From assembly GCF_001577265.1 (NCBI RefSeq), contig NZ_CP014517.1:2950501-3014500 (forward strand): a stretch of DNA of 64,000 nt. The letters are read 5' to 3'. Of the stretch, positions 1-64,000 are shown piece after piece; within the stretch, counting starts at the first letter, position 1; the number at the start of each line of letters is the position of its first letter. A program made the position numbers and the translations under genes. The notes under the pieces were generated by a model. It saw nothing but the letters and a program-made list of their open reading frames with translations. It did not search any database and was not told the DNA's origin. Source of the DNA: Variovorax sp. PAMC 28711. Its GTDB lineage: Bacteria; Pseudomonadota; Gammaproteobacteria; Burkholderiales; Burkholderiaceae_C.

Positions 1-1692
1 CGGCAGCGACGTCGCCGGCTCGCACGTCAGCAGGTTGCCGTCGGCGCGCACCGCGTAGGTCTGCGGATCGATCTCCATCTTCGGCACCATGCCGTTGTGG
101 ACCATGTGTTGCTTGCGCAGGCCGCGGATGTTCTTCACCGCGCTCAAGGTCTTCTGCAGGCGGTAACGTTCACCGATGCCGTTCGCCAGGCCGGCTTGCG
201 AGACGAAGGTCAGCGAGCTTCTCGCGAGCGAGCCGCCGTAGGCGCCGAACATCGGGCGGTAGTGCACTGGTTGCGGGGTCGGGATCGAGGCGCTCGGGTC
301 GCCCATCGCGGCCATCGCGATGGTGCCGCCCTTGAGGATGGTGAAGGGTTTCACCCCGAAGAAGGCCGGCTTCCACACCACCAGGTCCGCCCACTTGCCG
401 ACTTCGATGCTGCCCACTTCGTGCGCGATGCCGTGTGCGATGGCCGGGTTGATCGTGTACTTGGCGATGTAGCGCTTCGCGCGGAAGTTGTCGTTGCGCG
501 CGCTGTCCTCGGGCAAGGTGCCGCGCTGCTGCTTCATCTTGTGCGCGGTTTGCCAGGTGCGGATGATGACCTCGCCGACGCGGCCCATGGCCTGCGAGTC
601 GGAGCTGAACATGCTGATGGCGCCCAGGTCGTGCAGGATGTCTTCGGCCGCGATGGTTTCCTTGCGGATACGCGATTCGGCAAAGGCCAGGTCTTCCGCG
701 ATGCCGGCATCCAGGTGATGGCACACCATGAGCATGTCGACGTGTTCGTCGAGCGTGTTCACGGTGTAGGGCATCGTCGGATTGGTGGACGAGGGCAGGA
801 AGTTGTCTTCGCCCACGACGCGCAGGATGTCCGGCGCATGGCCACCGCCGGCGCCTTCGGTGTGGAACGCGCAAATGGCGCGGCCGCCCACGGCGGCGAT
901 GGTGTTCTCCACGAAGCCCGACTCGTTCAGCGTGTCCGAATGAATCGCCACCTGCGTGTCGGTGGCATCGGCCACGTCGAGGCAGTTGCTGATCGCAGCG
1001 GGCGTGGTGCCCCAGTCTTCGTGCAGCTTGAGGCCGATCACGCCGGCGTCGATCTGCTCGTGCAGCGCGGCCGGCAGGCTGGCGTTGCCCTTGCCGAGAA
1101 AGCCGAGGTTCATCGGAAACGCATCGGCGGCCTGCAACATGCGCTCGATGTGCCAGGGGCCGGGCGTCGCGGTCGTGGCGAACGTGCCGGTGGCCGGGCC
1201 GGTGCCGCCACCCAGCATCGTGGTCACGCCCGACGAGAGCGCCTCCTCGATCTGCTGCGGACAGATGAAATGGATGTGGCTGTCGATGCCGCCGGCCGTC
1301 ACGATGTTGCCTTCGCAGCTGATCACTTCGGTGCCGGGGCCGATCACGATGTCCACGCCCGGTTGCACGTCGGGGTTGCCGGCCTTGCCGATGGCCACGA
1401 TGCGCCCGCCCTTCAAGCCGATGTCGGCCTTGACGATGCCCCAATGATCGATGATCAGCGCGTTGGTCATGACCGTGTCGACGGCGCCCTGGGCGCGCGT
1501 CATTTGCGACTGCGCCATGCCGTCGCGGATCGTCTTGCCGCCGCCGAACTTCACTTCTTCGCCGTACGCGCCGGCGCGCAGCGTGTAGTCGGCTTCGACT
1601 TCGACGATCAGGTCGGTGTCGGCCAGCCGCACACGGTCGCCCACGGTGGGTCCGAAGATTTCCGCATACGCGCGGCGTCCGATCGTTGCCAT
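1..1692 (-). CDS. ureC: Urease subunit alpha (3' end outside the window)
   Basis: Catalytic subunit of the nickel urease, which hydrolyses urea to ammonia and carbamate in the cytoplasm. 564 codons are present and the reading ends at ...EPATSLP. Family members close with a few more residues (usually ending in YFLF), so only about eight are missing. All nickel-centre signatures are visible: the HIH pair in GGIDSHIHF, the carbamylated lysine and histidine in GLKLHEDWG, a histidine in VAIHSD, a histidine in [11 protein letters not shown], the flap Cys-His in MVCHHL, and the aspartate in FSSDSQAMG. The ATG overlaps the ureB stop by one base (TGATG), which indicates translational coupling. It is the last visible gene of the ureA-ureJ-ureB-ureC run. 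The accessory genes ureE, ureF and ureG would be expected beyond the edge. Confidence 0.98.
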
Positions 1693-1997
1693 CAGAGTTT
1701 CCCTTGGACCAGGCCGCGAAAGCCGTAGACGATGCGGTCGCCCGCGTAGTCGACCAGCTCGACCGTGCGTTGCTGGCCGGGCTCGAAGCGCACCGCCGTG
1801 CCCGATGCGATGTTCAGCCGCATGCCATGCGCTGCAGCGCGGTCGAAGCCGAGCGCGCCGTTCGTTTCGGCGAAGTGGTAGTGCGAGCCGACCTGGATCG
1901 GCCGGTCGGCGGTGTTCTGCACGACCATCGTGAGCGTGCGGCGCCCGGGGTTGAGCACATGCTCGCCCTCGTCGGTGAAGAGTTCGCCGGGGATCAT
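1692..1997 (-). CDS. ureB: Urease subunit beta
   Basis: Small structural subunit of the urease apoenzyme, 101 residues, the usual length for a free-standing UreB. The start was placed at the ATG giving MIPGELF, which is the conserved beginning of the family. The open frame extends further upstream, but that part only reads through the end of ureJ. The body carries the typical [19 protein letters not shown] core. It is coupled to ureC by a one-base stop/start overlap and follows ureJ after 16 bases. Confidence 0.97.
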
Positions 1998-2013
1998 GGG
2001 CCGGTGCTCCGCG

Positions 2014-2616
2014 TCAGGCGGCTTGCGCCAGCAGCACGGCGCCGAACAGCACGACGGCAGCGCCGGCAACGCGCGGCACCCACACATTCGCGTGGCGCAG
2101 TGCCCAGCCGATGGCGATGCCGGCGGCGTGCAGCAGCACGGTCGCGCCGACCATGCCGGCGAGCGTCAGGGCCGCATCCGGGGTGCCGGCCAGTTCGTGG
2201 CCGTGCGCCAGCCCGTGGAAGATCGCGAAGGCGCCGACCACGATGGCCGCGGCCACGGCCGACATGTGCGTGCGCGTGACGACCAACAGGCCGAGCAACA
2301 GCAGCGAGGCCGCGATCATCGGTTCGACCGCCGGCAGTTGCACGCCGGCCAACCCCATCAGCGCACCCACCAGCAGCATGCCGGCGAAGGCCAGTGGCGC
2401 CCACAGCAGATCGGGCCAGGCGCGGCGCGCGGTGAGCGCGCTCCACAGGCCGACAGCGACCATCGCCGTCAGGTGGTCGGCGCCGGTGACCGGGTGCATG
2501 AAGCCGGCGACGAGGCCGTGGTGCAGGCCGGCATCGGCGCCGGTGTGCGCGCTGGCAGCGAGCGGCAGCACCGACAGGAGCGTGACGAGGGAAAGGGTTT
2601 TGGCAGCGGTTCGCAT
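2014..2616 (-). CDS. ureJ: HupE/UreJ family membrane protein
   Basis: Polytopic inner-membrane protein of about 200 residues. It has a cleavable-looking hydrophobic N-terminus (about residues 5-24, ending ASAH) followed by about six membrane segments. Conserved histidines lie in the HPVTGADHL and HGLAHGHE motifs that define the HupE/UreJ family. Members are thought to move or sense nickel or urea-related solutes, and their placement inside urease operons supports nickel supply for the enzyme; the substrate here is inference. A TTG start overlapping the ureA stop is possible. I chose the ATG at 2616 because an AAGGA sits about eight bases before it. Confidence 0.88.
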
Positions 2617-2642
2617 GAAGGCGGTCCTTGTTCTTGTGAGGT

Positions 2643-2945
2643 TCAAACGATCGGCTGGTGCACGGTCACGAGCTTGGTGCCGTCGGGAAAGGTCGCTTCG
2701 ACCTGGATGTCCGGGATCATTTCGGCGATGCCGTCCATCACGTCGGCGCGGGTCAGCACGCTGCGCCCGGCGCTCATCAGCTCGGCGACGCTCTTGCCGT
2801 CGCGCGCACCTTCCATCACGGCGGCTGAAATCAGCGCGATGGCTTCCGGGTAGTTCAGCTTGAGCCCCCGGGCTTGCCGGCGCTCAGCCAGCAGGGCCGC
2901 GGTGAAGATCAGCAGCTTGTCTTTTTCGCGGGGCGTGAGTTCCAT
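2643..2945 (-). CDS. ureA: Urease subunit gamma
   Basis: Smallest structural subunit of urease, exactly 100 residues as in most bacterial UreA. It begins [11 protein letters not shown] and contains the conserved LNYPEAIA and [11 protein letters not shown] stretches. It is the first gene of the visible urease run and is transcribed away from the sensor kinase gene. Its upstream region contains a strong match to a sigma-54 promoter at 3005-3021. There is no ureD in front of it, unlike many proteobacterial urease operons, so the accessory gene must lie elsewhere. Confidence 0.98.
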
Positions 2946-3004
2946 GGGGTTCGGATCGGCAGAGGGTGTGCGGAGGTCGGGCCATTATGGGCAACGCAAC
3001 ACCG

Positions 3005-3021
3005 TTGCAACAGTCGTGCCG
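3005..3021 (-). promoter_or_regulatory. Candidate sigma-54 promoter of the urease operon
   Basis: On the minus strand the bases read CGGCACGACTGTTGCAA. This matches the -24/-12 consensus (TGGCACG-N4-TTGCA) except at the first base, and the GG and GC pairs are exactly ten bases apart. Transcription would start near 2996, giving a leader of about 50 bases to the ureA ATG. Nitrogen control of urease through NtrC and sigma-54 is known in other proteobacteria; its operation here is inferred. Confidence 0.6.
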
Positions 3022-3037
3022 TGGCACGGAATCTGCA
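3022..3037 (+). promoter_or_regulatory. Candidate sigma-54 promoter facing the sensor kinase gene
   Basis: On the plus strand TGGCACGGAATCTGCA matches the -24/-12 consensus with one deviation (CTGCA for TTGCA) and keeps the ten-base GG to GC spacing. It abuts the opposite-strand element, so both share the near-palindrome CGTGCCGTGGCACG. A start about 12 bases after the GC pair would fall at the proposed GTG start codon. That would make the kinase message nearly leaderless, which weakens this call compared with the minus-strand site. Confidence 0.42.
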
Positions 3038-3050
3038 CCGAAACGGTGTG
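3034..3050. promoter_or_regulatory. NtrC-like dyad (TGCACC-N5-GGTGTG)
   Basis: TGCACCGAAACGGTGTG differs from the NtrC consensus TGCACC-N5-GGTGCA by two bases in the right arm. It lies just upstream of the minus-strand sigma-54 element (centre about 46 bases before the predicted ureA start). It also overlaps both the plus-strand -12 element and the GTG codon of the kinase gene. Occupancy could therefore activate urease and hinder kinase expression; that is inference. Confidence 0.4.
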
Positions 3051-6000
3051 AACCCCGACGACGCCACAGCCGCCACCGACAACGCGCCCCAGCGCATCGT
3101 CAAGGTCCGGCGCGACTACAACAGCTGGGTCGCGAGCGAAACGCTGGAAGACTACGCGCTGCGCTACACGCCGCAGCGCTTTCGCAAATGGTCGGAGTGG
3201 CGGGTCGCCAACACGGCGTTCGGCGCGGCGTCGTTCCTGATCCTGGAAGCCGTGGGCGCCACGCTGCTGGTGAAGTACGGCTTCGCCAACGCGTTCTGGG
3301 CCATCTTGGTCACCGGCCTGATCATCTTTCTCGCGGGCTTGCCGATCAGCGTGTACGCCGCGCGCTACGGCGTCGACATGGACCTGCTCACGCGCGGAGC
3401 GGGCTTCGGCTACATCGGCTCGACGCTCACCTCACTCATCTACGCATCGTTCACCTTCATCTTCTTCGCGCTGGAGGCGGCCGTGATGGCCTACGCGCTG
3501 GAGCTCGCCCTGGGCATCCCGCCGGCGTGGGGCTACCTCATCTGCGCGCTGGTCGTCATTCCGCTGGTGACACATGGGGTGTCGGCGATCAGCCGGCTGC
3601 AACTGTGGACGCAGCCCATCTGGTTGTTGATGCTGGTCGTGCCTTTCGGCTATGTGCTGGTGCGCGATCCGGGTGCATTTTCCGGCATCACGCACTACAG
3701 CGGTGAAAAAGGCGGCGCTGCAGGCTTCGATCTGCGCCTCTTTGGTGCGGCGCTCACGGTCGGCATCGCGCTCATCACGCAGATGGGCGAGCAGGCCGAC
3801 TACTTGCGCTTCATGCCCGACCGCACCGGGGCCACACGCGGCCGGTGGTGGGTCGGCGTGCTGGCGGGCGGGCCGGGCTGGGTGATTCTGGGTGTCATCA
3901 AGATGCTCGGCGGCGCGCTGCTCGCGTACCTCGCGATCACGCACATGGTGCCGGTCGAGCGCGCGGTCGACCCGAACCAGATGTACCTCGCGGCCTACGA
4001 GTACGTGTTCCCGAACTACGGATGGGCCGTGGCCGCCACCGCGCTGTTCGTGGTGATCTCGCAGCTCAAGATCAACGTGACCAATGCCTACGCGGGTTCG
4101 CTCGCGTGGAGCAACTTCTTCTCGCGCGTCACGCACAGCCATCCGGGCCGCGTGGTGTGGGTGGTGTTCAACGCGCTCATCGCCTTCATGCTGATGGAGA
4201 TGAACGTGTTCGAGGCGCTGGGCGACGTGCTCGGCCTCTACGCCAACATCGCGATCGCCTGGATGATGGCGGTGGTGGCCGACCTGGTCATCAACAAGCC
4301 GTTGGGGCTGTCGCCGCCGGGCATCGAGTTCAAGCGCGCGCATCTGTGGGACATCAACCCGGTCGGCGTCGGTGCGATGGCACTGGCTTCGGGGCTGTCG
4401 ATCACGGCGCACCTCGGCTTCTTCGGGCCGATGGCGCAGTCGTTCTCGGCCGTGATCGCGCTGGGCACCGCGCTCGTCACCTCGCCGCTGATCGCCTGGG
4501 TCACAGGTGGCAAGTACTACCTCGCGCGCGGGCCGTTGTGGAAGGCGTCCGTCCCCGCGGTCGCGCAGGGTGACGGCAAGCGCCAGAAAATTCGCTGGGC
4601 GCGGGTGCAGGCGCCGGTGGGCGCACAGGCGTTCGCCGTGCAGCGCTGCGTGATCTGCGAACGCGAATACGAAGGCCCCGACATGGCGCACTGTCCGGCC
4701 TACCAGGGCGCGATCTGCTCGCTGTGCTGCACGCTCGATGCGCGCTGCGGCGACCTGTGCAAGCCGCAGGCGAGCCTCTCGGCGCAATGGTCGGGCGCGC
4801 TGCGCTGGCTGCTGCCGCGACGCACCTGGCCGTACCTCGACACCGGACTCGGCCATTTCATGCTGCTCACGATGATCATCGTGCCGCTGCTCGCCGCAGT
4901 GTTCGGCGTGTTGTACCAGCAGGAACTGCGCGGCGTGGCCGACGTGATGCGCGCCGGCACCGACACCGCGATCCAGCTCGGCAGCGCCATCGATTCGGAA
5001 GTGCGCACCGCCTTGCGGTCGGGCTTCTTGAAGGCCTACATGGCGCTGTTGCTCATCGCGGGCATCGTCGCCTGGTGGCTCGTGCTTGCGCACCAGAGTC
5101 GCAAGGTGGCGCAGGAAGAATCGAACCGCCAGACCCATTTGCTCGTGCGCGAGATCGAACTGCACCGCGAAACCGACCGCGCCTTGCAGGCGGCCAAGCA
5201 AACCGCAGACGAGGCGCGCGAGATCGCCGAGCAGGCCAAGCTCGCGGCCGAACGCGCGCAGCGCGCCGCCGATCAGGCCAACCAGGCCAAGAGCCGCTAC
5301 ATCAGCGCCATCAGCCACGAGCTGCGCACGCCGCTCAATTCGATCCTCGGCTATGCGCAGCTGATGGGCGAAGACGCGTCGGTGCCGCCGCACCGGCAGC
5401 AGGCGGTGGCGGTCATCAAGCGCGGCGGCGAGCACCTGTTGTCGCTCATCGAAGGCACGCTCGACATCGCGCACATCGAGGCCGGCAAGCTCACGCTGCA
5501 TGCGCGGCCGATGCGCTTCGCCGATTCGCTGCGCGAGCTGGCCGACATGTTCGAGCTGCAGGCCGAAGAGAAGGGCCTGGCTTTTCACTTCGAGCCGGCC
5601 GATGCACTGCCCGAGGTGGTGCGTGCCGATGAGAAGCGGGTGCGCCAGATCCTCATCAACCTGCTCGGCAACGCGATCAAGTTCACCGCGGCCGGCCGCG
5701 TCACCTTGCGGCTGGCCTATGCGCGCGAGTTCGCCACGATCGAGATCGAAGACACCGGCCCTGGCATGGCCGCGGAGGACATCGAGCGCATCTTCGAACC
5801 CTTCGCGCGCGGCAACGTCGCCGGCACGTCGGCGCCCGGCGCCGGCCTCGGCCTCACCATCGCCAAGATGCTGACCGACCTGATGGGTGGCGAGATGAAG
5901 GTGCAGAGCACGCCCGGCGAAGGCTCGGTGTTTCGCGTGCGGCTGTTCCTGCCGCGCGTGCACGAGTCGCCCGCAGTGCCCGGCCGCCGCGTGGTGGCCC

Positions 6001-6658
6001 GCATCGCGGCGCCGGCGCCGCGCGCCCGTCGCGGTTACCAGGGCGCGCGGCGCCAGCTGCTGGTGGTCGACAACGAAGAGGCCGACCGCGAATTGCTCGT
6101 GCAACTGCTCGCGCCACTCGGCTTCGAGCTGCGCACCGCCGCCAGCGGCCACGACGCACTCGACCTGGTCGCCGCGGGGCTGCGTCCCGACGCCGTGTTC
6201 GTCGACCTCGCGATGCCCGGCATCGACGGCTGGGAGACGATCCGCCGCGCGCACAAGCTCGGCTTGAGCCAGACCGCGGTGGCCATCGTTTCGGCCAATG
6301 CCTTCGACAAGCGCCTGGACAACGACGTCGGCATCACGCCGGAAGACTTCTTCGTGAAGCCGGTGCGGCACAGCGAACTGCTCGACTGGCTGGAGCGTCG
6401 CCTCGCGCTGCAGTGGACCGCCACGGCCGCTGCGCCCGCGGCGCCGGCAGCGCAGGCGATGGTTCGGCCTGCGCCTGCCCATCTGGCGGCGCTGGGCGAG
6501 GCGGTCGGTCTGGGTTACTTTCGCGGGATCATGAACCAGCTCGATGCGATCGACGCCGCCCAGCCCGAATGCAGTGCCTGGACCGGCGCGCAACGCCAGC
6601 TCGCGCGCCAGTTTCGGTTCGAGGCGATGAGCCGCCTGATGCTCGCGGAGGACGCGCA

Positions 6659-6662
<4 letters not shown>
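3048..6662 (+). CDS. Hybrid sensor histidine kinase with N-terminal NCS1 transporter domain
   Basis: Protein of about 1204 residues in four blocks. Residues 15-500 form an NCS1-type (cytosine/purine/allantoin permease) membrane domain with the family look of DYNSWVASETLEDYALRY near the start and LKINVTNAYAGSLAWSNFFSR later. Residues 534-571 are cysteine-rich (eight Cys including a CVIC pair), probably binding metal. Two membrane segments and a long Ala/Glu/Gln coil follow. Then come HisKA with phospho-acceptor His757 (SHELRTPLN), an HATPase with N, G1 and G2 boxes (NLLGNAIKF, DTGPGM, GAGLGLTI), and a receiver with Asp1053 (VFVDLAMPG). By analogy with CbrA, the transporter part may sense a solute. 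Divergence from urease suggests purine, allantoin or urea. The start is uncertain: GTG 3048 is preferred and GTG 3021 is possible. It is coupled to the next gene by an ATGA overlap. Confidence 0.9.
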
Positions 6663-7657
<995 letters not shown>

Positions 7658-7697
7658 GACTCCTAGAATTCGCGACCACGCCCCCAGAGGCGCCGCG

Positions 7698-8387
7698 ATG
7701 AACACATTCCCAATGACAAAAGCCCGCGTGCTGCTGGGCGCCACTGCATGCTTGCTGTTTGCCGCCGGCGCGCGCGCGGGCGGGCATCTCGACGTCGACG
7801 ACGCCGGAACGCTCGACACCGGTCAGTGCCAGTACGAAGCCTGGTACGGCCGCGCCGGCCCGGACCCGGTCAACGCCTTCCACATCGGCCCGGCCTGCCG
7901 CGTCGGACAGGTCGAGTTGGGGCTCAGCTTCGATCGCTACACGTTCGACGGCCAGCGCGCCGACACGCTCGGCCCGCAATTCAAGTGGACCTGGTTCGGC
8001 GAGGCACCGGATGCACGGTTCAGCGGCGCGGTCTCGGCCAATGCGACATGGGACCGCACGAACCGTGGCAAGCCCGGTCGCCAGCTGGTGCTCCCGTTCA
8101 CTTGGCGGGCGCTGGACGGCGTGCAGATTCACGCCAACCTCGGCGCCGATTGGTCGCCCGTGACGGGCAACCGCACGCGCCGCGGCGGACTCGGGACGGA
8201 ATGGGCGATCAGCGAGCAGGTGTCGTTGCTGGCCGAGCGCAACCGTGCCGGCGGCCTCTGGACCTCGCGCGCGGGCGCGCGGCTGAGCTTGACGCCGCTG
8301 ATCAGCCTGGACGTCACGACCTCGCGCACCGGCCCCGGACGCGCAAAGGGTTTTTATGTGGGGCTGAATCATGAATTCAGTCGCTGA
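7698..8387 (+). CDS. Exported protein, probable outer-membrane beta-barrel
   Basis: 229 residues with a clear Sec signal peptide (basic start, hydrophobic core to about residue 25, ending AAGARA). The mature part alternates polar and aromatic residues in short strands and ends in HEFSR, consistent with a small outer-membrane barrel or transporter-like porin fold. I recognise no named family. It starts 40 bases after the response regulator on the same strand and could be cotranscribed. A role in the uptake or sensing linked to that system is speculation. Confidence 0.75.
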   Translation: MNTFPMTKARVLLGATACLLFAAGARAGGHLDVDDAGTLDTGQCQYEAWYGRAGPDPVNAFHIGPACRVGQVELGLSFDRYTFDGQRADTLGPQFKWTWFGEAPDARFSGAVSANATWDRTNRGKPGRQLVLPFTWRALDGVQIHANLGADWSPVTGNRTRRGGLGTEWAISEQVSLLAERNRAGGLWTSRAGARLSLTPLISLDVTTSRTGPGRAKGFYVGLNHEFSR

Positions 8388-8462
8388 AACCCCGTTCCAA
8401 AAAATGTGCATTCACCGCAGAATATTCGTCCTGCACTGAACACAACCGGGTCGCCAAACGTC

Positions 8463-9194
8463 ATGGACAACCTCGTCATCGTCAATCATTTCGACTGGGC
8501 AACGCGCTCGACTTCGCCGCTTCCGCAAGAGGCTGCCGAGTTGGCCCAGCGCCTCGGCCCGAAGTGGCGAGTCGAGCGGGCCATGGACCCGGAAAGCGAC
8601 ATGACCAATGTGGCGCAGCGCGCCAACCTCTGGCACTTCGCCTCGCAGGTGATCGCCTACGGCGTGCCGGGCGAATTCGCCGAGTTCGGCTCGTTCGACG
8701 GCAAGTGCGGCGTCATCTTCCAGAAGGTGATCGACGCGACCGATCCGTCGCGGCGCCTGCACCTCTACGATCATTTCCAGTTCGCGTTCAACCTGACCGG
8801 GCGCGACATCCAGACCGAGCTGAAGCGCAATTTCGAGGCCGCAGGCGCGTCGTCGCCGGTGATTCATGTCGGCGATTTTGAAGACACGGTGCCCGACGAG
8901 TTGCCCGAGCAGCTCGCCTTGGTTCACATCGACTGTGGCTTCGGCGGCGACCCGCAGGCCCACGCCGTCGTGGTGGAGCGCCTGCTGGAACACGCCTACC
9001 CGCGCATGTCGAAAGGCGCGGTCTGTCTGTTGATGGATTACCACGAAGCAGGGCGCAGCGAGGGACCGGACCACAACCCCGGCGCCGCCATCGCGGCGCA
9101 CCGTTTCTTCAGCGACAAGCCGGAAAAGGTGTCACTGCTCTGGGCTGGCGAGTACAGCCACGGCTACTTCCGCAAGGGGCAGCAGGCGCGCTAG
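8463..9194 (+). CDS. TylF/macrocin O-methyltransferase-like protein
   Basis: 243 residues. The pattern GEFAEFGSFDGK, followed by LHLYDHFQF and LALVHIDCGFGGD, and then a C-terminal block with LLMDYHEAG, resembles SAM-dependent methyltransferases of the TylF family. In these the glycine-rich loop binds SAM and the acidic residues bind metal. Its substrate is unknown. The start was set at the ATG giving MDNLVIVNHFDW; a GTG 57 bases upstream is the alternative. The stop codon shares a CTAG with the convergent recJ stop, so the two genes overlap tail to tail by four bases. Confidence 0.68.
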   Translation: MDNLVIVNHFDWATRSTSPLPQEAAELAQRLGPKWRVERAMDPESDMTNVAQRANLWHFASQVIAYGVPGEFAEFGSFDGKCGVIFQKVIDATDPSRRLHLYDHFQFAFNLTGRDIQTELKRNFEAAGASSPVIHVGDFEDTVPDELPEQLALVHIDCGFGGDPQAHAVVVERLLEHAYPRMSKGAVCLLMDYHEAGRSEGPDHNPGAAIAAHRFFSDKPEKVSLLWAGEYSHGYFRKGQQAR

Positions 9195-10912
9195 CTTTCG
9201 GCGCCTTCGACCAAAAAACGCACGCGCCGCACGCCCTGCCATTCGTCGGCGTCGAGCCGGAAGGCCAGCATCACGCGGGGCGGCAGCGGGTCGGTGTGGC
9301 CGAACCAGATGCCGTCGATGGGTTGCCCCTGATGCCGCAGCTTCAGCGCGAGGTGCTTTTCGCCGACGAGCCGCTGCGACAGCACCTCGACTTCTTCGCT
9401 GAACGTCGGCGGCGCGAACCCCTGACCCCACACCTCGCGGTGCAGCGTGTCGACCAGGTCCACGCGCAGGTATTCGCGGGCCAGCGGCCCGTCGGTGTCG
9501 ATCTGGCGCACCAGCGACGAGGCGGCCAGCCATTCCTGCGCGACCTGGGCGATCGCCTGCGTGAAAGTCTCGAACTGGCCGCGCGCCACCGTGCAGCCGG
9601 CCGCCATCGCGTGGCCGCCGAAGCGAAGCAACACGCCCGGATGCCGCTTCGCGACGAGGTCGAGCGCATCGCGCAGATGGAAGCCCGGGATCGACCGGCC
9701 GGAGCCCTTGAGTTCGTTTTCCTTGCCCGGCGCCCCGCTGGCCGCGAACACGAAGGTCGGCCGATGGAAGCGGTCCTTGAGGCGGGAAGCGACGATGCCG
9801 ACCACGCCTTCGTGGAACGCCGCGTCGAACACGCTGATCGCGGGGGGCGGCGCCTGGTCGGCGCCGTCGGTCGTGTCGAACAGCGACTCGGCCAGCAGCA
9901 GCGCCTGGTCGCGCATGCCGCCTTCGATGTCGCGCCGTTCCCGGTTGATGCCGTCGAGCGTGCGCGCGAGTTCGTCGGCACGGCCCGCATCGTCGGTCAG
10001 CAGGCACTCGATGCCGAGCGTCATGTCGGCCAGCCGGCCGGCGGCGTTGATGCGCGGGCCGAGCGCGAAGCCGAAGTCGAAGGTGGTGGCGGTGGGCGCG
10101 TTGCGGCCTGCCGCCTTGAACAGCGCGGCGATGCCGGGCTGCATCGCGCCGGCGCGGATGCGGCGCAGCCCCTGCGCGACGAGACGGCGGTTGTTGGCGT
10201 CGAGCTTGACCACGTCGGCCACCGTGCCCAGAGCGACCAACGGGAGAAGCACGTCGAGCTTGGGCTGTGTCGCGGCATCGAACACGCCCCGCGTGCGCAG
10301 CTCTGCGCGCAGCGCGAGCAGCACGTAGAACATGACGCCGACGCCCGCGATGCTCTTGCTCTCGAAAGTGCAGCCGGGCTGGTTCGGGTTCACCAGCACC
10401 TCGGCGGCCGGCAGTTTCGGGCCCGGCAGGTGGTGGTCGGTGACAAGCACCTGCAGCCCGCGCGCGCGCGCTGCCGCCACGCCGTCGACGCTGGCGATGC
10501 CGTTGTCCACGGTGATGAGCATGTCGGCGCCGCTGTCGGCGACGCGCTCGGCGATCGGCGGCGTCAGGCCGTAGCCGTCGATCACGCGGTCGGGCACCAG
10601 GTAGCTCACGTGTCTCGCGCCCAGCAGGCGCAGGCCGCGCACCGCGACCGCGCAGGCAGTGGCGCCGTCGCAGTCGTAGTCGGCGACGATGCACAGGCGC
10701 TTGTCGGCGCGGATCGCGTCGGCCAGCAGCACCGCGGCTTCGTGCGTGCCGAGCAGGCCGGCGGGCGCGAGCAACCTCGCGAGGCCGTCGTCGAGCTCGT
10801 CCTTGCCGAGCACGCCGCGGGCGGCGAACAGGCGCGCCAGCAGCGGATGCACGCCGGCCTGTTCGAGCGTCCACGCCGTGCGCGGCGGGATCGCCCTGGC
10901 GACGATTTTCAT
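9191..10912 (-). CDS. recJ: Single-stranded-DNA-specific exonuclease RecJ
   Basis: 5'-3' exonuclease of the DHH superfamily, acting in RecF recombination and in mismatch and base-excision repair. 573 residues, the usual size. The metal-binding motifs are DYDCDGATA (about residue 75) and VTDHHLPG (about residue 140). The DHHA1 part carries the GGHAMAAG signature near residue 430. The ATG overlaps the stop of the upstream rpfE-like gene by four bases (ATGA), so the pair is translationally coupled. Its own stop overlaps that of the convergent methyltransferase gene within CTAG. Confidence 0.97.
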   Translation of the reverse strand: MKIVARAIPPRTAWTLEQAGVHPLLARLFAARGVLGKDELDDGLARLLAPAGLLGTHEAAVLLADAIRADKRLCIVADYDCDGATACAVAVRGLRLLGARHVSYLVPDRVIDGYGLTPPIAERVADSGADMLITVDNGIASVDGVAAARARGLQVLVTDHHLPGPKLPAAEVLVNPNQPGCTFESKSIAGVGVMFYVLLALRAELRTRGVFDAATQPKLDVLLPLVALGTVADVVKLDANNRRLVAQGLRRIRAGAMQPGIAALFKAAGRNAPTATTFDFGFALGPRINAAGRLADMTLGIECLLTDDAGRADELARTLDGINRERRDIEGGMRDQALLLAESLFDTTDGADQAPPPAISVFDAAFHEGVVGIVASRLKDRFHRPTFVFAASGAPGKENELKGSGRSIPGFHLRDALDLVAKRHPGVLLRFGGHAMAAGCTVARGQFETFTQAIAQVAQEWLAASSLVRQIDTDGPLAREYLRVDLVDTLHREVWGQGFAPPTFSEEVEVLSQRLVGEKHLALKLRHQGQPIDGIWFGHTDPLPPRVMLAFRLDADEWQGVRRVRFLVEGAES

Positions 10913-11880
10913 AACGCGCCGAGCACCGCGGCCGCAGGCTGGCGGCCGAAGAGATTTTTCAAGCGGCGCCCCCAGCCGATTTTTTGGGGCGTGAAGCGTT
11001 GCGCCGCACGGTCGCCGCACAGCGTGAGGCTGATCGCCTCGCCGCGCGTGTGCGCCGCCAGCAGGCCGGCCAGCGCGCCGGCGTCTATCGCCCGCCAGGC
11101 CTCCGCCCAGGCCGGGCCGTCGTCGGCGAGGGCTGGACCCCGCAGCGCACCGGCCACCGTCGGCGGTTCGGCAGCGCTGACCGCCTTGCCCGCCGGCAAC
11201 GCGCCGGTGCCGCTCAGCCAGAAGGAATTGATCGGCGGCGCGCCGCGCCGGGTGCGGTCGTCGTTCACGCGCTCGGTGTAGAGCAGCATCTGCATTTCGT
11301 TCTGCAGGCGGCGCAGGGCGCGGGTGCTGTCGGTGGCGGGCGCCCATGGAGAAATCGCGCCGCCGATCACGCGATCGATCGACGCTGTTGCCAGTTGCGC
11401 GAACGGCTTGCCGCGCGCGAGCCACTGGCCCGGTGTGGCGGTTGCGTGCAGCGCGATGCCGTCTTCCTCGAAAAACGGCTGCGCGGCGGCGAGCAGCGCG
11501 GCGGATTCTTCGGCGTCGATACCGATGGCGTCGGGGTCGCCGAGCACGATGTCATCGACCTCCACCCGCCAGTGGCACAGCGTGGCGAAGCCCCAGGCTT
11601 CGGTGTCGTCGGGGTCGGCCAGGCCACTGCGGCGGGCTTCCAGCGCGGCCCAGGGAATGCAGCCATCGGCCGCGGTGATGCCGAGCGCACGCGCCATCGC
11701 GCGTTCGTGCGGGGGTGAGCGGGTGGTGTCGTCCTGCGTGTCGTCGGTGTCGAGCGTGAGGTGCGCCAGCAGCGCTTCGAGGTTGGGCAAACGCAGGCCC
11801 GGGAGGGCGGCCAGGCAGCCAGGCGCATTGCGGCCGGCGAAGGGAATCAACAGGTGATGGGGGTTTGTCGGTTCGGCCAT
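10909..11880 (-). CDS. RpfE-like conserved protein (COG4255 type)
   Basis: 323 residues, no signal peptide or membrane segment. The N-terminus (HLLIPFAGRNAPGC) and the internal INSFWLSGTGAL stretch resemble proteins annotated as RpfE or phosphoglycerate mutase-like in beta- and gammaproteobacteria. In Xanthomonas the rpfE gene also lies beside recJ within the rpf cluster, so the linkage supports the assignment. The biochemical role is not established. The gene is coupled to recJ by an ATGA overlap and is divergent from lolC across only 35 bases. Confidence 0.72.
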   Translation of the reverse strand: MAEPTNPHHLLIPFAGRNAPGCLAALPGLRLPNLEALLAHLTLDTDDTQDDTTRSPPHERAMARALGITAADGCIPWAALEARRSGLADPDDTEAWGFATLCHWRVEVDDIVLGDPDAIGIDAEESAALLAAAQPFFEEDGIALHATATPGQWLARGKPFAQLATASIDRVIGGAISPWAPATDSTRALRRLQNEMQMLLYTERVNDDRTRRGAPPINSFWLSGTGALPAGKAVSAAEPPTVAGALRGPALADDGPAWAEAWRAIDAGALAGLLAAHTRGEAISLTLCGDRAAQRFTPQKIGWGRRLKNLFGRQPAAAVLGAL

Positions 11881-11915
11881 GCGCCTATTGTCCGGGATGC
11901 CACAATTCCCGACCT

Positions 11916-13172
11916 ATGCCTCTCCCTTATGAACTGCAACTCGGCTGGCGCTATACGCGTGCGGGCCGGGCGACGCGGCGCAACGGTTTCATCTCCTTCA
12001 TTTCCGGTGTGTCGATGCTCGGCATCGCACTCGGGGTGGCGGCGCTGATCATCGTATTGAGCGTCATGAACGGCTTCCAGAAGGAAGTCACCGACCGCAT
12101 GCTGGGCGTCATCTCGCACATCGAGATCCTGTCGCGCGACGGCCAGGCGCTGCAGGACATCGATGCCATCGCGGCCGGTGCCCGCAACAACAGGGAAGTG
12201 ATCGGCGTCGCGCCCTTCATCGCCGCGCAGGCGCTCATCGCGCGTGGCGAAGACATGAAGGGCACGCTGGTGCGCGGCATCGATCCCGCGCTGGAACCGC
12301 AGGTCACCGACATTTCGACGACGGCGCAGAAGGGCGCGCTCAACAAGCTGGTGCCGGGCGAGTTCGGAATCGTGCTGGGCGTCGAGCTGGCGCGCTCGCT
12401 TTACGTGCGCGAAGGCGACCAGGTCACGCTGATCGCGCCGGGCGGCCAGGTCACACCGGCCGGCGTGGTGCCGCGCCTGAAGCAGTTCACCGTGGTCGGC
12501 ACTTTCGATTCGGGCCACTACGAGTACGACTCGGCGCTCGCCATGATCCACGAACAGGATGCGCAGCGCGTGTTCCGCCTCGACGGACCGAGCGGCCTGC
12601 GCATCAAGCTGAAAGACCTGCACGAAGCGCCGCGCGTGGCCGACGAACTGGCCGCGACGCTGCCGGGCGCGTTCCTCATTCGCGACTGGACCAAGCAGAA
12701 CAAGACGTGGTTCGCGGCCGTGCAGGTCGAGAAACGCATGATGTTCATCATCCTCACGCTCATCGTCGCGGTGGCGGCCTTCAACCTGGTGTCGACGCTG
12801 GTGATGACGGTGACCGACAAGCGCGCCGACATCGCCATCCTGCGCACGCTCGGCGCCAGCCCGAAAAGCATCATGGGCATCTTCGTGGTGCAGGGCGCGA
12901 TGGTCGGCGTCATCGGCACCGTGCTCGGGCTCGTGCTGGGCCTGGGCATCGCCTACAACATCGACGTGATCGTGCCGGCCATCGAGCATGCGCTGCACAC
13001 CAGCTTTTTGCCGCAGGACATCTACCTCATCAGCAAGATGCCGAGCGACCCGCAACGCGCCGACATCATGCCGATCGCCATCATTTCACTCGTGCTTTCT
13101 TTCGCCGCCACCCTGTATCCGAGCTGGCGCGCCAGCCGCGTGAACCCTGCCGAGGCGCTGCGCTATGAGTGA
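11916..13172 (+). CDS. lolC: Lipoprotein-releasing ABC transporter permease LolC/E
   Basis: Inner-membrane permease that extracts outer-membrane lipoproteins for transfer to LolA. 418 residues. The conserved N-terminus is [15 protein letters not shown]. One membrane helix follows (about residues 22-45), then a large periplasmic domain, then three helices in the FtsX-type C-terminus ending PAEALRYE. The start is the ATG giving MPLPYEL; an upstream in-frame extension has no family character. Only one permease gene accompanies lolD, so the transporter probably contains two copies of this protein rather than a LolC/LolE pair. It overlaps lolD by eight bases. Confidence 0.94.
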
Positions 13173-13884
13173 TCAGAAGATCGTGTTTTCGGGCACCACG
13201 CAGCCCTACCTTGCGCCGGTGCTCAAGGCGCGCGGCCTGACCAAGCGCTTCCACGAAGGCCGCATCGACCTGACGGTGCTGCACGGCGTCGACCTCGACG
13301 TGCGCGCCGGCGAGACGCTGGCGATCGTCGGCGCCTCGGGCTCGGGCAAGAGCACGCTGCTGCACCTCATGGGCGGTCTCGATGCACCCAGCAGCGGCAG
13401 CGTCGAACTGCTGGGCAAGGACATCGCGAAGGTCGACGCGGCCGAACAGGGGAGCCTGCGCAATCTGCACCTCGGCTTTGTCTACCAGTTCCATCATTTG
13501 CTGCCGGAATTCAGCGCGCAGGACAACGTCGCGATGCCACTCAAGATCCGCCGCGTCGCGCCCGCGCAATCGGCGGAGGCCGCCGCGCGGATGCTTGCGG
13601 CCGTGGGCCTGGGCGAGCGAATGCAGCACCGGCCGGCGGAACTCTCCGGCGGCGAACGCCAGCGCGTGGCCATCGCGCGTGCGCTGGTGACGCAACCGGC
13701 CTGCGTGCTGGCCGACGAGCCGACCGGCAACCTCGACCGCAGCACGGCCGACGGCGTTTTTGCGTTGATGCTCGATCTCGCGCAGAAGCACGGCACCGCC
13801 TTCGTCATGGTCACGCACGACGAGACGCTGGCGGCGCGCTGCGACCGCGTGCTGCGGCTGGTCGCAGGACGCCTCGCCGACTGA
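13165..13884 (+). CDS. lolD: Lipoprotein-releasing ABC transporter ATPase LolD
   Basis: Cytoplasmic ATPase of the Lol transporter, 239 residues. Walker A is GASGSGKST (residues 56-64), the signature motif is [15 protein letters not shown], Walker B is [12 protein letters not shown], and the H-loop His lies in MVTHDE. The [18 protein letters not shown] stretch is characteristic of LolD. Translation begins inside the end of lolC, which fits equal production. The lolA chaperone gene is found separately at 54266. Confidence 0.97.
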
Positions 13885-13909
13885 ACCCGCGAAGACCGCG
13901 GCCCGCACG

Positions 13910-15172
13910 GTGACCTCCCCGACGCTCGCCCCCGGCCTCAAGGGCTATCCGCACACCGCCGCGCCGCTGCGGCTCGAAGATGTCCGGGCCGCCGGCTGGA
14001 ACGTGCTGGCCGGCGACCTGCCGTTGCCCATCGCGCTGCTCAAGCGCGAAGCGCTCGAACACAACCTGCGGTGGATGCAGGCGCGCGTCGACCAGTGGGG
14101 CATCGGCTTCGCGCCACACGGCAAGACGACGATGTCGCCGCAGCTCTTCAAACGCCAGATCGACGCGGGCGCGTGGGGCATCACCTTCGCCAACGTGACG
14201 CAGCTGGCGATCGGCGTCGCGGCGGGCGTGAGCCGCGCGCTGATCGCCAACCAGGTGATGTCGGTGGCCGACCTGCGAGGGCTCGCGGCCCTGTTCAAGG
14301 CGCACGCCGATCTGCGCGCGCTTTTCCTCGTGGATTCCATCGCCCAGCTCGAACTGATCGAAGCGTGGGCCAAGGCCAACGCGCGAGCACCTGCGTTCGA
14401 GGTGCTGATGGAGATCGGCTATGCCGGCGGCCGCACGGGCTGCCGCACGCACGACGAGGCCGTCGCGCTGGCCGAGCGGCTGCGCGCGAGCCGGGCGGTC
14501 CGCCTGGTCGGCCTCGAGAGCTACGAAGGCACGACGCAGATCGACGCCGATTCGGTGAGCGCGCTGATGGACCGCGTCGATGCGGTGGCGCGTGCCTGCG
14601 TCGAGCGCGGATGCTTCGAGGCCGACGAAGTGATCGTGTCGTCGGGCGGGTCCGCGGTGTTCGACCTGGTCGCGGGTCGGCTGAAGCCCATGCTCGGCAA
14701 GCCGGTGCGCGGCCTGCTGCGTTCGGGCTGCTACATCACCCACGACCACGGCTTCTACGAAGGCACGGTCGCCGGCGTCGAGCAGCGGATCGGGTGTCCG
14801 GCCGGCGAGAGCTTGCGTGCCGCGCTGGAGGTGTGGGCGCTGGTGCAGTCACGGCCGGAGCCGGGGCTCGCGATCCTCGGCGTCGGCAAGCGCGACATTT
14901 CGTTCGACTTGGCGATGCCGGTGCCGATCGCGCGCGCGGCACACGGCAGCCTCGCGCCGAGCGGCGTTCCGGCGGGATGGAAGCTCACCGCGTTGAACGA
15001 CCAGCACGCGTACCTGCGATGGGACGTGGCCGACGAAGCCCATGCGCCGGTCGTCGGCGACCGCATCGGTCTCGGCGTTTCGCATCCCTGCACCACTTTC
15101 GACAAGTGGCACTGGATGCCGATCGTGGAGTCCGACTACCGCATCAGCGACGCGGTGACGCTGCAGTTCTGA
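13910..15172 (+). CDS. D-serine dehydratase/D-threonine aldolase-like PLP enzyme
   Basis: 420 residues with the fold-type III (alanine racemase-like) barrel. The PLP lysine is Lys72 in FAPHGKTTMSP, and the zinc ligands His392 and Cys394 lie in SHPCTTFDKWHW. These are hallmarks of the DSD1/D-threonine aldolase family that breaks down D-amino acids; members in Comamonadaceae are often called amino acid deaminase. The exact substrate cannot be read from sequence. The GTG start gives MTSPTLAPGL. The gene follows lolD by 25 bases and ends four bases from the convergent SDR gene. Confidence 0.84.
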   Translation: MTSPTLAPGLKGYPHTAAPLRLEDVRAAGWNVLAGDLPLPIALLKREALEHNLRWMQARVDQWGIGFAPHGKTTMSPQLFKRQIDAGAWGITFANVTQLAIGVAAGVSRALIANQVMSVADLRGLAALFKAHADLRALFLVDSIAQLELIEAWAKANARAPAFEVLMEIGYAGGRTGCRTHDEAVALAERLRASRAVRLVGLESYEGTTQIDADSVSALMDRVDAVARACVERGCFEADEVIVSSGGSAVFDLVAGRLKPMLGKPVRGLLRSGCYITHDHGFYEGTVAGVEQRIGCPAGESLRAALEVWALVQSRPEPGLAILGVGKRDISFDLAMPVPIARAAHGSLAPSGVPAGWKLTALNDQHAYLRWDVADEAHAPVVGDRIGLGVSHPCTTFDKWHWMPIVESDYRISDAVTLQF

Positions 15173-15176
15173 GCGC

Positions 15177-15935
15177 TCAGGCCGCGATCGAGTAGCCGCC
15201 GTCGACCGGAATCGCGGTGCCGGTCACGAAATCCGACGCGGCGCTCGCGAGGAACACGGCCGTGCCGGCGAGGTCGTCCGGCTGGCCCCAACGGCCGGCC
15301 GGCGCGCGTGCGATCACGCGCTCGTTGAGGCCGGCCACCTGCTCGCGCGCACCGTCGGTCAGCGCGGTCTGGATCCAGCCCGGCAGGATCGCATTCACCT
15401 GGATGCCGTCGGCTGCCCACGAGGCCGCAGTTGCCTTGGTCAGTTGCACGATGCCGCCCTTGCTCGCGCCGTAGGCCGGCGCATAGGGCGCACCGAAGAT
15501 CGACATCATCGAACCGATGTTGATGACCTTGCCGCCGCCGGCAGCCTTCATGAGCGGATGCGCCGCGCGGCTGCACAAGAAGGCGCTGGTGAGGTTGGTG
15601 TCCATCACCTGGTTCCACTCGGCGAGCGACAACTGATCCACCGGCTTGCGCACCGTGCTGCCGGCGTTGTTGACGAGAATGTCGAGACGGCCGCAGCGCT
15701 CGCGTACCGCGTCGAACAGGGCCTGCACCGAAGCCTCGCTCGTCACGTCGACCGACAGCGCGAACGCGTCGCTGCCCAGCGCCCGGAGCGCGTCGACGGC
15801 AGCCGCCGACTTGTCGGCGTTGCGTGCCGCCACCACCACGCGCGCGCCGGCTTGCGCCAGACCCTTCGCCATGCCGAGGCCGATGCCTCCGTTGCCGCCC
15901 GTGACGAGCGCGACCTTGCCTGTCAGATCAAACAT
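15177..15935 (-). CDS. SDR family oxidoreductase (KduD/gluconate dehydrogenase-like)
   Basis: 252-residue classical short-chain dehydrogenase. The cofactor motif is TGGNGGIGLG (residues 12-21), NNAG is present, the catalytic serine sits in NIGSMMS, and YGASK gives the Tyr and Lys. The sequence is closest in feel to 2-deoxy-D-gluconate 3-dehydrogenase and gluconate 5-dehydrogenases, but the substrate is not certain. A GGAGA stands before the ATG. It trails the BatA-like gene on the same strand by 31 bases, yet no functional link to that cluster is evident. Confidence 0.85.
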   Translation of the reverse strand: MFDLTGKVALVTGGNGGIGLGMAKGLAQAGARVVVAARNADKSAAAVDALRALGSDAFALSVDVTSEASVQALFDAVRERCGRLDILVNNAGSTVRKPVDQLSLAEWNQVMDTNLTSAFLCSRAAHPLMKAAGGGKVINIGSMMSIFGAPYAPAYGASKGGIVQLTKATAASWAADGIQVNAILPGWIQTALTDGAREQVAGLNERVIARAPAGRWGQPDDLAGTAVFLASAASDFVTGTAIPVDGGYSIAA

Positions 15936-15966
15936 CCGATGTCTCCGTTGATTGAAAGGAGACAGG

Positions 15967-17010
15967 CTAAAGGATTCGGTTGAACCAGAAGATCGAGAGC
16001 CCCGCGGAGAGCAGTGCGAGCAGCGCGGCGCCGAGCGCGAACAAGGCTGAAATTTCGGTTTCCTTCTTCTCGACCGTGAGCCGCGAACTCAGCGTGTCGT
16101 AGACTTTCTTGAGATCGCCCGCCGTGCCGGCGTAGAAGTACTCAGCCTGCGTCTTGTTGGCCACGGCCTTGAGCGTTTCCTCGTCGAGCCGCACGCGCAT
16201 CGACCAGCCCTCGAAGCCGATCGTTTCGCCGTCGACCGTGCCGATGCCCACCGTGTAAACGCGCACGCCGCGGTCGGCGGCCAACTTGGCCGCGTCGAGC
16301 GGGTCGACGCCGGTGGTGCGCTGGCCGTCGGTCAGCATGATGATCGCGGCCGAGGTGTAGGAGCCCGGCGTCACCGGCGGGGGCGCTTGCTTGGGCGCGG
16401 GCTTGCCGGCCTGGTCGATCGGCACGCCGCGCTGGCGGCTTTGCGCGCCCATCTTGTCGATGTCGATGCCGGCCTCTGGAAAGAGCGTGGCGAGCGACAT
16501 CACGATCCCGTTGCCGGTGGCGGTGCCGCGCTGCAACTGGAACGCGTCGATCGCGGTGTAGAGGTCTTCGCGGTTGGTGGTGGGCAACTGCGCAACCTGC
16601 GCACTGCCGGCGAAGGCGACGATGCCGACCTTCACGGTGCGCGGCAGGTCTTTCAGAAAGCCCTTGGCCGCCTCCTGCGCCGCGACGATGCGGCTCGGCA
16701 GCACGTCGGCGGCGCGCATGCTGCCCGACACGTCCATCGCCAGGATGATGGTTTGCTGGTTCGAGGGCAGCAGCACCACGGCGGTCGGCCGCGCCGCCGC
16801 GACCAGCATCGCGATCATCGCCAGCAAGAAGAGCAGCGGCGGAATGTGACGGCGCACGCTCTGGCCAGCGCCCATCGCCTCGCGCACGATCGACAGGCTG
16901 GCGTAGCGCAGCGCGAGCTTCTTCTTGCGGCGCATGAGCCACAGGTAAAGCAAAACGAGCAACGGCACACCCAAGAGAAGCCAGAGGAATTGGGGCCAGA
17001 GGAAGTTCAT
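15967..17010 (-). CDS. BatA-like VWA domain membrane protein
   Basis: 347 residues. Two N-terminal membrane helices (about 5-26 and 56-74) are separated by a short basic loop, as in BatA. A von Willebrand A domain with MIDAS motif DVSGS (residues 93-97) is followed by a C-terminal membrane helix (about 322-342). A Pro/Lys-rich insert of about 30 residues interrupts the VWA domain around residues 190-215. It overlaps the DUF58 gene by four bases (ATGA). MoxR-DUF58-VWA sets are thought to be chaperone-like modules acting at the inner membrane; BatB, BatC and BatD are absent here. Confidence 0.87.
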   Translation of the reverse strand: MNFLWPQFLWLLLGVPLLVLLYLWLMRRKKKLALRYASLSIVREAMGAGQSVRRHIPPLLFLLAMIAMLVAAARPTAVVLLPSNQQTIILAMDVSGSMRAADVLPSRIVAAQEAAKGFLKDLPRTVKVGIVAFAGSAQVAQLPTTNREDLYTAIDAFQLQRGTATGNGIVMSLATLFPEAGIDIDKMGAQSRQRGVPIDQAGKPAPKQAPPPVTPGSYTSAAIIMLTDGQRTTGVDPLDAAKLAADRGVRVYTVGIGTVDGETIGFEGWSMRVRLDEETLKAVANKTQAEYFYAGTAGDLKKVYDTLSSRLTVEKKETEISALFALGAALLALLSAGLSIFWFNRIL

Positions 17011-18002
17011 GCGAAGGCCTTGATGCTGCCGGCGCCGGCGCGTACCTTGCGTTTGCGCAAGTCGGCGAAGCGCACGATGGCTTCGACGAGATCGTCGTCG
17101 GTGGAAAGTTCGAGCGCATCGACGCCGGCCCGCGCCAGTGCGTCGCGCAAGGTGGTTTCTCGCTCGGCGGCGATGCGCGCAAAGCGCTTGCGAAAGCCCG
17201 CGTCGTGCGTGTCTACCCAGAGCTGCTCGCCGGTTTCGGCATCGCGCAGCGGCACGAGGCCGAGATCGGGCAGCTCGAGCTCGAGCGGATCGAACAGCCG
17301 CACGGCGATCACCTCATGGCGTTGCGCGAGCTGGCCGAGCGGCTTTTCCCAACCCGGCTCGCTGAGGAAGTCGGACACCACGAACACCGTGGCGCGGCGC
17401 GGCATCAGCGTGGCGGCGGACTTCAGCAACTCGTCGAGCCGCGTCATGCCTTTTTGCAGCGGCAGCGCTTCGGCGCGGCGTTCCATGGAATGCAGCAGGT
17501 GCAGCACATGGCGACGTCCGCTGCGCGGCGGAATGACGGCTTCCAGATCGTTGCCGTAGACCAGTGCACCGACGCGGTTGCCATGCCGCGTGAGCAGGCG
17601 GGCCAGCACGCCGACAAAACCGGCAGAGATCTCGCGCTTGGCGCGCAGGCCCGAGCCGAAATCGACCGAGCGGCTCAGATCGAGCACGAACCAGGCGGCC
17701 ATCTCGCGGTCTTCGGTGAACACGCGCACGTGCGGCGCTTGCAGCCGCGCTGTCACGTTCCAGTCGATATGGCGCACGTCGTCGTGCAGCTGGTATTCAC
17801 GCAGGTCGGCCAGGTCGAGGCCGGTGCCGCGCATCAACGTGCGGTAGTCGCCCTGCAGCAGCCCGTCGAGCCGGCGGATCACCGTCCATTCGAGCCGGCG
17901 CAGCGCGCGTTCGGCGCCCATCGCGGGCGCGGCGTCGTTGGCCGCCGCCGGTGCAGCGGCCGCCGCCTCGGGCGTCGGCGTTTTACGCCACCAGCTTTTC
18001 AT
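17007..18002 (-). CDS. DUF58 domain protein
   Basis: 331 residues. The DUF58 signature is present as LREYQLHDDVRHIDWNVTARLQ (about residues 68-89), followed by a VWA-like fold with LDLSRSVDFG in the MIDAS region. No membrane segment. It normally works with the MoxR ATPase encoded upstream and the VWA protein downstream. Its first codons (ATGAAAAGCTGGTGGCGT) are an exact copy of the sequence at the end of moxR, on the far side of the repeat element. The ancestral start therefore probably lay inside moxR. Confidence 0.9.
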   Translation of the reverse strand: MKSWWRKTPTPEAAAAAPAAANDAAPAMGAERALRRLEWTVIRRLDGLLQGDYRTLMRGTGLDLADLREYQLHDDVRHIDWNVTARLQAPHVRVFTEDREMAAWFVLDLSRSVDFGSGLRAKREISAGFVGVLARLLTRHGNRVGALVYGNDLEAVIPPRSGRRHVLHLLHSMERRAEALPLQKGMTRLDELLKSAATLMPRRATVFVVSDFLSEPGWEKPLGQLAQRHEVIAVRLFDPLELELPDLGLVPLRDAETGEQLWVDTHDAGFRKRFARIAAERETTLRDALARAGVDALELSTDDDLVEAIVRFADLRKRKVRAGAGSIKAFA

Positions 18003-18003
18003 G
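17985..18003. repeat. 19 bp direct repeat, copy 1 (start of DUF58 gene)
   Basis: ACGCCACCAGCTTTTCATG on the plus strand, identical to 18113-18131. It contains the first six codons of the DUF58 gene. Read in the moxR frame the same bases give HEKLVA and then an in-frame TAA, which is the expected ancestral end of moxR. Confidence 0.85.
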
Positions 18004-18112
18004 GCTCTTGTCGGGGAACACCGCAGAACCGGCTTTGCCGGGCTGCTGGTGTTGCCCCCTTGAGGGGGAGGCGGCTACACGAAGTGAGCCGCATCGGGGG
18101 TGGGCCATATTC
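18004..18112. repeat. Intergenic repeat element, copy A
   Basis: 109 bp noncoding insert between moxR and the DUF58 gene. Its core (18021-18060) matches 24771-24810 at 36 of 40 positions, in the same orientation. It contains small hairpins (CCGGCTTTGCCGG and CCCCCTTGAGGGGG). It is flanked by exact 19 bp direct repeats and supplies the present moxR stop codon. It encodes no protein, so it would have to be moved by functions elsewhere, like a MITE or REP-type sequence. Confidence 0.72.
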
Positions 18113-19127
18113 ACGCCACCAGCTTTTCATGTTCGAGCGGCTTCGGTGGTGCAGGCACGGCCCGCATGATCTTGTCGATGACGCTGTCGGGCGTGAGCCC
18201 TTCCGAGAGGCCTTCGTACGAGAGCGTGACGCGATGGCGCAGCACGTCGGGCACCAGCGCGGTCATGTCTTCGGGCAAGGCGTAGGTGCGGCCGCGCAGC
18301 AGCGCGAGAGCGCGCGCCCCTTCGGTCAGGTTGATGCTGGCGCGTGGGCTGGCACCGAAGGTGATGAAGCGACGCAGGTCTTTCAGGCCGTGCTTTTCGG
18401 GGTTGCGCGTGGCCGACACCAGCTTGACCGCGTACTGGATGAGCGACGGGTCGACGTACACGCGCCGTGCCTCCGCCTGCAGCGTGGCGAGCTGGTCGGT
18501 GGTGGCGACCGCGCTCACTTCGACCGGCGGGCCGATCACGCGCTGGACGATCACGAACTCTTCCTCGTCGGTCGGGTAGTCGACCAGCACCTTCATCATG
18601 AAACGGTCGACCTGCGCCTCTGGCAGCGGATAGGTGCCTTCGGTTTCGATCGGGTTCTGAGTCGCCATCACAAGAAAGGGGCGCGGCACCTTGTGCGTCT
18701 CGCCGGCGATCGTCACTTGCCGTTCCTGCATCACTTCGAGCAGCGCGCTCTGCACCTTGGCAGGCGCACGGTTGATTTCGTCGGCCAGCAGCAGATTGGC
18801 GAACACCGGCCCGAGCGAGGTGCTGAAGTCACCCGTCTTCTGGTTGTAGATGCGCGTGCCGACCAAGTCGGCCGGCACCAGGTCGGGCGTGAACTGGATG
18901 CGCTTGAAGCGGCCCTGCACCGTGTCGGCCAGCGTCTTGATCGTCAGCGTTTTGGCCAGGCCGGGAACGCCCTCGACCAGCAAGTGGCCGCCGGCGAGCA
19001 TCGCGACCATCACGCGTTCCAGGAAGCGGTCTTGCCCAACGACGACGCGCTTGACCTGATACAGGATCTGCTCCATCAGCTCGGCGGTGGCGGGGGAGGG
19101 CGAGAACGTCGGGTGGTCGGTGCTCAT
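18111..19127 (-). CDS. MoxR family AAA+ ATPase
   Basis: 338 residues. Walker A is GVPGLAKT (residues 53-60), Walker B is LLLADEINRAP, sensor 1 is MATQNPIE followed by GTYPLPEAQVDRF, and the C-terminal lid carries the FGASPRASINL motif typical of MoxR. These ATPases remodel or activate partner complexes and are paired with DUF58 and VWA proteins, as here. The last residues HEKLVA are encoded by the 19 bp sequence that is repeated at the start of the DUF58 gene. Its ATG follows the serine protease gene by 23 bases. Confidence 0.94.
   Translation of the reverse strand: MSTDHPTFSPSPATAELMEQILYQVKRVVVGQDRFLERVMVAMLAGGHLLVEGVPGLAKTLTIKTLADTVQGRFKRIQFTPDLVPADLVGTRIYNQKTGDFSTSLGPVFANLLLADEINRAPAKVQSALLEVMQERQVTIAGETHKVPRPFLVMATQNPIETEGTYPLPEAQVDRFMMKVLVDYPTDEEEFVIVQRVIGPPVEVSAVATTDQLATLQAEARRVYVDPSLIQYAVKLVSATRNPEKHGLKDLRRFITFGASPRASINLTEGARALALLRGRTYALPEDMTALVPDVLRHRVTLSYEGLSEGLTPDSVIDKIMRAVPAPPKPLEHEKLVA
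18113..18131. repeat. 19 bp direct repeat, copy 2 (end of moxR)
   Basis: Exact copy of 17985-18003, encoding the last residues of MoxR. Together the two copies bracket the repeat element in the way a target-site duplication does. Confidence 0.85.
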
Positions 19128-19150
19128 GCGGGGTGATTCCTCGTAGCGTG

Positions 19151-20122
19151 TCAGAACGGGGGCATGCCGGCCGCAGCCGCTGCGTTTTCGATGGGCACCG
19201 CGAAGCCGATGCCGATGAAGGTGCGCTGCTGCGTCGGGTTCAGGATCGCGGTGACGATGCCCAGCACCTCACCGTCCATGTTGACGAGCGGCCCGCCCGA
19301 ATTGCCCGGGTTGGCCGCCGCATCGAACTGGATCAGGTTGCCCAGTTCCTGCTTGCCCTCGGGCGAGCGAAAGGAGCGCTTGAGGCCCGACACGACGCCG
19401 GCCGACACCGACGGGCCGATGCCGAAAGGAAAGCCGACCACCGCCACCTGGTCGCCCGACTGCAGGTCGCCGGTGGAGCGCATCGTGGCGGCCACGAGGT
19501 CGTCAGGGATCTTCTGCGCCTGCAGCACCGCGAGGTCGTTCTCGGGCTGCACGCTGACGATGGTCGCAGTGGATTCGAGGCCGTCGTAGAAGGTGATCTT
19601 GATCTTGTCGGCGCCGGCCACGACGTGCAGGTTGGTGAGGATCACGCCCTTGTCGACGATCACCACGCCGGTGCCGACACCGCGTTCGTTGTCGTCTTCG
19701 GGCTTGGTCTCGGTCGGCTTGCCCTTGGCGAGGTTGCGTCCGCGCTTTTCGGTCTTGGCTTCCGGGGTCGCCTTCTCGGGGCCGTAGCTCACCACCCGCA
19801 CGACCGACGGCCGGATGACGTCGGCGGCCCTGGCGGCGGGGGAGGGCAGGCTGGCGGTCTGCAGCGTGCGCAGCACGGCCGCGTCGATGTCTTTCTGGGT
19901 GAGCGAATGCAGGCCCTGGCGCGGCCAGTAGAAGGCCCCGCCCGCCGCCATGGCCATGCAGAGCAGCAGCAACGTCGCGAAAGTCCAGCGCCCGGGTTGC
20001 CAGCGTGATGCCTTCGGCGCGCGTGCCGTGGCGGGGTCGGCCGGAGCAGCCTGCGACGCTTCGTCCGCGGCGGGCGGCGACGACGTTCGGGGCGAGCGGC
20101 TGTATTGGGCAGGCCTGCGCAT
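19151..20122 (-). CDS. Membrane-anchored trypsin-like serine protease (S1C, no PDZ)
   Basis: 323 residues. A cytoplasmic Pro/Ala-rich N-terminus precedes one membrane helix (about 46-65), which places the protease domain in the periplasm. The catalytic triad is His166 (TNLHVV), Asp196 (ENDLAVL) and Ser275 (PGNSGGPL). A Lys/Glu-rich insert (about 114-146) precedes the GTGVVI strand. The chain stops right after the protease domain, so the PDZ domains of DegP/DegS are missing. The ATG at 20122 has GGAGG seven to eight bases upstream; a TTG six codons earlier is unlikely. It heads the moxR cluster, 23 bases away. Confidence 0.88.
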   Translation of the reverse strand: MRRPAQYSRSPRTSSPPAADEASQAAPADPATARAPKASRWQPGRWTFATLLLLCMAMAAGGAFYWPRQGLHSLTQKDIDAAVLRTLQTASLPSPAARAADVIRPSVVRVVSYGPEKATPEAKTEKRGRNLAKGKPTETKPEDDNERGVGTGVVIVDKGVILTNLHVVAGADKIKITFYDGLESTATIVSVQPENDLAVLQAQKIPDDLVAATMRSTGDLQSGDQVAVVGFPFGIGPSVSAGVVSGLKRSFRSPEGKQELGNLIQFDAAANPGNSGGPLVNMDGEVLGIVTAILNPTQQRTFIGIGFAVPIENAAAAAGMPPF

Positions 20123-20222
20123 CGAGACACCTCCGGGCAAGGATGACGCGTTCAGAAAGCGTGAATGAAGTTACGGTAGCACGCTTTGTGCCGCCATGCA
20201 TTCGTTCGGGCATCATCGCCGG

Positions 20223-21083
20223 ATGTCCCATTTTGTCGACACCCATTGCCATCTGGACGCACCCGAATTCGGCGACGAATCGGCCGTTGTCCGGGCGCGT
20301 GCGGGCGCCAGCGGCGTCGCTTTGTGCGTGATCCCGGCGGTTGCGGTGGCGAACTTCGTGGCAGTGCGCGCGCTCGCGCACCGGCAGGGCGACGCCTACG
20401 GACTCGGCATCCATCCGCTGTGCACCGGCGAGGCACAGGACGACGATCTGGCACGCCTCGATGCGGCGCTCGCTGCGCATCGCGCTGACCCGCGCCTCGT
20501 CGCCGTCGGCGAGATCGGGCTCGACTATTTTGTCGAAGGCCTGGACGACGAGCGGCAACAGCACTTCTTTCACACCCAGTTGCAACTGGCGCGCAAGCAC
20601 GACCTGCCGGTGGTCATTCATGTGCGGCGTTCGGTCGACAAGGTGCTCAAGCACTTGCGGCAGGTCGGCGGCGGCAAGCGTTGGCATGGCATTGCGCATG
20701 CCTTCAACGGCAGCGAGCAACAAGCACATGCATGCATCGCGCAGGGTTTGAAGCTGGGTTTTGGCGGGGCCGTCACCTTCGAGCGGGCGTTGCAGCTGCG
20801 ACGCCTGGCGGCCACGCTGCCGATCGAGGCGCTCGTGTTGGAAACCGATTCGCCGGACATCCAGCCGCACTGGCTGTATCGCACGCGGGAGCAGCGCGCA
20901 GCGGGCGAGCCTCAAGGACGCAACGAGCCCGCCGAACTGCCGCGCATTGCACACGTGATCGCAGCGCTGCGCGGCATCGGCGTGGACGCGCTGGCTGAAG
21001 CGACCACCCGCAACGCGATCGACGCGCTGCCGCGTCTCGCGGGACTGCTTGCGCTGTCGGCGCAGGCGCCGGACGTCGCGTAG
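20223..21083 (+). CDS. tatD: TatD family metal-dependent hydrolase
   Basis: 286-residue TIM-barrel DNase-like hydrolase. Metal ligands are visible as VDTHCHLD at the start, the glutamate in AVGEIGLDYF, the His in VVIHVRRS, the His in GIAHAFNG, and the Asp in LETDSPDIQP. TatD enzymes are Mg-dependent 3'-5' exonucleases involved in repair; chain function varies among paralogues. The ATG giving MSHFVDTHCHL was chosen over an upstream in-frame ATG because the family begins just before the HxH motif. It is divergent from the serine protease gene. Confidence 0.92.
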   Translation: MSHFVDTHCHLDAPEFGDESAVVRARAGASGVALCVIPAVAVANFVAVRALAHRQGDAYGLGIHPLCTGEAQDDDLARLDAALAAHRADPRLVAVGEIGLDYFVEGLDDERQQHFFHTQLQLARKHDLPVVIHVRRSVDKVLKHLRQVGGGKRWHGIAHAFNGSEQQAHACIAQGLKLGFGGAVTFERALQLRRLAATLPIEALVLETDSPDIQPHWLYRTREQRAAGEPQGRNEPAELPRIAHVIAALRGIGVDALAEATTRNAIDALPRLAGLLALSAQAPDVA

Positions 21084-21212
21084 GCGGAATGCCCGACCTG
21101 AAGCCGCGTGCCCAGACAGCGCGCTTTTGCTGTCATCCTTTCTCGTCGTTGGATCGTTAGTCCTTCAGTGGCAATCGGTCACTCCAACTCCAACACTTCC
21201 AAAGGAGCTCTC

Positions 21213-21599
21213 ATGAAAAAATCTTTTGTCCGCACCGTGCCCGCCGTCCTCGCATTGGCACTGGCGTCCATCGGCCTGTCGGCCACCGCGCAAACCCCGC
21301 CGCCGCCGCCAGCACCCGCTCCAGCCATGGCCGCACCGGCACCCACAGTGACCGAACGCGCCAAGGAGACCGGTAAGGAAGCAGTCGATGCCACCAAGAG
21401 CGGCACGAAGAAGGCCTATAACGCGACCAAGCGCACCGCCAAGAAGGCCACCAACGCCACCAAGCGCGCGGCCAAGAAGACGGGCAATGTCGTCGAGAAC
21501 GCAGGCCACAAGACGGCCGACGGCATGCGCAGCGCCGGCGCCAAGATCGGCGAAAAGGTGCCGGGCACTGCCGAGTACGAAGCCGCCAAGAAGCCCTGA
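21213..21599 (+). CDS. Exported Lys/Ala-rich protein with histone H1-like repeats
   Basis: 128 residues. A signal peptide (MKKSFV, hydrophobic core, cleavage after ATAQ) is followed by a Pro/Ala stretch (about 26-45). Then comes a basic, low-complexity region with repeated K-x-A-x-N-A-T-K-R units (about 50-95) that resembles the tail of histone H1. The C-terminus (GEKVPGTAEYEAAKKP) is less repetitive. AAAGGAG stands before the ATG. I cannot name the family. The signal peptide argues against a nucleoid role and for a periplasmic or surface one. Confidence 0.75.
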   Translation: MKKSFVRTVPAVLALALASIGLSATAQTPPPPPAPAPAMAAPAPTVTERAKETGKEAVDATKSGTKKAYNATKRTAKKATNATKRAAKKTGNVVENAGHKTADGMRSAGAKIGEKVPGTAEYEAAKKP

Positions 21600-21625
21600 A
21601 CTTTTGCCTTTAACGGCAATGGACC

Positions 21626-21650
21626 GAAAACCCGCCTCGGCGGGTTTTTT
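21626..21650 (+). terminator. Rho-independent terminator
   Basis: AAAACCCGCC and GGCGGGTTTT pair around a two-base loop, followed by a run of T. It lies 27 bases after the Lys/Ala-rich gene and before the glycosylase ATG, so it separates those two genes. Confidence 0.85.
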
Positions 21651-21669
21651 GTTGTTCCAGAATCGACGC

Positions 21670-22185
21670 ATGGTGTTCACTCCGTCGCCTTCCACCTTGC
21701 AGGGTCTCGCGCCCCTCGTTTCTGCCGACACCACGGTCCTGATCCTCGGAAGCTTTCCGGGCGGGCGCTCGCTCCTGCAGCAGCAGTACTATGCTCACCC
21801 CCAAAACCAATTCTGGAAGATCCTGCAAGCCATCTGGCCCGACAAGCCGTTGCCGGCAGGGCCGAACAGCTATGCGGCTCGCAGCCAGTGGTTGCTGGAT
21901 CGCGGCCTCGGCGTGTGGGACGTATACGCCGCGTGCGAGCGCGAAGGCAGCCTCGACACGGCCATTCGCAACGCCGTCGTGAACGACATCGCGGGGTTGC
22001 ATTTGCCCGAGCTCGCAGCCATCGCGCACAACGGCGGCGAAAGTTTCAAGCACGCGCGGCACACCCGGAATTTGGGCGTGCCGGTTTATCGGCTACCGTC
22101 CACCAGCCCGGCCAACGCGTCGTGGAGCTTCGAACGCAAGCTCGCCACGTGGCAAGAGGTCATGACCACACACAAGCTTGCCTGA
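21670..22185 (+). CDS. DNA-deoxyinosine glycosylase (UDG family 6)
   Basis: 171-residue member of the uracil-DNA glycosylase superfamily. Motif 1 is LILGSFPGGRSL, followed by QQYYAHPQNQFWKIL, and the C-terminal motif is LPSTSPANASWS. This pattern marks the hypoxanthine-DNA glycosylase branch that removes deaminated adenine from DNA. The start is the ATG right after the terminator hairpin. An in-frame upstream ATG at 21619 would translate through that hairpin and was not used. The stop overlaps the next start by one base. Confidence 0.88.
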   Translation: MVFTPSPSTLQGLAPLVSADTTVLILGSFPGGRSLLQQQYYAHPQNQFWKILQAIWPDKPLPAGPNSYAARSQWLLDRGLGVWDVYAACEREGSLDTAIRNAVVNDIAGLHLPELAAIAHNGGESFKHARHTRNLGVPVYRLPSTSPANASWSFERKLATWQEVMTTHKLA

Positions 22186-22937
22186 TGGCCACCAAGACAC
22201 CGTCTCTTCCCGAAGTCAATTTCTCCGATTGGGGCGACATCCGCTACCTCCACCTCGGCACCGAATGGGTCCAGGGCTCGATGAAGCTCGATGCGCCATT
22301 CGAGATCGAACTCGAATACGTGCAGCGCATGATGGCCTGGCTGCTCTTCGTCGAGCCATCGAGCGTGATGAGCCGCCATGCGATGCAGCTCGGCCTGGGC
22401 GCCGCGACGCTCACCAAGTTCTCCCGCAAGACGCTGCGCATGCGGACCACGGCGATCGAGCTGAACCCGCAGGTGGTTGTGGCTTGTCGCGGCTGGTTCA
22501 AGCTGCCAGCCGACGATGCGAAGCTGGAGGTCGTCATTGCCGATGCCGCGCTCGAAATTCGCAAGCCGAGATGGCACGGCACCGTCGACGCATTGCAGGT
22601 CGACCTGTACGACCACGAGGCGGCCGCGCCGGTGCTCGACAGCGAATCCTTCTACGCCGACTGCCGCGCACTGCTGACCGAAGACGGCTGCATGACGGTC
22701 AACCTGTTCGGCCGCTCGTCGAGCTACGAGCGCAGCCTGGAGAAGATCGGCGCCGCGTTCGGTGCCGATGCGGTGTGGGCTTTCAAGCCGACCCGCGAAG
22801 GCAACACGGTCGTGCTCGCCCAGCGCACGCCGAGCGCGCCGAAACGCGCCGTGCTTGCCGACCGCGCCCAAACCATCCAGACTCGCTGGAGCCTGCCTGC
22901 GCCCAAGTGGCTGCGGGTCTTCAAACCGCACGCCTGA
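22185..22937 (+). CDS. Spermidine synthase-like protein
   Basis: 250 residues with the Rossmann fold of polyamine aminopropyltransferases. Visible elements are GTEWVQGSM, QLGLGAATLTKF in place of the usual GGGDG loop, TAIELNPQVV, and VDLYDHEA. The canonical catalytic Asp-rich loops of SpeE are altered, so polyamine synthesis is doubtful. It could be a methyltransferase-type relative. The TGATG overlap couples it to the glycosylase gene, and three bases separate it from the GspE-like gene. Confidence 0.7.
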   Translation: MATKTPSLPEVNFSDWGDIRYLHLGTEWVQGSMKLDAPFEIELEYVQRMMAWLLFVEPSSVMSRHAMQLGLGAATLTKFSRKTLRMRTTAIELNPQVVVACRGWFKLPADDAKLEVVIADAALEIRKPRWHGTVDALQVDLYDHEAAAPVLDSESFYADCRALLTEDGCMTVNLFGRSSSYERSLEKIGAAFGADAVWAFKPTREGNTVVLAQRTPSAPKRAVLADRAQTIQTRWSLPAPKWLRVFKPHA

Positions 22938-22940
22938 TCC

Positions 22941-24749
<1,809 letters not shown>

Positions 24750-24770
24750 GTGGGCCTTCCACCAGAAATG

Positions 24771-24838
24771 CCGCGGAACCGGCTTCGCCGGGCCGCTGGC
24801 GTTGCCCCCTGAAAGGGGGTTGGCGGAGCGACACGAAG
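24771..24838. repeat. Intergenic repeat element, copy B (core)
   Basis: Second copy of the element seen at 18004-18112, in the same orientation. 36 of the first 40 core bases are identical, and the shared ACACGAAG follows a CCCCCT-AGGGGG hairpin. It lies in the 200-base gap after the secretion ATPase gene. An 8 bp CTAGGTGG occurs on both sides (24746-24753 and 24873-24880), the first copy overlapping the ATPase stop codon. It may be a short duplication or chance. Confidence 0.65.
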
Positions 24839-24949
24839 GGCGCGAAGAATGGGGGTTATCCCTAAACCTCCGCTAGGTGGAATCCACATCGCCCTGACCG
24901 CTGGCTGACCACACAATCGCTCGTCGAATTTTTTTCGAGGAGACCGTTT

Positions 24950-25438
24950 GTGAGAATCAAAAGTCAAAGAGACTTCTTTTCAGGGGTGATGTTCACCGTC
25001 GTCGGCATCGCCTTCGCGTGGGGCGCCAGCACGTACAACGTCGGCAATGGCGCCCGCATGGGCCCCGGCTACTTTCCGCTGATGCTCGGCATCGTGATGG
25101 CCCTGATCGGACTGGGCATCATGTTCTCGGGCCTGACGGTCGAGACCGAAGACGGCGAGCCGATCGGCAAGTGGGCCTGGAAGCAGATTTTTTTCATCAT
25201 CGGCGCCAATCTGGCATTCGGCATCCTGCTCGGCGGTCTGCCCAGCTTTGGCGTGCCGGCCATGGGCATGATCGTCGGCATCTATGCGCTGGTCATCATC
25301 TCCAGCCTGGCGGGCAGCGAGTTCAACCTGCCCAAGGTGTTGGTTCTCGCGACGGTACTGGCTGCCGGCAGCTACGTTGCATTCATCTGGGCGCTCAAGC
25401 TCCAGATTCAGGTCTGGCCGACCTTCATCACGGGTTGA
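24950..25438 (+). CDS. tctB: Tripartite tricarboxylate transporter small membrane subunit TctB
   Basis: 162 residues, four predicted membrane helices (about 9-29, 41-60, 78-108 and 122-150). The NGARMGPGYFPLML stretch is typical of TctB. With TctA it forms the membrane part of a secondary transporter that takes organic acids from a Bug receptor. The GTG start is preceded by GAGGAG at good spacing. The start of tctA follows ten bases after the stop. Confidence 0.93.
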   Translation: MRIKSQRDFFSGVMFTVVGIAFAWGASTYNVGNGARMGPGYFPLMLGIVMALIGLGIMFSGLTVETEDGEPIGKWAWKQIFFIIGANLAFGILLGGLPSFGVPAMGMIVGIYALVIISSLAGSEFNLPKVLVLATVLAAGSYVAFIWALKLQIQVWPTFITG

Positions 25439-25448
25439 GGACACGACC

Positions 25449-26960
25449 ATGGATCTGATTGCCAATCTCTCGCTCGGCTTCGGCGTTGCGTTCACCTTCA
25501 CCAACCTGCTGTACTGCCTGCTCGGCTGCGTGCTCGGCACCCTGATCGGTGTGTTGCCGGGCATCGGCCCGGTCGCGACCATCGCGATGCTGCTGCCTGC
25601 CACCTACGCGCTGCCGCCCGTGTCGGCACTGATCATGCTGGCCGGCATTTACTACGGCGCGCAGTACGGCGGCTCGACCACCGCCATTCTGGTCAACCTG
25701 CCGGGCGAATCGTCCTCGGTGGTGACCGTGATCGACGGCTACCAAATGGCGCGCAAGGGCCGCGCCGGACCCGCACTCGCGGCCGCCGGCATCGGCTCTT
25801 TCTTTGCCGGCTGCGTCGGCACGTTGATCCTCGCTGCGTTCGCGCCCCCGCTCACCGAACTGGCCTTCAAGTTCGGCCCGGCCGAGTATTTTTCGCTGAT
25901 GATTCTCGGCCTGATCGGCGCCGTGGTGCTGGCGTCGGGTTCGCTGCTCAAGGCCATTGCCATGATCGTGCTCGGCCTGCTGCTCGGCCTGGTCGGCACC
26001 GACGTGAACTCCGGCGTGGCGCGCTTCAGCTTCGACGTGCCTGAACTGACCGACGGCATCGGCTTCGTCGCCATTGCCATGGGTGTGTTCGGCTACGGCG
26101 AAATCATCGCCAACCTGTCGCGTCCGGAGGACGAGCGCGAAGTGTTCACCGCCAAGGTGTCCGGCCTGTTCCCGACCAAGGAAGACTTCAAGCGCATGGT
26201 GCCCGCCATCCTGCGTGGCACGGCGCTCGGCGCATCGCTGGGCATCCTGCCAGGTGGCGGCGCGTTGCTGGCAGCTTTCGCGGCCTACACGATGGAAAAG
26301 AAGACCAAGCTGCAGCCGGGCGAAGTGCCTTTCGGCAAGGGCAACATCCGCGGCGTGGCTGCGCCCGAGGCAGCCAACAACGCCGGCGCGCAGACCTCGT
26401 TCATCCCGCTGCTGACGCTGGGCATTCCGCCCAACGCCGTGATGGCGCTGATGGTCGGCGCCATGACCATCCACAACATCCAGCCGGGCCCGCAGGTCAT
26501 GACCAGCAACCCCGAACTGTTCTGGGGCTTGATCGCGTCGATGTGGATTGGCAATGCGATGCTGGTGATCCTGAACCTGCCGCTGATCGGCATCTGGATC
26601 AAGCTGCTGTCGGTGCCCTACAAGTACCTGTTTCCGGCGATCGTGCTGTTCTGTGCCATCGGTGTGTACTCGACCAACAACAACACCTGGGACATCTGGA
26701 TGGTGGGTGGTTTCGGTTTCGTGGGCTACCTGTTCTTCAAGCTCGGATGCGAACCGGCGCCTTTGCTGCTCGGCTTCATCCTCGGCCCGATGATGGAAGA
26801 AAACCTGCGACGGGCGTTGCTGCTGTCGCGGGGCGACTGGAGCGTGTTCGTCACGCGGCCAATCTCGGCGACGTTGCTCGGCGCGGCAGCATTGCTGCTC
26901 ATCATCGTGCTGCTACCGGCGGTCAAGTCGAAACGCGAAGAAGCCTTCGTCGAAGAGTAA
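25449..26960 (+). CDS. tctA: Tripartite tricarboxylate transporter large membrane subunit TctA
   Basis: 503 residues and about 11-12 membrane helices. The family signatures GVLPGIGPVATIAMLLP, YYGAQYGGSTTAILVNLPGE and PEAANNAGAQTSFIPLLTLGIP are all present. It carries the substrate and cation path. The ATG giving MDLIANLSLGF was chosen; the frame is open further upstream, but only across tctB. A Bug receptor gene follows after a hairpin, an order (B-A-receptor) unlike the classical tctCBA operon. Confidence 0.96.
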   Translation: MDLIANLSLGFGVAFTFTNLLYCLLGCVLGTLIGVLPGIGPVATIAMLLPATYALPPVSALIMLAGIYYGAQYGGSTTAILVNLPGESSSVVTVIDGYQMARKGRAGPALAAAGIGSFFAGCVGTLILAAFAPPLTELAFKFGPAEYFSLMILGLIGAVVLASGSLLKAIAMIVLGLLLGLVGTDVNSGVARFSFDVPELTDGIGFVAIAMGVFGYGEIIANLSRPEDEREVFTAKVSGLFPTKEDFKRMVPAILRGTALGASLGILPGGGALLAAFAAYTMEKKTKLQPGEVPFGKGNIRGVAAPEAANNAGAQTSFIPLLTLGIPPNAVMALMVGAMTIHNIQPGPQVMTSNPELFWGLIASMWIGNAMLVILNLPLIGIWIKLLSVPYKYLFPAIVLFCAIGVYSTNNNTWDIWMVGGFGFVGYLFFKLGCEPAPLLLGFILGPMMEENLRRALLLSRGDWSVFVTRPISATLLGAAALLLIIVLLPAVKSKREEAFVEE

Positions 26961-26990
26961 TCGGCACGCGCTGGCACAGCGCCTGCATTC

Positions 26991-27020
26991 AGCGGCACCT
27001 CCGGGTGCCGCTTTGCTTTG
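26991..27020 (+). terminator. Hairpin after tctA, possible attenuating terminator
   Basis: AGCGGCACC pairs with GGTGCCGCT around a four-base loop, followed by TTGCTTTG, which is an imperfect T-rich tail. It may partly end the tctBA transcript and lower expression of the genes behind it. Confidence 0.55.
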
Positions 27021-27064
27021 CGGGGCTGGCACGTGAATCCATCGGAACCGTCAGAATCGAATCC

Positions 27065-28036
27065 ATGAAACGCATCGACCTTCTTCGCGCCCTGCTGTGC
27101 GCGGCCTGCACCGCCGTGGCCCCGGCGGCATTTGCGCAGGGCTATCCGACCAAGCCGATCCGCCTCGTCGTGCCGTTTCCGGCGGGCGGCGCCACCGATC
27201 TTTTCGCGCGCACCCTCTCGCAGAAGATGGGCGAGAAACTCGGCACCACGCTGGTGGTCGACAACAAGCCCGGTGCCGGCGGCGCGATCGGCTCCGACCT
27301 CGCGGCCAAGGCCGTGCCCGACGGCTACACGCTGCTCCTGGCCACCACGAGCACGCACTCGGTCGGCCCGGCGATCACGCCGAAATTGCCGTACGACACG
27401 GTGCGCGACTTCACGCCGATCGCGCACGTCGGTGACGCGCCGAGCATCATGCTGGTGCCCAACACCGCCCCGGCGAAGACGGTGGCCGAGTGGATCGCCT
27501 ATGCGAAGGCAAATCCCGGCAAGCTGAACTATGCGTCGAGCGGCAACGGCACCATCGTGCAGCTCACCGCCGAGCTCTTCAAGTCGCAGGCGGGCGTGTT
27601 CGTGCTGCACATTCCGTACAAGGGCACCGCGCTCGCGATCCCTGACCTCATCAGCGGCAAGGTCGACGTGATGTTCGATTCACTGCCGACTGGCATGCCG
27701 CATGTGCGCGACGGCCGGCTGCGCGCGTTGGGCGTCACCTCGCTCAAGCGCAGCCCGCTCGCGCCCGATCTGCCGGCCATCGCCGAAACGTTGCCGGGCT
27801 TCGAATCGAACACCTGGTTCGGTCTCTACGGACCGAAAGCACTGCCGCCCGAACTGGTTGCTCGCATCAATACCGCGGCCAACCAGGCGCTGGCCGATCC
27901 GGACGTGCGCGACAAGCTCGCGCGCCTCGGGATCGAGCCGACCGCCAGCACGCCGCAGCAACTCGCCACACTCGTCGCCGCCGATGCGGCCAAGTGGAAA
28001 AAGATCATCACCGAACGCAAGATCACGACGGAATGA
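27065..28036 (+). CDS. Bug family tripartite tricarboxylate transporter receptor
   Basis: 323-residue periplasmic solute-binding protein with a signal peptide (cleavage near AAFAQG, residue 24). Family motifs are YPTKPIRLVVPFPAGGATD, VVDNKPGAGGAIGSD, HIPYKGTA and LSKVDVMFDS-like regions. Bug proteins bind carboxylates or amides by two bridging waters. Location after tctBA and four bases before the ggt gene suggests a gamma-glutamyl or amino-acid-derived ligand, which is inference. Confidence 0.93.
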   Translation: MKRIDLLRALLCAACTAVAPAAFAQGYPTKPIRLVVPFPAGGATDLFARTLSQKMGEKLGTTLVVDNKPGAGGAIGSDLAAKAVPDGYTLLLATTSTHSVGPAITPKLPYDTVRDFTPIAHVGDAPSIMLVPNTAPAKTVAEWIAYAKANPGKLNYASSGNGTIVQLTAELFKSQAGVFVLHIPYKGTALAIPDLISGKVDVMFDSLPTGMPHVRDGRLRALGVTSLKRSPLAPDLPAIAETLPGFESNTWFGLYGPKALPPELVARINTAANQALADPDVRDKLARLGIEPTASTPQQLATLVAADAAKWKKIITERKITTE

Positions 28037-28040
28037 AGCC

Positions 28041-29654
28041 ATGAAATTCAACTACACCAACCCCTACACCTCGACCCGTACGCCGGTGTTCGCACGCAAC
28101 GTCGTGTCGACCTCGCACCCGCTCGCCGCGCAGGCCGGCTTGCGCATCCTCCAGCAGGGTGGCAACGCGGTAGACGCCGCCGTGGCAACCGCCGCGGTGA
28201 TGACGCTCGTCGAGCCGGTCAGCAACGGCCTGGGCAGCGATGCGTTCTGCATCCTGTGGGACGGCCAGAAGCTGCATGGGCTCAACGGCTCCGGCTGCGC
28301 GCCCGCCGCGTGGACGCCCGAGTATTTCAAGCGCAAGTACGGCGGCGATGCGCGCACCCCGCCGCAGCGCGGGATGGATTCGGTCACCGTGCCCGGCGCC
28401 GTGGGCAGCTGGGTCGCGATGTCGGAGCGTTTCGGCAAGCTGCCGTTCGCCGACCTCATGGCACCGGCCATCGAGACCGCCGAGCGCGGCTACCTGATCC
28501 CGCCCGTGGTGCAGGGGAAATGGGCGGCCGCGACGCCGCTGCTCGCCTCGCAACCCGGCTTTGCGCAGGGCTTCATGCCGTGGGGTCGCGCGCCTGAAGT
28601 CGGCGAGCTGTTCCGCTTCGCGGCGGCTGCGCGGGCGCTCAAGGCGATCGCCGCCACGCGCGGCGAAGCGTTCTACCGCGGCGAAATCGCCGAGGCACTC
28701 GAGAAGTTTTCGACCGCCAACGGCGGCAGCCTGAAGGCAAGCGATCTCGCGGCCTGGAAGCCCGAATGGGTCGAGCCCATCTCGCGCGACTACCGCGGCT
28801 ACACGCTGCACGAGATCCCGCCGAACGGGCAGGGCATCGCCGCGCTGATTGCGCTCGGCATCCTGGAGAAGTTCGACATCGCGTCGCTGCCGGTCGATTC
28901 GGTCGAGTCGCAGCATCTGCAGATCGAGGCCATGAAGCTCGCCTTCGCCGACGTGTACCACCATGTGGCCGAGTCATCGTCGATGGCGTTGACGCACCTG
29001 CAAATGCTCGACGACAGCTACCTCGCATCGCGTGCCAGACTCATCGACGTGAAGAAAGCACAGGACTTCCAGGTCGGCAACCCGGTCAAGGGCGGCACCA
29101 TCTACCTCACCGCCGCGGACGAGAGCGGGATGATGGTGAGCTTCATCCAGAGCAACTACATGGGCTTCGGTTCGGGGTGCGTCGAGCCCGAGTTCGGCAT
29201 CAGTCTGCAGAACCGCGGCCATGGCTTCAGCCTCGATGCGGCAAGCGCCAATGTGGTCGCGCCGGGCAAGCGGCCGTTCCACACCATCATTCCCGCCTTC
29301 CTCACCAAGGACGGTGCCCCGGTCATGAGCTTCGGCGTGATGGGCGGCAACATGCAGCCGCAAGGCCACATGCAAACGCTGGTGCGCATGATCGACTACG
29401 GCCAGAACCCGCAGGCCGCGTGCGATGCGCCGCGCTGGCGTTTCAACGCCGGCCTGGAGATCAATGTCGAGCCCGGAATGAAGCCAGCGACCATCGAAGG
29501 CCTCGCCGCGCTGGGCCATCAGATGGACGTCATCAACGACGCCTACCAGGACTTCGGCGCCGGCCAGTTCATCTGGAAGATGGGCGATCCGGCCGTCGAA
29601 GGCTACGTCGCCGCCAGTGACGCGCGCCGCGATGGCGTGGCCGCGGGCTTTTAA
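28041..29654 (+). CDS. Gamma-glutamyltransferase family protein (YwrD-like)
   Basis: 537-residue Ntn-hydrolase. The autoprocessing and catalytic Thr is probably Thr353 in VKGGTIYLTAADESG. The N-terminal block QQGGNAVDAAVATA and the late SFGVMGGNMQPQGH block are typical of the family. There is no signal peptide, so the protein appears cytoplasmic like YwrD, and it may cleave gamma-glutamyl compounds brought in by the adjacent transporter. The start is the ATG four bases after the receptor stop. The EamA gene follows closely. Confidence 0.9.
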   Translation: MKFNYTNPYTSTRTPVFARNVVSTSHPLAAQAGLRILQQGGNAVDAAVATAAVMTLVEPVSNGLGSDAFCILWDGQKLHGLNGSGCAPAAWTPEYFKRKYGGDARTPPQRGMDSVTVPGAVGSWVAMSERFGKLPFADLMAPAIETAERGYLIPPVVQGKWAAATPLLASQPGFAQGFMPWGRAPEVGELFRFAAAARALKAIAATRGEAFYRGEIAEALEKFSTANGGSLKASDLAAWKPEWVEPISRDYRGYTLHEIPPNGQGIAALIALGILEKFDIASLPVDSVESQHLQIEAMKLAFADVYHHVAESSSMALTHLQMLDDSYLASRARLIDVKKAQDFQVGNPVKGGTIYLTAADESGMMVSFIQSNYMGFGSGCVEPEFGISLQNRGHGFSLDAASANVVAPGKRPFHTIIPAFLTKDGAPVMSFGVMGGNMQPQGHMQTLVRMIDYGQNPQAACDAPRWRFNAGLEINVEPGMKPATIEGLAALGHQMDVINDAYQDFGAGQFIWKMGDPAVEGYVAASDARRDGVAAGF

Positions 29655-29661
29655 GGAAGCA

Positions 29662-30600
29662 GTGCGCGCCACGTCCGTCCTGCCCGCGCCAACCGCTGCC
29701 AAAAGCATCGCGCCCGGCCTGATCCTCGCCACCCTCGGCGCGATCGCGTTCAGCGGCAAGGCGATCATCGTCAAGCTGGCCTACCGCCACGGCGTCGATG
29801 CGGTCACGTTGATCATGCTGCGCATGCTGTTCGCGCTGCCGCTGTTCGCCGTGATGGCGTGGTGGGCGGGCCGCGGCAAGCCCGCGCTCACCACGCGCGA
29901 CTGGATCGGTGTCTTCGGGCTCGGCTTCTCCGGCTACTACCTCGCGAGCTTTCTCGATTTCGCCGGGCTGGCGTACATCAGCGCGAGTTTCGAGCGCCTC
30001 ATCCTGTACCTGAATCCCACACTGGTGCTGTTGTTCGGCTGGCTGCTGTACCGGCGTCGCGCGTCGCGCCGGCAGATCATCGGCATGGTGATCAGCTACG
30101 CGGGTGTGCTGCTGGTGTTCGGTCACGAGATCTTCGGCGGCACCACCGCGGGACGCAGCGGCGGTTCTGCGGCCTGGGGTGCACTGCTGTGCTTCCTGAG
30201 TGCGGTGAGCTATGCCGGCTACCTGGTCTACAGCGGCGAGTTCGTGAAAAAGCTCGGCTCGCTGCGCCTCGTCGGCCTCGCGACCAGCGTGGCGTGCGTG
30301 CTGTGCATCGCGCAGTTCGTGGTGTTGCGGCCGATGAGCGCCGCGGTCGAGGTGGCGCCTGAAGTCATCTGGCTGTCGGTGTTGAACGCGACACTGTGCA
30401 CCGCGGTGCCCGTGCTCATGGTCATGATGGCGATCGAGCGCATCGGCGCCGCGGTCGCCGCGCAAACCGGCATGGTCGGGCCGCTGTCGACCATCCTCAT
30501 GGGCGTCGTCATCCTCGGCGAGCCTTTCACCGCCTGGATCGCGGCCGGTACGGCACTGGTGATCGCCGGCATTTTTGTGTTTACCCGTCAAGGGCGTTAA
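29662..30600 (+). CDS. EamA/DMT family transporter
   Basis: About 312 residues with ten hydrophobic segments in two EamA repeats. The first begins GLILATLGAIAFSGKAIIVKLAY and the second begins WGALLCFLSAVSYAGYLVYSG. Members export or import metabolites such as amino acids; the substrate is unknown. The GTG at 29662 has AAGGA four bases upstream. A GTG at 29617 lies within the ggt gene and is less likely. Seven bases after ggt, it is probably cotranscribed. Confidence 0.85.
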   Translation: MRATSVLPAPTAAKSIAPGLILATLGAIAFSGKAIIVKLAYRHGVDAVTLIMLRMLFALPLFAVMAWWAGRGKPALTTRDWIGVFGLGFSGYYLASFLDFAGLAYISASFERLILYLNPTLVLLFGWLLYRRRASRRQIIGMVISYAGVLLVFGHEIFGGTTAGRSGGSAAWGALLCFLSAVSYAGYLVYSGEFVKKLGSLRLVGLATSVACVLCIAQFVVLRPMSAAVEVAPEVIWLSVLNATLCTAVPVLMVMMAIERIGAAVAAQTGMVGPLSTILMGVVILGEPFTAWIAAGTALVIAGIFVFTRQGR

Positions 30601-30609
30601 GGAGACAAC

Positions 30610-31413
30610 ATGGACTTCGGAATCAAAGGCAAGACCGCACTGGTCTGCGGCGCGAGCAAGGGCCTGGGCTACGGCTCGGCACTGGCGCTGGTGCAAGAGG
30701 GCGTCAACGTCGTTATCGTGGCGCGCGGTGCCGAGGCGCTCGAAGCCGCGGCGGCCAGGCTGACCGCAGCGCGCGCAGGCGGCACGGACGCCACGGCGCC
30801 TTTCGTCAAATACGTCGCGGCCGACATCACGACGCCCGAAGGCCGCGCCGCGGCGTTCGCGATGCACAAGGACTACGACATCGTCGTCACCAACGCCGGC
30901 GGCCCGCCGCCCGGCGATTTCCGCGACTGGGACCGCGATGCGTGGATCAAGGCCGTCGACGCCAACATGCTCACGCCGATCGAGCTGATCAAGGCCACGG
31001 TCGACGGCATGGCGGCGCGCGGGTTCGGGCGCATCGTCAACATCACATCGAGCTCGGTGAAGTCGCCGATCGATATTCTGGGTCTGTCGAACGGCGCGCG
31101 CAGCGGGCTGACGGGTTTCGTGGCCGGCGTGGCGCGCAGCGGTCTGGCGGCCAAGGGCGTGACGATCAACAACCTGCTGCCCGGCGCGTTCGACACCGAC
31201 CGCTTGAAGGGCACGCTGGCCAGCACGGCCTCCAAGACCGGCCAGGACGTCGACGCGATCCGCACCGCGCGGCAGAAGTCGATTCCGGCCGGGCGCTTCG
31301 GCAACCCGGAAGAGTTCGGTGCGATCTGCGCGTTCCTGTGCAGCGTCCAGGCGGGCTACATGAACGGCCAGAACGTGCTGGCCGACGGCGGCGCGTATCC
31401 GGGCACGTATTGA
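30610..31413 (+). CDS. SDR-like oxidoreductase lacking the Tyr-x3-Lys motif
   Basis: 267 residues. A Rossmann start (VCGASKGLG, residues 12-20) and TNAGGPPPG show the SDR fold, and the Ser of the active site is in NITSSSVKS. The position of the usual Tyr-x3-Lys reads LSNGARSG instead, so the proton donor is absent. This is known for one BKR-like SDR subgroup and is not a sequencing artefact on its face. Reductase activity is uncertain. GGAGA precedes the ATG. It sits in the ggt-EamA run. Confidence 0.82.
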   Translation: MDFGIKGKTALVCGASKGLGYGSALALVQEGVNVVIVARGAEALEAAAARLTAARAGGTDATAPFVKYVAADITTPEGRAAAFAMHKDYDIVVTNAGGPPPGDFRDWDRDAWIKAVDANMLTPIELIKATVDGMAARGFGRIVNITSSSVKSPIDILGLSNGARSGLTGFVAGVARSGLAAKGVTINNLLPGAFDTDRLKGTLASTASKTGQDVDAIRTARQKSIPAGRFGNPEEFGAICAFLCSVQAGYMNGQNVLADGGAYPGTY

Positions 31414-31456
31414 GCCACCGTGGCACCATGCCCGTCTTTCTTTGGAGCACACCACG

Positions 31457-32443
31457 ATGAAGAGCCAAGCCGTCCGCATCGATCGCCCCGGCGGTCCTGA
31501 AGAACTCAAGATCGTCGAGGTCGATGTCGGGGAACCCGGCCCCGGCGAGATCCGCATCCGCCACAAGGCGGTGGGCCTCAATTTCATCGACACCTACCAG
31601 CGCAGCGGTCTCTATCCGTTCGCGATGCCGCTGCAGCTCGGCATGGAAGCCTCCGGCATCGTGGAAGCGGTGGGCGAGGGCGTCACGCACCTGAAGGCCG
31701 GCGACCGCGCCGCGTATGCCAGCGCGCCGCCGGGTGCCTACAGCGAGCTGCGGGTGATGCCCGCCAAGTGCGTGTGCAAGCTGCCCGATGCCATCTCCTT
31801 CGAGACCGGCGCCGCCATGATGCTCAAGGGCCTCACGGTGCAGTACCTGCTCAAGAAAACGCTGCCAGCCGAAGGCCTGCACAAGGGCGACGCCATCCTC
31901 TTTCACGCGGCCGCAGGTGGCGTGGGCCTCATCGCCTGTCAGTGGGCCAAGGCGCTCGGACTGGAACTCATCGGCACCGCAGGCACCGATGCCAAATGCA
32001 GGATGGCGCTGGACCATGGCGCCGCACACGCGATCAACTACAGCACCGAGAACTTCGCTGCGCGCGTCAAGGAAATCACCGGCGGCAAGGGCGTGAAGGT
32101 GGTGTACGACTCGGTCGGCAAGGACACCTTCGAAGGCTCGATCGACTGCTTGCGCCCCTTCGGACTGCTTGCGGTTTTCGGCAATGGGTCCGGGCCGGTG
32201 CCGCCGGTCAATCTCGGCTTGCTGGCGTCGAAAGGTTCGCTCTACGTGACGCGGCCGACGCTGTTCACCCACATCGCCACGCGCGAGTCGACGCAGGCGG
32301 CCGCGGACGATCTGTTCGCCTTGGTGACGAGCGGTGCGGTGAAGATCCCGATCGACCAGCGCTATGCCTTGGCGGACGTGCAACAGGCGCACCGCGATCT
32401 CGAGGCGCGCAAGACAACGGGTTGCACCATTCTCACGCTCTGA
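31457..32443 (+). CDS. NADPH:quinone oxidoreductase (zinc-free MDR family)
   Basis: 328 residues, QOR1/QorA-like. The N-terminal GroES-like fold carries GLNFIDTYQRSGLYP, and the NADPH-binding AAAGGVGLIACQWAK lies near residue 150. No structural zinc cysteines are visible. It reduces quinones or unsaturated carbonyl compounds and serves detoxification. The ATG was chosen with GGAG ten bases upstream, instead of a TTG five codons earlier. It ends the plus-strand run that starts with tctB, before a 49-base gap. Confidence 0.93.
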   Translation: MKSQAVRIDRPGGPEELKIVEVDVGEPGPGEIRIRHKAVGLNFIDTYQRSGLYPFAMPLQLGMEASGIVEAVGEGVTHLKAGDRAAYASAPPGAYSELRVMPAKCVCKLPDAISFETGAAMMLKGLTVQYLLKKTLPAEGLHKGDAILFHAAAGGVGLIACQWAKALGLELIGTAGTDAKCRMALDHGAAHAINYSTENFAARVKEITGGKGVKVVYDSVGKDTFEGSIDCLRPFGLLAVFGNGSGPVPPVNLGLLASKGSLYVTRPTLFTHIATRESTQAAADDLFALVTSGAVKIPIDQRYALADVQQAHRDLEARKTTGCTILTL

Positions 32444-32492
32444 GGTTTCCGTCCTACCCGTCGCGCTTCCTCTTCTTGATAGCGTCGAGTGC

Positions 32493-32885
32493 ATGGAAAC
32501 CGTCAGAACCTTCATCGTCGAGGACAACCCTACGATCCGCGAAAACCTCGCGGGAACGCTGCGCGAGGTGGCCCGGGTCGAGCCGGTGGGTCAGGCGGAA
32601 TCCGAGGCCCAGGGACTGGCGTGGCTGCTGCGCAATCCGACGCAGTGGGACTTGCTGATCGTCGACCTGTTCCTGAAGGAAGGCAGCGGCATGCGGGTGC
32701 TCGAAGCCTGCAAGGACCGGTTGCCCAGCCAGAAGATCGTGGTGCTGAGCAACCACACCACGGAACTGGTGCGCCAGCGCTGCGCCGAACTCGGCGCCGA
32801 TGCGGTGTTCGACAAGGCAACCGAGATCGAAGACCTCATCGACTACTGCCTGCGTCGCCGCCAGGAAAAGCTCAACGTGCACTAG
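32493..32885 (+). CDS. Stand-alone receiver domain protein
   Basis: 130 residues, a single CheY-like receiver. The acidic pair is in IVEDN, the phospho-acceptor Asp in LLIVDLFLKEGSG (about residue 56), the conserved Ser/Thr region in IVVLSNHTT, and Lys in VFDKATE. There is no output domain. No kinase gene is adjacent, so its partner is not evident. The last 14 bases overlap the end of the convergent LysR gene. Confidence 0.88.
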   Translation: METVRTFIVEDNPTIRENLAGTLREVARVEPVGQAESEAQGLAWLLRNPTQWDLLIVDLFLKEGSGMRVLEACKDRLPSQKIVVLSNHTTELVRQRCAELGADAVFDKATEIEDLIDYCLRRRQEKLNVH

Positions 32886-33768
32886 CCGCGACGGTCTCAC
32901 GCACCAGCGCCCACACGCGTTCGGCGACGGGCGACAAGGCGCGATTGCGCCGGCGGATCAACATGATGTTGCGCTGCACACGCGGCAGCAGTGGTCGCGC
33001 AGCCAGGGCGCCGAGGCCTGCCGCCGGCAACGCCAGTGCCGGCATCACGCTGATGCCGATGCCCGCCTCGACCATGCGAAACACCGTCGTCGGGTGGCCC
33101 AGCTCCTGCCGCACATCGCACACCGCGCCATGCTGCGCGAGCGCGTCATCGATCAGGCGACGGCTGCCCGAGGCGTGATCGAGCAGCACCAGCGGCAAGC
33201 CGTCCAGCGCCGACCAGCGCACGTTTTTCTTTTGCGCGAGCGCGTGGTTTTCCGGCGTCACCAGAACGAACGGATCGCTGAGGATGGTTTCGAACGTCAG
33301 GTCTTCGGTGGACGACGGTTCGATGACCAGGCCGAAGTCGACTGCGCCGTTGCGCACGCTGTCCAGCACGTCCTGCTGGATGCGGTCGAGCAGCATGAAG
33401 CGGATGCTTGGCGCCTGCACGGCGCAGGCCGCGATGCAGGCCGGCATGAGGTTGGCCGACAGCGTGGGACTGCTCGCCACGCGCACCTTGCCGCCGTGGG
33501 CATCGGCCAGGCCGGCGACGTCGTGCAGCGCCTGGTCGAGTTCGTCGAGCACCCGGTCGAGCCGCGCTGCCAACGACTGGCCCGCCACCGTCAGCGTGAC
33601 CTCGCGCGTGGTGCGGTCGAGCAGCCGCAGGCCGAGTTGCGCCTCGAGCTCGCCGATGGCGCGGCTCACGGCCGGTTGCGTGAGGCCGATCTCGTCGCCG
33701 GCGCGGCTGAAGTTGCGGCCCGCTGCCACCGAGCGGAAAACGCGGAGCTGGCGCAAGGTGATATTCAT
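32872..33768 (-). CDS. LysR family transcriptional regulator
   Basis: 298 residues. The N-terminal winged helix-turn-helix reads LRQLRVFRSVAAGRNFSRAGDEIGLTQPAVSRAI and is followed by the usual linker helix. The effector domain runs from about residue 90. It is divergent from the bile-acid:Na+ symporter-family gene with a 70-base AT-rich gap between them, the standard arrangement for a LysR protein controlling its neighbour. The inducer is unknown. Confidence 0.93.
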   Translation of the reverse strand: MNITLRQLRVFRSVAAGRNFSRAGDEIGLTQPAVSRAIGELEAQLGLRLLDRTTREVTLTVAGQSLAARLDRVLDELDQALHDVAGLADAHGGKVRVASSPTLSANLMPACIAACAVQAPSIRFMLLDRIQQDVLDSVRNGAVDFGLVIEPSSTEDLTFETILSDPFVLVTPENHALAQKKNVRWSALDGLPLVLLDHASGSRRLIDDALAQHGAVCDVRQELGHPTTVFRMVEAGIGISVMPALALPAAGLGALAARPLLPRVQRNIMLIRRRNRALSPVAERVWALVRETVAASAR

Positions 33769-33838
33769 GCTGGGAAATCATATATCCATCAAATAAATCC
33801 ATTTCTCTTTTGAATCGGGTGGCGGTCCAATCGGTGCC
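33769..33838. promoter_or_regulatory. Shared promoter region of the LysR and symporter genes
   Basis: 70 bases that are much richer in A and T (ATCATATATCCATCAAATAA) than the surrounding DNA, with two ATCCAT repeats. A LysR box of the T-N11-A type could be placed here, but several registers fit, so I do not define it more closely. Confidence 0.4.
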
Positions 33839-34849
33839 ATGGCCCGTCCCAAATTCCTCCCCGACCACTTCACCTTCGCGCTGCTCGCGACCGTCACGCT
33901 CGCCAGCCTGCTGCCGGCCAACGGTACCGCCGGGCATTTCTTCGAAGGCTTGACGACCGTGGCGATTGGCCTGCTGTTTTTCATGCATGGCGCCAAGCTG
34001 TCGCGCGAGGCCGTCCTGGCGGGCGTCACGCACTGGCGCCTGCACCTGCTGGTGTTCGGCTGCACCTTCGCGATGTTTCCGCTGCTGGGGCTGGCGCTCA
34101 AGCCCGTGCTGTCGCCGCTCGTGACGCCTGAGCTCTACACCGGCGTGCTGTTCCTTTGCGTGTTGCCCGCCACGGTGCAGTCGGCCATCGCCTTCACCTC
34201 GATGGCGCGGGGCAACATCCCCGCCGCCGTGTGCAGCGCATCGGCTTCGACGCTGCTCGGCGTGTTCGTCACGCCGCTGCTGGTAAACCTGCTCGTCGTG
34301 AAAGGCGGGACCAGCGGATCGTTCGATGCGATCGGGCGCATCCTGCTGCAGTTGATGCTGCCCTTCGTGGTCGGCCACCTGATGCGGCCCGTGATCGGCC
34401 AGTGGATCAAGCAGCGCGCGGGCGTGCTCAAGTTCGTCGACCAGGGCTCGATCCTGCTGGTCGTCTACACCGCCTTCAGCGCGGCCGTCATCGAGGGACT
34501 GTGGAAGCAGGTGCCGATGTCGGCGCTGTTGGGCCTGCTGCTCGTTTGCGGCGTGCTGCTGGCGCTCGCCCTGGTTTTGAGCACCGTGCTCGCGCGAAAG
34601 CTCGGCTTCGACAAGGAGGACGAGATCACCATCGTGTTCTGCGGCTCGAAGAAGAGCCTGGCCAGCGGCATCCCGATGGCGAAGGTGCTGTTCGCCTCGC
34701 ACGCGGTGGGCGCCATCGTGCTGCCGCTGATGCTGTTTCATCAGATCCAGCTGATGGTGTGCGCGGTGCTCGCGCAGCGTTATGCGCGCCGGTTGGTGGT
34801 GACCCGCCCGGAGACGCCCGCCCCGGCGTCGACCACGACGACGGGCTAG
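33839..34849 (+). CDS. Bile acid:sodium symporter family protein (SBF-like)
   Basis: 336 residues and about ten membrane helices. FMHGAKLSREAVLAG, LPATVQSAIAFTSMARGN and FCGSKKSLASGIPMA fit the bacterial SBF/YfeH branch. The physiological solute in such bacteria is generally an organic anion and is not known here. Its stop shares CTAG with the stop of the convergent Na/Pi cotransporter gene. Regulation by the divergent LysR protein is likely. Confidence 0.88.
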   Translation: MARPKFLPDHFTFALLATVTLASLLPANGTAGHFFEGLTTVAIGLLFFMHGAKLSREAVLAGVTHWRLHLLVFGCTFAMFPLLGLALKPVLSPLVTPELYTGVLFLCVLPATVQSAIAFTSMARGNIPAAVCSASASTLLGVFVTPLLVNLLVVKGGTSGSFDAIGRILLQLMLPFVVGHLMRPVIGQWIKQRAGVLKFVDQGSILLVVYTAFSAAVIEGLWKQVPMSALLGLLLVCGVLLALALVLSTVLARKLGFDKEDEITIVFCGSKKSLASGIPMAKVLFASHAVGAIVLPLMLFHQIQLMVCAVLAQRYARRLVVTRPETPAPASTTTTG

Positions 34850-36507
34850 GCGTCGAGCTCGCCCAGGCGCGATGCGCGCAGCCGGCTCGGTGCCAGCGCG
34901 CCGGCGGAGTCGAGGATCGGGTAGGCGATCGAGCAGATGTGCGAATTGATGCGCTTCAGGTCGCTGATCAGGTCGATGTGCAGCGAGCTGGTTTCGATGC
35001 TCAGCGCGGTCTGGTCGGACAGTCGAACCAGGTGGGTCGCCGCGTAGGCGCGTTCGAGGTCGCGGAAACGCTCCTTCTCCTGCAGCAGCTTTTGCGCATC
35101 GCGCACGTTGCCGTTCAGGAACACGCTCATGCCCAGCCGCAGGTTGGCCACCAGCCGCTCGTGGAGTTCGACGATTTCGGCCATGCCGGCTTCCGAGAAA
35201 TTGCGCTGCGGCTTGATCTTCTTGTCCTCGATGTCGATGATCACCCGCTCGATGATGTCGCCGATCTGCTCCATGTTGATGGTGAAGCTGATGATGTCGG
35301 TCCAGCGCTGACTCTCTTCCTCGCCGAGGGCCTCGCGCGAGATCTTCGTCATGTAGTACTTGATCGCGGAGTAGAGCTGGTCGACCGTGTCGTCGAGCTT
35401 GCGCAGCTCCTGCGCGAGTCGCAGGTCGTTGTGGCGGATCACGTTGAGCATGCCGATGAGCATGGTCTCGACGATGTCGGCTTGGTGCAGTGCCTCGCGC
35501 GCCGCGTTCGAAATGGCGAGCGACGGCGTCGAGATGGCCGACGGGTCGAGATGGTGTGGGCGCTGCGTGCCGGTGTTCTCGACCGGCATCGGCATGAGGC
35601 GCGACACGATCCTGGCGACCCAGCCGGTGAAGCCGATGAAGCCGATGCTCACGAACACATTGAAGGCCAGGTGGTACAGCACCACGAGCTGCGTCGCGTC
35701 CGACACATAGTGCCGCGCCTCGCGCAGGTAGAGGCCGACGAAGGGCGCGGCGATGGCGACGCCCGCCAGCTTGAAGGCGAGGTTGCCGACGGTCACCTGG
35801 CGCACCGGGACCGAGGACTTCGCGGTGGTCAGCACCGCCAGCAAGCCGCTTCCCAGGTTGGCGCCCAGCACGAGCCCCAGCGCCACGTCGAGCGGCACCA
35901 CGTTGGAACTGGCCATCGCCGCCACCAGCAGCACCACCGCCAGGCTCGAATAGGCCACCACCGCGAATACCGCGCCGATGGTGATCTCGAGCAGCACGTC
36001 GCTGTTGAGCGAAGCGAGCAGGGCGCGCACCACGGGCGACGTGAAGAGCGGCCCGGTCGCCTCGACCACCAGTTGCAAAGCCAGCAACATCAGCCCGAGC
36101 CCGATCAGCACCCGCCCGATGCGGCCGGCGGCGGTGGCCGAGCGCGTGATGAAGAGCACCACGCCGACGAAGATGAAGAGCGGCGACAACCACGAGAGGT
36201 CGGTCGAGAACAGCACCGACATGAGCGCAGTGCCGACATCGGCGCCCCGCATCACGGCCAGCGCGGCCGGCAAAGTGACCAGGCCGGCCCCCACGAAAGA
36301 CGAGGTCATCAGCGAGGTGGCGGTGCTCGACTGCACCAGCGCCGTCACGCCGATGCCCGAAAGTGCTGCGGTGAACCGGTTGCGCATGCTGCGCACGAGG
36401 ATCTTGCGCAGGTTGGCGCCGAAGACGCGCAGCACGCCGGTGCGAACGAGATGGGTTCCCCACACCAGCAACGCGACGGCTGCCAGCAGGTTGAGTAAAT
36501 GCTTCAT
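34846..36507 (-). CDS. Na/Pi cotransporter family protein (NptA/YjbB-like)
   Basis: 553 residues. The N-terminal membrane domain (residues 1-315, about eight helices) has the QSSTATSLM motif of the family. The second repeat reads AYSSLAVV, so its glutamine is changed. The C-terminal 200 residues form a PhoU-like helical domain (from about residue 340, ADIVETMLIGMLNVI). It may export phosphate with sodium, with the PhoU part acting in control. It sits apart from any pho genes. Confidence 0.9.
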   Translation of the reverse strand: MKHLLNLLAAVALLVWGTHLVRTGVLRVFGANLRKILVRSMRNRFTAALSGIGVTALVQSSTATSLMTSSFVGAGLVTLPAALAVMRGADVGTALMSVLFSTDLSWLSPLFIFVGVVLFITRSATAAGRIGRVLIGLGLMLLALQLVVEATGPLFTSPVVRALLASLNSDVLLEITIGAVFAVVAYSSLAVVLLVAAMASSNVVPLDVALGLVLGANLGSGLLAVLTTAKSSVPVRQVTVGNLAFKLAGVAIAAPFVGLYLREARHYVSDATQLVVLYHLAFNVFVSIGFIGFTGWVARIVSRLMPMPVENTGTQRPHHLDPSAISTPSLAISNAAREALHQADIVETMLIGMLNVIRHNDLRLAQELRKLDDTVDQLYSAIKYYMTKISREALGEEESQRWTDIISFTINMEQIGDIIERVIIDIEDKKIKPQRNFSEAGMAEIVELHERLVANLRLGMSVFLNGNVRDAQKLLQEKERFRDLERAYAATHLVRLSDQTALSIETSSLHIDLISDLKRINSHICSIAYPILDSAGALAPSRLRASRLGELDA

Positions 36508-36544
36508 GGAAGCCGGGGACTATACGCCCCGACTTTGGCGGGGT

Positions 36545-37045
36545 TCACTTGCCGCGTCTGACGCGCCGGATCTCGTCGAGCACCAGGCAAATTGCGCCCA
36601 GCGTGATCGCGCTGTCGGCCACGTTGAAGGCCGGAAAGTGCCAGTTGCCCGCATAGAAGTCGAGGAAGTCGACCACGTAGCCGTGCAGCATGCGGTCGAT
36701 CACGTTGCCGATCGCGCCGCCCAGGATGCAGGCCATCGCGAACGAAAACAGCTTCTGGCCGGCGTGCGACTTGAGCATCCACACGATGAAGCCCGCCGCC
36801 GCGATGCCGATCACCGTGAACAGCCAGCGCTGCCAGCCTGAATGATCGGCCAGGAACGAGAAGGCAGCGCCGGTGTTGTGGGCCCGCACGATGTTGAAGA
36901 AGCCGGTGATCGGCGTGTGGTCGCCGAGCCGGTAGTAGCCGAGGATCAGCGTCTTGGTGAACTGGTCGACGATCAGGACGATCGCCGCCCAGCCCAGCCA
37001 GGGCCACATGCTGCCGCCGCGCGAAAGTGAGATCGAGCGGGCCAT
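36545..37045 (-). CDS. lspA: Lipoprotein signal peptidase (signal peptidase II)
   Basis: 166-residue aspartic protease that cleaves prolipoproteins after lipidation. Four membrane helices are present. The catalytic aspartates are Asp117 ([10 protein letters not shown]) and Asp144 (FNVADSAI). NTGAAFS and the family Asp-Gln near residue 27 also match. The ATG overlaps the ileS stop by one base (TGATG), a coupling found in many bacteria. It works in the same lipoprotein route as the Lol proteins encoded elsewhere in this window. Confidence 0.97.
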
Positions 37046-39903
37046 CAGGCAAAGCTCCGATGCTCGCCAGCGCCGAACAGGTTGCTCGTGCAGCGTCCGC
37101 AGATCGTCGGATGCGCCGGGTCGTGGCCCACGTCGGCCCGGTAGTGCCAGCAGCGCTCGCACTTGGTGTCGGCACAGGCGGTGACGCCCGTGGAGATCGT
37201 CGGGCCGGCGATCAGATCGATGGCGGAGGTGATGAACACGAACTTCAGGTCGTCGCCCAGCGAGGCGAGCAGCGCGTGGTCTTCCGGTCCGGCCGTCAAT
37301 CGGAGAGAAGCCTGCAACGACGAGCCGACCTTGCCTTCGGCACGCACGGTTTCGATCTCCTTGTTCACCCCGTCGCGGATCTCGCGGATGCGCGTCCACT
37401 TGGCGAGCAGGGCTTGGTCGGGCGCGGCGAATTCGCTGTAGACCTGCGTGAAGATCGACTCGCGGTGGCCGAGCACGCTCCACGCTTCCTCCGCGGTGAA
37501 GCTCAGGAACGGCGCCATCCAGCGCAGCATCGCCTGCGAGATGTGCCAGAGCGCGGTCTGCGCGCTGCGTCGTGCCAGCGAGCCCGGCGCGCTGGTGTAG
37601 AGCCGGTCCTTCAGGATGTCGAGGTAGAAGCCGCCCAGGTCTTCCGAGCAGTAGATCTGCAGCTTGGCCACCACCGGATGGAACTCGTAGATCTTGTAGT
37701 GCGCGAGCACCTCGGCCTGGAATTGCGCCGCGCGGCTGAGCGCGTAGCGGTCGATCTCCAGCATCTGCCCGAGCGGCACCGCGTCCTTCATCACGTCGAA
37801 GTCGCTGGTGTTCGCCAGCAGGAAGCGCAGCGTGTTGCGGATGCGGCGATAGCTGTCGACCACGCGCGCGAGGATCTTGTCGTCGCCGGCGATGTCGCCG
37901 GAATAGTCGCTCGCAGCCACCCAGAGGCGGATGATTTCCGCGCCCATCTTCTTGCTGACCTCTTGCGGGTCGAGACCGTTGCCGAGCGACTTGCTCATCT
38001 TGCGGCCCTGCGCGTCGATCGTGAAACCGTGCGTGAGCAGGCCCTTGTAAGGCGCGCGGCCTTCGAGTGCCGAGGCGATCAGGAGCGACGAGTGGAACCA
38101 GCCGCGATGCTGGTCGTGGCCTTCGAGGTAGAGGTCGGCTTCGGGGCCGGTCTCGTGGTGCACATTGGGATGCGTGCCGCGCAGCACGTGCCAGAAGGTC
38201 GAGCCCGAGTCGAACCACACCTCCAGGATGTCGGTGCTCTTGGTGTAGCAGGCCGCGTCTTCGGCGCCCAGGATTTCCTCGGCCGTGACGCGGCTCCACG
38301 CTTCGATGCCGCCCCGCTCGACGATGTCGGCCGCCTGGTCGAGGATGTCCATCGTGCGCGGATGCAGTTCGCCCGAATCCTTGTGCAGGAAGAATGGGAT
38401 CGGCACGCCCCAGCTGCGCTGGCGCGAGATACACCAATCAGGCCGGTTGGCGATCATGTCGTGCAGGCGCGCCTTGCCGTTCTCGGGATAGAAGGTCGTC
38501 TGCTCGATGGCTTCGAGTGCAGTCTGGCGCAGCGTCTTCGGCGCCTTGTCCTTGGTGAAGACGCCATCGCCTTCGTCCATCCGGATGAACCATTGCGCCG
38601 CGGCCCGGTAGATCACCGGCGTCTTGTGGCGCCAGCAGTGCGGGTAGCTGTGCGTGATCGCCTCGGTGGTCATCAGCCGGCCGGCATCGCGCAGCGCGGC
38701 GATCACTTCGGGCACCGCCTTCCAGATATTCTGGCCGCCGAACAGCGGGAAGTCGGCGGCATAGCTGCCGTTGCCCTGCACGGGGTTCAGGATGTCGTCG
38801 TAGGCCACGCCGTGGGCGATGCAGGAGTTGAAGTCGTCCACGCCGTAGGCGGGCGACGAGTGGACCAGGCCGGTGCCGTCGGTCGCGGTCGCGTAGTCGG
38901 CCAGGTAGACCGGCGACAGGCGCTTGTAGCCCTGAACACCGTTCTCATCCTTCACGTCGTAAAGCGGATGCTCGAATTCAAGCCCGCCGAGCGCTTCGCC
39001 CTTGACCGTGGCCAGCACCTTGCCGTCCAGCGCATAGCGGGTCATGCACATTTCGACCAGCGAATTCGCAAGCACCAGCAGGCCGCGCTCGGTGTCGACC
39101 AGCGAATAGTCCAGCTCGGGGTTCAGGTTGATCGCCTGATTCGCCGGGATGGTCCATGCGGTCGTGGTCCAGATGACGGCGAAGGCTTCCTTGTCGAGCG
39201 CAGGCAGGCCGAAAGCCGCTGCGAGTTTGGCGGGCTCGTGCGACTTGAACGCGACATCGAGGGTCTGTGATTTCTTGTCGGCGTATTCGATCTCGAACTC
39301 GGCCAGCGAGGAGCCGCAATCGAAGCACCAGTACACCGGCTTCAGGCCGCGGTAGACGAAGCCGCGCTCGATCACGCGCTTGAACGCGCGCAGCTCGCCC
39401 GCTTCATTGGCGAAGTCCATGGTCTTGTACGGATGGTCCCATTCGCCGAGCACGCCCAGGCGCTTGAAATCCACCATCTGTTGGGCGATCTGATCGGTCG
39501 CGAAGGCGCGGCTCTTGGCCTGCATGTCGTCGCGGCTCAGCTTGCGGCCGTGCTTCTTCTCGACCGCGTTCTCGATCGGCAGGCCGTGGCAGTCCCAGCC
39601 CGGCACGTAAAGCGCGTCGAAGCCTTCGAGCTGCCGCGCCTTGGTGATCATGTCTTTCAGGATCTTGTTGACCGCGTGACCCATGTGGATCTGGCCGTTG
39701 GCATAGGGCGGGCCGTCGTGCAGGATGAACTTGGGCGCGCCCATGCGCGCGTCGCGCAGGCGCTGATAGCGGCCTTCGTCTTCCCACTGCTGGACCCAGC
39801 CAGGCTCGCGCTTGGCCATGTCGCCGCGCATCGGAAACGGGGTGTCGGGCAGGTTCAGGGTGGCACGGTAGTCGGTGCCGCCGGCGGGGGTGTTGTCAGC
39901 CAT
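37045..39903 (-). CDS. ileS: Isoleucine-tRNA ligase
   Basis: 952 residues, bacterial type. The HIGH motif appears as HMGH in [16 protein letters not shown] (about residue 75). WDCHGLPIE follows, and KMSKS (about residue 634) is intact. The C-terminal zinc cluster uses two Cys pairs (CADTKCERC and CGRC). It charges tRNA-Ile and edits valine. The start was placed at the ATG giving MADNTPAGG. The open frame extends about 65 codons further, but that part lacks family character. The ribF-ileS-lspA order is conserved in many proteobacteria. Confidence 0.98.
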
Positions 39904-40021
39904 GAGGTTCCAGAATCTGCGCCGACCTGCAGCGCGAGAAGAATCGATAGGTGCGTGCAGCGCAGAAGAACTGGGCGCCGGACACGACGGAATGACGAAG
40001 GAGCGGGATCGGCTTCCCGCC

Positions 40022-41059
40022 CTAAATTCGGTCGCGTGTGGTCTGACGGTGGGTTTCGGCGTGGCTCGACGCAAAGAAGGCGCGTGCGTCCGCGCCATCC
40101 TTCGCGATGCCCGCAGTCAGGGCTTCGAGGCTGGTGTAGCGCAATTCGTCGTGCAGTTTGTGCAGCAGTTCCACGCGGACGATTTTACCGTAGGCCCCTT
40201 CAACCCCGAGTTCGGCGGGCCAGTCGAGGCAGTGCGTTTCGAGCAGAACGCGGCCGGCGTTCACGTCGTTGGCGTCCAGCGAGGGCCGCACGCCCAGGTT
40301 GGCGACGCCTTGCAGCGGCGTGGCCGCGAGGCCATGAACCCACACCGCGAAGATCCCGCTGGCCGCCGGCTTCCAGTGCTTGAAGCGCAGGTTCAGCGTG
40401 CGAAAACCATCATCGCGGCCAGGTGCCGTTGCGCCGAGTGTGCGTCCGAGCTTGCGGCCGTGCACTACATGGCCGGAAATCGCGTAGGGCCGCCCGAGCA
40501 GCGCCTGGACATCGGCCATGCGGCCTTCGACCAGCGCCTCGCGCACGGCGGAACTCGACACGCGAATGCCATGCACTTCGTAGCTGTTCATGCGGGCCAC
40601 GTCGAAGCCGTGCTGCCGACCGGCGTCGTCCAGCATCGCGTAGTCGCCCGCGCGTTTGACGCCGAAACGGAAGTCGTCGCCCACCAGGACATAGCGCGCG
40701 CCCAGGCCGTCGAGCAGCACCTGCTGGATGAATTCGGCGGGCGTTTGCGAAGCCAGCCGGGCGTCGAAGGGCAGCACGATGGTCTGCGCCACGCCGCATT
40801 CGGCGAGCGCGGTGAGCTTGTCGCGCAGCGTGCCGATGCGCGCCGGCGCCAGTTCGGGCCGTTTGGCGAGCGCCGCGAAATAGTCGCGCGGATGCGGCTC
40901 GAAGGTCATGACGCAACTCGGCAGCCCGCGCTGGCGCGCTTCGGTGTGCAACAAGGCCAGCATCGCCTGGTGGCCGCGGTGCACGCCGTCGAAATTGCCG
41001 ATGGTGAGGGCGCAGGCGGATGCCACGCCGGGGTGTCTGAAGCCGCGGAAAACCTGCAT
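40022..41059 (-). CDS. ribF: Bifunctional riboflavin kinase/FAD synthetase
   Basis: 345 residues. The N-terminal nucleotidyltransferase carries [15 protein letters not shown] and the later [10 protein letters not shown]. The C-terminal riboflavin kinase domain starts at about residue 190 ([21 protein letters not shown]) and contains [10 protein letters not shown]. It makes FMN and FAD. The ATG giving [11 protein letters not shown] was chosen; a TTG eleven codons upstream is the alternative. It precedes ileS by 118 noncoding bases on the same strand. Confidence 0.96.
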
Positions 41060-41127
41060 AGGCGTTGTCGATCGGTATCTTTTTGATAGCAACCTGCGCC
41101 CGCTGGATCAGCGCGCAAGAGCGATTT

Positions 41128-41151
41128 GTCACAAAGCCGGTATATTGTGAC
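41128..41151. promoter_or_regulatory. Perfect inverted repeat upstream of ribF and the HNH gene
   Basis: GTCACAA, ten bases, then TTGTGAC. It lies 69 bases before the ribF start and 86 bases before the HNH gene, in an otherwise noncoding divergent region. A TATATT lies inside the spacer. It could be a dimer operator; no regulator can be assigned. Confidence 0.45.
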
Positions 41152-41236
41152 GCAGTGCGTCAGTTGCCATCGGCAGGTGGCGTGCTCCGTGTCCCTGGTC
41201 TTTCCTTTGTTCTTCCCTGTGATGAGGAGGCGTGTG

Positions 41237-41797
41237 GTGAAGGTCTTGAAGCTGTCGGCCCAAGGGCTGCCCCAGTCGTGGATTTCGCTTGAACAGGCGG
41301 TGATCCACTACGCCGCGGACGAGGTGCGTTGGGAAGTGGGCGCCCAGGTGGCGGTGTTCCGCGGCGGGCACAACGCCGTCACCGGCAAGCAATCGCAGAT
41401 TGCGATCAACAGCATCATCGGCACCAAGGGCGTGCCCCGCATCAACCCTTTCACGCAGCGCCCCGGACTCAGCAACAGCAAGCTTTTCGCGCGCGACCGA
41501 AACGTCTGCGCCTACTGCGGCAGGCACTTCCCCGAAGACGAGCTCACGCGCGAACACATCATTCCGTTCGCGCAAAAGGGCATCGACACCTGGATGAACG
41601 TGGTCACGGCCTGCAAGCCGTGCAATCACAGAAAAAGCAGCCGCACGCCCGAACAGGCGCACATGCCGCTGCTCTATGCGCCGTATGTGCCCAGCCTGTG
41701 GGAAGACTTCATCCTGCGCAATCGCCGCATCCTGGCGGACCAGATGGAGTTCCTGATGGCGCATCTGCCGCATTCCTCGCGGCTGCACGAAAACTGA
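41237..41797 (+). CDS. HNH endonuclease
   Basis: 186 residues. Zinc pairs CAYC (91-94) and CKPC (126-129) frame the HNH core: His107 in LTREHIIP, Asn121 in WMNVVTACKPCNHRKS. The N-terminal half (LSLEQA-like, with FRGGHN) is typical of a widespread family of small stand-alone HNH proteins in beta- and gammaproteobacteria whose role is not known. A GTG start is supported by AGGAGG six bases upstream; an upstream in-frame ATG would place that Shine-Dalgarno inside the gene. Confidence 0.87.
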   Translation: MKVLKLSAQGLPQSWISLEQAVIHYAADEVRWEVGAQVAVFRGGHNAVTGKQSQIAINSIIGTKGVPRINPFTQRPGLSNSKLFARDRNVCAYCGRHFPEDELTREHIIPFAQKGIDTWMNVVTACKPCNHRKSSRTPEQAHMPLLYAPYVPSLWEDFILRNRRILADQMEFLMAHLPHSSRLHEN

Positions 41798-41814
41798 CCT
41801 CGCCCGCGAGGCGG

Positions 41815-43197
41815 TCAGTAGGTCAGTTCCAGCAAGGTCATGTGGCCTCGCGCGGCCGGCCAGGTCTGGCCGGTGACGTGTTCTCCGTTGAATTCGGCTG
41901 TCACCGTGCGCTGCGCATCGGTCGCCAGCTTGCGCTTGGAACTCGACACGCCTGCGCCCTGGGGCGGCACACCGGCAAGCGTGGTCTGGCCGTCGAAGCG
42001 CATGGTGTCGCGCTGGGCGTCGAAGTACCCGCGCGGCCGCGTGAAGATCACGATGGCCTTCGCATCGGCATCGGGCGGCAGGATGCGGTCGGGCCGCAGG
42101 TTGACCACCTGACTACTGCGCGCGAACGGGCTCCGATAGATGTGTGTCGTTGCGTAGCCTGGCGCGGTGATCTCGAACTCGTACGCGGTGCCGGCTTGCG
42201 CTGCGAACGGCCCCCAGCGGCCGTCGGCGGCGATGGTCTTGCGATAGGCCGCCTCGCCGCGCCGTGCACCGGTGGCGGGATCGGTCGCGTAAACGGCCAG
42301 CTGTGCGCCGACCAGCGCGAGGTTGTTGGTGAACTGGCCGCCCGCCGGGTCGGTGCTGGAAAGACCCAGGCCCGTCAGTCGACCGTCGAGGACCAGGCTC
42401 GCTTCCGTCGCGATGACCGGCGACTTCGGTGATTCGCCCGTCAGGAATTGCCAGGTCGACGCGAACGCCGCCGGCGAGAAAGACGTCTCGCGGTGGTCGG
42501 CCTTGGGCAGGACGACGTTGGTCGCGCCTTTGAGCGCCGGTCCGTCGTAGCCGATGTTCGTCGGCTTGCCGGGCGCGCCGATCCACACGCCGTCGGGTTG
42601 GGCGTATTTGTCGTTGCTGTCCGAACGCAGGGTCAGCCACTTCACGCCGGGCGTGACCTCGTCGCCATTCGGTCCCTTGGGCGCATTGAGCTGCCGCATG
42701 AAGGTCGACAGACCCGAGAACTCGCTCTGCTCGTTGAAGCCCTGGATGGCCCAGATGCCGTGCGCCGGATTGCCGCCGAGCACCACATGGCTCACGACGG
42801 CTGCACCACCGCCGTTCTGCACGTAGTTGCGGATGGTGTTGCCACCGCGCGAATTGCCGATCAGCACCACCTTGCTCGCCCCGGTCGCCTTCAGCACCTT
42901 GTCGACTTCTGCCTTCAGGAAAGCCGACGATTCCGCCGTCGACGTGCGCCCCGGCTGCGCAGCGGTGTCGTTGTCGCGTGCAAGCGGGTAGGGCTGATCG
43001 GCAGCGAACAGCCGATCGCGTGGCCAGCCATTCGATTCAAAGCGCCACATCGTCGTCTGCCACAGCGCGGCCGAATCGCCGTTGCCATGCACGAAGACAA
43101 TCGGCGGTCGGTCGCTGGACGAAACGTTCATGGTGCTGCAGGCGGCAAGCAAGGAGGTGGCCAGGGCGCTGGCAATCAGATGGCGACGGGTGGGCAT
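41815..43197 (-). CDS. Lipoprotein alpha/beta-hydrolase
   Basis: 460 residues. The N-terminus PTRRHLIASALATSLLAAC combines an Arg-Arg pair with a lipobox ending at Cys20, so the protein is probably a lipoprotein, perhaps Tat-exported. The hydrolase part has the oxyanion region FVHGNGDSA and the nucleophile elbow GNSRGG (Ser about 115), with DHRETSFSP as likely His. The last 190 residues form beta-rich repeats that may bind substrate. Secreted esterase or polyester-degrading activity is plausible but not proved. Confidence 0.82.
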   Translation of the reverse strand: MPTRRHLIASALATSLLAACSTMNVSSSDRPPIVFVHGNGDSAALWQTTMWRFESNGWPRDRLFAADQPYPLARDNDTAAQPGRTSTAESSAFLKAEVDKVLKATGASKVVLIGNSRGGNTIRNYVQNGGGAAVVSHVVLGGNPAHGIWAIQGFNEQSEFSGLSTFMRQLNAPKGPNGDEVTPGVKWLTLRSDSNDKYAQPDGVWIGAPGKPTNIGYDGPALKGATNVVLPKADHRETSFSPAAFASTWQFLTGESPKSPVIATEASLVLDGRLTGLGLSSTDPAGGQFTNNLALVGAQLAVYATDPATGARRGEAAYRKTIAADGRWGPFAAQAGTAYEFEITAPGYATTHIYRSPFARSSQVVNLRPDRILPPDADAKAIVIFTRPRGYFDAQRDTMRFDGQTTLAGVPPQGAGVSSSKRKLATDAQRTVTAEFNGEHVTGQTWPAARGHMTLLELTY

Positions 43198-43224
43198 CGG
43201 GTGTCTCGGTTTTCCAAATACAAA

Positions 43225-43251
43225 CGCCCGCCAGCGCGATGCTGGCGGGCG
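43225..43251 (-). terminator. Terminator of the acyl-CoA dehydrogenase pair
   Basis: A perfect 11 bp stem (CGCCCGCCAGC with GCTGGCGGGCG) around a five-base loop. On the minus strand it is followed by TTTGTATTTGG. It lies 34 bases after the stop of the downstream dehydrogenase gene. Confidence 0.8.
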
Positions 43252-43284
43252 CGAATGGCGATCAAGAAGATAGCGCTCGCATGG

Positions 43285-44400
43285 TCAGGCGAAGACGCCC
43301 GCAGTGTCGTTCATGCGGCTCGACACTTCTTCCAGGTGGTGCAGCGTATCGCCGAAAGTCATCTCCATTTGCGTCAGCTTGCGGAAGTAATGGCTGGCGA
43401 TGTATTCATCGGTCACGCCGATACCGCCGTGCAGCTGCACCGCATTGGCGGCCACATAGCGCATCGACAGGCCCAGCTGGTACTTGGCGCGAGCCATCGC
43501 CTGCCGGCGTTCTTCCGTGGGCGCGTTCAGCTTGAGCGTGGCGTAGTAGCTCATCGAGCGCGCCAGTTCGAGCTGCATCTTCATGTCTGCGATGCGATGG
43601 CGCAGTGCCTGGAAGGTGGAGATGACCACGCCGAACTGCTTGCGCTGGTTCATGTAGTCGATGGTGAGCGCGACGGTCTTGTCCATCACGCCGACGGCTT
43701 CGGCACACAGGGCTGCGATGCCGATGTCCACCGCGTGCTCGAGCGCCGCGAGTCCGTCGGTCGTGACCAGCGTTGCAGCGGCCTTGTCGAACACGACCTC
43801 GGACGAACGGGCGCCGTCCTGCGTGCTGTAGCCGCGTGATTCGACGCCGCTGGCAGCGCGCTCGACCAGGAACAGTGCGATCTTGCCGTCGAGCTGCGCC
43901 GGCACGAGATAGGCATCCGCTTCGTCACCGACCGCGACGAGGCTTTTGGTGCCGTTCACGGTGTAGCCGTCGCCGACTTTCGTCGCCTTGGCCGCGCACA
44001 CGTCGAGCTTGTAGCGCGCCTTGCGCTCCTGGTAGGCGAGCACCACGATCGCCTCGCCGCCGGCCAGACGCGGCAGCCACTGGGCCTTGACGTCGGCGCC
44101 GGCGTAGCCGCTGATCACGCCGCTCGACACCAGCGTCTGCGCGAAGGGTTCGAGCACGATCCCGCGGCCCAGTTCTTCCATCACGACCATGCCGGCCACC
44201 GGGCCCATGCCCAGGCCGCCGTCGTCTTCGGAAATGTAGAGACCGCCGAGGCCGAGTTCGTTGACCTCGTTCCATGCCTCGCGCGAGAAGCCGCCCGCCG
44301 CTTCGATCTTGCGGCGGCGCTCGAAGTCATAGCCTTTGTCGACCCACTTGCGAACTGCGTCGCGCAGCTGTTCCTGGTCGTCGGTGAAATTGAAATCCAT
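43285..44400 (-). CDS. Acyl-CoA dehydrogenase family protein (second of a pair)
   Basis: 371-residue flavoprotein of the acyl-CoA dehydrogenase fold. The helical N-terminal domain starts MDFNFTDDQEQLRDAV. The middle beta domain has VNGTKSLV. The C-terminus has QLHGGIGVTDEYIASHYFRKL, as in paired FadE28/ChsE-type subunits. GGAGA precedes the ATG. It lies 37 bases downstream of another acyl-CoA dehydrogenase gene, and the two probably form one heteromeric enzyme acting on a CoA-linked acid. The substrate is unknown. Confidence 0.9.
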   Translation of the reverse strand: MDFNFTDDQEQLRDAVRKWVDKGYDFERRRKIEAAGGFSREAWNEVNELGLGGLYISEDDGGLGMGPVAGMVVMEELGRGIVLEPFAQTLVSSGVISGYAGADVKAQWLPRLAGGEAIVVLAYQERKARYKLDVCAAKATKVGDGYTVNGTKSLVAVGDEADAYLVPAQLDGKIALFLVERAASGVESRGYSTQDGARSSEVVFDKAAATLVTTDGLAALEHAVDIGIAALCAEAVGVMDKTVALTIDYMNQRKQFGVVISTFQALRHRIADMKMQLELARSMSYYATLKLNAPTEERRQAMARAKYQLGLSMRYVAANAVQLHGGIGVTDEYIASHYFRKLTQMEMTFGDTLHHLEEVSSRMNDTAGVFA

Positions 44401-44437
44401 GTGTGTATCTCCGTTCGTCCTGAGCGTTGTCGAAGGC

Positions 44438-45619
44438 TTAGCCGAGGATGGTCTGCGCGACGATGTTGCGCTGCACTTCGTTGGAACCACCGTAGATGGT
44501 TGTCTTGCGCATGTTGAAGAAGGTCGACGTGAGCGGCGCGAGCGCCGGGTTGCCGCCGGGGAAGTTGCCCTGGTAGCCGGCTTCCATCGCTTCGCGGATG
44601 AGCGGCAGCGAATAAGGGCCGCCGGCCAGCATCATCAGTTCGCTGTAGCGCTGCTGGATTTCGCTGCCGCGGATCTTGAGCAAGCCGGCGACGTCGAGCG
44701 AGTTCTTGCCCGAGCTGGCTGCCGACAGCACGCGCAACACCATCATCTCGAGCGCGACGACGTCGACTTCGAGCTTGGCGATCTCGTCGCGGAAGCGCTG
44801 GTCTTCCCAGACGCCTTCGCTCTTGGCGATGCGCTTGAGCCGTTCCAGCTCGCGCTTGGCGCGGTTGACGTCGGCGATGTTGGTGCGCTCGTGGCTCAGC
44901 AGGTGCTTGGCGTAAGTCCAGCCCTTGTTTTCTTCACCGATCAGGTTCTCGGCCGGCACTTCGACGTTGTCGAAGAACACTTCGTTCACTTCGTGGCCGC
45001 CGTCCAGCAGCTTGATCGGACGAACCGTCACGCCGGGCGACTTCATGTCGAGCAGCAGGAACGAGATGCCGGTCTGCGGCTTGCCCTCGTTGCTGGTGCG
45101 CACGAGGTTGAACATCCAGTCGCCGTACTGGCCGAGCGTGGTCCAGGTCTTCTGGCCATTGACGATGTATTTGTCGCCGACGCGCTCCGCCTTGGTTTTG
45201 ACCGAAGCCAGGTCGGAACCCGATCCCGGCTCGCTGTAGCCTTGGCTCCACCAGACGTCGCCACTGGCGATGCCTGGGAGAAAGCGTTTTTGCTGCTCGG
45301 CGTTGCCGAAGGCCATGATCACCGGCGCCACCATGACAGGGCCGAAAGGGATGATGCGCGGGGCGCCGGCCAGTGCGGTTTCTTCTTCGAACAGGTGACG
45401 TTGGATCGCGGTCCAGCCCGGTCCGCCGAATTCCTGGGGCCAGCCGTAGCCCAGCCAGCCTTTCTTGCCGAGGATCTTGGCCCAGCGTTGCAGGTCCGCG
45501 CGCGTCAGTTCGAGCGCGTTATGGACCTTGTGGGAGATCTCTTCGGGAAGGTTTTCTTTGACCCAAGCGCGAATCTCTTCGCGGAACTTCTGTTCTTCGG
45601 GCGTGAAGCTCAAATCCAT
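44438..45619 (-). CDS. Acyl-CoA dehydrogenase family protein (first of a pair)
   Basis: 393 residues. Family motifs are WPQEFGGPGWT, QGYSEPGSGSDLAS in the FAD-binding region, VNGQKTWTT, and RKTTIYGGSNEVQRNIVAQ at the end. The catalytic Glu of typical medium-chain enzymes (YEGT) is replaced by Gly (YGGS), as in several members of the large FadE group. It is first in a two-gene unit closed by the terminator at 43225-43251. A TetR-like palindrome lies in its promoter region. Confidence 0.92.
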   Translation of the reverse strand: MDLSFTPEEQKFREEIRAWVKENLPEEISHKVHNALELTRADLQRWAKILGKKGWLGYGWPQEFGGPGWTAIQRHLFEEETALAGAPRIIPFGPVMVAPVIMAFGNAEQQKRFLPGIASGDVWWSQGYSEPGSGSDLASVKTKAERVGDKYIVNGQKTWTTLGQYGDWMFNLVRTSNEGKPQTGISFLLLDMKSPGVTVRPIKLLDGGHEVNEVFFDNVEVPAENLIGEENKGWTYAKHLLSHERTNIADVNRAKRELERLKRIAKSEGVWEDQRFRDEIAKLEVDVVALEMMVLRVLSAASSGKNSLDVAGLLKIRGSEIQQRYSELMMLAGGPYSLPLIREAMEAGYQGNFPGGNPALAPLTSTFFNMRKTTIYGGSNEVQRNIVAQTILG

Positions 45620-45678
45620 GCGTGCCTCGCTCAGTTGATCGGGGCGCCGGTGTGGCGCTGTCTCCGGAATCCGGTGTT

Positions 45679-45696
45679 TTAGCACGGTCGTGCTGA
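45679..45696. promoter_or_regulatory. Palindromic operator-like site upstream of the dehydrogenase pair
   Basis: AGCACG-GT-CGTGCT (core 45681-45694), 62 bases before the dehydrogenase ATG. On the minus strand it falls between TCGAAA and TAAAAC, which are possible -35 and -10 boxes 16 bases apart. The form resembles operators of TetR-type repressors of acyl-CoA breakdown; I cannot name the repressor. Confidence 0.5.
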
Positions 45697-45760
45697 TTTT
45701 CGATGTCCGCGCGGCGACAACTTCCCCCGCGGAAGGGAGAACAGATAATCCCGCCCTTCC

Positions 45761-46369
45761 ATGAAGAACATCGTCATCCTGATTTCCGGCAGCGGCTCCA
45801 ACATGGCGGCCATCGTGCGAGCCGCCAAGCGGGAGCGCTGGGCCGCGCGTTTCGACGCCCGGGTGGTTGCGGTGCTGAGCAACAAGCCGGCGGCTGCCGG
45901 CTTGACGCTGGCGGCCGCGCACGGCGTGGCGACCACGGTGGTCGACCACACCGCATTCGCGTCACGCGAGGCGTTCGACGCGGCGCTGGCCGCCGCCATC
46001 GACGTGCATGCGCCGGCGCTGGTGGTGCTCGCCGGTTTCATGCGCATCCTGACGCCGGGCTTCGTGGCGCGCTATGCGGGGCGCCTGATCAATATCCATC
46101 CGTCGCTGTTGCCGGCTTTTCCGGGTCTGCACACGCACCAGCGCGCGATCGACGCGGGCTGCCAGGTGGCCGGCGTCACGGTGCACCAGGTGACGACGGA
46201 GCTCGATCACGGCCCGATCTTGGCGCAGGCCGCGGTGCCGGTCCTGCCCGGCGACACCGCGAAAGATCTGGCCCGACGGGTGCTGGCTCAGGAGCACCGT
46301 CTCTATCCGGCGGCCGTGGAACGGTGGCTTCGGACCGAAAACGCGGACGAAGGCCTGCGCGGCGGCTAG
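45761..46369 (+). CDS. purN: Phosphoribosylglycinamide formyltransferase
   Basis: 202 residues. Transfers a formyl group from 10-formyl-THF to GAR in purine synthesis. MKNIVILISGSGSNM at the start, the folate-binding GFMRIL, the catalytic Asn-His in LINIHPSLLPAFPGLHTHQ, and the later Asp in TTELDHGPI are all present. It is divergent from the dehydrogenase pair over 141 bases. The stop shares CTAG with the convergent DUF1653 gene. Confidence 0.97.
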   Translation: MKNIVILISGSGSNMAAIVRAAKRERWAARFDARVVAVLSNKPAAAGLTLAAAHGVATTVVDHTAFASREAFDAALAAAIDVHAPALVVLAGFMRILTPGFVARYAGRLINIHPSLLPAFPGLHTHQRAIDAGCQVAGVTVHQVTTELDHGPILAQAAVPVLPGDTAKDLARRVLAQEHRLYPAAVERWLRTENADEGLRGG

Positions 46370-46602
46370 CGGATTCGCTCGAAGCGCGGGCGCACCACGC
46401 CATCGATTTCCACGGTCTCGCCGAACATCGCGGCAGGACGGACCCACAGTCCGCGCTGTCCGTAGAGCGCGCGGTACAAGGTCATCGGCTCCAGCGTCTC
46501 GCTGTGGCGTACGGTGTCGAGCACGTCGTACTCGCCGCCCTTGTAGTGGCGGTAGCGTCCCGGCGGGGTGGCGATCAGTGGGGGCAGGTCGTCGTCGTTC
46601 AT
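46366..46602 (-). CDS. DUF1653 domain protein
   Basis: 78 residues. The core PPGRYRHYKGGEYDVLDTVRHSETLEPM and the later LWVRPAAMF are diagnostic of DUF1653, a small beta-rich family without known function. The frame is open far upstream, but only as the antisense of the methyltransferase gene; the ATG at 46602 gives the normal family length. The final codon overlaps that of purN within CTAG. Confidence 0.87.
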   Translation of the reverse strand: MNDDDLPPLIATPPGRYRHYKGGEYDVLDTVRHSETLEPMTLYRALYGQRGLWVRPAAMFGETVEIDGVVRPRFERIR

Positions 46603-46641
46603 GCCGGCATTGTCGGAGGGCGCGGATGGGACAATCGACCC

Positions 46642-47913
46642 ATGCACCCCAAAGCCCTGTTGGAGGCGACCACCGATCTGGTCGGCCTCGTCCTGAAATT
46701 TGATCATCCCGCCGACCAGGTCGTTTCGCGCTTTTTTCGCGAGCACCGTGAATTCGGCCCACGCGAGCGCGCCACCCTGGCGGAAACCGTCTACACCGTG
46801 CTGCGCAAGAAATTGCTGTTCGACCACCTCTCGCCCTCGGGCAGCGGCTCCAAGGAGCGGCGCATGGCGATCCTGGGCTTCTACGGCCCGCGCGATTTTC
46901 TGAAGAGCGCGCTCAACGACACCGAAAAGCGCTGGCTCGACAACTGCGACGCCGTCAAGCCGGACGACCTGCTCGACCGCCATCGCCACAACCTGCCGGA
47001 GTGGCTGGTCACGCCGCTGAAGGCCCAGTTGGGCGACGGGTTCTGGCCGCTGGTCGAAAGCCTCCAGCAGCCCGCGCCGCTCGACCTGCGGGTCAACACG
47101 CTCAATGACAAGCGCGCCGATGTGAAGGCGGAACTCAAGAAAGCCGGCGTGCCGGCCCTCGAGACGCCCTTTTCGCCGTGGGGCCTGCGCATCGACGGCA
47201 AGCCGGCGCTCAACAAGTTCGACGCCTTCGCGCGCGGTGCGGTTGAAGTCCAGGACGAGGGCTCGCAACTGCTCGCGCTGATCCTCGACGCCAAGCGTGG
47301 CGAAATGGTGGTGGATTTCTGTGCCGGTGCCGGCGGCAAGACGCTCGCGATCGGCGCGTCGATGCGCAATACCGGTCGCCTGTACGCATTCGACACGTCG
47401 GCGCACCGGCTCGACGCGCTCAAGCCGCGCCTCGCGCGCAGCAAGCTGTCAAATGTGCATCCGGCCGCCATCGCGCACGAGCGCGACGACCGCGTCAAGC
47501 GGCTGGCGGGGAAGATCGACCGTGTGCTGGTCGACGCGCCGTGCTCGGGGTTGGGCACCTTGCGGCGCAATCCCGACCTGAAATGGCGCCAGTCGCCCCA
47601 GTCGGTGGCCGAACTCACCGCCAAACAAACGGCGATCCTGCAAAGCGCAGCCCGGCTGCTCAAGTCGGGCGGCCGCCTCGTGTACGCGACCTGCAGTGTT
47701 CTGCCGGAAGAAAACGAGGCCATCGCGGAAGCTTTCGGAGCGGCGAATCCCGATTTCGAGCCCCAAGATGCCGGTGAGTTGCTCAAGGCGTTGAAAGTGG
47801 AGGGTGCGGAAGGGCTTTGCGCCGGCGGCGAAACCGGTACGCGCTACCTGCGGCTCTGGACCCACCTTCACGCGACGGACGGTTTCTTTGCCGCCGTGTG
47901 GAACCGCAAGTAG
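46642..47913 (+). CDS. RsmB/NOP family RNA cytosine methyltransferase
   Basis: 423 residues. The N-terminal helical part (1-130) is followed by the PLDLRVNTL segment. The SAM-binding domain has VDFCAGAGGKTLAI, with the two cysteines in VDAPCSGLGT (motif IV) and YATCSVLPEEN (motif VI) that perform and release the m5C transfer. It is a close relative of RsmB (16S rRNA m5C967), but I leave the symbol open because the organism may hold several paralogues. The ATG gives MHPKALLEATTDLV. Confidence 0.9.
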   Translation: MHPKALLEATTDLVGLVLKFDHPADQVVSRFFREHREFGPRERATLAETVYTVLRKKLLFDHLSPSGSGSKERRMAILGFYGPRDFLKSALNDTEKRWLDNCDAVKPDDLLDRHRHNLPEWLVTPLKAQLGDGFWPLVESLQQPAPLDLRVNTLNDKRADVKAELKKAGVPALETPFSPWGLRIDGKPALNKFDAFARGAVEVQDEGSQLLALILDAKRGEMVVDFCAGAGGKTLAIGASMRNTGRLYAFDTSAHRLDALKPRLARSKLSNVHPAAIAHERDDRVKRLAGKIDRVLVDAPCSGLGTLRRNPDLKWRQSPQSVAELTAKQTAILQSAARLLKSGGRLVYATCSVLPEENEAIAEAFGAANPDFEPQDAGELLKALKVEGAEGLCAGGETGTRYLRLWTHLHATDGFFAAVWNRK

Positions 47914-48044
47914 GCGCGACGCTCCAAAGAAGTGGTAATCACACGGTTTGCCAAGGATAAAGGGCCTCAATTTGGCCCCGCAGCCGTAAAATCTGTGGTT
48001 ATCTTAAGGCTGCACCTTCGTGTGGCCATGGAGTACCTGACTCA

Positions 48045-49259
48045 ATGTTGCTTCCTGATTGGGCCGTCCTGAGCGCGGCCATCGACTGGCTCGGACACGG
48101 CTTGTGGAACCTCACATGGTGGCAAATCGTGTTGTACACGCTCGTCACCACGCACATCACCATCGTGGGTGTGACGGTGTTCCTGCACCGCACGCAAACG
48201 CACCGGGCCATGGATCTGGGCCCGATCCCTTCGCACTTCTTCCGCTTCTGGCTGTGGCTGGGAACCGGCATGGTGACCAAGGAATGGGTCGCGATTCACC
48301 GCAAGCACCACGCGAAGTGCGAGACGGAAGAAGACCCGCACAGCCCGCAAGTCAAGGGCATCGACGAAGTCATGTGGCGCGGCGCCGAGCTGTATCGCAA
48401 GGAATCGAAGAACAAGGAAACGATGGCCCGTTACGGCCACGGCACACCTGACGACTGGATCGAGCGCAACCTGTACACCCGTTACAGCTGGCAGGGTGTG
48501 GGCGTCATGCTCATCCTGAACCTGGCCTTGTTCGGCGCGATCGGTCTGGCCGTGTGGGCCGTGCAAATGCTCTGGATCCCGTTCTGGGCGGCCGGCGTGG
48601 TGAACGGCATCGGCCATTTCTGGGGCTACCGCAATTTCGAGGCGGTGGACGCCAGTCGGAACATCTCGCCAGTGGGCATCATCATCGGCGGCGAAGAGCT
48701 GCACAACAACCATCACACGTATCCGACATCGGCCAAGTTCTCGGTCAAGAAATACGAGTTCGACATTGGCTGGCTTTATATCCAGATGTTCCAGGCCGTT
48801 GGCTGGGCCAAGGTCAAGAAGGTGCCGCCAAAGATGCTGATCGGCGAGGTTCGCCCGGTGGCCGACGAAAAGACGCTCGAGGCGGTGATCGCCAATCGCT
48901 ACGAAGTGATGGCCGGTTACGCCCGCGGCATGCGCAGCACCGTCAAGGACGAGCTGGCGCAACTCAAGTCCAAGGGCGCCGATTTGTCGGTGCTGAAGTC
49001 GGCCAATCGCTGGCTGCACCGGGACGACGACAAGGTGCCGGCTGCGGCCAAGCCGACCCTGGTGCAGGCCCGCGCGGCACACCCGGTGATCGACAAGATG
49101 GTCACGATGCGCGAAGAACTTCGTCAGCTGTGGTTAAACACCTCGCAGTCGCGCGAGCAACTGGCTGTGGATCTCGCCGCCTGGTGCCACCGTGCCGAAG
49201 CCAGCGGCATTGCTGCGCTGCACGAGTTCTCGGTCCGGTTGCGGGCTGCACGCGCCTGA
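48045..49259 (+). CDS. Membrane fatty acid desaturase (delta-9 type)
   Basis: 404 residues. Three histidine boxes bind the diiron centre: HRTQTH (48-53), HRKHH (85-89) and HNNHH (220-224). Four membrane helices are present. The C-terminus runs about 130 residues past the third box and includes charged helices. It introduces a cis double bond in acyl chains for membrane fluidity. It is monocistronic, followed by a terminator, in a position opposite to rpmBG. Confidence 0.92.
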   Translation: MLLPDWAVLSAAIDWLGHGLWNLTWWQIVLYTLVTTHITIVGVTVFLHRTQTHRAMDLGPIPSHFFRFWLWLGTGMVTKEWVAIHRKHHAKCETEEDPHSPQVKGIDEVMWRGAELYRKESKNKETMARYGHGTPDDWIERNLYTRYSWQGVGVMLILNLALFGAIGLAVWAVQMLWIPFWAAGVVNGIGHFWGYRNFEAVDASRNISPVGIIIGGEELHNNHHTYPTSAKFSVKKYEFDIGWLYIQMFQAVGWAKVKKVPPKMLIGEVRPVADEKTLEAVIANRYEVMAGYARGMRSTVKDELAQLKSKGADLSVLKSANRWLHRDDDKVPAAAKPTLVQARAAHPVIDKMVTMREELRQLWLNTSQSREQLAVDLAAWCHRAEASGIAALHEFSVRLRAARA

Positions 49260-49281
49260 TTGGGTCGGGCGGTCTGTTGAG

Positions 49282-49308
49282 AAAGCCGGCTTTCGAGCCG
49301 GCTTTTTT
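49282..49308 (+). terminator. Terminator of the desaturase gene
   Basis: AAAGCCGGC pairs with GCCGGCTTT around a six-base loop, then TTT. It starts 22 bases after the desaturase stop. Confidence 0.85.
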
Positions 49309-49334
49309 ATGTGTGATCACAAACTGAAGGCGAC

Positions 49335-49366
49335 AAAAAACCCGCTGGATCGCAGCGGGTTTTTTG
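49335..49366 (-). terminator. Terminator of rpmBG (bidirectional in form)
   Basis: AAAAAACCCGCTG pairs with CAGCGGGTTTTTT around a five-base loop. It lies just past the rpmG stop on the minus strand. The A and T runs on both flanks let it act in both directions. Confidence 0.87.
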
Positions 49367-49380
49367 TGGCTCAGGCTGAT

Positions 49381-49554
49381 TTACTTCAGCTTGATTTCCT
49401 TGTACTCGACGTGCTTGCGCGCCTTAGGGTCGAACTTCATGATCGACATCTTTTCAGGCATCGTCTTCTTGTTTTTGCTGGTCGTGTAGAAGTGGCCGGT
49501 ACCCGCGGTGGATTCCAGCTTGATCTTTTCGCGTCCGCCTTTGCTCGTTGCCAT
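49381..49554 (-). CDS. rpmG: 50S ribosomal protein L33
   Basis: 57-residue ribosomal protein. It begins [29 protein letters not shown] and ends YKEIKLK, typical of L33. No cysteines are present, so it is the zinc-independent form, as usual in this group. It follows rpmB by 11 bases and is closed by the hairpin at 49335-49366. Confidence 0.97.
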
Positions 49555-49565
49555 GATTCAGCTCC

Positions 49566-49799
49566 TTAAGCTTGGCCGCGTGCGCGCAGGTCTGCGAGCA
49601 CGGCGTCGATGCCGTTCTTGTCGATCAGGCGAAGGGCGGCGCTCGAAACGCGCAAACGCACCCAACGGTTTTCTGTTTCGACCCAGAAACGACGGTATTG
49701 CAGGTTCGGCAGGAACCGGCGCTTGGTTTTGTTGTTGGCGTGGGAAACATTGTTTCCGACCATCGGGCCCTTGCCCGTGACTTCACATACGCGTGCCAT
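49566..49799 (-). CDS. rpmB: 50S ribosomal protein L28
   Basis: 77 residues. [27 protein letters not shown] is the standard start of L28, and only one Cys remains of the zinc set. Cotranscribed with rpmG. The leader from the predicted promoter (49918-49923) is about 110 bases, long enough for translational feedback, but I see no defined structure. Confidence 0.97.
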
Positions 49800-49917
49800 G
49801 TGGACACTCTTTCATGAACAGCTGGCACCCGTCGCAACGGTATTGCGGGGTGGGTTGCAGCTTGACCTCGCCAAGAACGGGTGGCGGTAACCCCTGCCGA
49901 ATTCGGCAAAGTCTGTG

Positions 49918-50899
<982 letters not shown>

Positions 50900-51053
50900 T
50901 TACGCTGCGTCAGCGTGTACATTTTCAGGGGTGATGCAGGGAGTATCACCGCTCGGTCTGGGCCGGGTTCGGTCCGTTTTCAATGCGCGTGATTGTATGA
51001 ATCCATGGGTTGTCCCAGTTGGTGCTGCAACGCGCGATATCAAGGATTCCTGA

Positions 51054-51728
51054 ATGTCGATGCTGTCCAACCTTGAGCTCCTGCGGCGCGTTCCCCTCTT
51101 TGCCGCGCTGACCCCCATGCAGTCGGCAAGCATTGCCGACGCCATCGTGAAGAAGCGATTCAAGCGCGCTGAAATGGTGGTCGAGCAAGGCAAGAAGTCC
51201 GATGCGCTCTACATCATCCTCACCGGGCGCGCGCGTGTCATGAGCACCGACAGCCGCGGTCGTGAAGTGATTCTCGCCACGCTGCAACCGGGCGACTACA
51301 TCGGTGAAATGAGCCTGATCGACGACGAGCCGCATTCGGCCACCGTCCGCACCGAAATCCAGACCGACGTGCTCATGCTCGGTCGCGAAGCCTTCTCGCG
51401 CTGCCTGCCCGAGAACTCGTCGATGTCGTACAACATCATGCGGGGGCTGGTCCAGCGCCTGCGCCACGCCGATCGCAAGATCGAGTCGCTGGCGTTGATG
51501 GATGTCTACGGGCGCGTCGCCCGGTCGCTGCTCGAATTCGCGGTCGACGACGGCGCCGGCAATCTCAAGGTGCGGGACAAGATTTCCCGTCAGGATCTGG
51601 CCAAGATGGTCGGCGCGTCGCGCGAGATGGTCAGCCGCGTGATGAAGGACCTCGAAGAGCGCGGCTTCGTCCAGACGCAAGACGACGGTTCGATGATCGT
51701 CAAGGACCGGCTGCTATCGCTCACCTGA
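51054..51728 (+). CDS. Crp/Fnr family transcriptional regulator
   Basis: 224 residues. The cyclic-nucleotide-binding fold (about 15-130) contains [19 protein letters not shown]. The winged helix contains [28 protein letters not shown], matching the Crp recognition helix. There is no N-terminal cysteine cluster, so it is not an oxygen-sensing Fnr. Its effector, cAMP, c-di-GMP or none, cannot be decided. It lies between trxB and ftsK. Confidence 0.92.
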
Positions 51729-51858
51729 GCTGCCGGCATCGCCCGGCGCCTCGCGCCGCGCCGACAATGGCGGGGGCTGCCGACGCGCCCGCTACTTTAT
51801 TCGTTGCAGTGTTCATGCCTCCATCGCCCGCACCTGCGGGCTGGACGCCGTGCTTTTC

Positions 51859-54249
51859 ATGACCTATTCGCTCAATACGCTTCAATCCTCTTCGGCCGAC
51901 GGCCAGCCCGTGCGCCAGCGCGCGATGCGCTTCGCTCACGAAATCACGCTGATCGCCGGTTTCGTGGTCTTGCTGTTCTGGTTGCTCGCGATGTTGAGCT
52001 TTACCCCGTCCGACGCCGCGTGGTCGACGTCCGGCACCGGCGGCGAGGTGAAAAACTGGGCCGGCAGGCTGGGCGCATGGCTGGCCGACGGCAGTTATTT
52101 CCTCGCCGGCTATTCGGTCTGGTGGTGTCTTGCGGCGGGCCTTCGCGTCTGGCTGTCGTCGCTGGCCGGCTGGCTTCGCGGTGGCGAAGTGGCCCCGGCC
52201 GAGGAGCCGGTCCGCGGACGCTTCAACCGCAGCCGTCTGGCTTTCTGGTGCGGTCTCGTGTTGCTGCTGTGCGCCAGCGCGATGCTCGAATGGTCTCGCC
52301 TCTACCGCCTTGAGTTCCGGCTGCCCGGCCACGGCGGCGGCGTGCTCGGCTACTTTGTCGGACCGATGAGCGTGAAGTGGATGGGATTCACCGGATCGGC
52401 CTTGATCGCCATCGCCGGCGGCGTCATCGGATCGGCGCTCGTGTTCCGCTTTTCGTGGAGCCAGATCGCGGAGCGCATCGGCTCGCGCGTCTATTCGTTG
52501 TTCGAATCGCGTCGTGAAAAGCGCGAGATCGCGGCGGACATCGCACTGGGCAAACAGGCCGTGCGCGAGCGCGCCGCCGCAGAAGACATGCCGCTGATGC
52601 GCAACGACAGCGAAGTCGAATCCGCCGACGAAGAGTTGCGCATCGATCCGCCTGCCAAGCCGCGTCGCGCCCCGTCGCCACCGGTCCAGATCGAACCCGC
52701 GATGACCGAAGTGCCGCGCAGCGAACGCGTCGTCAAGGAGCGTCAGAAGCCGCTCTTCAAGGAGTTGCCCGACAGCAAGTTGCCGCAGGTCGATCTGCTC
52801 GACGCGGCCCAGGTGCGCCAGGAGACGGTGTCGGCCGACACGCTCGAAATGACGTCTCGCATGATCGAGAAGAAGCTCAAGGATTTCGGTGTCGAGGTGC
52901 GCGTCGTGCTGGCATCGCCGGGACCGGTGATCACGCGCTACGAGATCGAGCCGGCCACGGGCGTGAAAGGCTCGCAGATTCTCGGCCTCGCCAAGGACCT
53001 TGCGCGGTCGCTGTCGCTGGTGTCGATCCGCGTGGTCGAAACCATTCCGGGCAAGAACTACATGGCGCTCGAACTGCCGAACGCCAAACGCCAGTCGATC
53101 AAGCTGAGCGAAATCCTCGGTTCGCAGATCTACAACGAAGGCAAGTCGATGCTCACGATGGGCCTGGGCAAGGACATCATCGGCAACCCCGTGGTGGCCG
53201 ACCTTGCCAAGATGCCGCACGTGCTGGTGGCCGGCACCACCGGCTCGGGCAAGTCGGTGGGCATCAACGCGATGATCCTGTCGCTGCTCTACAAGGCCGA
53301 AGCACGCGACGTCCGCCTGTTGATGATCGATCCGAAGATGCTCGAAATGTCGGTCTACGAAGGCATTCCGCATCTGCTGGCGCCGGTGGTGACCGACATG
53401 CGGCAGGCGGCGCACGGCCTCACCTGGTGCGTGGCTGAAATGGAGCGCCGCTACAAGCTGATGAGCAAGCTCGGTGTGCGGAACCTGGCGGGCTACAACA
53501 CCAAGATCGACGAGGCGAAGGCGCGCGAGGAGTTCATCTACAACCCCTTCAGCCTGACGCCGGACGATCCGGAACCGCTCAAGCGCGAGCCGCACATCGT
53601 CGTCGTCATCGACGAACTGGCCGACCTGATGATGGTGGTCGGCAAGAAGATCGAAGAGCTCATCGCCCGCCTGGCGCAGAAGGCGCGCGCGGCCGGCATC
53701 CACCTCATCCTGGCCACGCAACGGCCCAGCGTCGACGTGATCACCGGCCTGATCAAGGCCAACATCCCGACCCGCATCGCGTTCCAGGTGTCCAGCAAGA
53801 TCGACTCCCGAACCATCCTCGACCAGATGGGCGCCGAGGCGCTGTTGGGCATGGGTGACATGCTTTACATGCCGAGCGGTACGGGCTTGCCGATCCGCGT
53901 GCATGGTGCGTTCGTCAGCGATGAAGAAGTGCACCGCGTCGTGGCCTATCTGAAGAGCCAGGGCGCGCCGGACTACATCGAAGGCGTGCTCGAAGGGGGA
54001 ACCGTCGACGGCGACGGCGATCTCATGGGCGACGGGGGCGGCGATGCCGAGAAGGATCCGATGTACGACCAGGCGGTCGAAGTCGTGCTCAAAAATCGCA
54101 AGGCCAGCATTTCGCTGGTGCAGCGCCACCTGAAGATTGGCTACAACCGCGCAGCGCGGCTCGTGGAAGACATGGAAAAGGCCGGCCTGGTCAGCTCGAT
54201 GAGCGGCAGTGGCCAGCGCGAAATCCTGGTTCCGGCGCGCGCCGAATGA
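51859..54249 (+). CDS. ftsK: DNA translocase FtsK
   Basis: 796 residues. The N-terminus has four membrane helices (about 26-190). A linker follows (200-330). The motor has Walker A GTTGSGKS (459-466) and Walker [11 protein letters not shown]. The C-terminal gamma winged helix (about 735-796) has [20 protein letters not shown], which reads the KOPS signals. It moves chromosome ends to dif during division. The ATG giving MTYSLNTLQ was chosen over a GTG three codons upstream. Leads ftsK-lolA-rarA. Confidence 0.96.
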
Positions 54250-54265
54250 GATGGATTAAATTTCG

Positions 54266-54898
54266 ATGAAGAAGATTTTTGCGACGTTTTTGTTGGCTGC
54301 CTGCGCAGGCGGGGCCTGGGCGGGCGGCATGGAAAGCCTCGAGTCGTTCGTGAAGACGGTCAAGAGCGGCCGCGCCGATTTCACGCAGACCGTGACCGCG
54401 CCGCCGCGCGACGGCCAACCGGGCCGCGCCAAGACGTCGACCGGAACCTTCGAATTCCAGCGCCCCGGCAAATTCAAGTTCGACTATCAGAAGCCGTTTG
54501 CCCAGAGCATCGTGGCCGACGGCAAGACGCTGTGGCTCTACGACGCCGACCTCAACCAGGTCACGCAGCGCGCGCAGTCGCAGGCGCTCGGCTCGACGCC
54601 GGCTGCACTGATTGCGGCCGCACCCGACCTGCGCGCCCTGCAGGCTGATTTCGCCCTCGAGGGAGCGCCGGAGCGCGACGGCCTGCAGTGGGTCAAGGCC
54701 ACGCCGAAAACCAAGGACGGCCAACTGCAAAGCGTGCAGGTCGGTTTCGAGGGCGACGCGTTGGCGGCGCTCGAAATCCTCGACAGCTTCGGCCAGCGCT
54801 CGGTGCTGAAATTCAGCAAGGTCCAGGTGAATCCGGCGCTGGGCGCCGGCGCGTTCGCGTTCAAGGCGCCCGCCGGCGCCGACGTGATCAAGCAATAG
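54266..54898 (+). CDS. lolA: Outer-membrane lipoprotein carrier protein LolA
   Basis: 210-residue periplasmic chaperone. A signal peptide is present (cleavage near AGGAWAG, residue 20). The body contains the barrel features DFTQTV, GTFEFQRPGKFKFDYQKPF and LYDADLNQV. It receives lipoproteins from the LolC-LolD complex (encoded at 11916-13884) and passes them to LolB. It lies 16 bases after ftsK and 25 bases before rarA, as in many proteobacteria. Confidence 0.96.
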   Translation: MKKIFATFLLAACAGGAWAGGMESLESFVKTVKSGRADFTQTVTAPPRDGQPGRAKTSTGTFEFQRPGKFKFDYQKPFAQSIVADGKTLWLYDADLNQVTQRAQSQALGSTPAALIAAAPDLRALQADFALEGAPERDGLQWVKATPKTKDGQLQSVQVGFEGDALAALEILDSFGQRSVLKFSKVQVNPALGAGAFAFKAPAGADVIKQ

Positions 54899-54923
54899 GC
54901 GCGTTGCCATCGACGACAAGAGA

Positions 54924-56216
54924 GTGGCTTCCCCTTCTGCGCCGCACCAGCCGCTCGCCGAGCGCCTGCGTCCGAAAACCCTCGGCGAGGTCATCGGCCA
55001 GCAACACCTGCTGGGGCCCGGCATGCCGCTGCGCATCGCCTTCGAGTCGGGCCAGCCGCACTCCTGCATCCTCTGGGGGCCGCCCGGCACCGGCAAGACC
55101 ACCATCGCGCGCCTGATGGCCGACGCGTTCGACGCGCAGTTCCTCAGCATCAGCGCGGTGCTGGGTGGCGTGAAGGACATTCGCGAGGCCGTCGAACGCG
55201 CGACCGTGGCGCGTGACGGGCTGGAGCAGCGCCGCACGATCGTCTTCGTCGACGAGGTGCACCGCTTCAACAAGAGCCAGCAGGACGCGTTCCTGCCGCA
55301 TGTGGAGTCGGGGCTTTTCACTTTCATCGGCGCGACGACCGAGAACCCGTCGTTCGAGGTGAATTCGGCTTTGCTCTCGCGGGCGGCCGTCTACGTGCTG
55401 CAGCCCCTGACAGAAGACGACCTGAAGCAGATCGTCGTGCGCGCCCAGGCGATCCGCGCTGTGCCCGCGATTGAGGACGCGGCGGTCGACCGGCTCGTGG
55501 CCTATGCCGACGGCGATGCGCGTCGCTTGCTCAACACGCTCGAAACGCTGGCCGTCGCGGCCACCGCCGAGAAGCTCGACACCATCGCCGACGCGTGGCT
55601 GCTGCGCGTGCTCGGCGAGCGCATGCGTCGCTACGACAAGGGCGGCGAGCAGTTCTACGACACCATCAGCGCGCTCCACAAGTCCGTGCGCGGCAGCGAC
55701 CCTGACGCCTCGCTCTACTGGTTCGTGCGCATGCTCGACGGTGGCGCCGACCCGCGCTACATGGCGCGCCGGCTTGTCCGCATGGCGAGCGAAGACATCG
55801 GGCTGGCCGACCCGCGCGCGTTGCGCCTGGCGCTTGATGCGGCCGAGGTCTACGAGCGGCTCGGCACGCCCGAAGGCGAGCTGGCACTGGCCGAATGCGT
55901 CATCTACCTGGCGATGGCGCCGAAGTCGAACGCCGTCTACAAGGCCTACAACGAAGTGCGCGCCTTCATCAAGAAAGACGGCACGCGCCCGGTTCCGATG
56001 CATTTGCGCAATGCCCCGACGAAGTTGATGAAGGAACTCGACTACGGCAAGGGCTACCGCTACGCGCACGATGAGCAAGACGGATTCGCCGCCGGGGAAA
56101 GCTACCTTCCGGAAGGCCTGAACGCACCGCCGTTCTATCGGCCGGTCGAACGTGGCCTGGAGATCCGGATCGCCGAAAAGCTGCGCGAGCTGCGGTCCCG
56201 CAACGACAAGGCCTGA
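54924..56216 (+). CDS. rarA: Replication-associated recombination protein A (MgsA-type AAA+ ATPase)
   Basis: 430 residues. Walker A GPPGTGKTT (about 53-61), Walker B IVFVDEVHRFNKSQQD, sensor 1 GATTENPSFEVN, then the clamp-loader-like C-terminal domain with KAYNEVRAFI and the late LNAPPFYRP-like region. It acts at stalled replication forks. The GTG start is preceded by AAGAGA. Serine-tRNA ligase, often next in this order, is not found. Confidence 0.95.
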   Translation: MASPSAPHQPLAERLRPKTLGEVIGQQHLLGPGMPLRIAFESGQPHSCILWGPPGTGKTTIARLMADAFDAQFLSISAVLGGVKDIREAVERATVARDGLEQRRTIVFVDEVHRFNKSQQDAFLPHVESGLFTFIGATTENPSFEVNSALLSRAAVYVLQPLTEDDLKQIVVRAQAIRAVPAIEDAAVDRLVAYADGDARRLLNTLETLAVAATAEKLDTIADAWLLRVLGERMRRYDKGGEQFYDTISALHKSVRGSDPDASLYWFVRMLDGGADPRYMARRLVRMASEDIGLADPRALRLALDAAEVYERLGTPEGELALAECVIYLAMAPKSNAVYKAYNEVRAFIKKDGTRPVPMHLRNAPTKLMKELDYGKGYRYAHDEQDGFAAGESYLPEGLNAPPFYRPVERGLEIRIAEKLRELRSRNDKA

Positions 56217-56295
56217 AGTCGATGCCGGCCGCACATGGCGGCATGCGCAATCGGCAAAACCGGGCGCACGGCAGCGGGAAAACCCGTGGGCCGGG

Positions 56296-56375
56296 TGCAC
56301 CAAAGTAGCGACAACCCGTGCCTACAATCCCGCCCACCTCGCCATTCCGTGATGGAGTTGGCGGGAAATTTGCTT
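56296..56375 (+). promoter_or_regulatory. Candidate sigma-54 promoter and NtrC-like half-site before livH
   Basis: TTGGCGGGAAATTTGCTT (56358-56375) keeps GG-N10-GC and the TTGC of the -12 box; the middle of the -24 box deviates. At 56296-56312 TGCACCAAAGTAGCGAC has a perfect left NtrC arm and a weak right arm. The rest of the 237-base gap (56217-56453) shows short inverted GGTGC/GCACC pieces and no open frame of note. Confidence 0.42.
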
Positions 56376-56453
56376 AGGTAACCCGCGGCGCCAATCCGGT
56401 GCGCCAGTTCGGCGATGGCACCTCTACCCGGTGCAACCACATAGGATTTCGAT

Positions 56454-57383
56454 ATGGAAATATTGCTGCAGCAGATCATCAACGGTCTGGTTCTGGGCAG
56501 CATGTATGCCTTGATAGCCTTGGGCTACACCATGGTGTACGGCATCATCAACCTCATCAACTTCGCCCACGGCGAAGTGCTGATGGTGGGCGCACTGACC
56601 AGCTGGACGATCATCGGATGGATGCAGGCGGCGATGCCGGGCACGCCGGGATGGATCATCCTCATCATCGCCCTGCTCATTGCCTGCGTGGTCGCCGGCA
56701 CCCTCAATTTCGTGATCGAGAAGCTGGCCTATCGCCGGCTGCGCAACAGCCCCAAGCTGGCCCCGCTCATCACGGCCATTGGCATGTCGATCTTGCTGCA
56801 GACGCTGGCCATGATCATCTGGAAGCCGACCAACAAGCCGTACGCGACCCTGCTGCCTTCGGACTCCATCAACGTGGCCGGCGCGTCGATCTCGCCCACG
56901 CAAATCATGATCCTCGTCGTCACCGCCATCTCGTTGGCCGTGCTGACCTGGCTGGTCAACTACACGAAACTCGGCCGCGCGATGCGCGCCACCGCCGAGA
57001 ACCCGCGCGTCGCGTCGCTCATGGGCATCCGGCCCGACGTGGTGATTTCGGCCACCTTCGTGATCGGCGCGGTGCTCGCGGCCATCGCCGGCGTGATGCA
57101 GGCCTCCAACTACGGCATCGCCAACCACTCGATGGGCTTCCTGCCGGGCCTCAAGGCCTTCACCGCGGCCGTGTTCGGCGGCATCGGCAACCTGCCGGGT
57201 GCCGTGGTGGGCGGTCTGGTGCTGGGGCTGGTCGAAGTGATCGGTGCCGGCTACCTGGGCACGCTCACCGGCGATGTGCTGGGCAGCCAGCACGCCGACA
57301 TCTTCGCGTTCGTGATCCTCATCCTCACGCTCACCGTGCGGCCTTCCGGGCTGTTGGGCGAGCGCGTGGCAGACCGGGCTTAA
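56454..57383 (+). CDS. livH: Branched-chain amino acid ABC transporter permease LivH
   Basis: 309 residues, about eight membrane helices. INGLVLGSMYALIALGYTMVYGIINLINFAHGE is the family start, and AVFGGIGNLPGAVVGG lies near residue 240. Forms the inner-membrane channel with LivM. Twelve bases precede livM. A candidate sigma-54 site lies about 80 bases upstream. Confidence 0.95.
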   Translation: MEILLQQIINGLVLGSMYALIALGYTMVYGIINLINFAHGEVLMVGALTSWTIIGWMQAAMPGTPGWIILIIALLIACVVAGTLNFVIEKLAYRRLRNSPKLAPLITAIGMSILLQTLAMIIWKPTNKPYATLLPSDSINVAGASISPTQIMILVVTAISLAVLTWLVNYTKLGRAMRATAENPRVASLMGIRPDVVISATFVIGAVLAAIAGVMQASNYGIANHSMGFLPGLKAFTAAVFGGIGNLPGAVVGGLVLGLVEVIGAGYLGTLTGDVLGSQHADIFAFVILILTLTVRPSGLLGERVADRA

Positions 57384-57394
57384 GGAGCGGCACC

Positions 57395-58585
57395 ATGCAA
57401 AAGAAAAAGAGCATCGTCCTTTTCATCCTCGCGGCCATCGGCCTCATCGTGCTGCCGCACATCCTGCAGCAGTTCGGCAATGCCTGGGTGCGCATCGCCG
57501 ACACCGCCTTGCTCTACTGCCTGTTGGCACTCGGCTTGAACATCGTGGTGGGTTACGCCGGTCTGCTCGACCTGGGCTATGTGGCCTTCTATGCGATCGG
57601 CGCGTACATGTACGCGTTGCTCAATTCGGCGCAGTTGACCGACAACTTCCCGGCCATCGCCGCGATGTTCCCCGGGGGACTGCACACGCCGCTCCTGGTG
57701 GTGATTCCGCTGGCGCTGGGTCTGGCGGGGGTGTTCGGTGTGCTGCTCGGCGCGCCGACGCTCAAACTGCGCGGTGACTACCTGGCCATCGTGACGCTCG
57801 GCTTCGGTGAAATCATCCGTGTGTTCATGAACACGCTGGACCATCCGGTCAACATCACGAACGGCGCCAAGGGCATCGACGGAATCGATGCCGTCCATTT
57901 CTTCGGTCTCAATTTGGGCAAGCCCCTGGTCATCGGCGGCTACACGCTGGCCTCCGTCACGCTGTACTACTACCTCTTTCTGGTCTTTGTGATCGCCACG
58001 ATCATCATTTCGAGCCGCTTGCAGAATTCGCGCGTCGGTCGCGGCTGGATGGCGATCCGCGAAGACGAAATCGCCGCCAAGGCGATGGGCATCAACACCC
58101 GCAACATGAAGCTGCTGGCCTTCGGCATGGGCGCCAGCTTCGGCGGCGTGTCGGGTGCCATGTTCGCCTCGTTCCAGAGTGCCATCACGCCGGAGTCCTT
58201 CAATCTGAACGAGTCGGTGATGATCGTCGCGATGGTCGTGCTCGGCGGCATCGGCCACCTGCCGGGTGTGGTCCTTGGCGCGGTCCTGCTGGCCACGCTG
58301 CCCGAAGTGCTGCGCTACGTGGCGGGTCCGCTCCAGTCGCTGACCGATGGCCGGCTCGACGCCTCGATCCTGCGCCAGCTCTTCATCGCGCTGGCCATGA
58401 TCATCATCATGCTGGTGCGTCCGCGTGGCCTCTGGCCTTCGCCGGAACACGGCAAGTCGCTCGACGCCCCGGCCGGTGGGCCGGAAGCGATCGACGGTTC
58501 GATCCAGCAACACGGCTCGGGCCTCGAAGGCCCGTCCGACCAGGTGCCCGGTGGCGCTGCCCGTCCGATGTCGATCAATCCCTGA
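57395..58585 (+). CDS. livM: Branched-chain amino acid ABC transporter permease LivM
   Basis: 396 residues, about ten membrane helices. LGLNIVVGYAGLLDLGYVAFYAIGAY and GMGASFGGVSGAMFA are family blocks. The last 45 residues form a polar tail (PAGGPEAIDGS...) longer than in the E. coli protein. AAGGAG precedes the ATG. The livG start follows 13 bases after the stop. Confidence 0.95.
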   Translation: MQKKKSIVLFILAAIGLIVLPHILQQFGNAWVRIADTALLYCLLALGLNIVVGYAGLLDLGYVAFYAIGAYMYALLNSAQLTDNFPAIAAMFPGGLHTPLLVVIPLALGLAGVFGVLLGAPTLKLRGDYLAIVTLGFGEIIRVFMNTLDHPVNITNGAKGIDGIDAVHFFGLNLGKPLVIGGYTLASVTLYYYLFLVFVIATIIISSRLQNSRVGRGWMAIREDEIAAKAMGINTRNMKLLAFGMGASFGGVSGAMFASFQSAITPESFNLNESVMIVAMVVLGGIGHLPGVVLGAVLLATLPEVLRYVAGPLQSLTDGRLDASILRQLFIALAMIIIMLVRPRGLWPSPEHGKSLDAPAGGPEAIDGSIQQHGSGLEGPSDQVPGGAARPMSINP

Positions 58586-58598
58586 ACGAGCCCCGCAC

Positions 58599-59369
<771 letters not shown>

Positions 59370-59370
59370 G

Positions 59371-60087
59371 ATGGCGCAAACCCTGTTGAAAGTCAGCGGC
59401 CTGAAGGTCGCTTACGGCGGCATCCAGGCCGTCAAGGGCGTGGATTTCGAAGTGCGCGAAGGCGAACTCGTGTCGCTCATCGGCTCCAACGGCGCCGGCA
59501 AGACCACCACGATGAAGGCCATCACCGGCACGTTGCCGCACCTGGGCGGCTCCATCGAATTCCTCGGCAAGAGCATCAAGGGCCGTGGCGCCTGGGACCT
59601 CGTCAAGGAAGGCCTGGTCATGGTGCCGGAAGGCCGTGGCGTGTTCACGCGCATGACCATCACCGAGAACCTGCAGATCGGCGCCTTCATCCGCAGCGAC
59701 AAGGACGCCATTGCCGAAGACATGGAAAAGGTGTTCGCCACCTTCCCGCGGCTGAAGGAACGCGCCACGCAGCTGTCGGGCACGATGTCCGGTGGCGAGC
59801 AGCAGATGCTGGCCATGGGCCGCGCGCTGATGGCGCGTCCCAAGGTGCTGTTGCTCGACGAGCCGACCATGGGCCTGTCGCCGATCATGTGCGACAAGAT
59901 TTTCGAGGTCGTGCAAACGGTGGCGGCGCAGGGCGTGACGATTCTGCTGGTCGAGCAGAACGCGAACCGCGCGCTCGGCCTGGCCGATCGCGGCTACGTC
60001 ATGGAGTCGGGTCTCATCACCATGAGCGGCGACGCGAAGGTGATGCTGAACGACCCGAAGGTGCGCGCCGCCTACCTCGGCGAATAG
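59371..60087 (+). CDS. livF: Branched-chain amino acid ABC transporter ATPase LivF
   Basis: 238 residues. Walker A GSNGAGKTT, the LivF-specific VPEGRGVFTRMTITENL, signature MSGGEQQMLAMGRAL, Walker B VLLLDEPTMGLSP, and LVEQNA near the end. It closes the livHMGF unit. The substrate-binding LivJ/K gene is absent from this window and must lie elsewhere. Confidence 0.96.
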   Translation: MAQTLLKVSGLKVAYGGIQAVKGVDFEVREGELVSLIGSNGAGKTTTMKAITGTLPHLGGSIEFLGKSIKGRGAWDLVKEGLVMVPEGRGVFTRMTITENLQIGAFIRSDKDAIAEDMEKVFATFPRLKERATQLSGTMSGGEQQMLAMGRALMARPKVLLLDEPTMGLSPIMCDKIFEVVQTVAAQGVTILLVEQNANRALGLADRGYVMESGLITMSGDAKVMLNDPKVRAAYLGE

Positions 60088-60096
60088 CGCGCGGCG

Positions 60097-61269
60097 TCAG
60101 ACCGCCGTCACGGTCAGCGCATCCAGCTCGGCGCGCAGGCGCCGTACCTCGACTTCGTGGCGCAGCGTCTGCGGCCCGCGCCCGGAGGTGGCAGCCTTGC
60201 GAATCAGTCTCAGCTGCTCGCGCTGCAGCCGCGTCTTCAGCAGACGTGCCCGCGCGCCGAAGGCGTGGCCCATCGCCCGGCGAGCCCGGTAGCGCGTGAG
60301 CGGCGCGCCGAGGCCAAGCCATTCGTCGTCGCGAATCAGGTCGCGCTCCGGCACGAACGTGGCCGCCAGCGTGTGCAGCCAAGCCCCGTTCTCGCGCGCG
60401 GCCACGTGCCAGAACAGCCCGGCCGCGATGGCCGTCGGCATGCCCTTGATGGCGAGCAGCAGCGTCATGTCCATCCAGCTATTGCCGAACAAATCCTCCA
60501 GCAGCGGCGAGTTCCACGCGAAGTGCATGGCCCAGGCGAGCGCGAAGCACAGCAGCGCGACCAGGAGCCGCACGGGCACCCCCCGCTGAGGGTGGAGCAG
60601 GAACCACGCAATGCCGTACGACGCGATGGTCGTGTAGGCCGCATGACTCCAGAGCCCGCTCATCAGCCCGCGCGTCAGCAGGTTGAGCAGCACGGGGCGC
60701 ACCTGGTTTTCCAGCGGGAAATGCAGCGAGGCGTTGACGGTGGCGTTCAGGTTCTCGACCACCTGGAATCCCAGTCCGGCCAGGGCACCCACGATCAACA
60801 CGGACAGGTGCGTCTGGAACTGGTTGCGCGCGAGCAGGATCAGCAGGACGACGCCCGCGATCTTCAGGAATTCTTCGGTGATCGGCGCTGCGACGGCCGG
60901 CCCCCACACGGCCGCGAATTCGGGCGACACCAGCTTGGCGCAAAGGCTCTGGATGGCGACGTTGGCCGGCGCGGCGAAATACACCGCTCCGAAGCCGCCC
61001 CACGCAAAGGCCAGCACGAAGGCTTCGGGCGCGTGCTGCTCCAGCAGGTCCAGCGTGCGGAAAGCGACGAGAAGCAACAGCGTGTACGCGGCCCACACGG
61101 CGAGGCCGAGCAATGCGGTCACGGGCACCACCCGAAGGCCCATCGCGAACAGGGTGCCGGTGTAGAAAATGCCGTTGGCGATGAAGGCCGCGAGCACCCA
61201 GAACGCAACGCGGCGCGGCTGGAAGAACGAATCGATGCCGACCGCGGATCCGCCAAGTGGCTCGCTCAC
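60097..61269 (-). CDS. PrsW family intramembrane metalloprotease-like protein
   Basis: About 390 residues, eight to nine membrane helices. Motifs of the PrsW/CAAX-like family are PITEEFLKIAG (Glu-Glu), GLGFQVVENLN and MHFAWN. A basic C-terminal tail of about 100 residues (from residue 290) is probably cytoplasmic. PrsW proteases cut anti-sigma factors; no such target gene is adjacent. The GTG start lies eight bases after the upstream gene stop. It ends ten bases from livF. Confidence 0.82.
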   Translation of the reverse strand: MSEPLGGSAVGIDSFFQPRRVAFWVLAAFIANGIFYTGTLFAMGLRVVPVTALLGLAVWAAYTLLLLVAFRTLDLLEQHAPEAFVLAFAWGGFGAVYFAAPANVAIQSLCAKLVSPEFAAVWGPAVAAPITEEFLKIAGVVLLILLARNQFQTHLSVLIVGALAGLGFQVVENLNATVNASLHFPLENQVRPVLLNLLTRGLMSGLWSHAAYTTIASYGIAWFLLHPQRGVPVRLLVALLCFALAWAMHFAWNSPLLEDLFGNSWMDMTLLLAIKGMPTAIAAGLFWHVAARENGAWLHTLAATFVPERDLIRDDEWLGLGAPLTRYRARRAMGHAFGARARLLKTRLQREQLRLIRKAATSGRGPQTLRHEVEVRRLRAELDALTVTAV

Positions 61270-61277
61270 GCCGGGAT

Positions 61278-61817
61278 TCAAGGCGAGGCCTCCAGGTCCA
61301 TCGAATCGAGCATGCTGCGCGCCTCGGTGAGCGCATCGCTCAAGCCGTCGTTGGCGCCGTAGAAATCGATCTGCACCAGCGATCGGCGCTGGACGTCGAC
61401 CACTTGCCAGAAGCGACCGGCCAGCGTCGGACCGTAGTAGGCGAAGGTCATGCCTTGCAGGCCCCAAGACGTGACGAAGGGGGTGGCGTCACCGTCGATG
61501 CGCAGATGCTGGCCGCGTTCCATGAGCCGGCGCTGGCGGGCGATGGGTCCGTCGGGCCCGCCCGCCCAGTCGTCCGTGCGGACCTGAAACTTGTGGCTGC
61601 CTTTGAAGAGAATGAGGGACTGGCCGGCCCGGGAGCGCGACACGTCCATCTCCCAACCGGCCACCGGCACGAACCGGGCCTGGCCGACGCTGACCGTTTG
61701 CCCGGCCGGCAGTGCGCGGTTGCCGGGCGTCAGGCGGTCCCAGACCCGCAGGCCGCCCACATAAGCCACGATGGCCAGCACCACGAGGAGCGCGCCGGGC
61801 CAGGTGCGGTACGGCAT
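61278..61817 (-). CDS. Membrane-anchored hypothetical protein
   Basis: 179 residues. One N-terminal membrane helix (about 8-26) followed by a soluble, probably periplasmic domain with a WEMDVSRSRAGQSLILFKG strand region. I do not recognise a family. It lies between the Bug gene (12 bases) and the PrsW-like gene (8 bases) on the same strand, so it is probably coexpressed. It might be a partner of the protease. Confidence 0.72.
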   Translation of the reverse strand: MPYRTWPGALLVVLAIVAYVGGLRVWDRLTPGNRALPAGQTVSVGQARFVPVAGWEMDVSRSRAGQSLILFKGSHKFQVRTDDWAGGPDGPIARQRRLMERGQHLRIDGDATPFVTSWGLQGMTFAYYGPTLAGRFWQVVDVQRRSLVQIDFYGANDGLSDALTEARSMLDSMDLEASP

Positions 61818-61829
61818 GCGGCGCCGGGG

Positions 61830-62804
61830 TCAGTCCACCTTCGCGCCGGTGGCCTTCACGACCTTTTCGTACTTGCCGAGTTCGCTCTTCATGAACGCAG
61901 CGAACTGCTCCGGCGTGCTCGACACGGGTTCGGCCAGCAGCGTGGCGAAGCGCGTCTTCGTCTCGGGCGAATTGAGCGCCGCGACAAAGGCCTGGTTCAG
62001 TTTCACGACCACGTCGTGCGGCGTGCCGGCCGGCGCGACCAGTCCCCACCAGGTGTCGATCGAGAAACCCTTGAGCGTGTCCGAGACCGGCGGCACATCG
62101 GGCAGCGATGCACTGCGCTTCAACGTCGTCACCGCGATCGCCTTCAGCTTGCCGGCCCGGATGTTGGGCGCGGCCGTCGCGAGGTTGTCGAAGTTGAAAT
62201 CGACCTGGCCCGAGAGCAGCGCCAACTGCGCGGGATTGCCCCCGTTGTATGGAATGTGCACCGCGAAGATGCCCGCTTCCTTCTTGAACAGCTCGCCGGC
62301 GAGGTGGCCGGCGCTGCCGTTGCCGCCGCTGCCGTAGTTGAGCTTGGCGGGATTGGCCTTCGCGTAGCGGATGAGGTCGGCCACGGTGTCGATCTTCAGG
62401 CGCTGCGCCGTCTCGGCGTTCATCACCAGCACATTCGGCACGCTCACCATCTGCGTGATGGGCGCGAAGTCGGTCGCCGCGTTGAACGGCATCTTGCTGT
62501 AGAGCCACGGGTTGACCGCGTTCGTCGCCGTGGCCGCGATGCCGATCGTGAGGCCGTCGGGCGCCGCCCTGGCCACGGCGTCGGCGCCAATGTTGCCGCC
62601 AGCGCCCGGCTTGTTGTCGATGATGACCGTGCCCAGCGAATCCTTCACGCGTTCGGCCAGAACGCGCGCGGTGACGTCGATGGGGCCGCCGGCCGCATAG
62701 GGCACGACGAGGCGGATGGGCCGGCCGGCCGGCTGCGCTTGCGCCATCGGGGAGGCGGCGAGTGCGCCGAGCGCGATCCAGGTGGCGAGGGTGCGTCTTT
62801 TCAT
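61830..62804 (-). CDS. Bug family tripartite tricarboxylate transporter receptor
   Basis: 324 residues with a signal peptide (cleavage near AQAQP, residue 24). RPIRLVVPYAAGGPIDVTAR, IIDNKPGAGGNIGADAV and HIPYNGGN are typical. No tctA or tctB gene is next to it. The ATG overlaps the stop of the reductase gene by four bases. Orphan Bug receptors of this kind are abundant in Comamonadaceae; the ligand is unknown. Confidence 0.93.
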   Translation of the reverse strand: MKRRTLATWIALGALAASPMAQAQPAGRPIRLVVPYAAGGPIDVTARVLAERVKDSLGTVIIDNKPGAGGNIGADAVARAAPDGLTIGIAATATNAVNPWLYSKMPFNAATDFAPITQMVSVPNVLVMNAETAQRLKIDTVADLIRYAKANPAKLNYGSGGNGSAGHLAGELFKKEAGIFAVHIPYNGGNPAQLALLSGQVDFNFDNLATAAPNIRAGKLKAIAVTTLKRSASLPDVPPVSDTLKGFSIDTWWGLVAPAGTPHDVVVKLNQAFVAALNSPETKTRFATLLAEPVSSTPEQFAAFMKSELGKYEKVVKATGAKVD

Positions 62805-63865
62805 GGCTGGGCCTTGTCTGCTTCGGTGGTGAACGCGTCCGCGAAGAATTCCTCTTCCGGAAGACCGGCTTCGGCCATGTAATCGCGCTTGGCGGAATCG
62901 ACCACGATCGGCGCACCGCAGGCGTAGACCTGGTAGCCGGAGAGGTCGGGAAAATCTTCGAGCACGGCGCGGTGGACGAAGCCGGTGCGGCCTGTCCAGT
63001 TGTCTTCAGGCACCGCGTTGGAGACCACCGGCACATAGCGCAGGTTGGGCAGCTCCGCCTGGTGTTCGCGGACCCAATCGTCCATGTACAGGTCTTCCGG
63101 CCGGCGGCCGCCCCAATACAGCGTGGCGGGCCGGTCGATGGCCTTGAACTTCATGTGTTCCAGCAGCGCCTTGATCGGCGCGAAGCCGGTGCCGGAAGCC
63201 AGCAGCACGATCGGCTTGTCCGAATCCTCGCGCAGGAAGAAGCTGCCGTAAGGCCCTTCGATGCGGAGGATTTCCTTTTCCTTCATCGCGCCGAACACGT
63301 GGTCGGTGAACTTGCCGCCGGGCAGGTGGCGAATGTGCAGCTCGATGCCGGTGCCGGGTTCGCCCAGCGTGTGCGGCGCGTTCGCCATTGAGTAACTGCG
63401 TCGCGCGCCGTCGCGCAGGATGAACTCGACGTACTGGCCCGCGTGGAACTGCAGCGGTTCGCCCGCAGGCAATTGCAGGCGCAGCATCACGACGTCGTGC
63501 GACTTTTTGACCAGCGCCGCGACCCGCGCCGGCATCTTGCGGATCGGGTAGGCGTTGGCCTCGGTGACCTGGCGCGACTCGAGTACCACGTCGCTTTGCG
63601 CGAAGGCGCAGCAGGTCAGCACGAGCCCGGCGAGTCGTTCCTCGGCGCTCAGCGCCTTGCTCTGGTGCGGGCCGAGCGTCACCTCGCCCGAGAGCTTGCG
63701 GCATTTGCACGAGCCGCAGGCGCCGTCCTTGCAGCCGTAGGGCAGGCCGATGCCCTGTCGGATGCCGGCAGCCAGGATGGTTTCGTCGGCGTGGACGGCG
63801 AAGCGTCGCCCGCTCGGTTCGACCGTGATGGAAAAGCCCGCTTCGTGCGGCGCGGCGCTGGTCAT
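62801..63865 (-). CDS. Ferredoxin-type NAD(P)H reductase (AscD-like)
   Basis: 354 residues. An N-terminal plant-type 2Fe-2S domain (Cys45, Cys50, Cys53 and Cys85 or 86), then an FAD domain with RSYSMANAP and an NAD-binding domain with LASGTGFAPIKALLEHM. Similar proteins are named CDP-6-deoxy-delta-3,4-glucoseen reductase, but no deoxysugar genes are present, so it may serve as an electron-transfer partner of another oxygenase. The ATG giving MTSAAPHEAG was chosen over extensions upstream. Confidence 0.88.
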   Translation of the reverse strand: MTSAAPHEAGFSITVEPSGRRFAVHADETILAAGIRQGIGLPYGCKDGACGSCKCRKLSGEVTLGPHQSKALSAEERLAGLVLTCCAFAQSDVVLESRQVTEANAYPIRKMPARVAALVKKSHDVVMLRLQLPAGEPLQFHAGQYVEFILRDGARRSYSMANAPHTLGEPGTGIELHIRHLPGGKFTDHVFGAMKEKEILRIEGPYGSFFLREDSDKPIVLLASGTGFAPIKALLEHMKFKAIDRPATLYWGGRRPEDLYMDDWVREHQAELPNLRYVPVVSNAVPEDNWTGRTGFVHRAVLEDFPDLSGYQVYACGAPIVVDSAKRDYMAEAGLPEEEFFADAFTTEADKAQP

Positions 63866-63902
63866 GGGTATTCTTGGGTGAATCGCTAAAGGGAACCGGA
63901 TT

Positions 63903-64000
63903 TTGCCTTCAATCAACAGCCCCATCGGTGCAAGGCCTGCACGCTTTCGCCGCCCGCGGGTGCTCATCGTCGGCTGCGGCGACGTGGGGATGCGCGCCGC
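63903..64000 (+). CDS. Rossmann-fold oxidoreductase, 5' end only
   Basis: About 32 codons are visible before the window ends. RVLIVGCGDVGMRAA is a dinucleotide-binding loop, as in SDR/epimerase-type YeeZ proteins. A TTG at 63903 with GGGAA upstream is the probable start, but a downstream start cannot be excluded. Divergent from the AscD-like reductase gene over 37 bases. Confidence 0.5.
   Translation, partial: MPSINSPIGARPARFRRPRVLIVGCGDVGMRA

Follow-up and report, generated by a model that had tools for sequence, protein, structure and literature searches.

A Transporter-Like Domain and a Hybrid Kinase in One Chain

Divergently from its urease genes, Variovorax sp. PAMC 28711 encodes a protein that joins a permease-like domain to a histidine kinase, which raises the question of what solute this protein senses, transports, or both. 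The window analyzed here is a stretch of 64,000 nucleotides (contig NZ_CP014517.1, positions 2,950,501 to 3,014,500), and the features under discussion are collected in Table 1. The gene is an open frame of 1204 codons with a GTG start, the column of which is kept in an alignment of 12 intergenic regions. HisKA, HATPase_c, and receiver domains each scored above the Pfam cut-off, the kinase motifs are intact (H-box SHELRTPLN, receiver FVDLAMPG), and a partner regulator is encoded directly downstream, its ATG overlapping the TGA stop of the kinase gene (ATGA); the protein was therefore categorized as a hybrid histidine kinase. No HPt domain was listed in the Pfam search of the fusion. The original prediction, which had placed a permease-like domain and a hybrid kinase in a single chain, is confirmed. 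Conservation was read from four alignments, consisting of the window with 80 of 81 references (A1), 25 and 29 of 41 rows (A2 and A3, respectively), and the window with 73 of 78 others (A4).

Table 1. Features of the fusion gene and its surroundings (window coordinates; residues refer to the fusion protein).
Feature	Position	Strand	Basis
NCS1-like permease / eight-cysteine / hybrid histidine kinase fusion	3048..6662	+	open frame, Pfam, alignment
NCS1-like (LeuT-fold) membrane domain, residues 15-495	3090..4532	+	AF2 model vs PDB, hhalign, alignment A3
Eight-cysteine module, residues 534-571	4647..4760	+	alignment, profile search of 398 genomes
Two long predicted helices, residues 601-636 and 645-704	4848..5159	+	AF2 models
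HisKA domain, residues 747-813, SHELRTPLN at 756	5286..5486	+	Pfam, alignment
HATPase_c, residues 861-968	5628..5951	+	Pfam
Receiver domain of the kinase, residues 1005-1114	6060..6389	+	Pfam
Response regulator, receiver and LuxR-type (GerE) HTH	6659..7657	+	Pfam
ureA, urease gamma, divergent from the kinase gene	2643..2945	-	NCBIfam/frame reading
HupE/UreJ-like membrane protein (presumed), within the urease operon	2014..2646	-	frame reading
ureB, urease beta; frame start uncertain	1692..2087	-	
ureC, urease alpha, truncated by the window edge	1..1692	-	
Sigma-54-like promoter GGCACG-N4-TTGC toward ureA	3007..3020	-	
Second sigma-54-like site GGCACG-N4-CTGC toward the kinase gene, 11 bases before GTG	3023..3036	+	

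The frame between ureA and ureB has no NCBIfam match, and we take it to be HupE/UreJ-like. Opposite to ureC, the Rfam family 5_ureB_sRNA matched at 1244-1529 (+) with 99 bits (cut-off 40); most likely the family cross-matches conserved coding sequence of urease here, an antisense RNA being the less likely reading. Just before the first base of the window, between ureC and the urease accessory genes, lies a frame on the opposite strand (L172:15078-15464) that is presumably a Doc/Fic-like death-on-curing protein.

The Membrane Domain Resembles NCS1 Transporters

Family searches with the window protein itself gave little: the N-terminal 500 residues had no Pfam match at E 1, and the NCS1 family (PF02133) gave no match at E 10 at the place of the gene in the genome, its gathering score not being reached. 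A kinase-less relative (L170) that is 48% identical is above the PF02133 cut-off (31.8 vs 23.5 bits). When an AF2 model was compared with the PDB, the nearest solved folds among the families listed were the NCS1 members CodB and Mhp1, ahead of other LeuT-fold families. Searches of the PDB sequences with phmmer (residues 1-651) and with a profile of 29 membrane domains gave no match. In hhalign comparisons, 27 fused domains aligned with eight PF02133-matching proteins at E 6.4e-18 over 407 columns, vs a nonsignificant E of 0.024 (probability 2%) for the SSS set; the SSS and NCS1 proteins were taken from their loci by our own hydrophobicity rule, except two NCS1 proteins taken by coordinates. 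The eight Pfam families listed for the fusion do not include SLC5 (PF00474). All 29 rows of A3 agree at six polar positions of the permease core (E129, Q231, D237, K327, N329, and N332 in the numbering of that alignment). Fold comparison, hhalign, and the Pfam kinase domains thus bear out the fusion of an NCS1-type domain with a hybrid kinase. The two long helices that follow the cysteine module may, judging from the models, be membrane helices 13 and 14 continuing into a coiled coil.

Distribution of the Fusion and Linkage to Urea and Short-Amide Genes

Fusions of this kind gave 57 strong matches in 52 of 398 sampled Proteobacteria genomes, or about one genome in eight. Scanning the genome contigs with the domain yielded at least 531 relatives, of which the best 80 loci were kept; these belong to Comamonadaceae genera or to less resolved Burkholderiales, Betaproteobacteria, or Proteobacteria. 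A divergent ureA lies upstream in 70 of the 80, within 1 kb in 65. Among the ten loci lacking it, five have less than 1 kb of upstream DNA (L035, L059, L064, L101, and L108) and five have about 9 kb (L061, L068, L070, L081, and L085). Within the genus, the window's own locus included, ureA was found within 1 kb at 29 of 30 loci, the exception (L004) having 1.5 kb of upstream DNA without ureA. The LuxR-type regulator is encoded downstream at all 72 close-relative loci with at least 3.3 kb of downstream DNA. The predicted link to urease, for which conservation of the arrangement in related genomes had been named as a check, is therefore borne out in close relatives. A second type of fusion, about half-identical to the first, occurs in 28 of 37 genus genomes (counted by eye). 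A strong FmdA (formamidase) match in 27 of the 37 agrees with its presence in 36, likewise by eye, the one exception being a 73% complete genome; this concordance partly reflects physical linkage. FmdA was not found in the window genome, which has a strong UrtA match at 0.90 Mb.

To follow the linkage across the phylum, 52 of the 57 fusion loci and one distant stand-alone homologue (L293) were fetched, giving 53 loci, and UreA, UreC, UreD, UreG, UrtA, UrtC, FmdA, and amidase within about 10 kb served as markers, with match thresholds and linkage labels of our own choice. Such genes were present at 50 of the 52 fusion loci and in none of 20 control windows elsewhere in such genomes; the exceptions are two fusions at contig ends (L262 and L292), and the stand-alone L293 also lacks them. 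L293 adjoins a frame that by eye reads like a carbon-nitrogen hydrolase. The five remaining phylum-sample loci (the window, L007, L116, L118, and L153) all have urea or amide genes. By marker, FmdA was matched at 34 of the 53 loci, UrtA or UrtC at 46, and urease genes at 11. At L114, L117, L118, L155, and L157, neighbors scored above the NCBIfam cut-offs for UrtA, UrtC, FmdA, and aliphatic amidase. A separate set of 20 loci gave 18 with urea or amide genes; the L112 stretch lacks its 5' side, the same gene's upstream DNA being positive in L111, and L130 starts at a contig end. Linkage is clearly weaker in the class sample, where such genes were found at 10 of 18 loci and several loci are AT-rich or orphan. 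The eight without them are L154, L158, L161, L163, L164, L165, L166, and L169, of which L169 is a contig of 5.7 kb and L161 comes from the same genome as the fmd-linked L160. Taken as a family, the fusions show the conserved linkage expected of members of a urea/short-amide regulon.

The partner regulator was matched at 46 of the 53 phylum-sample loci, six of the 52 fetched fusions having no match at the thresholds used. At L241, L242, L243, and L245 the usual LuxR-type regulator was unmatched downstream with fmd and urt genes present, and the partner regulator may differ there. The frames of L280 and L283 (894 and 899 residues), both beside fmdA and with no regulator matched nearby, are apparently too short to hold the C-terminal receiver. 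In one AT-rich genome, two fusions (L163 and L164; 1223 and 1272 residues) had neither urea or amide genes nor a regulator matched nearby, so a change of ligand or partner is possible in these.

The most telling linkage evidence comes from relatives without a kinase. The L170 permease gene stands after ureG and before a nickel transporter (NicO), in a urease cluster that also contains ureD, ureA, and ureC. At L155, fmdA, an fmdB-like frame, and an amidase come directly after a kinase-less permease, with a fusion encoded divergently from that permease. Both placements would suit a permease for urea or formamide.

A quick tree of 110 domains, with SH-aLRT support only and several long branches that leave the deep order unsure, assigned the window to a 20-row group (support 100) drawn from the window's family or from named Comamonadaceae, 17 of which have ureA nearby (the others being L068, L070, and L081). 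Closest to this group from outside are L154, where no urea or amide gene was found, L249 (urt/ure), L157 (urt, ureD), and the fusion of L155; formamidase linkage occurs on many other branches. At position D308, 31 of 33 urea-linked domains have Asp, and 44 of 52 formamidase-linked domains have Glu. With kinship taken into account, no residue could be shown to switch with linkage, and D308 is not claimed as a specificity residue: on the tree (85 labelled rows) there are just four changes of linkage type, and the paired test had two pairs on supported branches.

Sigma-54-Like Sites Between the Kinase Gene and ureA

The short region between the divergent genes contains two sites resembling GGCACG-N4-TTGC, which we take to be the sigma-54 consensus, one on each strand. 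Both were scored in 92 ureA-kinase intergenic sequences (85 distinct; the window is counted twice, once as L001). The ureA-strand site scored 10/10 at 65 loci and 9/10 at 21, compared with 15 of 1840 dinucleotide shuffles scoring at least 9. On the kinase strand, eight sites are perfect, 44 have one miss, and 40 have two, so that all score at least 8/10, as did 166 of 1840 dinucleotide shuffles. At 87 other loci, sites upstream were enriched on the kinase strand as well, with 4, 18, and 29 at ten, nine, and eight matches, respectively, vs 2, 27, and 157 of 1740 simple shuffles; the opposite strand was hardly enriched (0, 4, and 10). A sigma-54-type promoter would start transcription about 11-12 bases past the site, and an in-frame GTG stands 11 or 12 bases past the kinase-side site in 65 of the 92 sequences, the window included; in the other 27, the first start codon is at another distance or of another kind. 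Because the GTG lies about where transcription would start, the kinase message could be leaderless. In some species (L055 and L058), the two sites (3005-3036 in the window) are placed back to back and form a near-perfect inverted repeat; a long distance separates them in L003. Next to the start codon, an NtrC-like site was seen by eye, which is not kept in all 12 aligned loci.

Proposed Function

Because the fusion lies beside urease genes, and most relatives examined lie beside genes for urea or small amides, it is probably a urea-responsive two-component sensor, in which the NCS1-derived domain would sense and perhaps import urea; relatives adjacent to formamidase genes would play the same role for formamide-like amides. 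The LeuT-fold domain would bind urea, and its conformational state would reach the HisKA-HATPase core through a cytoplasmic eight-cysteine module and helices 13-14. The core would autophosphorylate and transfer phosphate to the co-translated LuxR-type regulator, and this in turn would adjust transcription of urea genes. Given sigma-54-like sites at both the kinase gene and ureA, the amount of the system would depend on nitrogen starvation, and its activity would depend on urea. LuxR-type regulators are not known to drive sigma-54 promoters, so that the urea genes are only candidate targets of this regulator.

Linkage is compatible alike with sensing urea, sensing a related amide, or plain transport, and the protein could instead be a true transporter whose flux the kinase reads, a transceptor with urea uptake as its main function rather than a relic. 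We regard this as possible, at lower confidence than the sensor: a capacity of the fold for transport is suggested by the kinase-less relatives that lie in urease and formamidase clusters, and CbrA both transports histidine and signals (PMC7096432, in the portion available). However, a second importer is not obviously needed, because a urt-type ABC transporter is encoded near 46 of the 53 phylum-sample loci. Equally tentative is a wider proposal drawn from the same sequences, namely that these domains form an undescribed NCS1 branch of urea/short-chain-amide permeases, used alone or as the input of hybrid kinases with eight-cysteine coupling, the window copy both importing and reporting urea. 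If this were true, it would amount to a urea/amide transceptor system widespread in Proteobacteria, the kinase-fused form being far commoner than the stand-alone one.

A kinase that responds to overall nitrogen status, its place beside urea genes being mere co-location, seems unlikely to us: the sigma-54-like sites do suggest NtrC-type control, but the same association is seen again and again in many families and for two distinct enzymes, and stand-alone permease homologues occur in such clusters as well.

The Eight-Cysteine Module

The cysteines at residues 534-571 are spaced as C-x2-C-x11-C-x7-C-x2-C-C-x5-C-x3-C, and the protein has only two others. When 398 Proteobacteria genomes were searched with a profile of the module, all 57 strong matches fell inside fusions of the family. 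A model of the module resembles two-zinc folds of the cross-brace type (FYVE/RING/PHD), the resemblance being weak, and the module may well hold two zinc sites; the metal-binding segment proposed by the original prediction is thus kept as a possibility. A model of the linker shows the module followed by long helices, with no STAC entry among the matches listed; the NCBIfam search listed 25 of 128 families.

A still less likely reading than the sensing of general nitrogen status is that this module, responding to zinc, nickel, an iron-sulfur cluster, or redox state, is the true input and the permease domain a mere anchor. All eight cysteines are invariant in 25 of 25 rows (A2), and urease requires nickel, yet these rows include formamidase-linked copies, and for this reason an input of nickel for urease alone is unlikely. 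The permease-core polar residues are just as invariant, and the resemblance to two-zinc folds, weak as it is, also counts against this reading.

Purines, Allantoin, and Hydantoin

Nucleobases, hydantoins, and allantoin are the compounds carried by NCS1 transporters whose substrates are known, and the original prediction accordingly named purine, allantoin, hydantoin, or a urea-related compound as the solute. Queries were made from the longest frames of two loci of the window genome (L340 and L341), of OHCU-decarboxylase/allantoinase-like and xanthine-dehydrogenase-type, which represent only part of the purine genes; they had no match at any of 111 context loci, of which 91 belong to the family and 20 are controls. 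The canonical NCS1 gene of the genome (L152) is at 0.839 Mb, with allantoinase-like and OHCU-decarboxylase frames near 0.833 Mb and a xanthine-dehydrogenase-type match at 0.820 Mb, a region 2.1 Mb from the fusion. Despite a fold nearest to CodB and Mhp1, we thus consider it the least probable of the alternatives that the protein senses or transports a purine, allantoin, or hydantoin with urea merely an end product, given the purine-type queries without a match at the family loci, the canonical NCS1 gene near such genes elsewhere, and FmdA at 34 of 53 phylum-sample loci. The urea-related part of the predicted solute is favored and the remainder is not supported, the neighbors being urt, ure, formamidase, and amidase genes.

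Comparison with Known Systems

Among the transporter-fused sensor kinases that we found described, all belong to one transporter family, SLC5. We found no description of an NCS1-kinase fusion among the titles listed from the literature searched, which lies outside subscription and supplementary texts; the available portions of PMC8399564 and PMC12411852 are unrelated to it. A urea-responsive fusion would be a second, independent case, with another coupling module and a predictable ligand, which would let the question of how transporter motion is coupled to a kinase be asked generally; in addition, 52 of 398 sampled Proteobacteria genomes would be credited with a dedicated sensor of urea or amides, of relevance to nitrogen cycling. 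For the urtABCDE-ure and fmd gene sets beside which the family is found, no regulator built in this way has been published to our knowledge.

CbrA uses an SLC5 domain to transport histidine and to signal, and a 2026 preprint on its structure calls it a rare transceptor (PMC13022988), with neither NCS1 nor urea appearing in the available part of its text. RpuS and CrbS, hybrid kinases of the SLC5-STAC type, are paired with LuxR-type regulators (PMC9100948, portion available), and the window fusion likewise combines a hybrid kinase with a LuxR-type regulator. Like these SLC5-STAC kinases, the window protein fuses a transporter-fold domain to a sensor kinase, and the predicted analogy to CbrA is upheld in this respect, although by the hhalign values given above its domain is of NCS1 type and not SLC5. 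Where those kinases have STAC and PAS domains, its models show the eight-cysteine module and two more helices, and their context is acetate, histidine, or pyruvate, whereas that of the window fusion is urea and amides. NCS1 transporters (Mhp1, CodB; PF02133) are the closest solved folds, and L170 passes the Pfam cut-off of this family; unlike them, the window protein is below Pfam detection, fused to a kinase, and linked to urea and amide genes. With the DUR3 urea transporters, for which a urea-bound structure is available (9vim, by entry title), it shares a LeuT-type fold.
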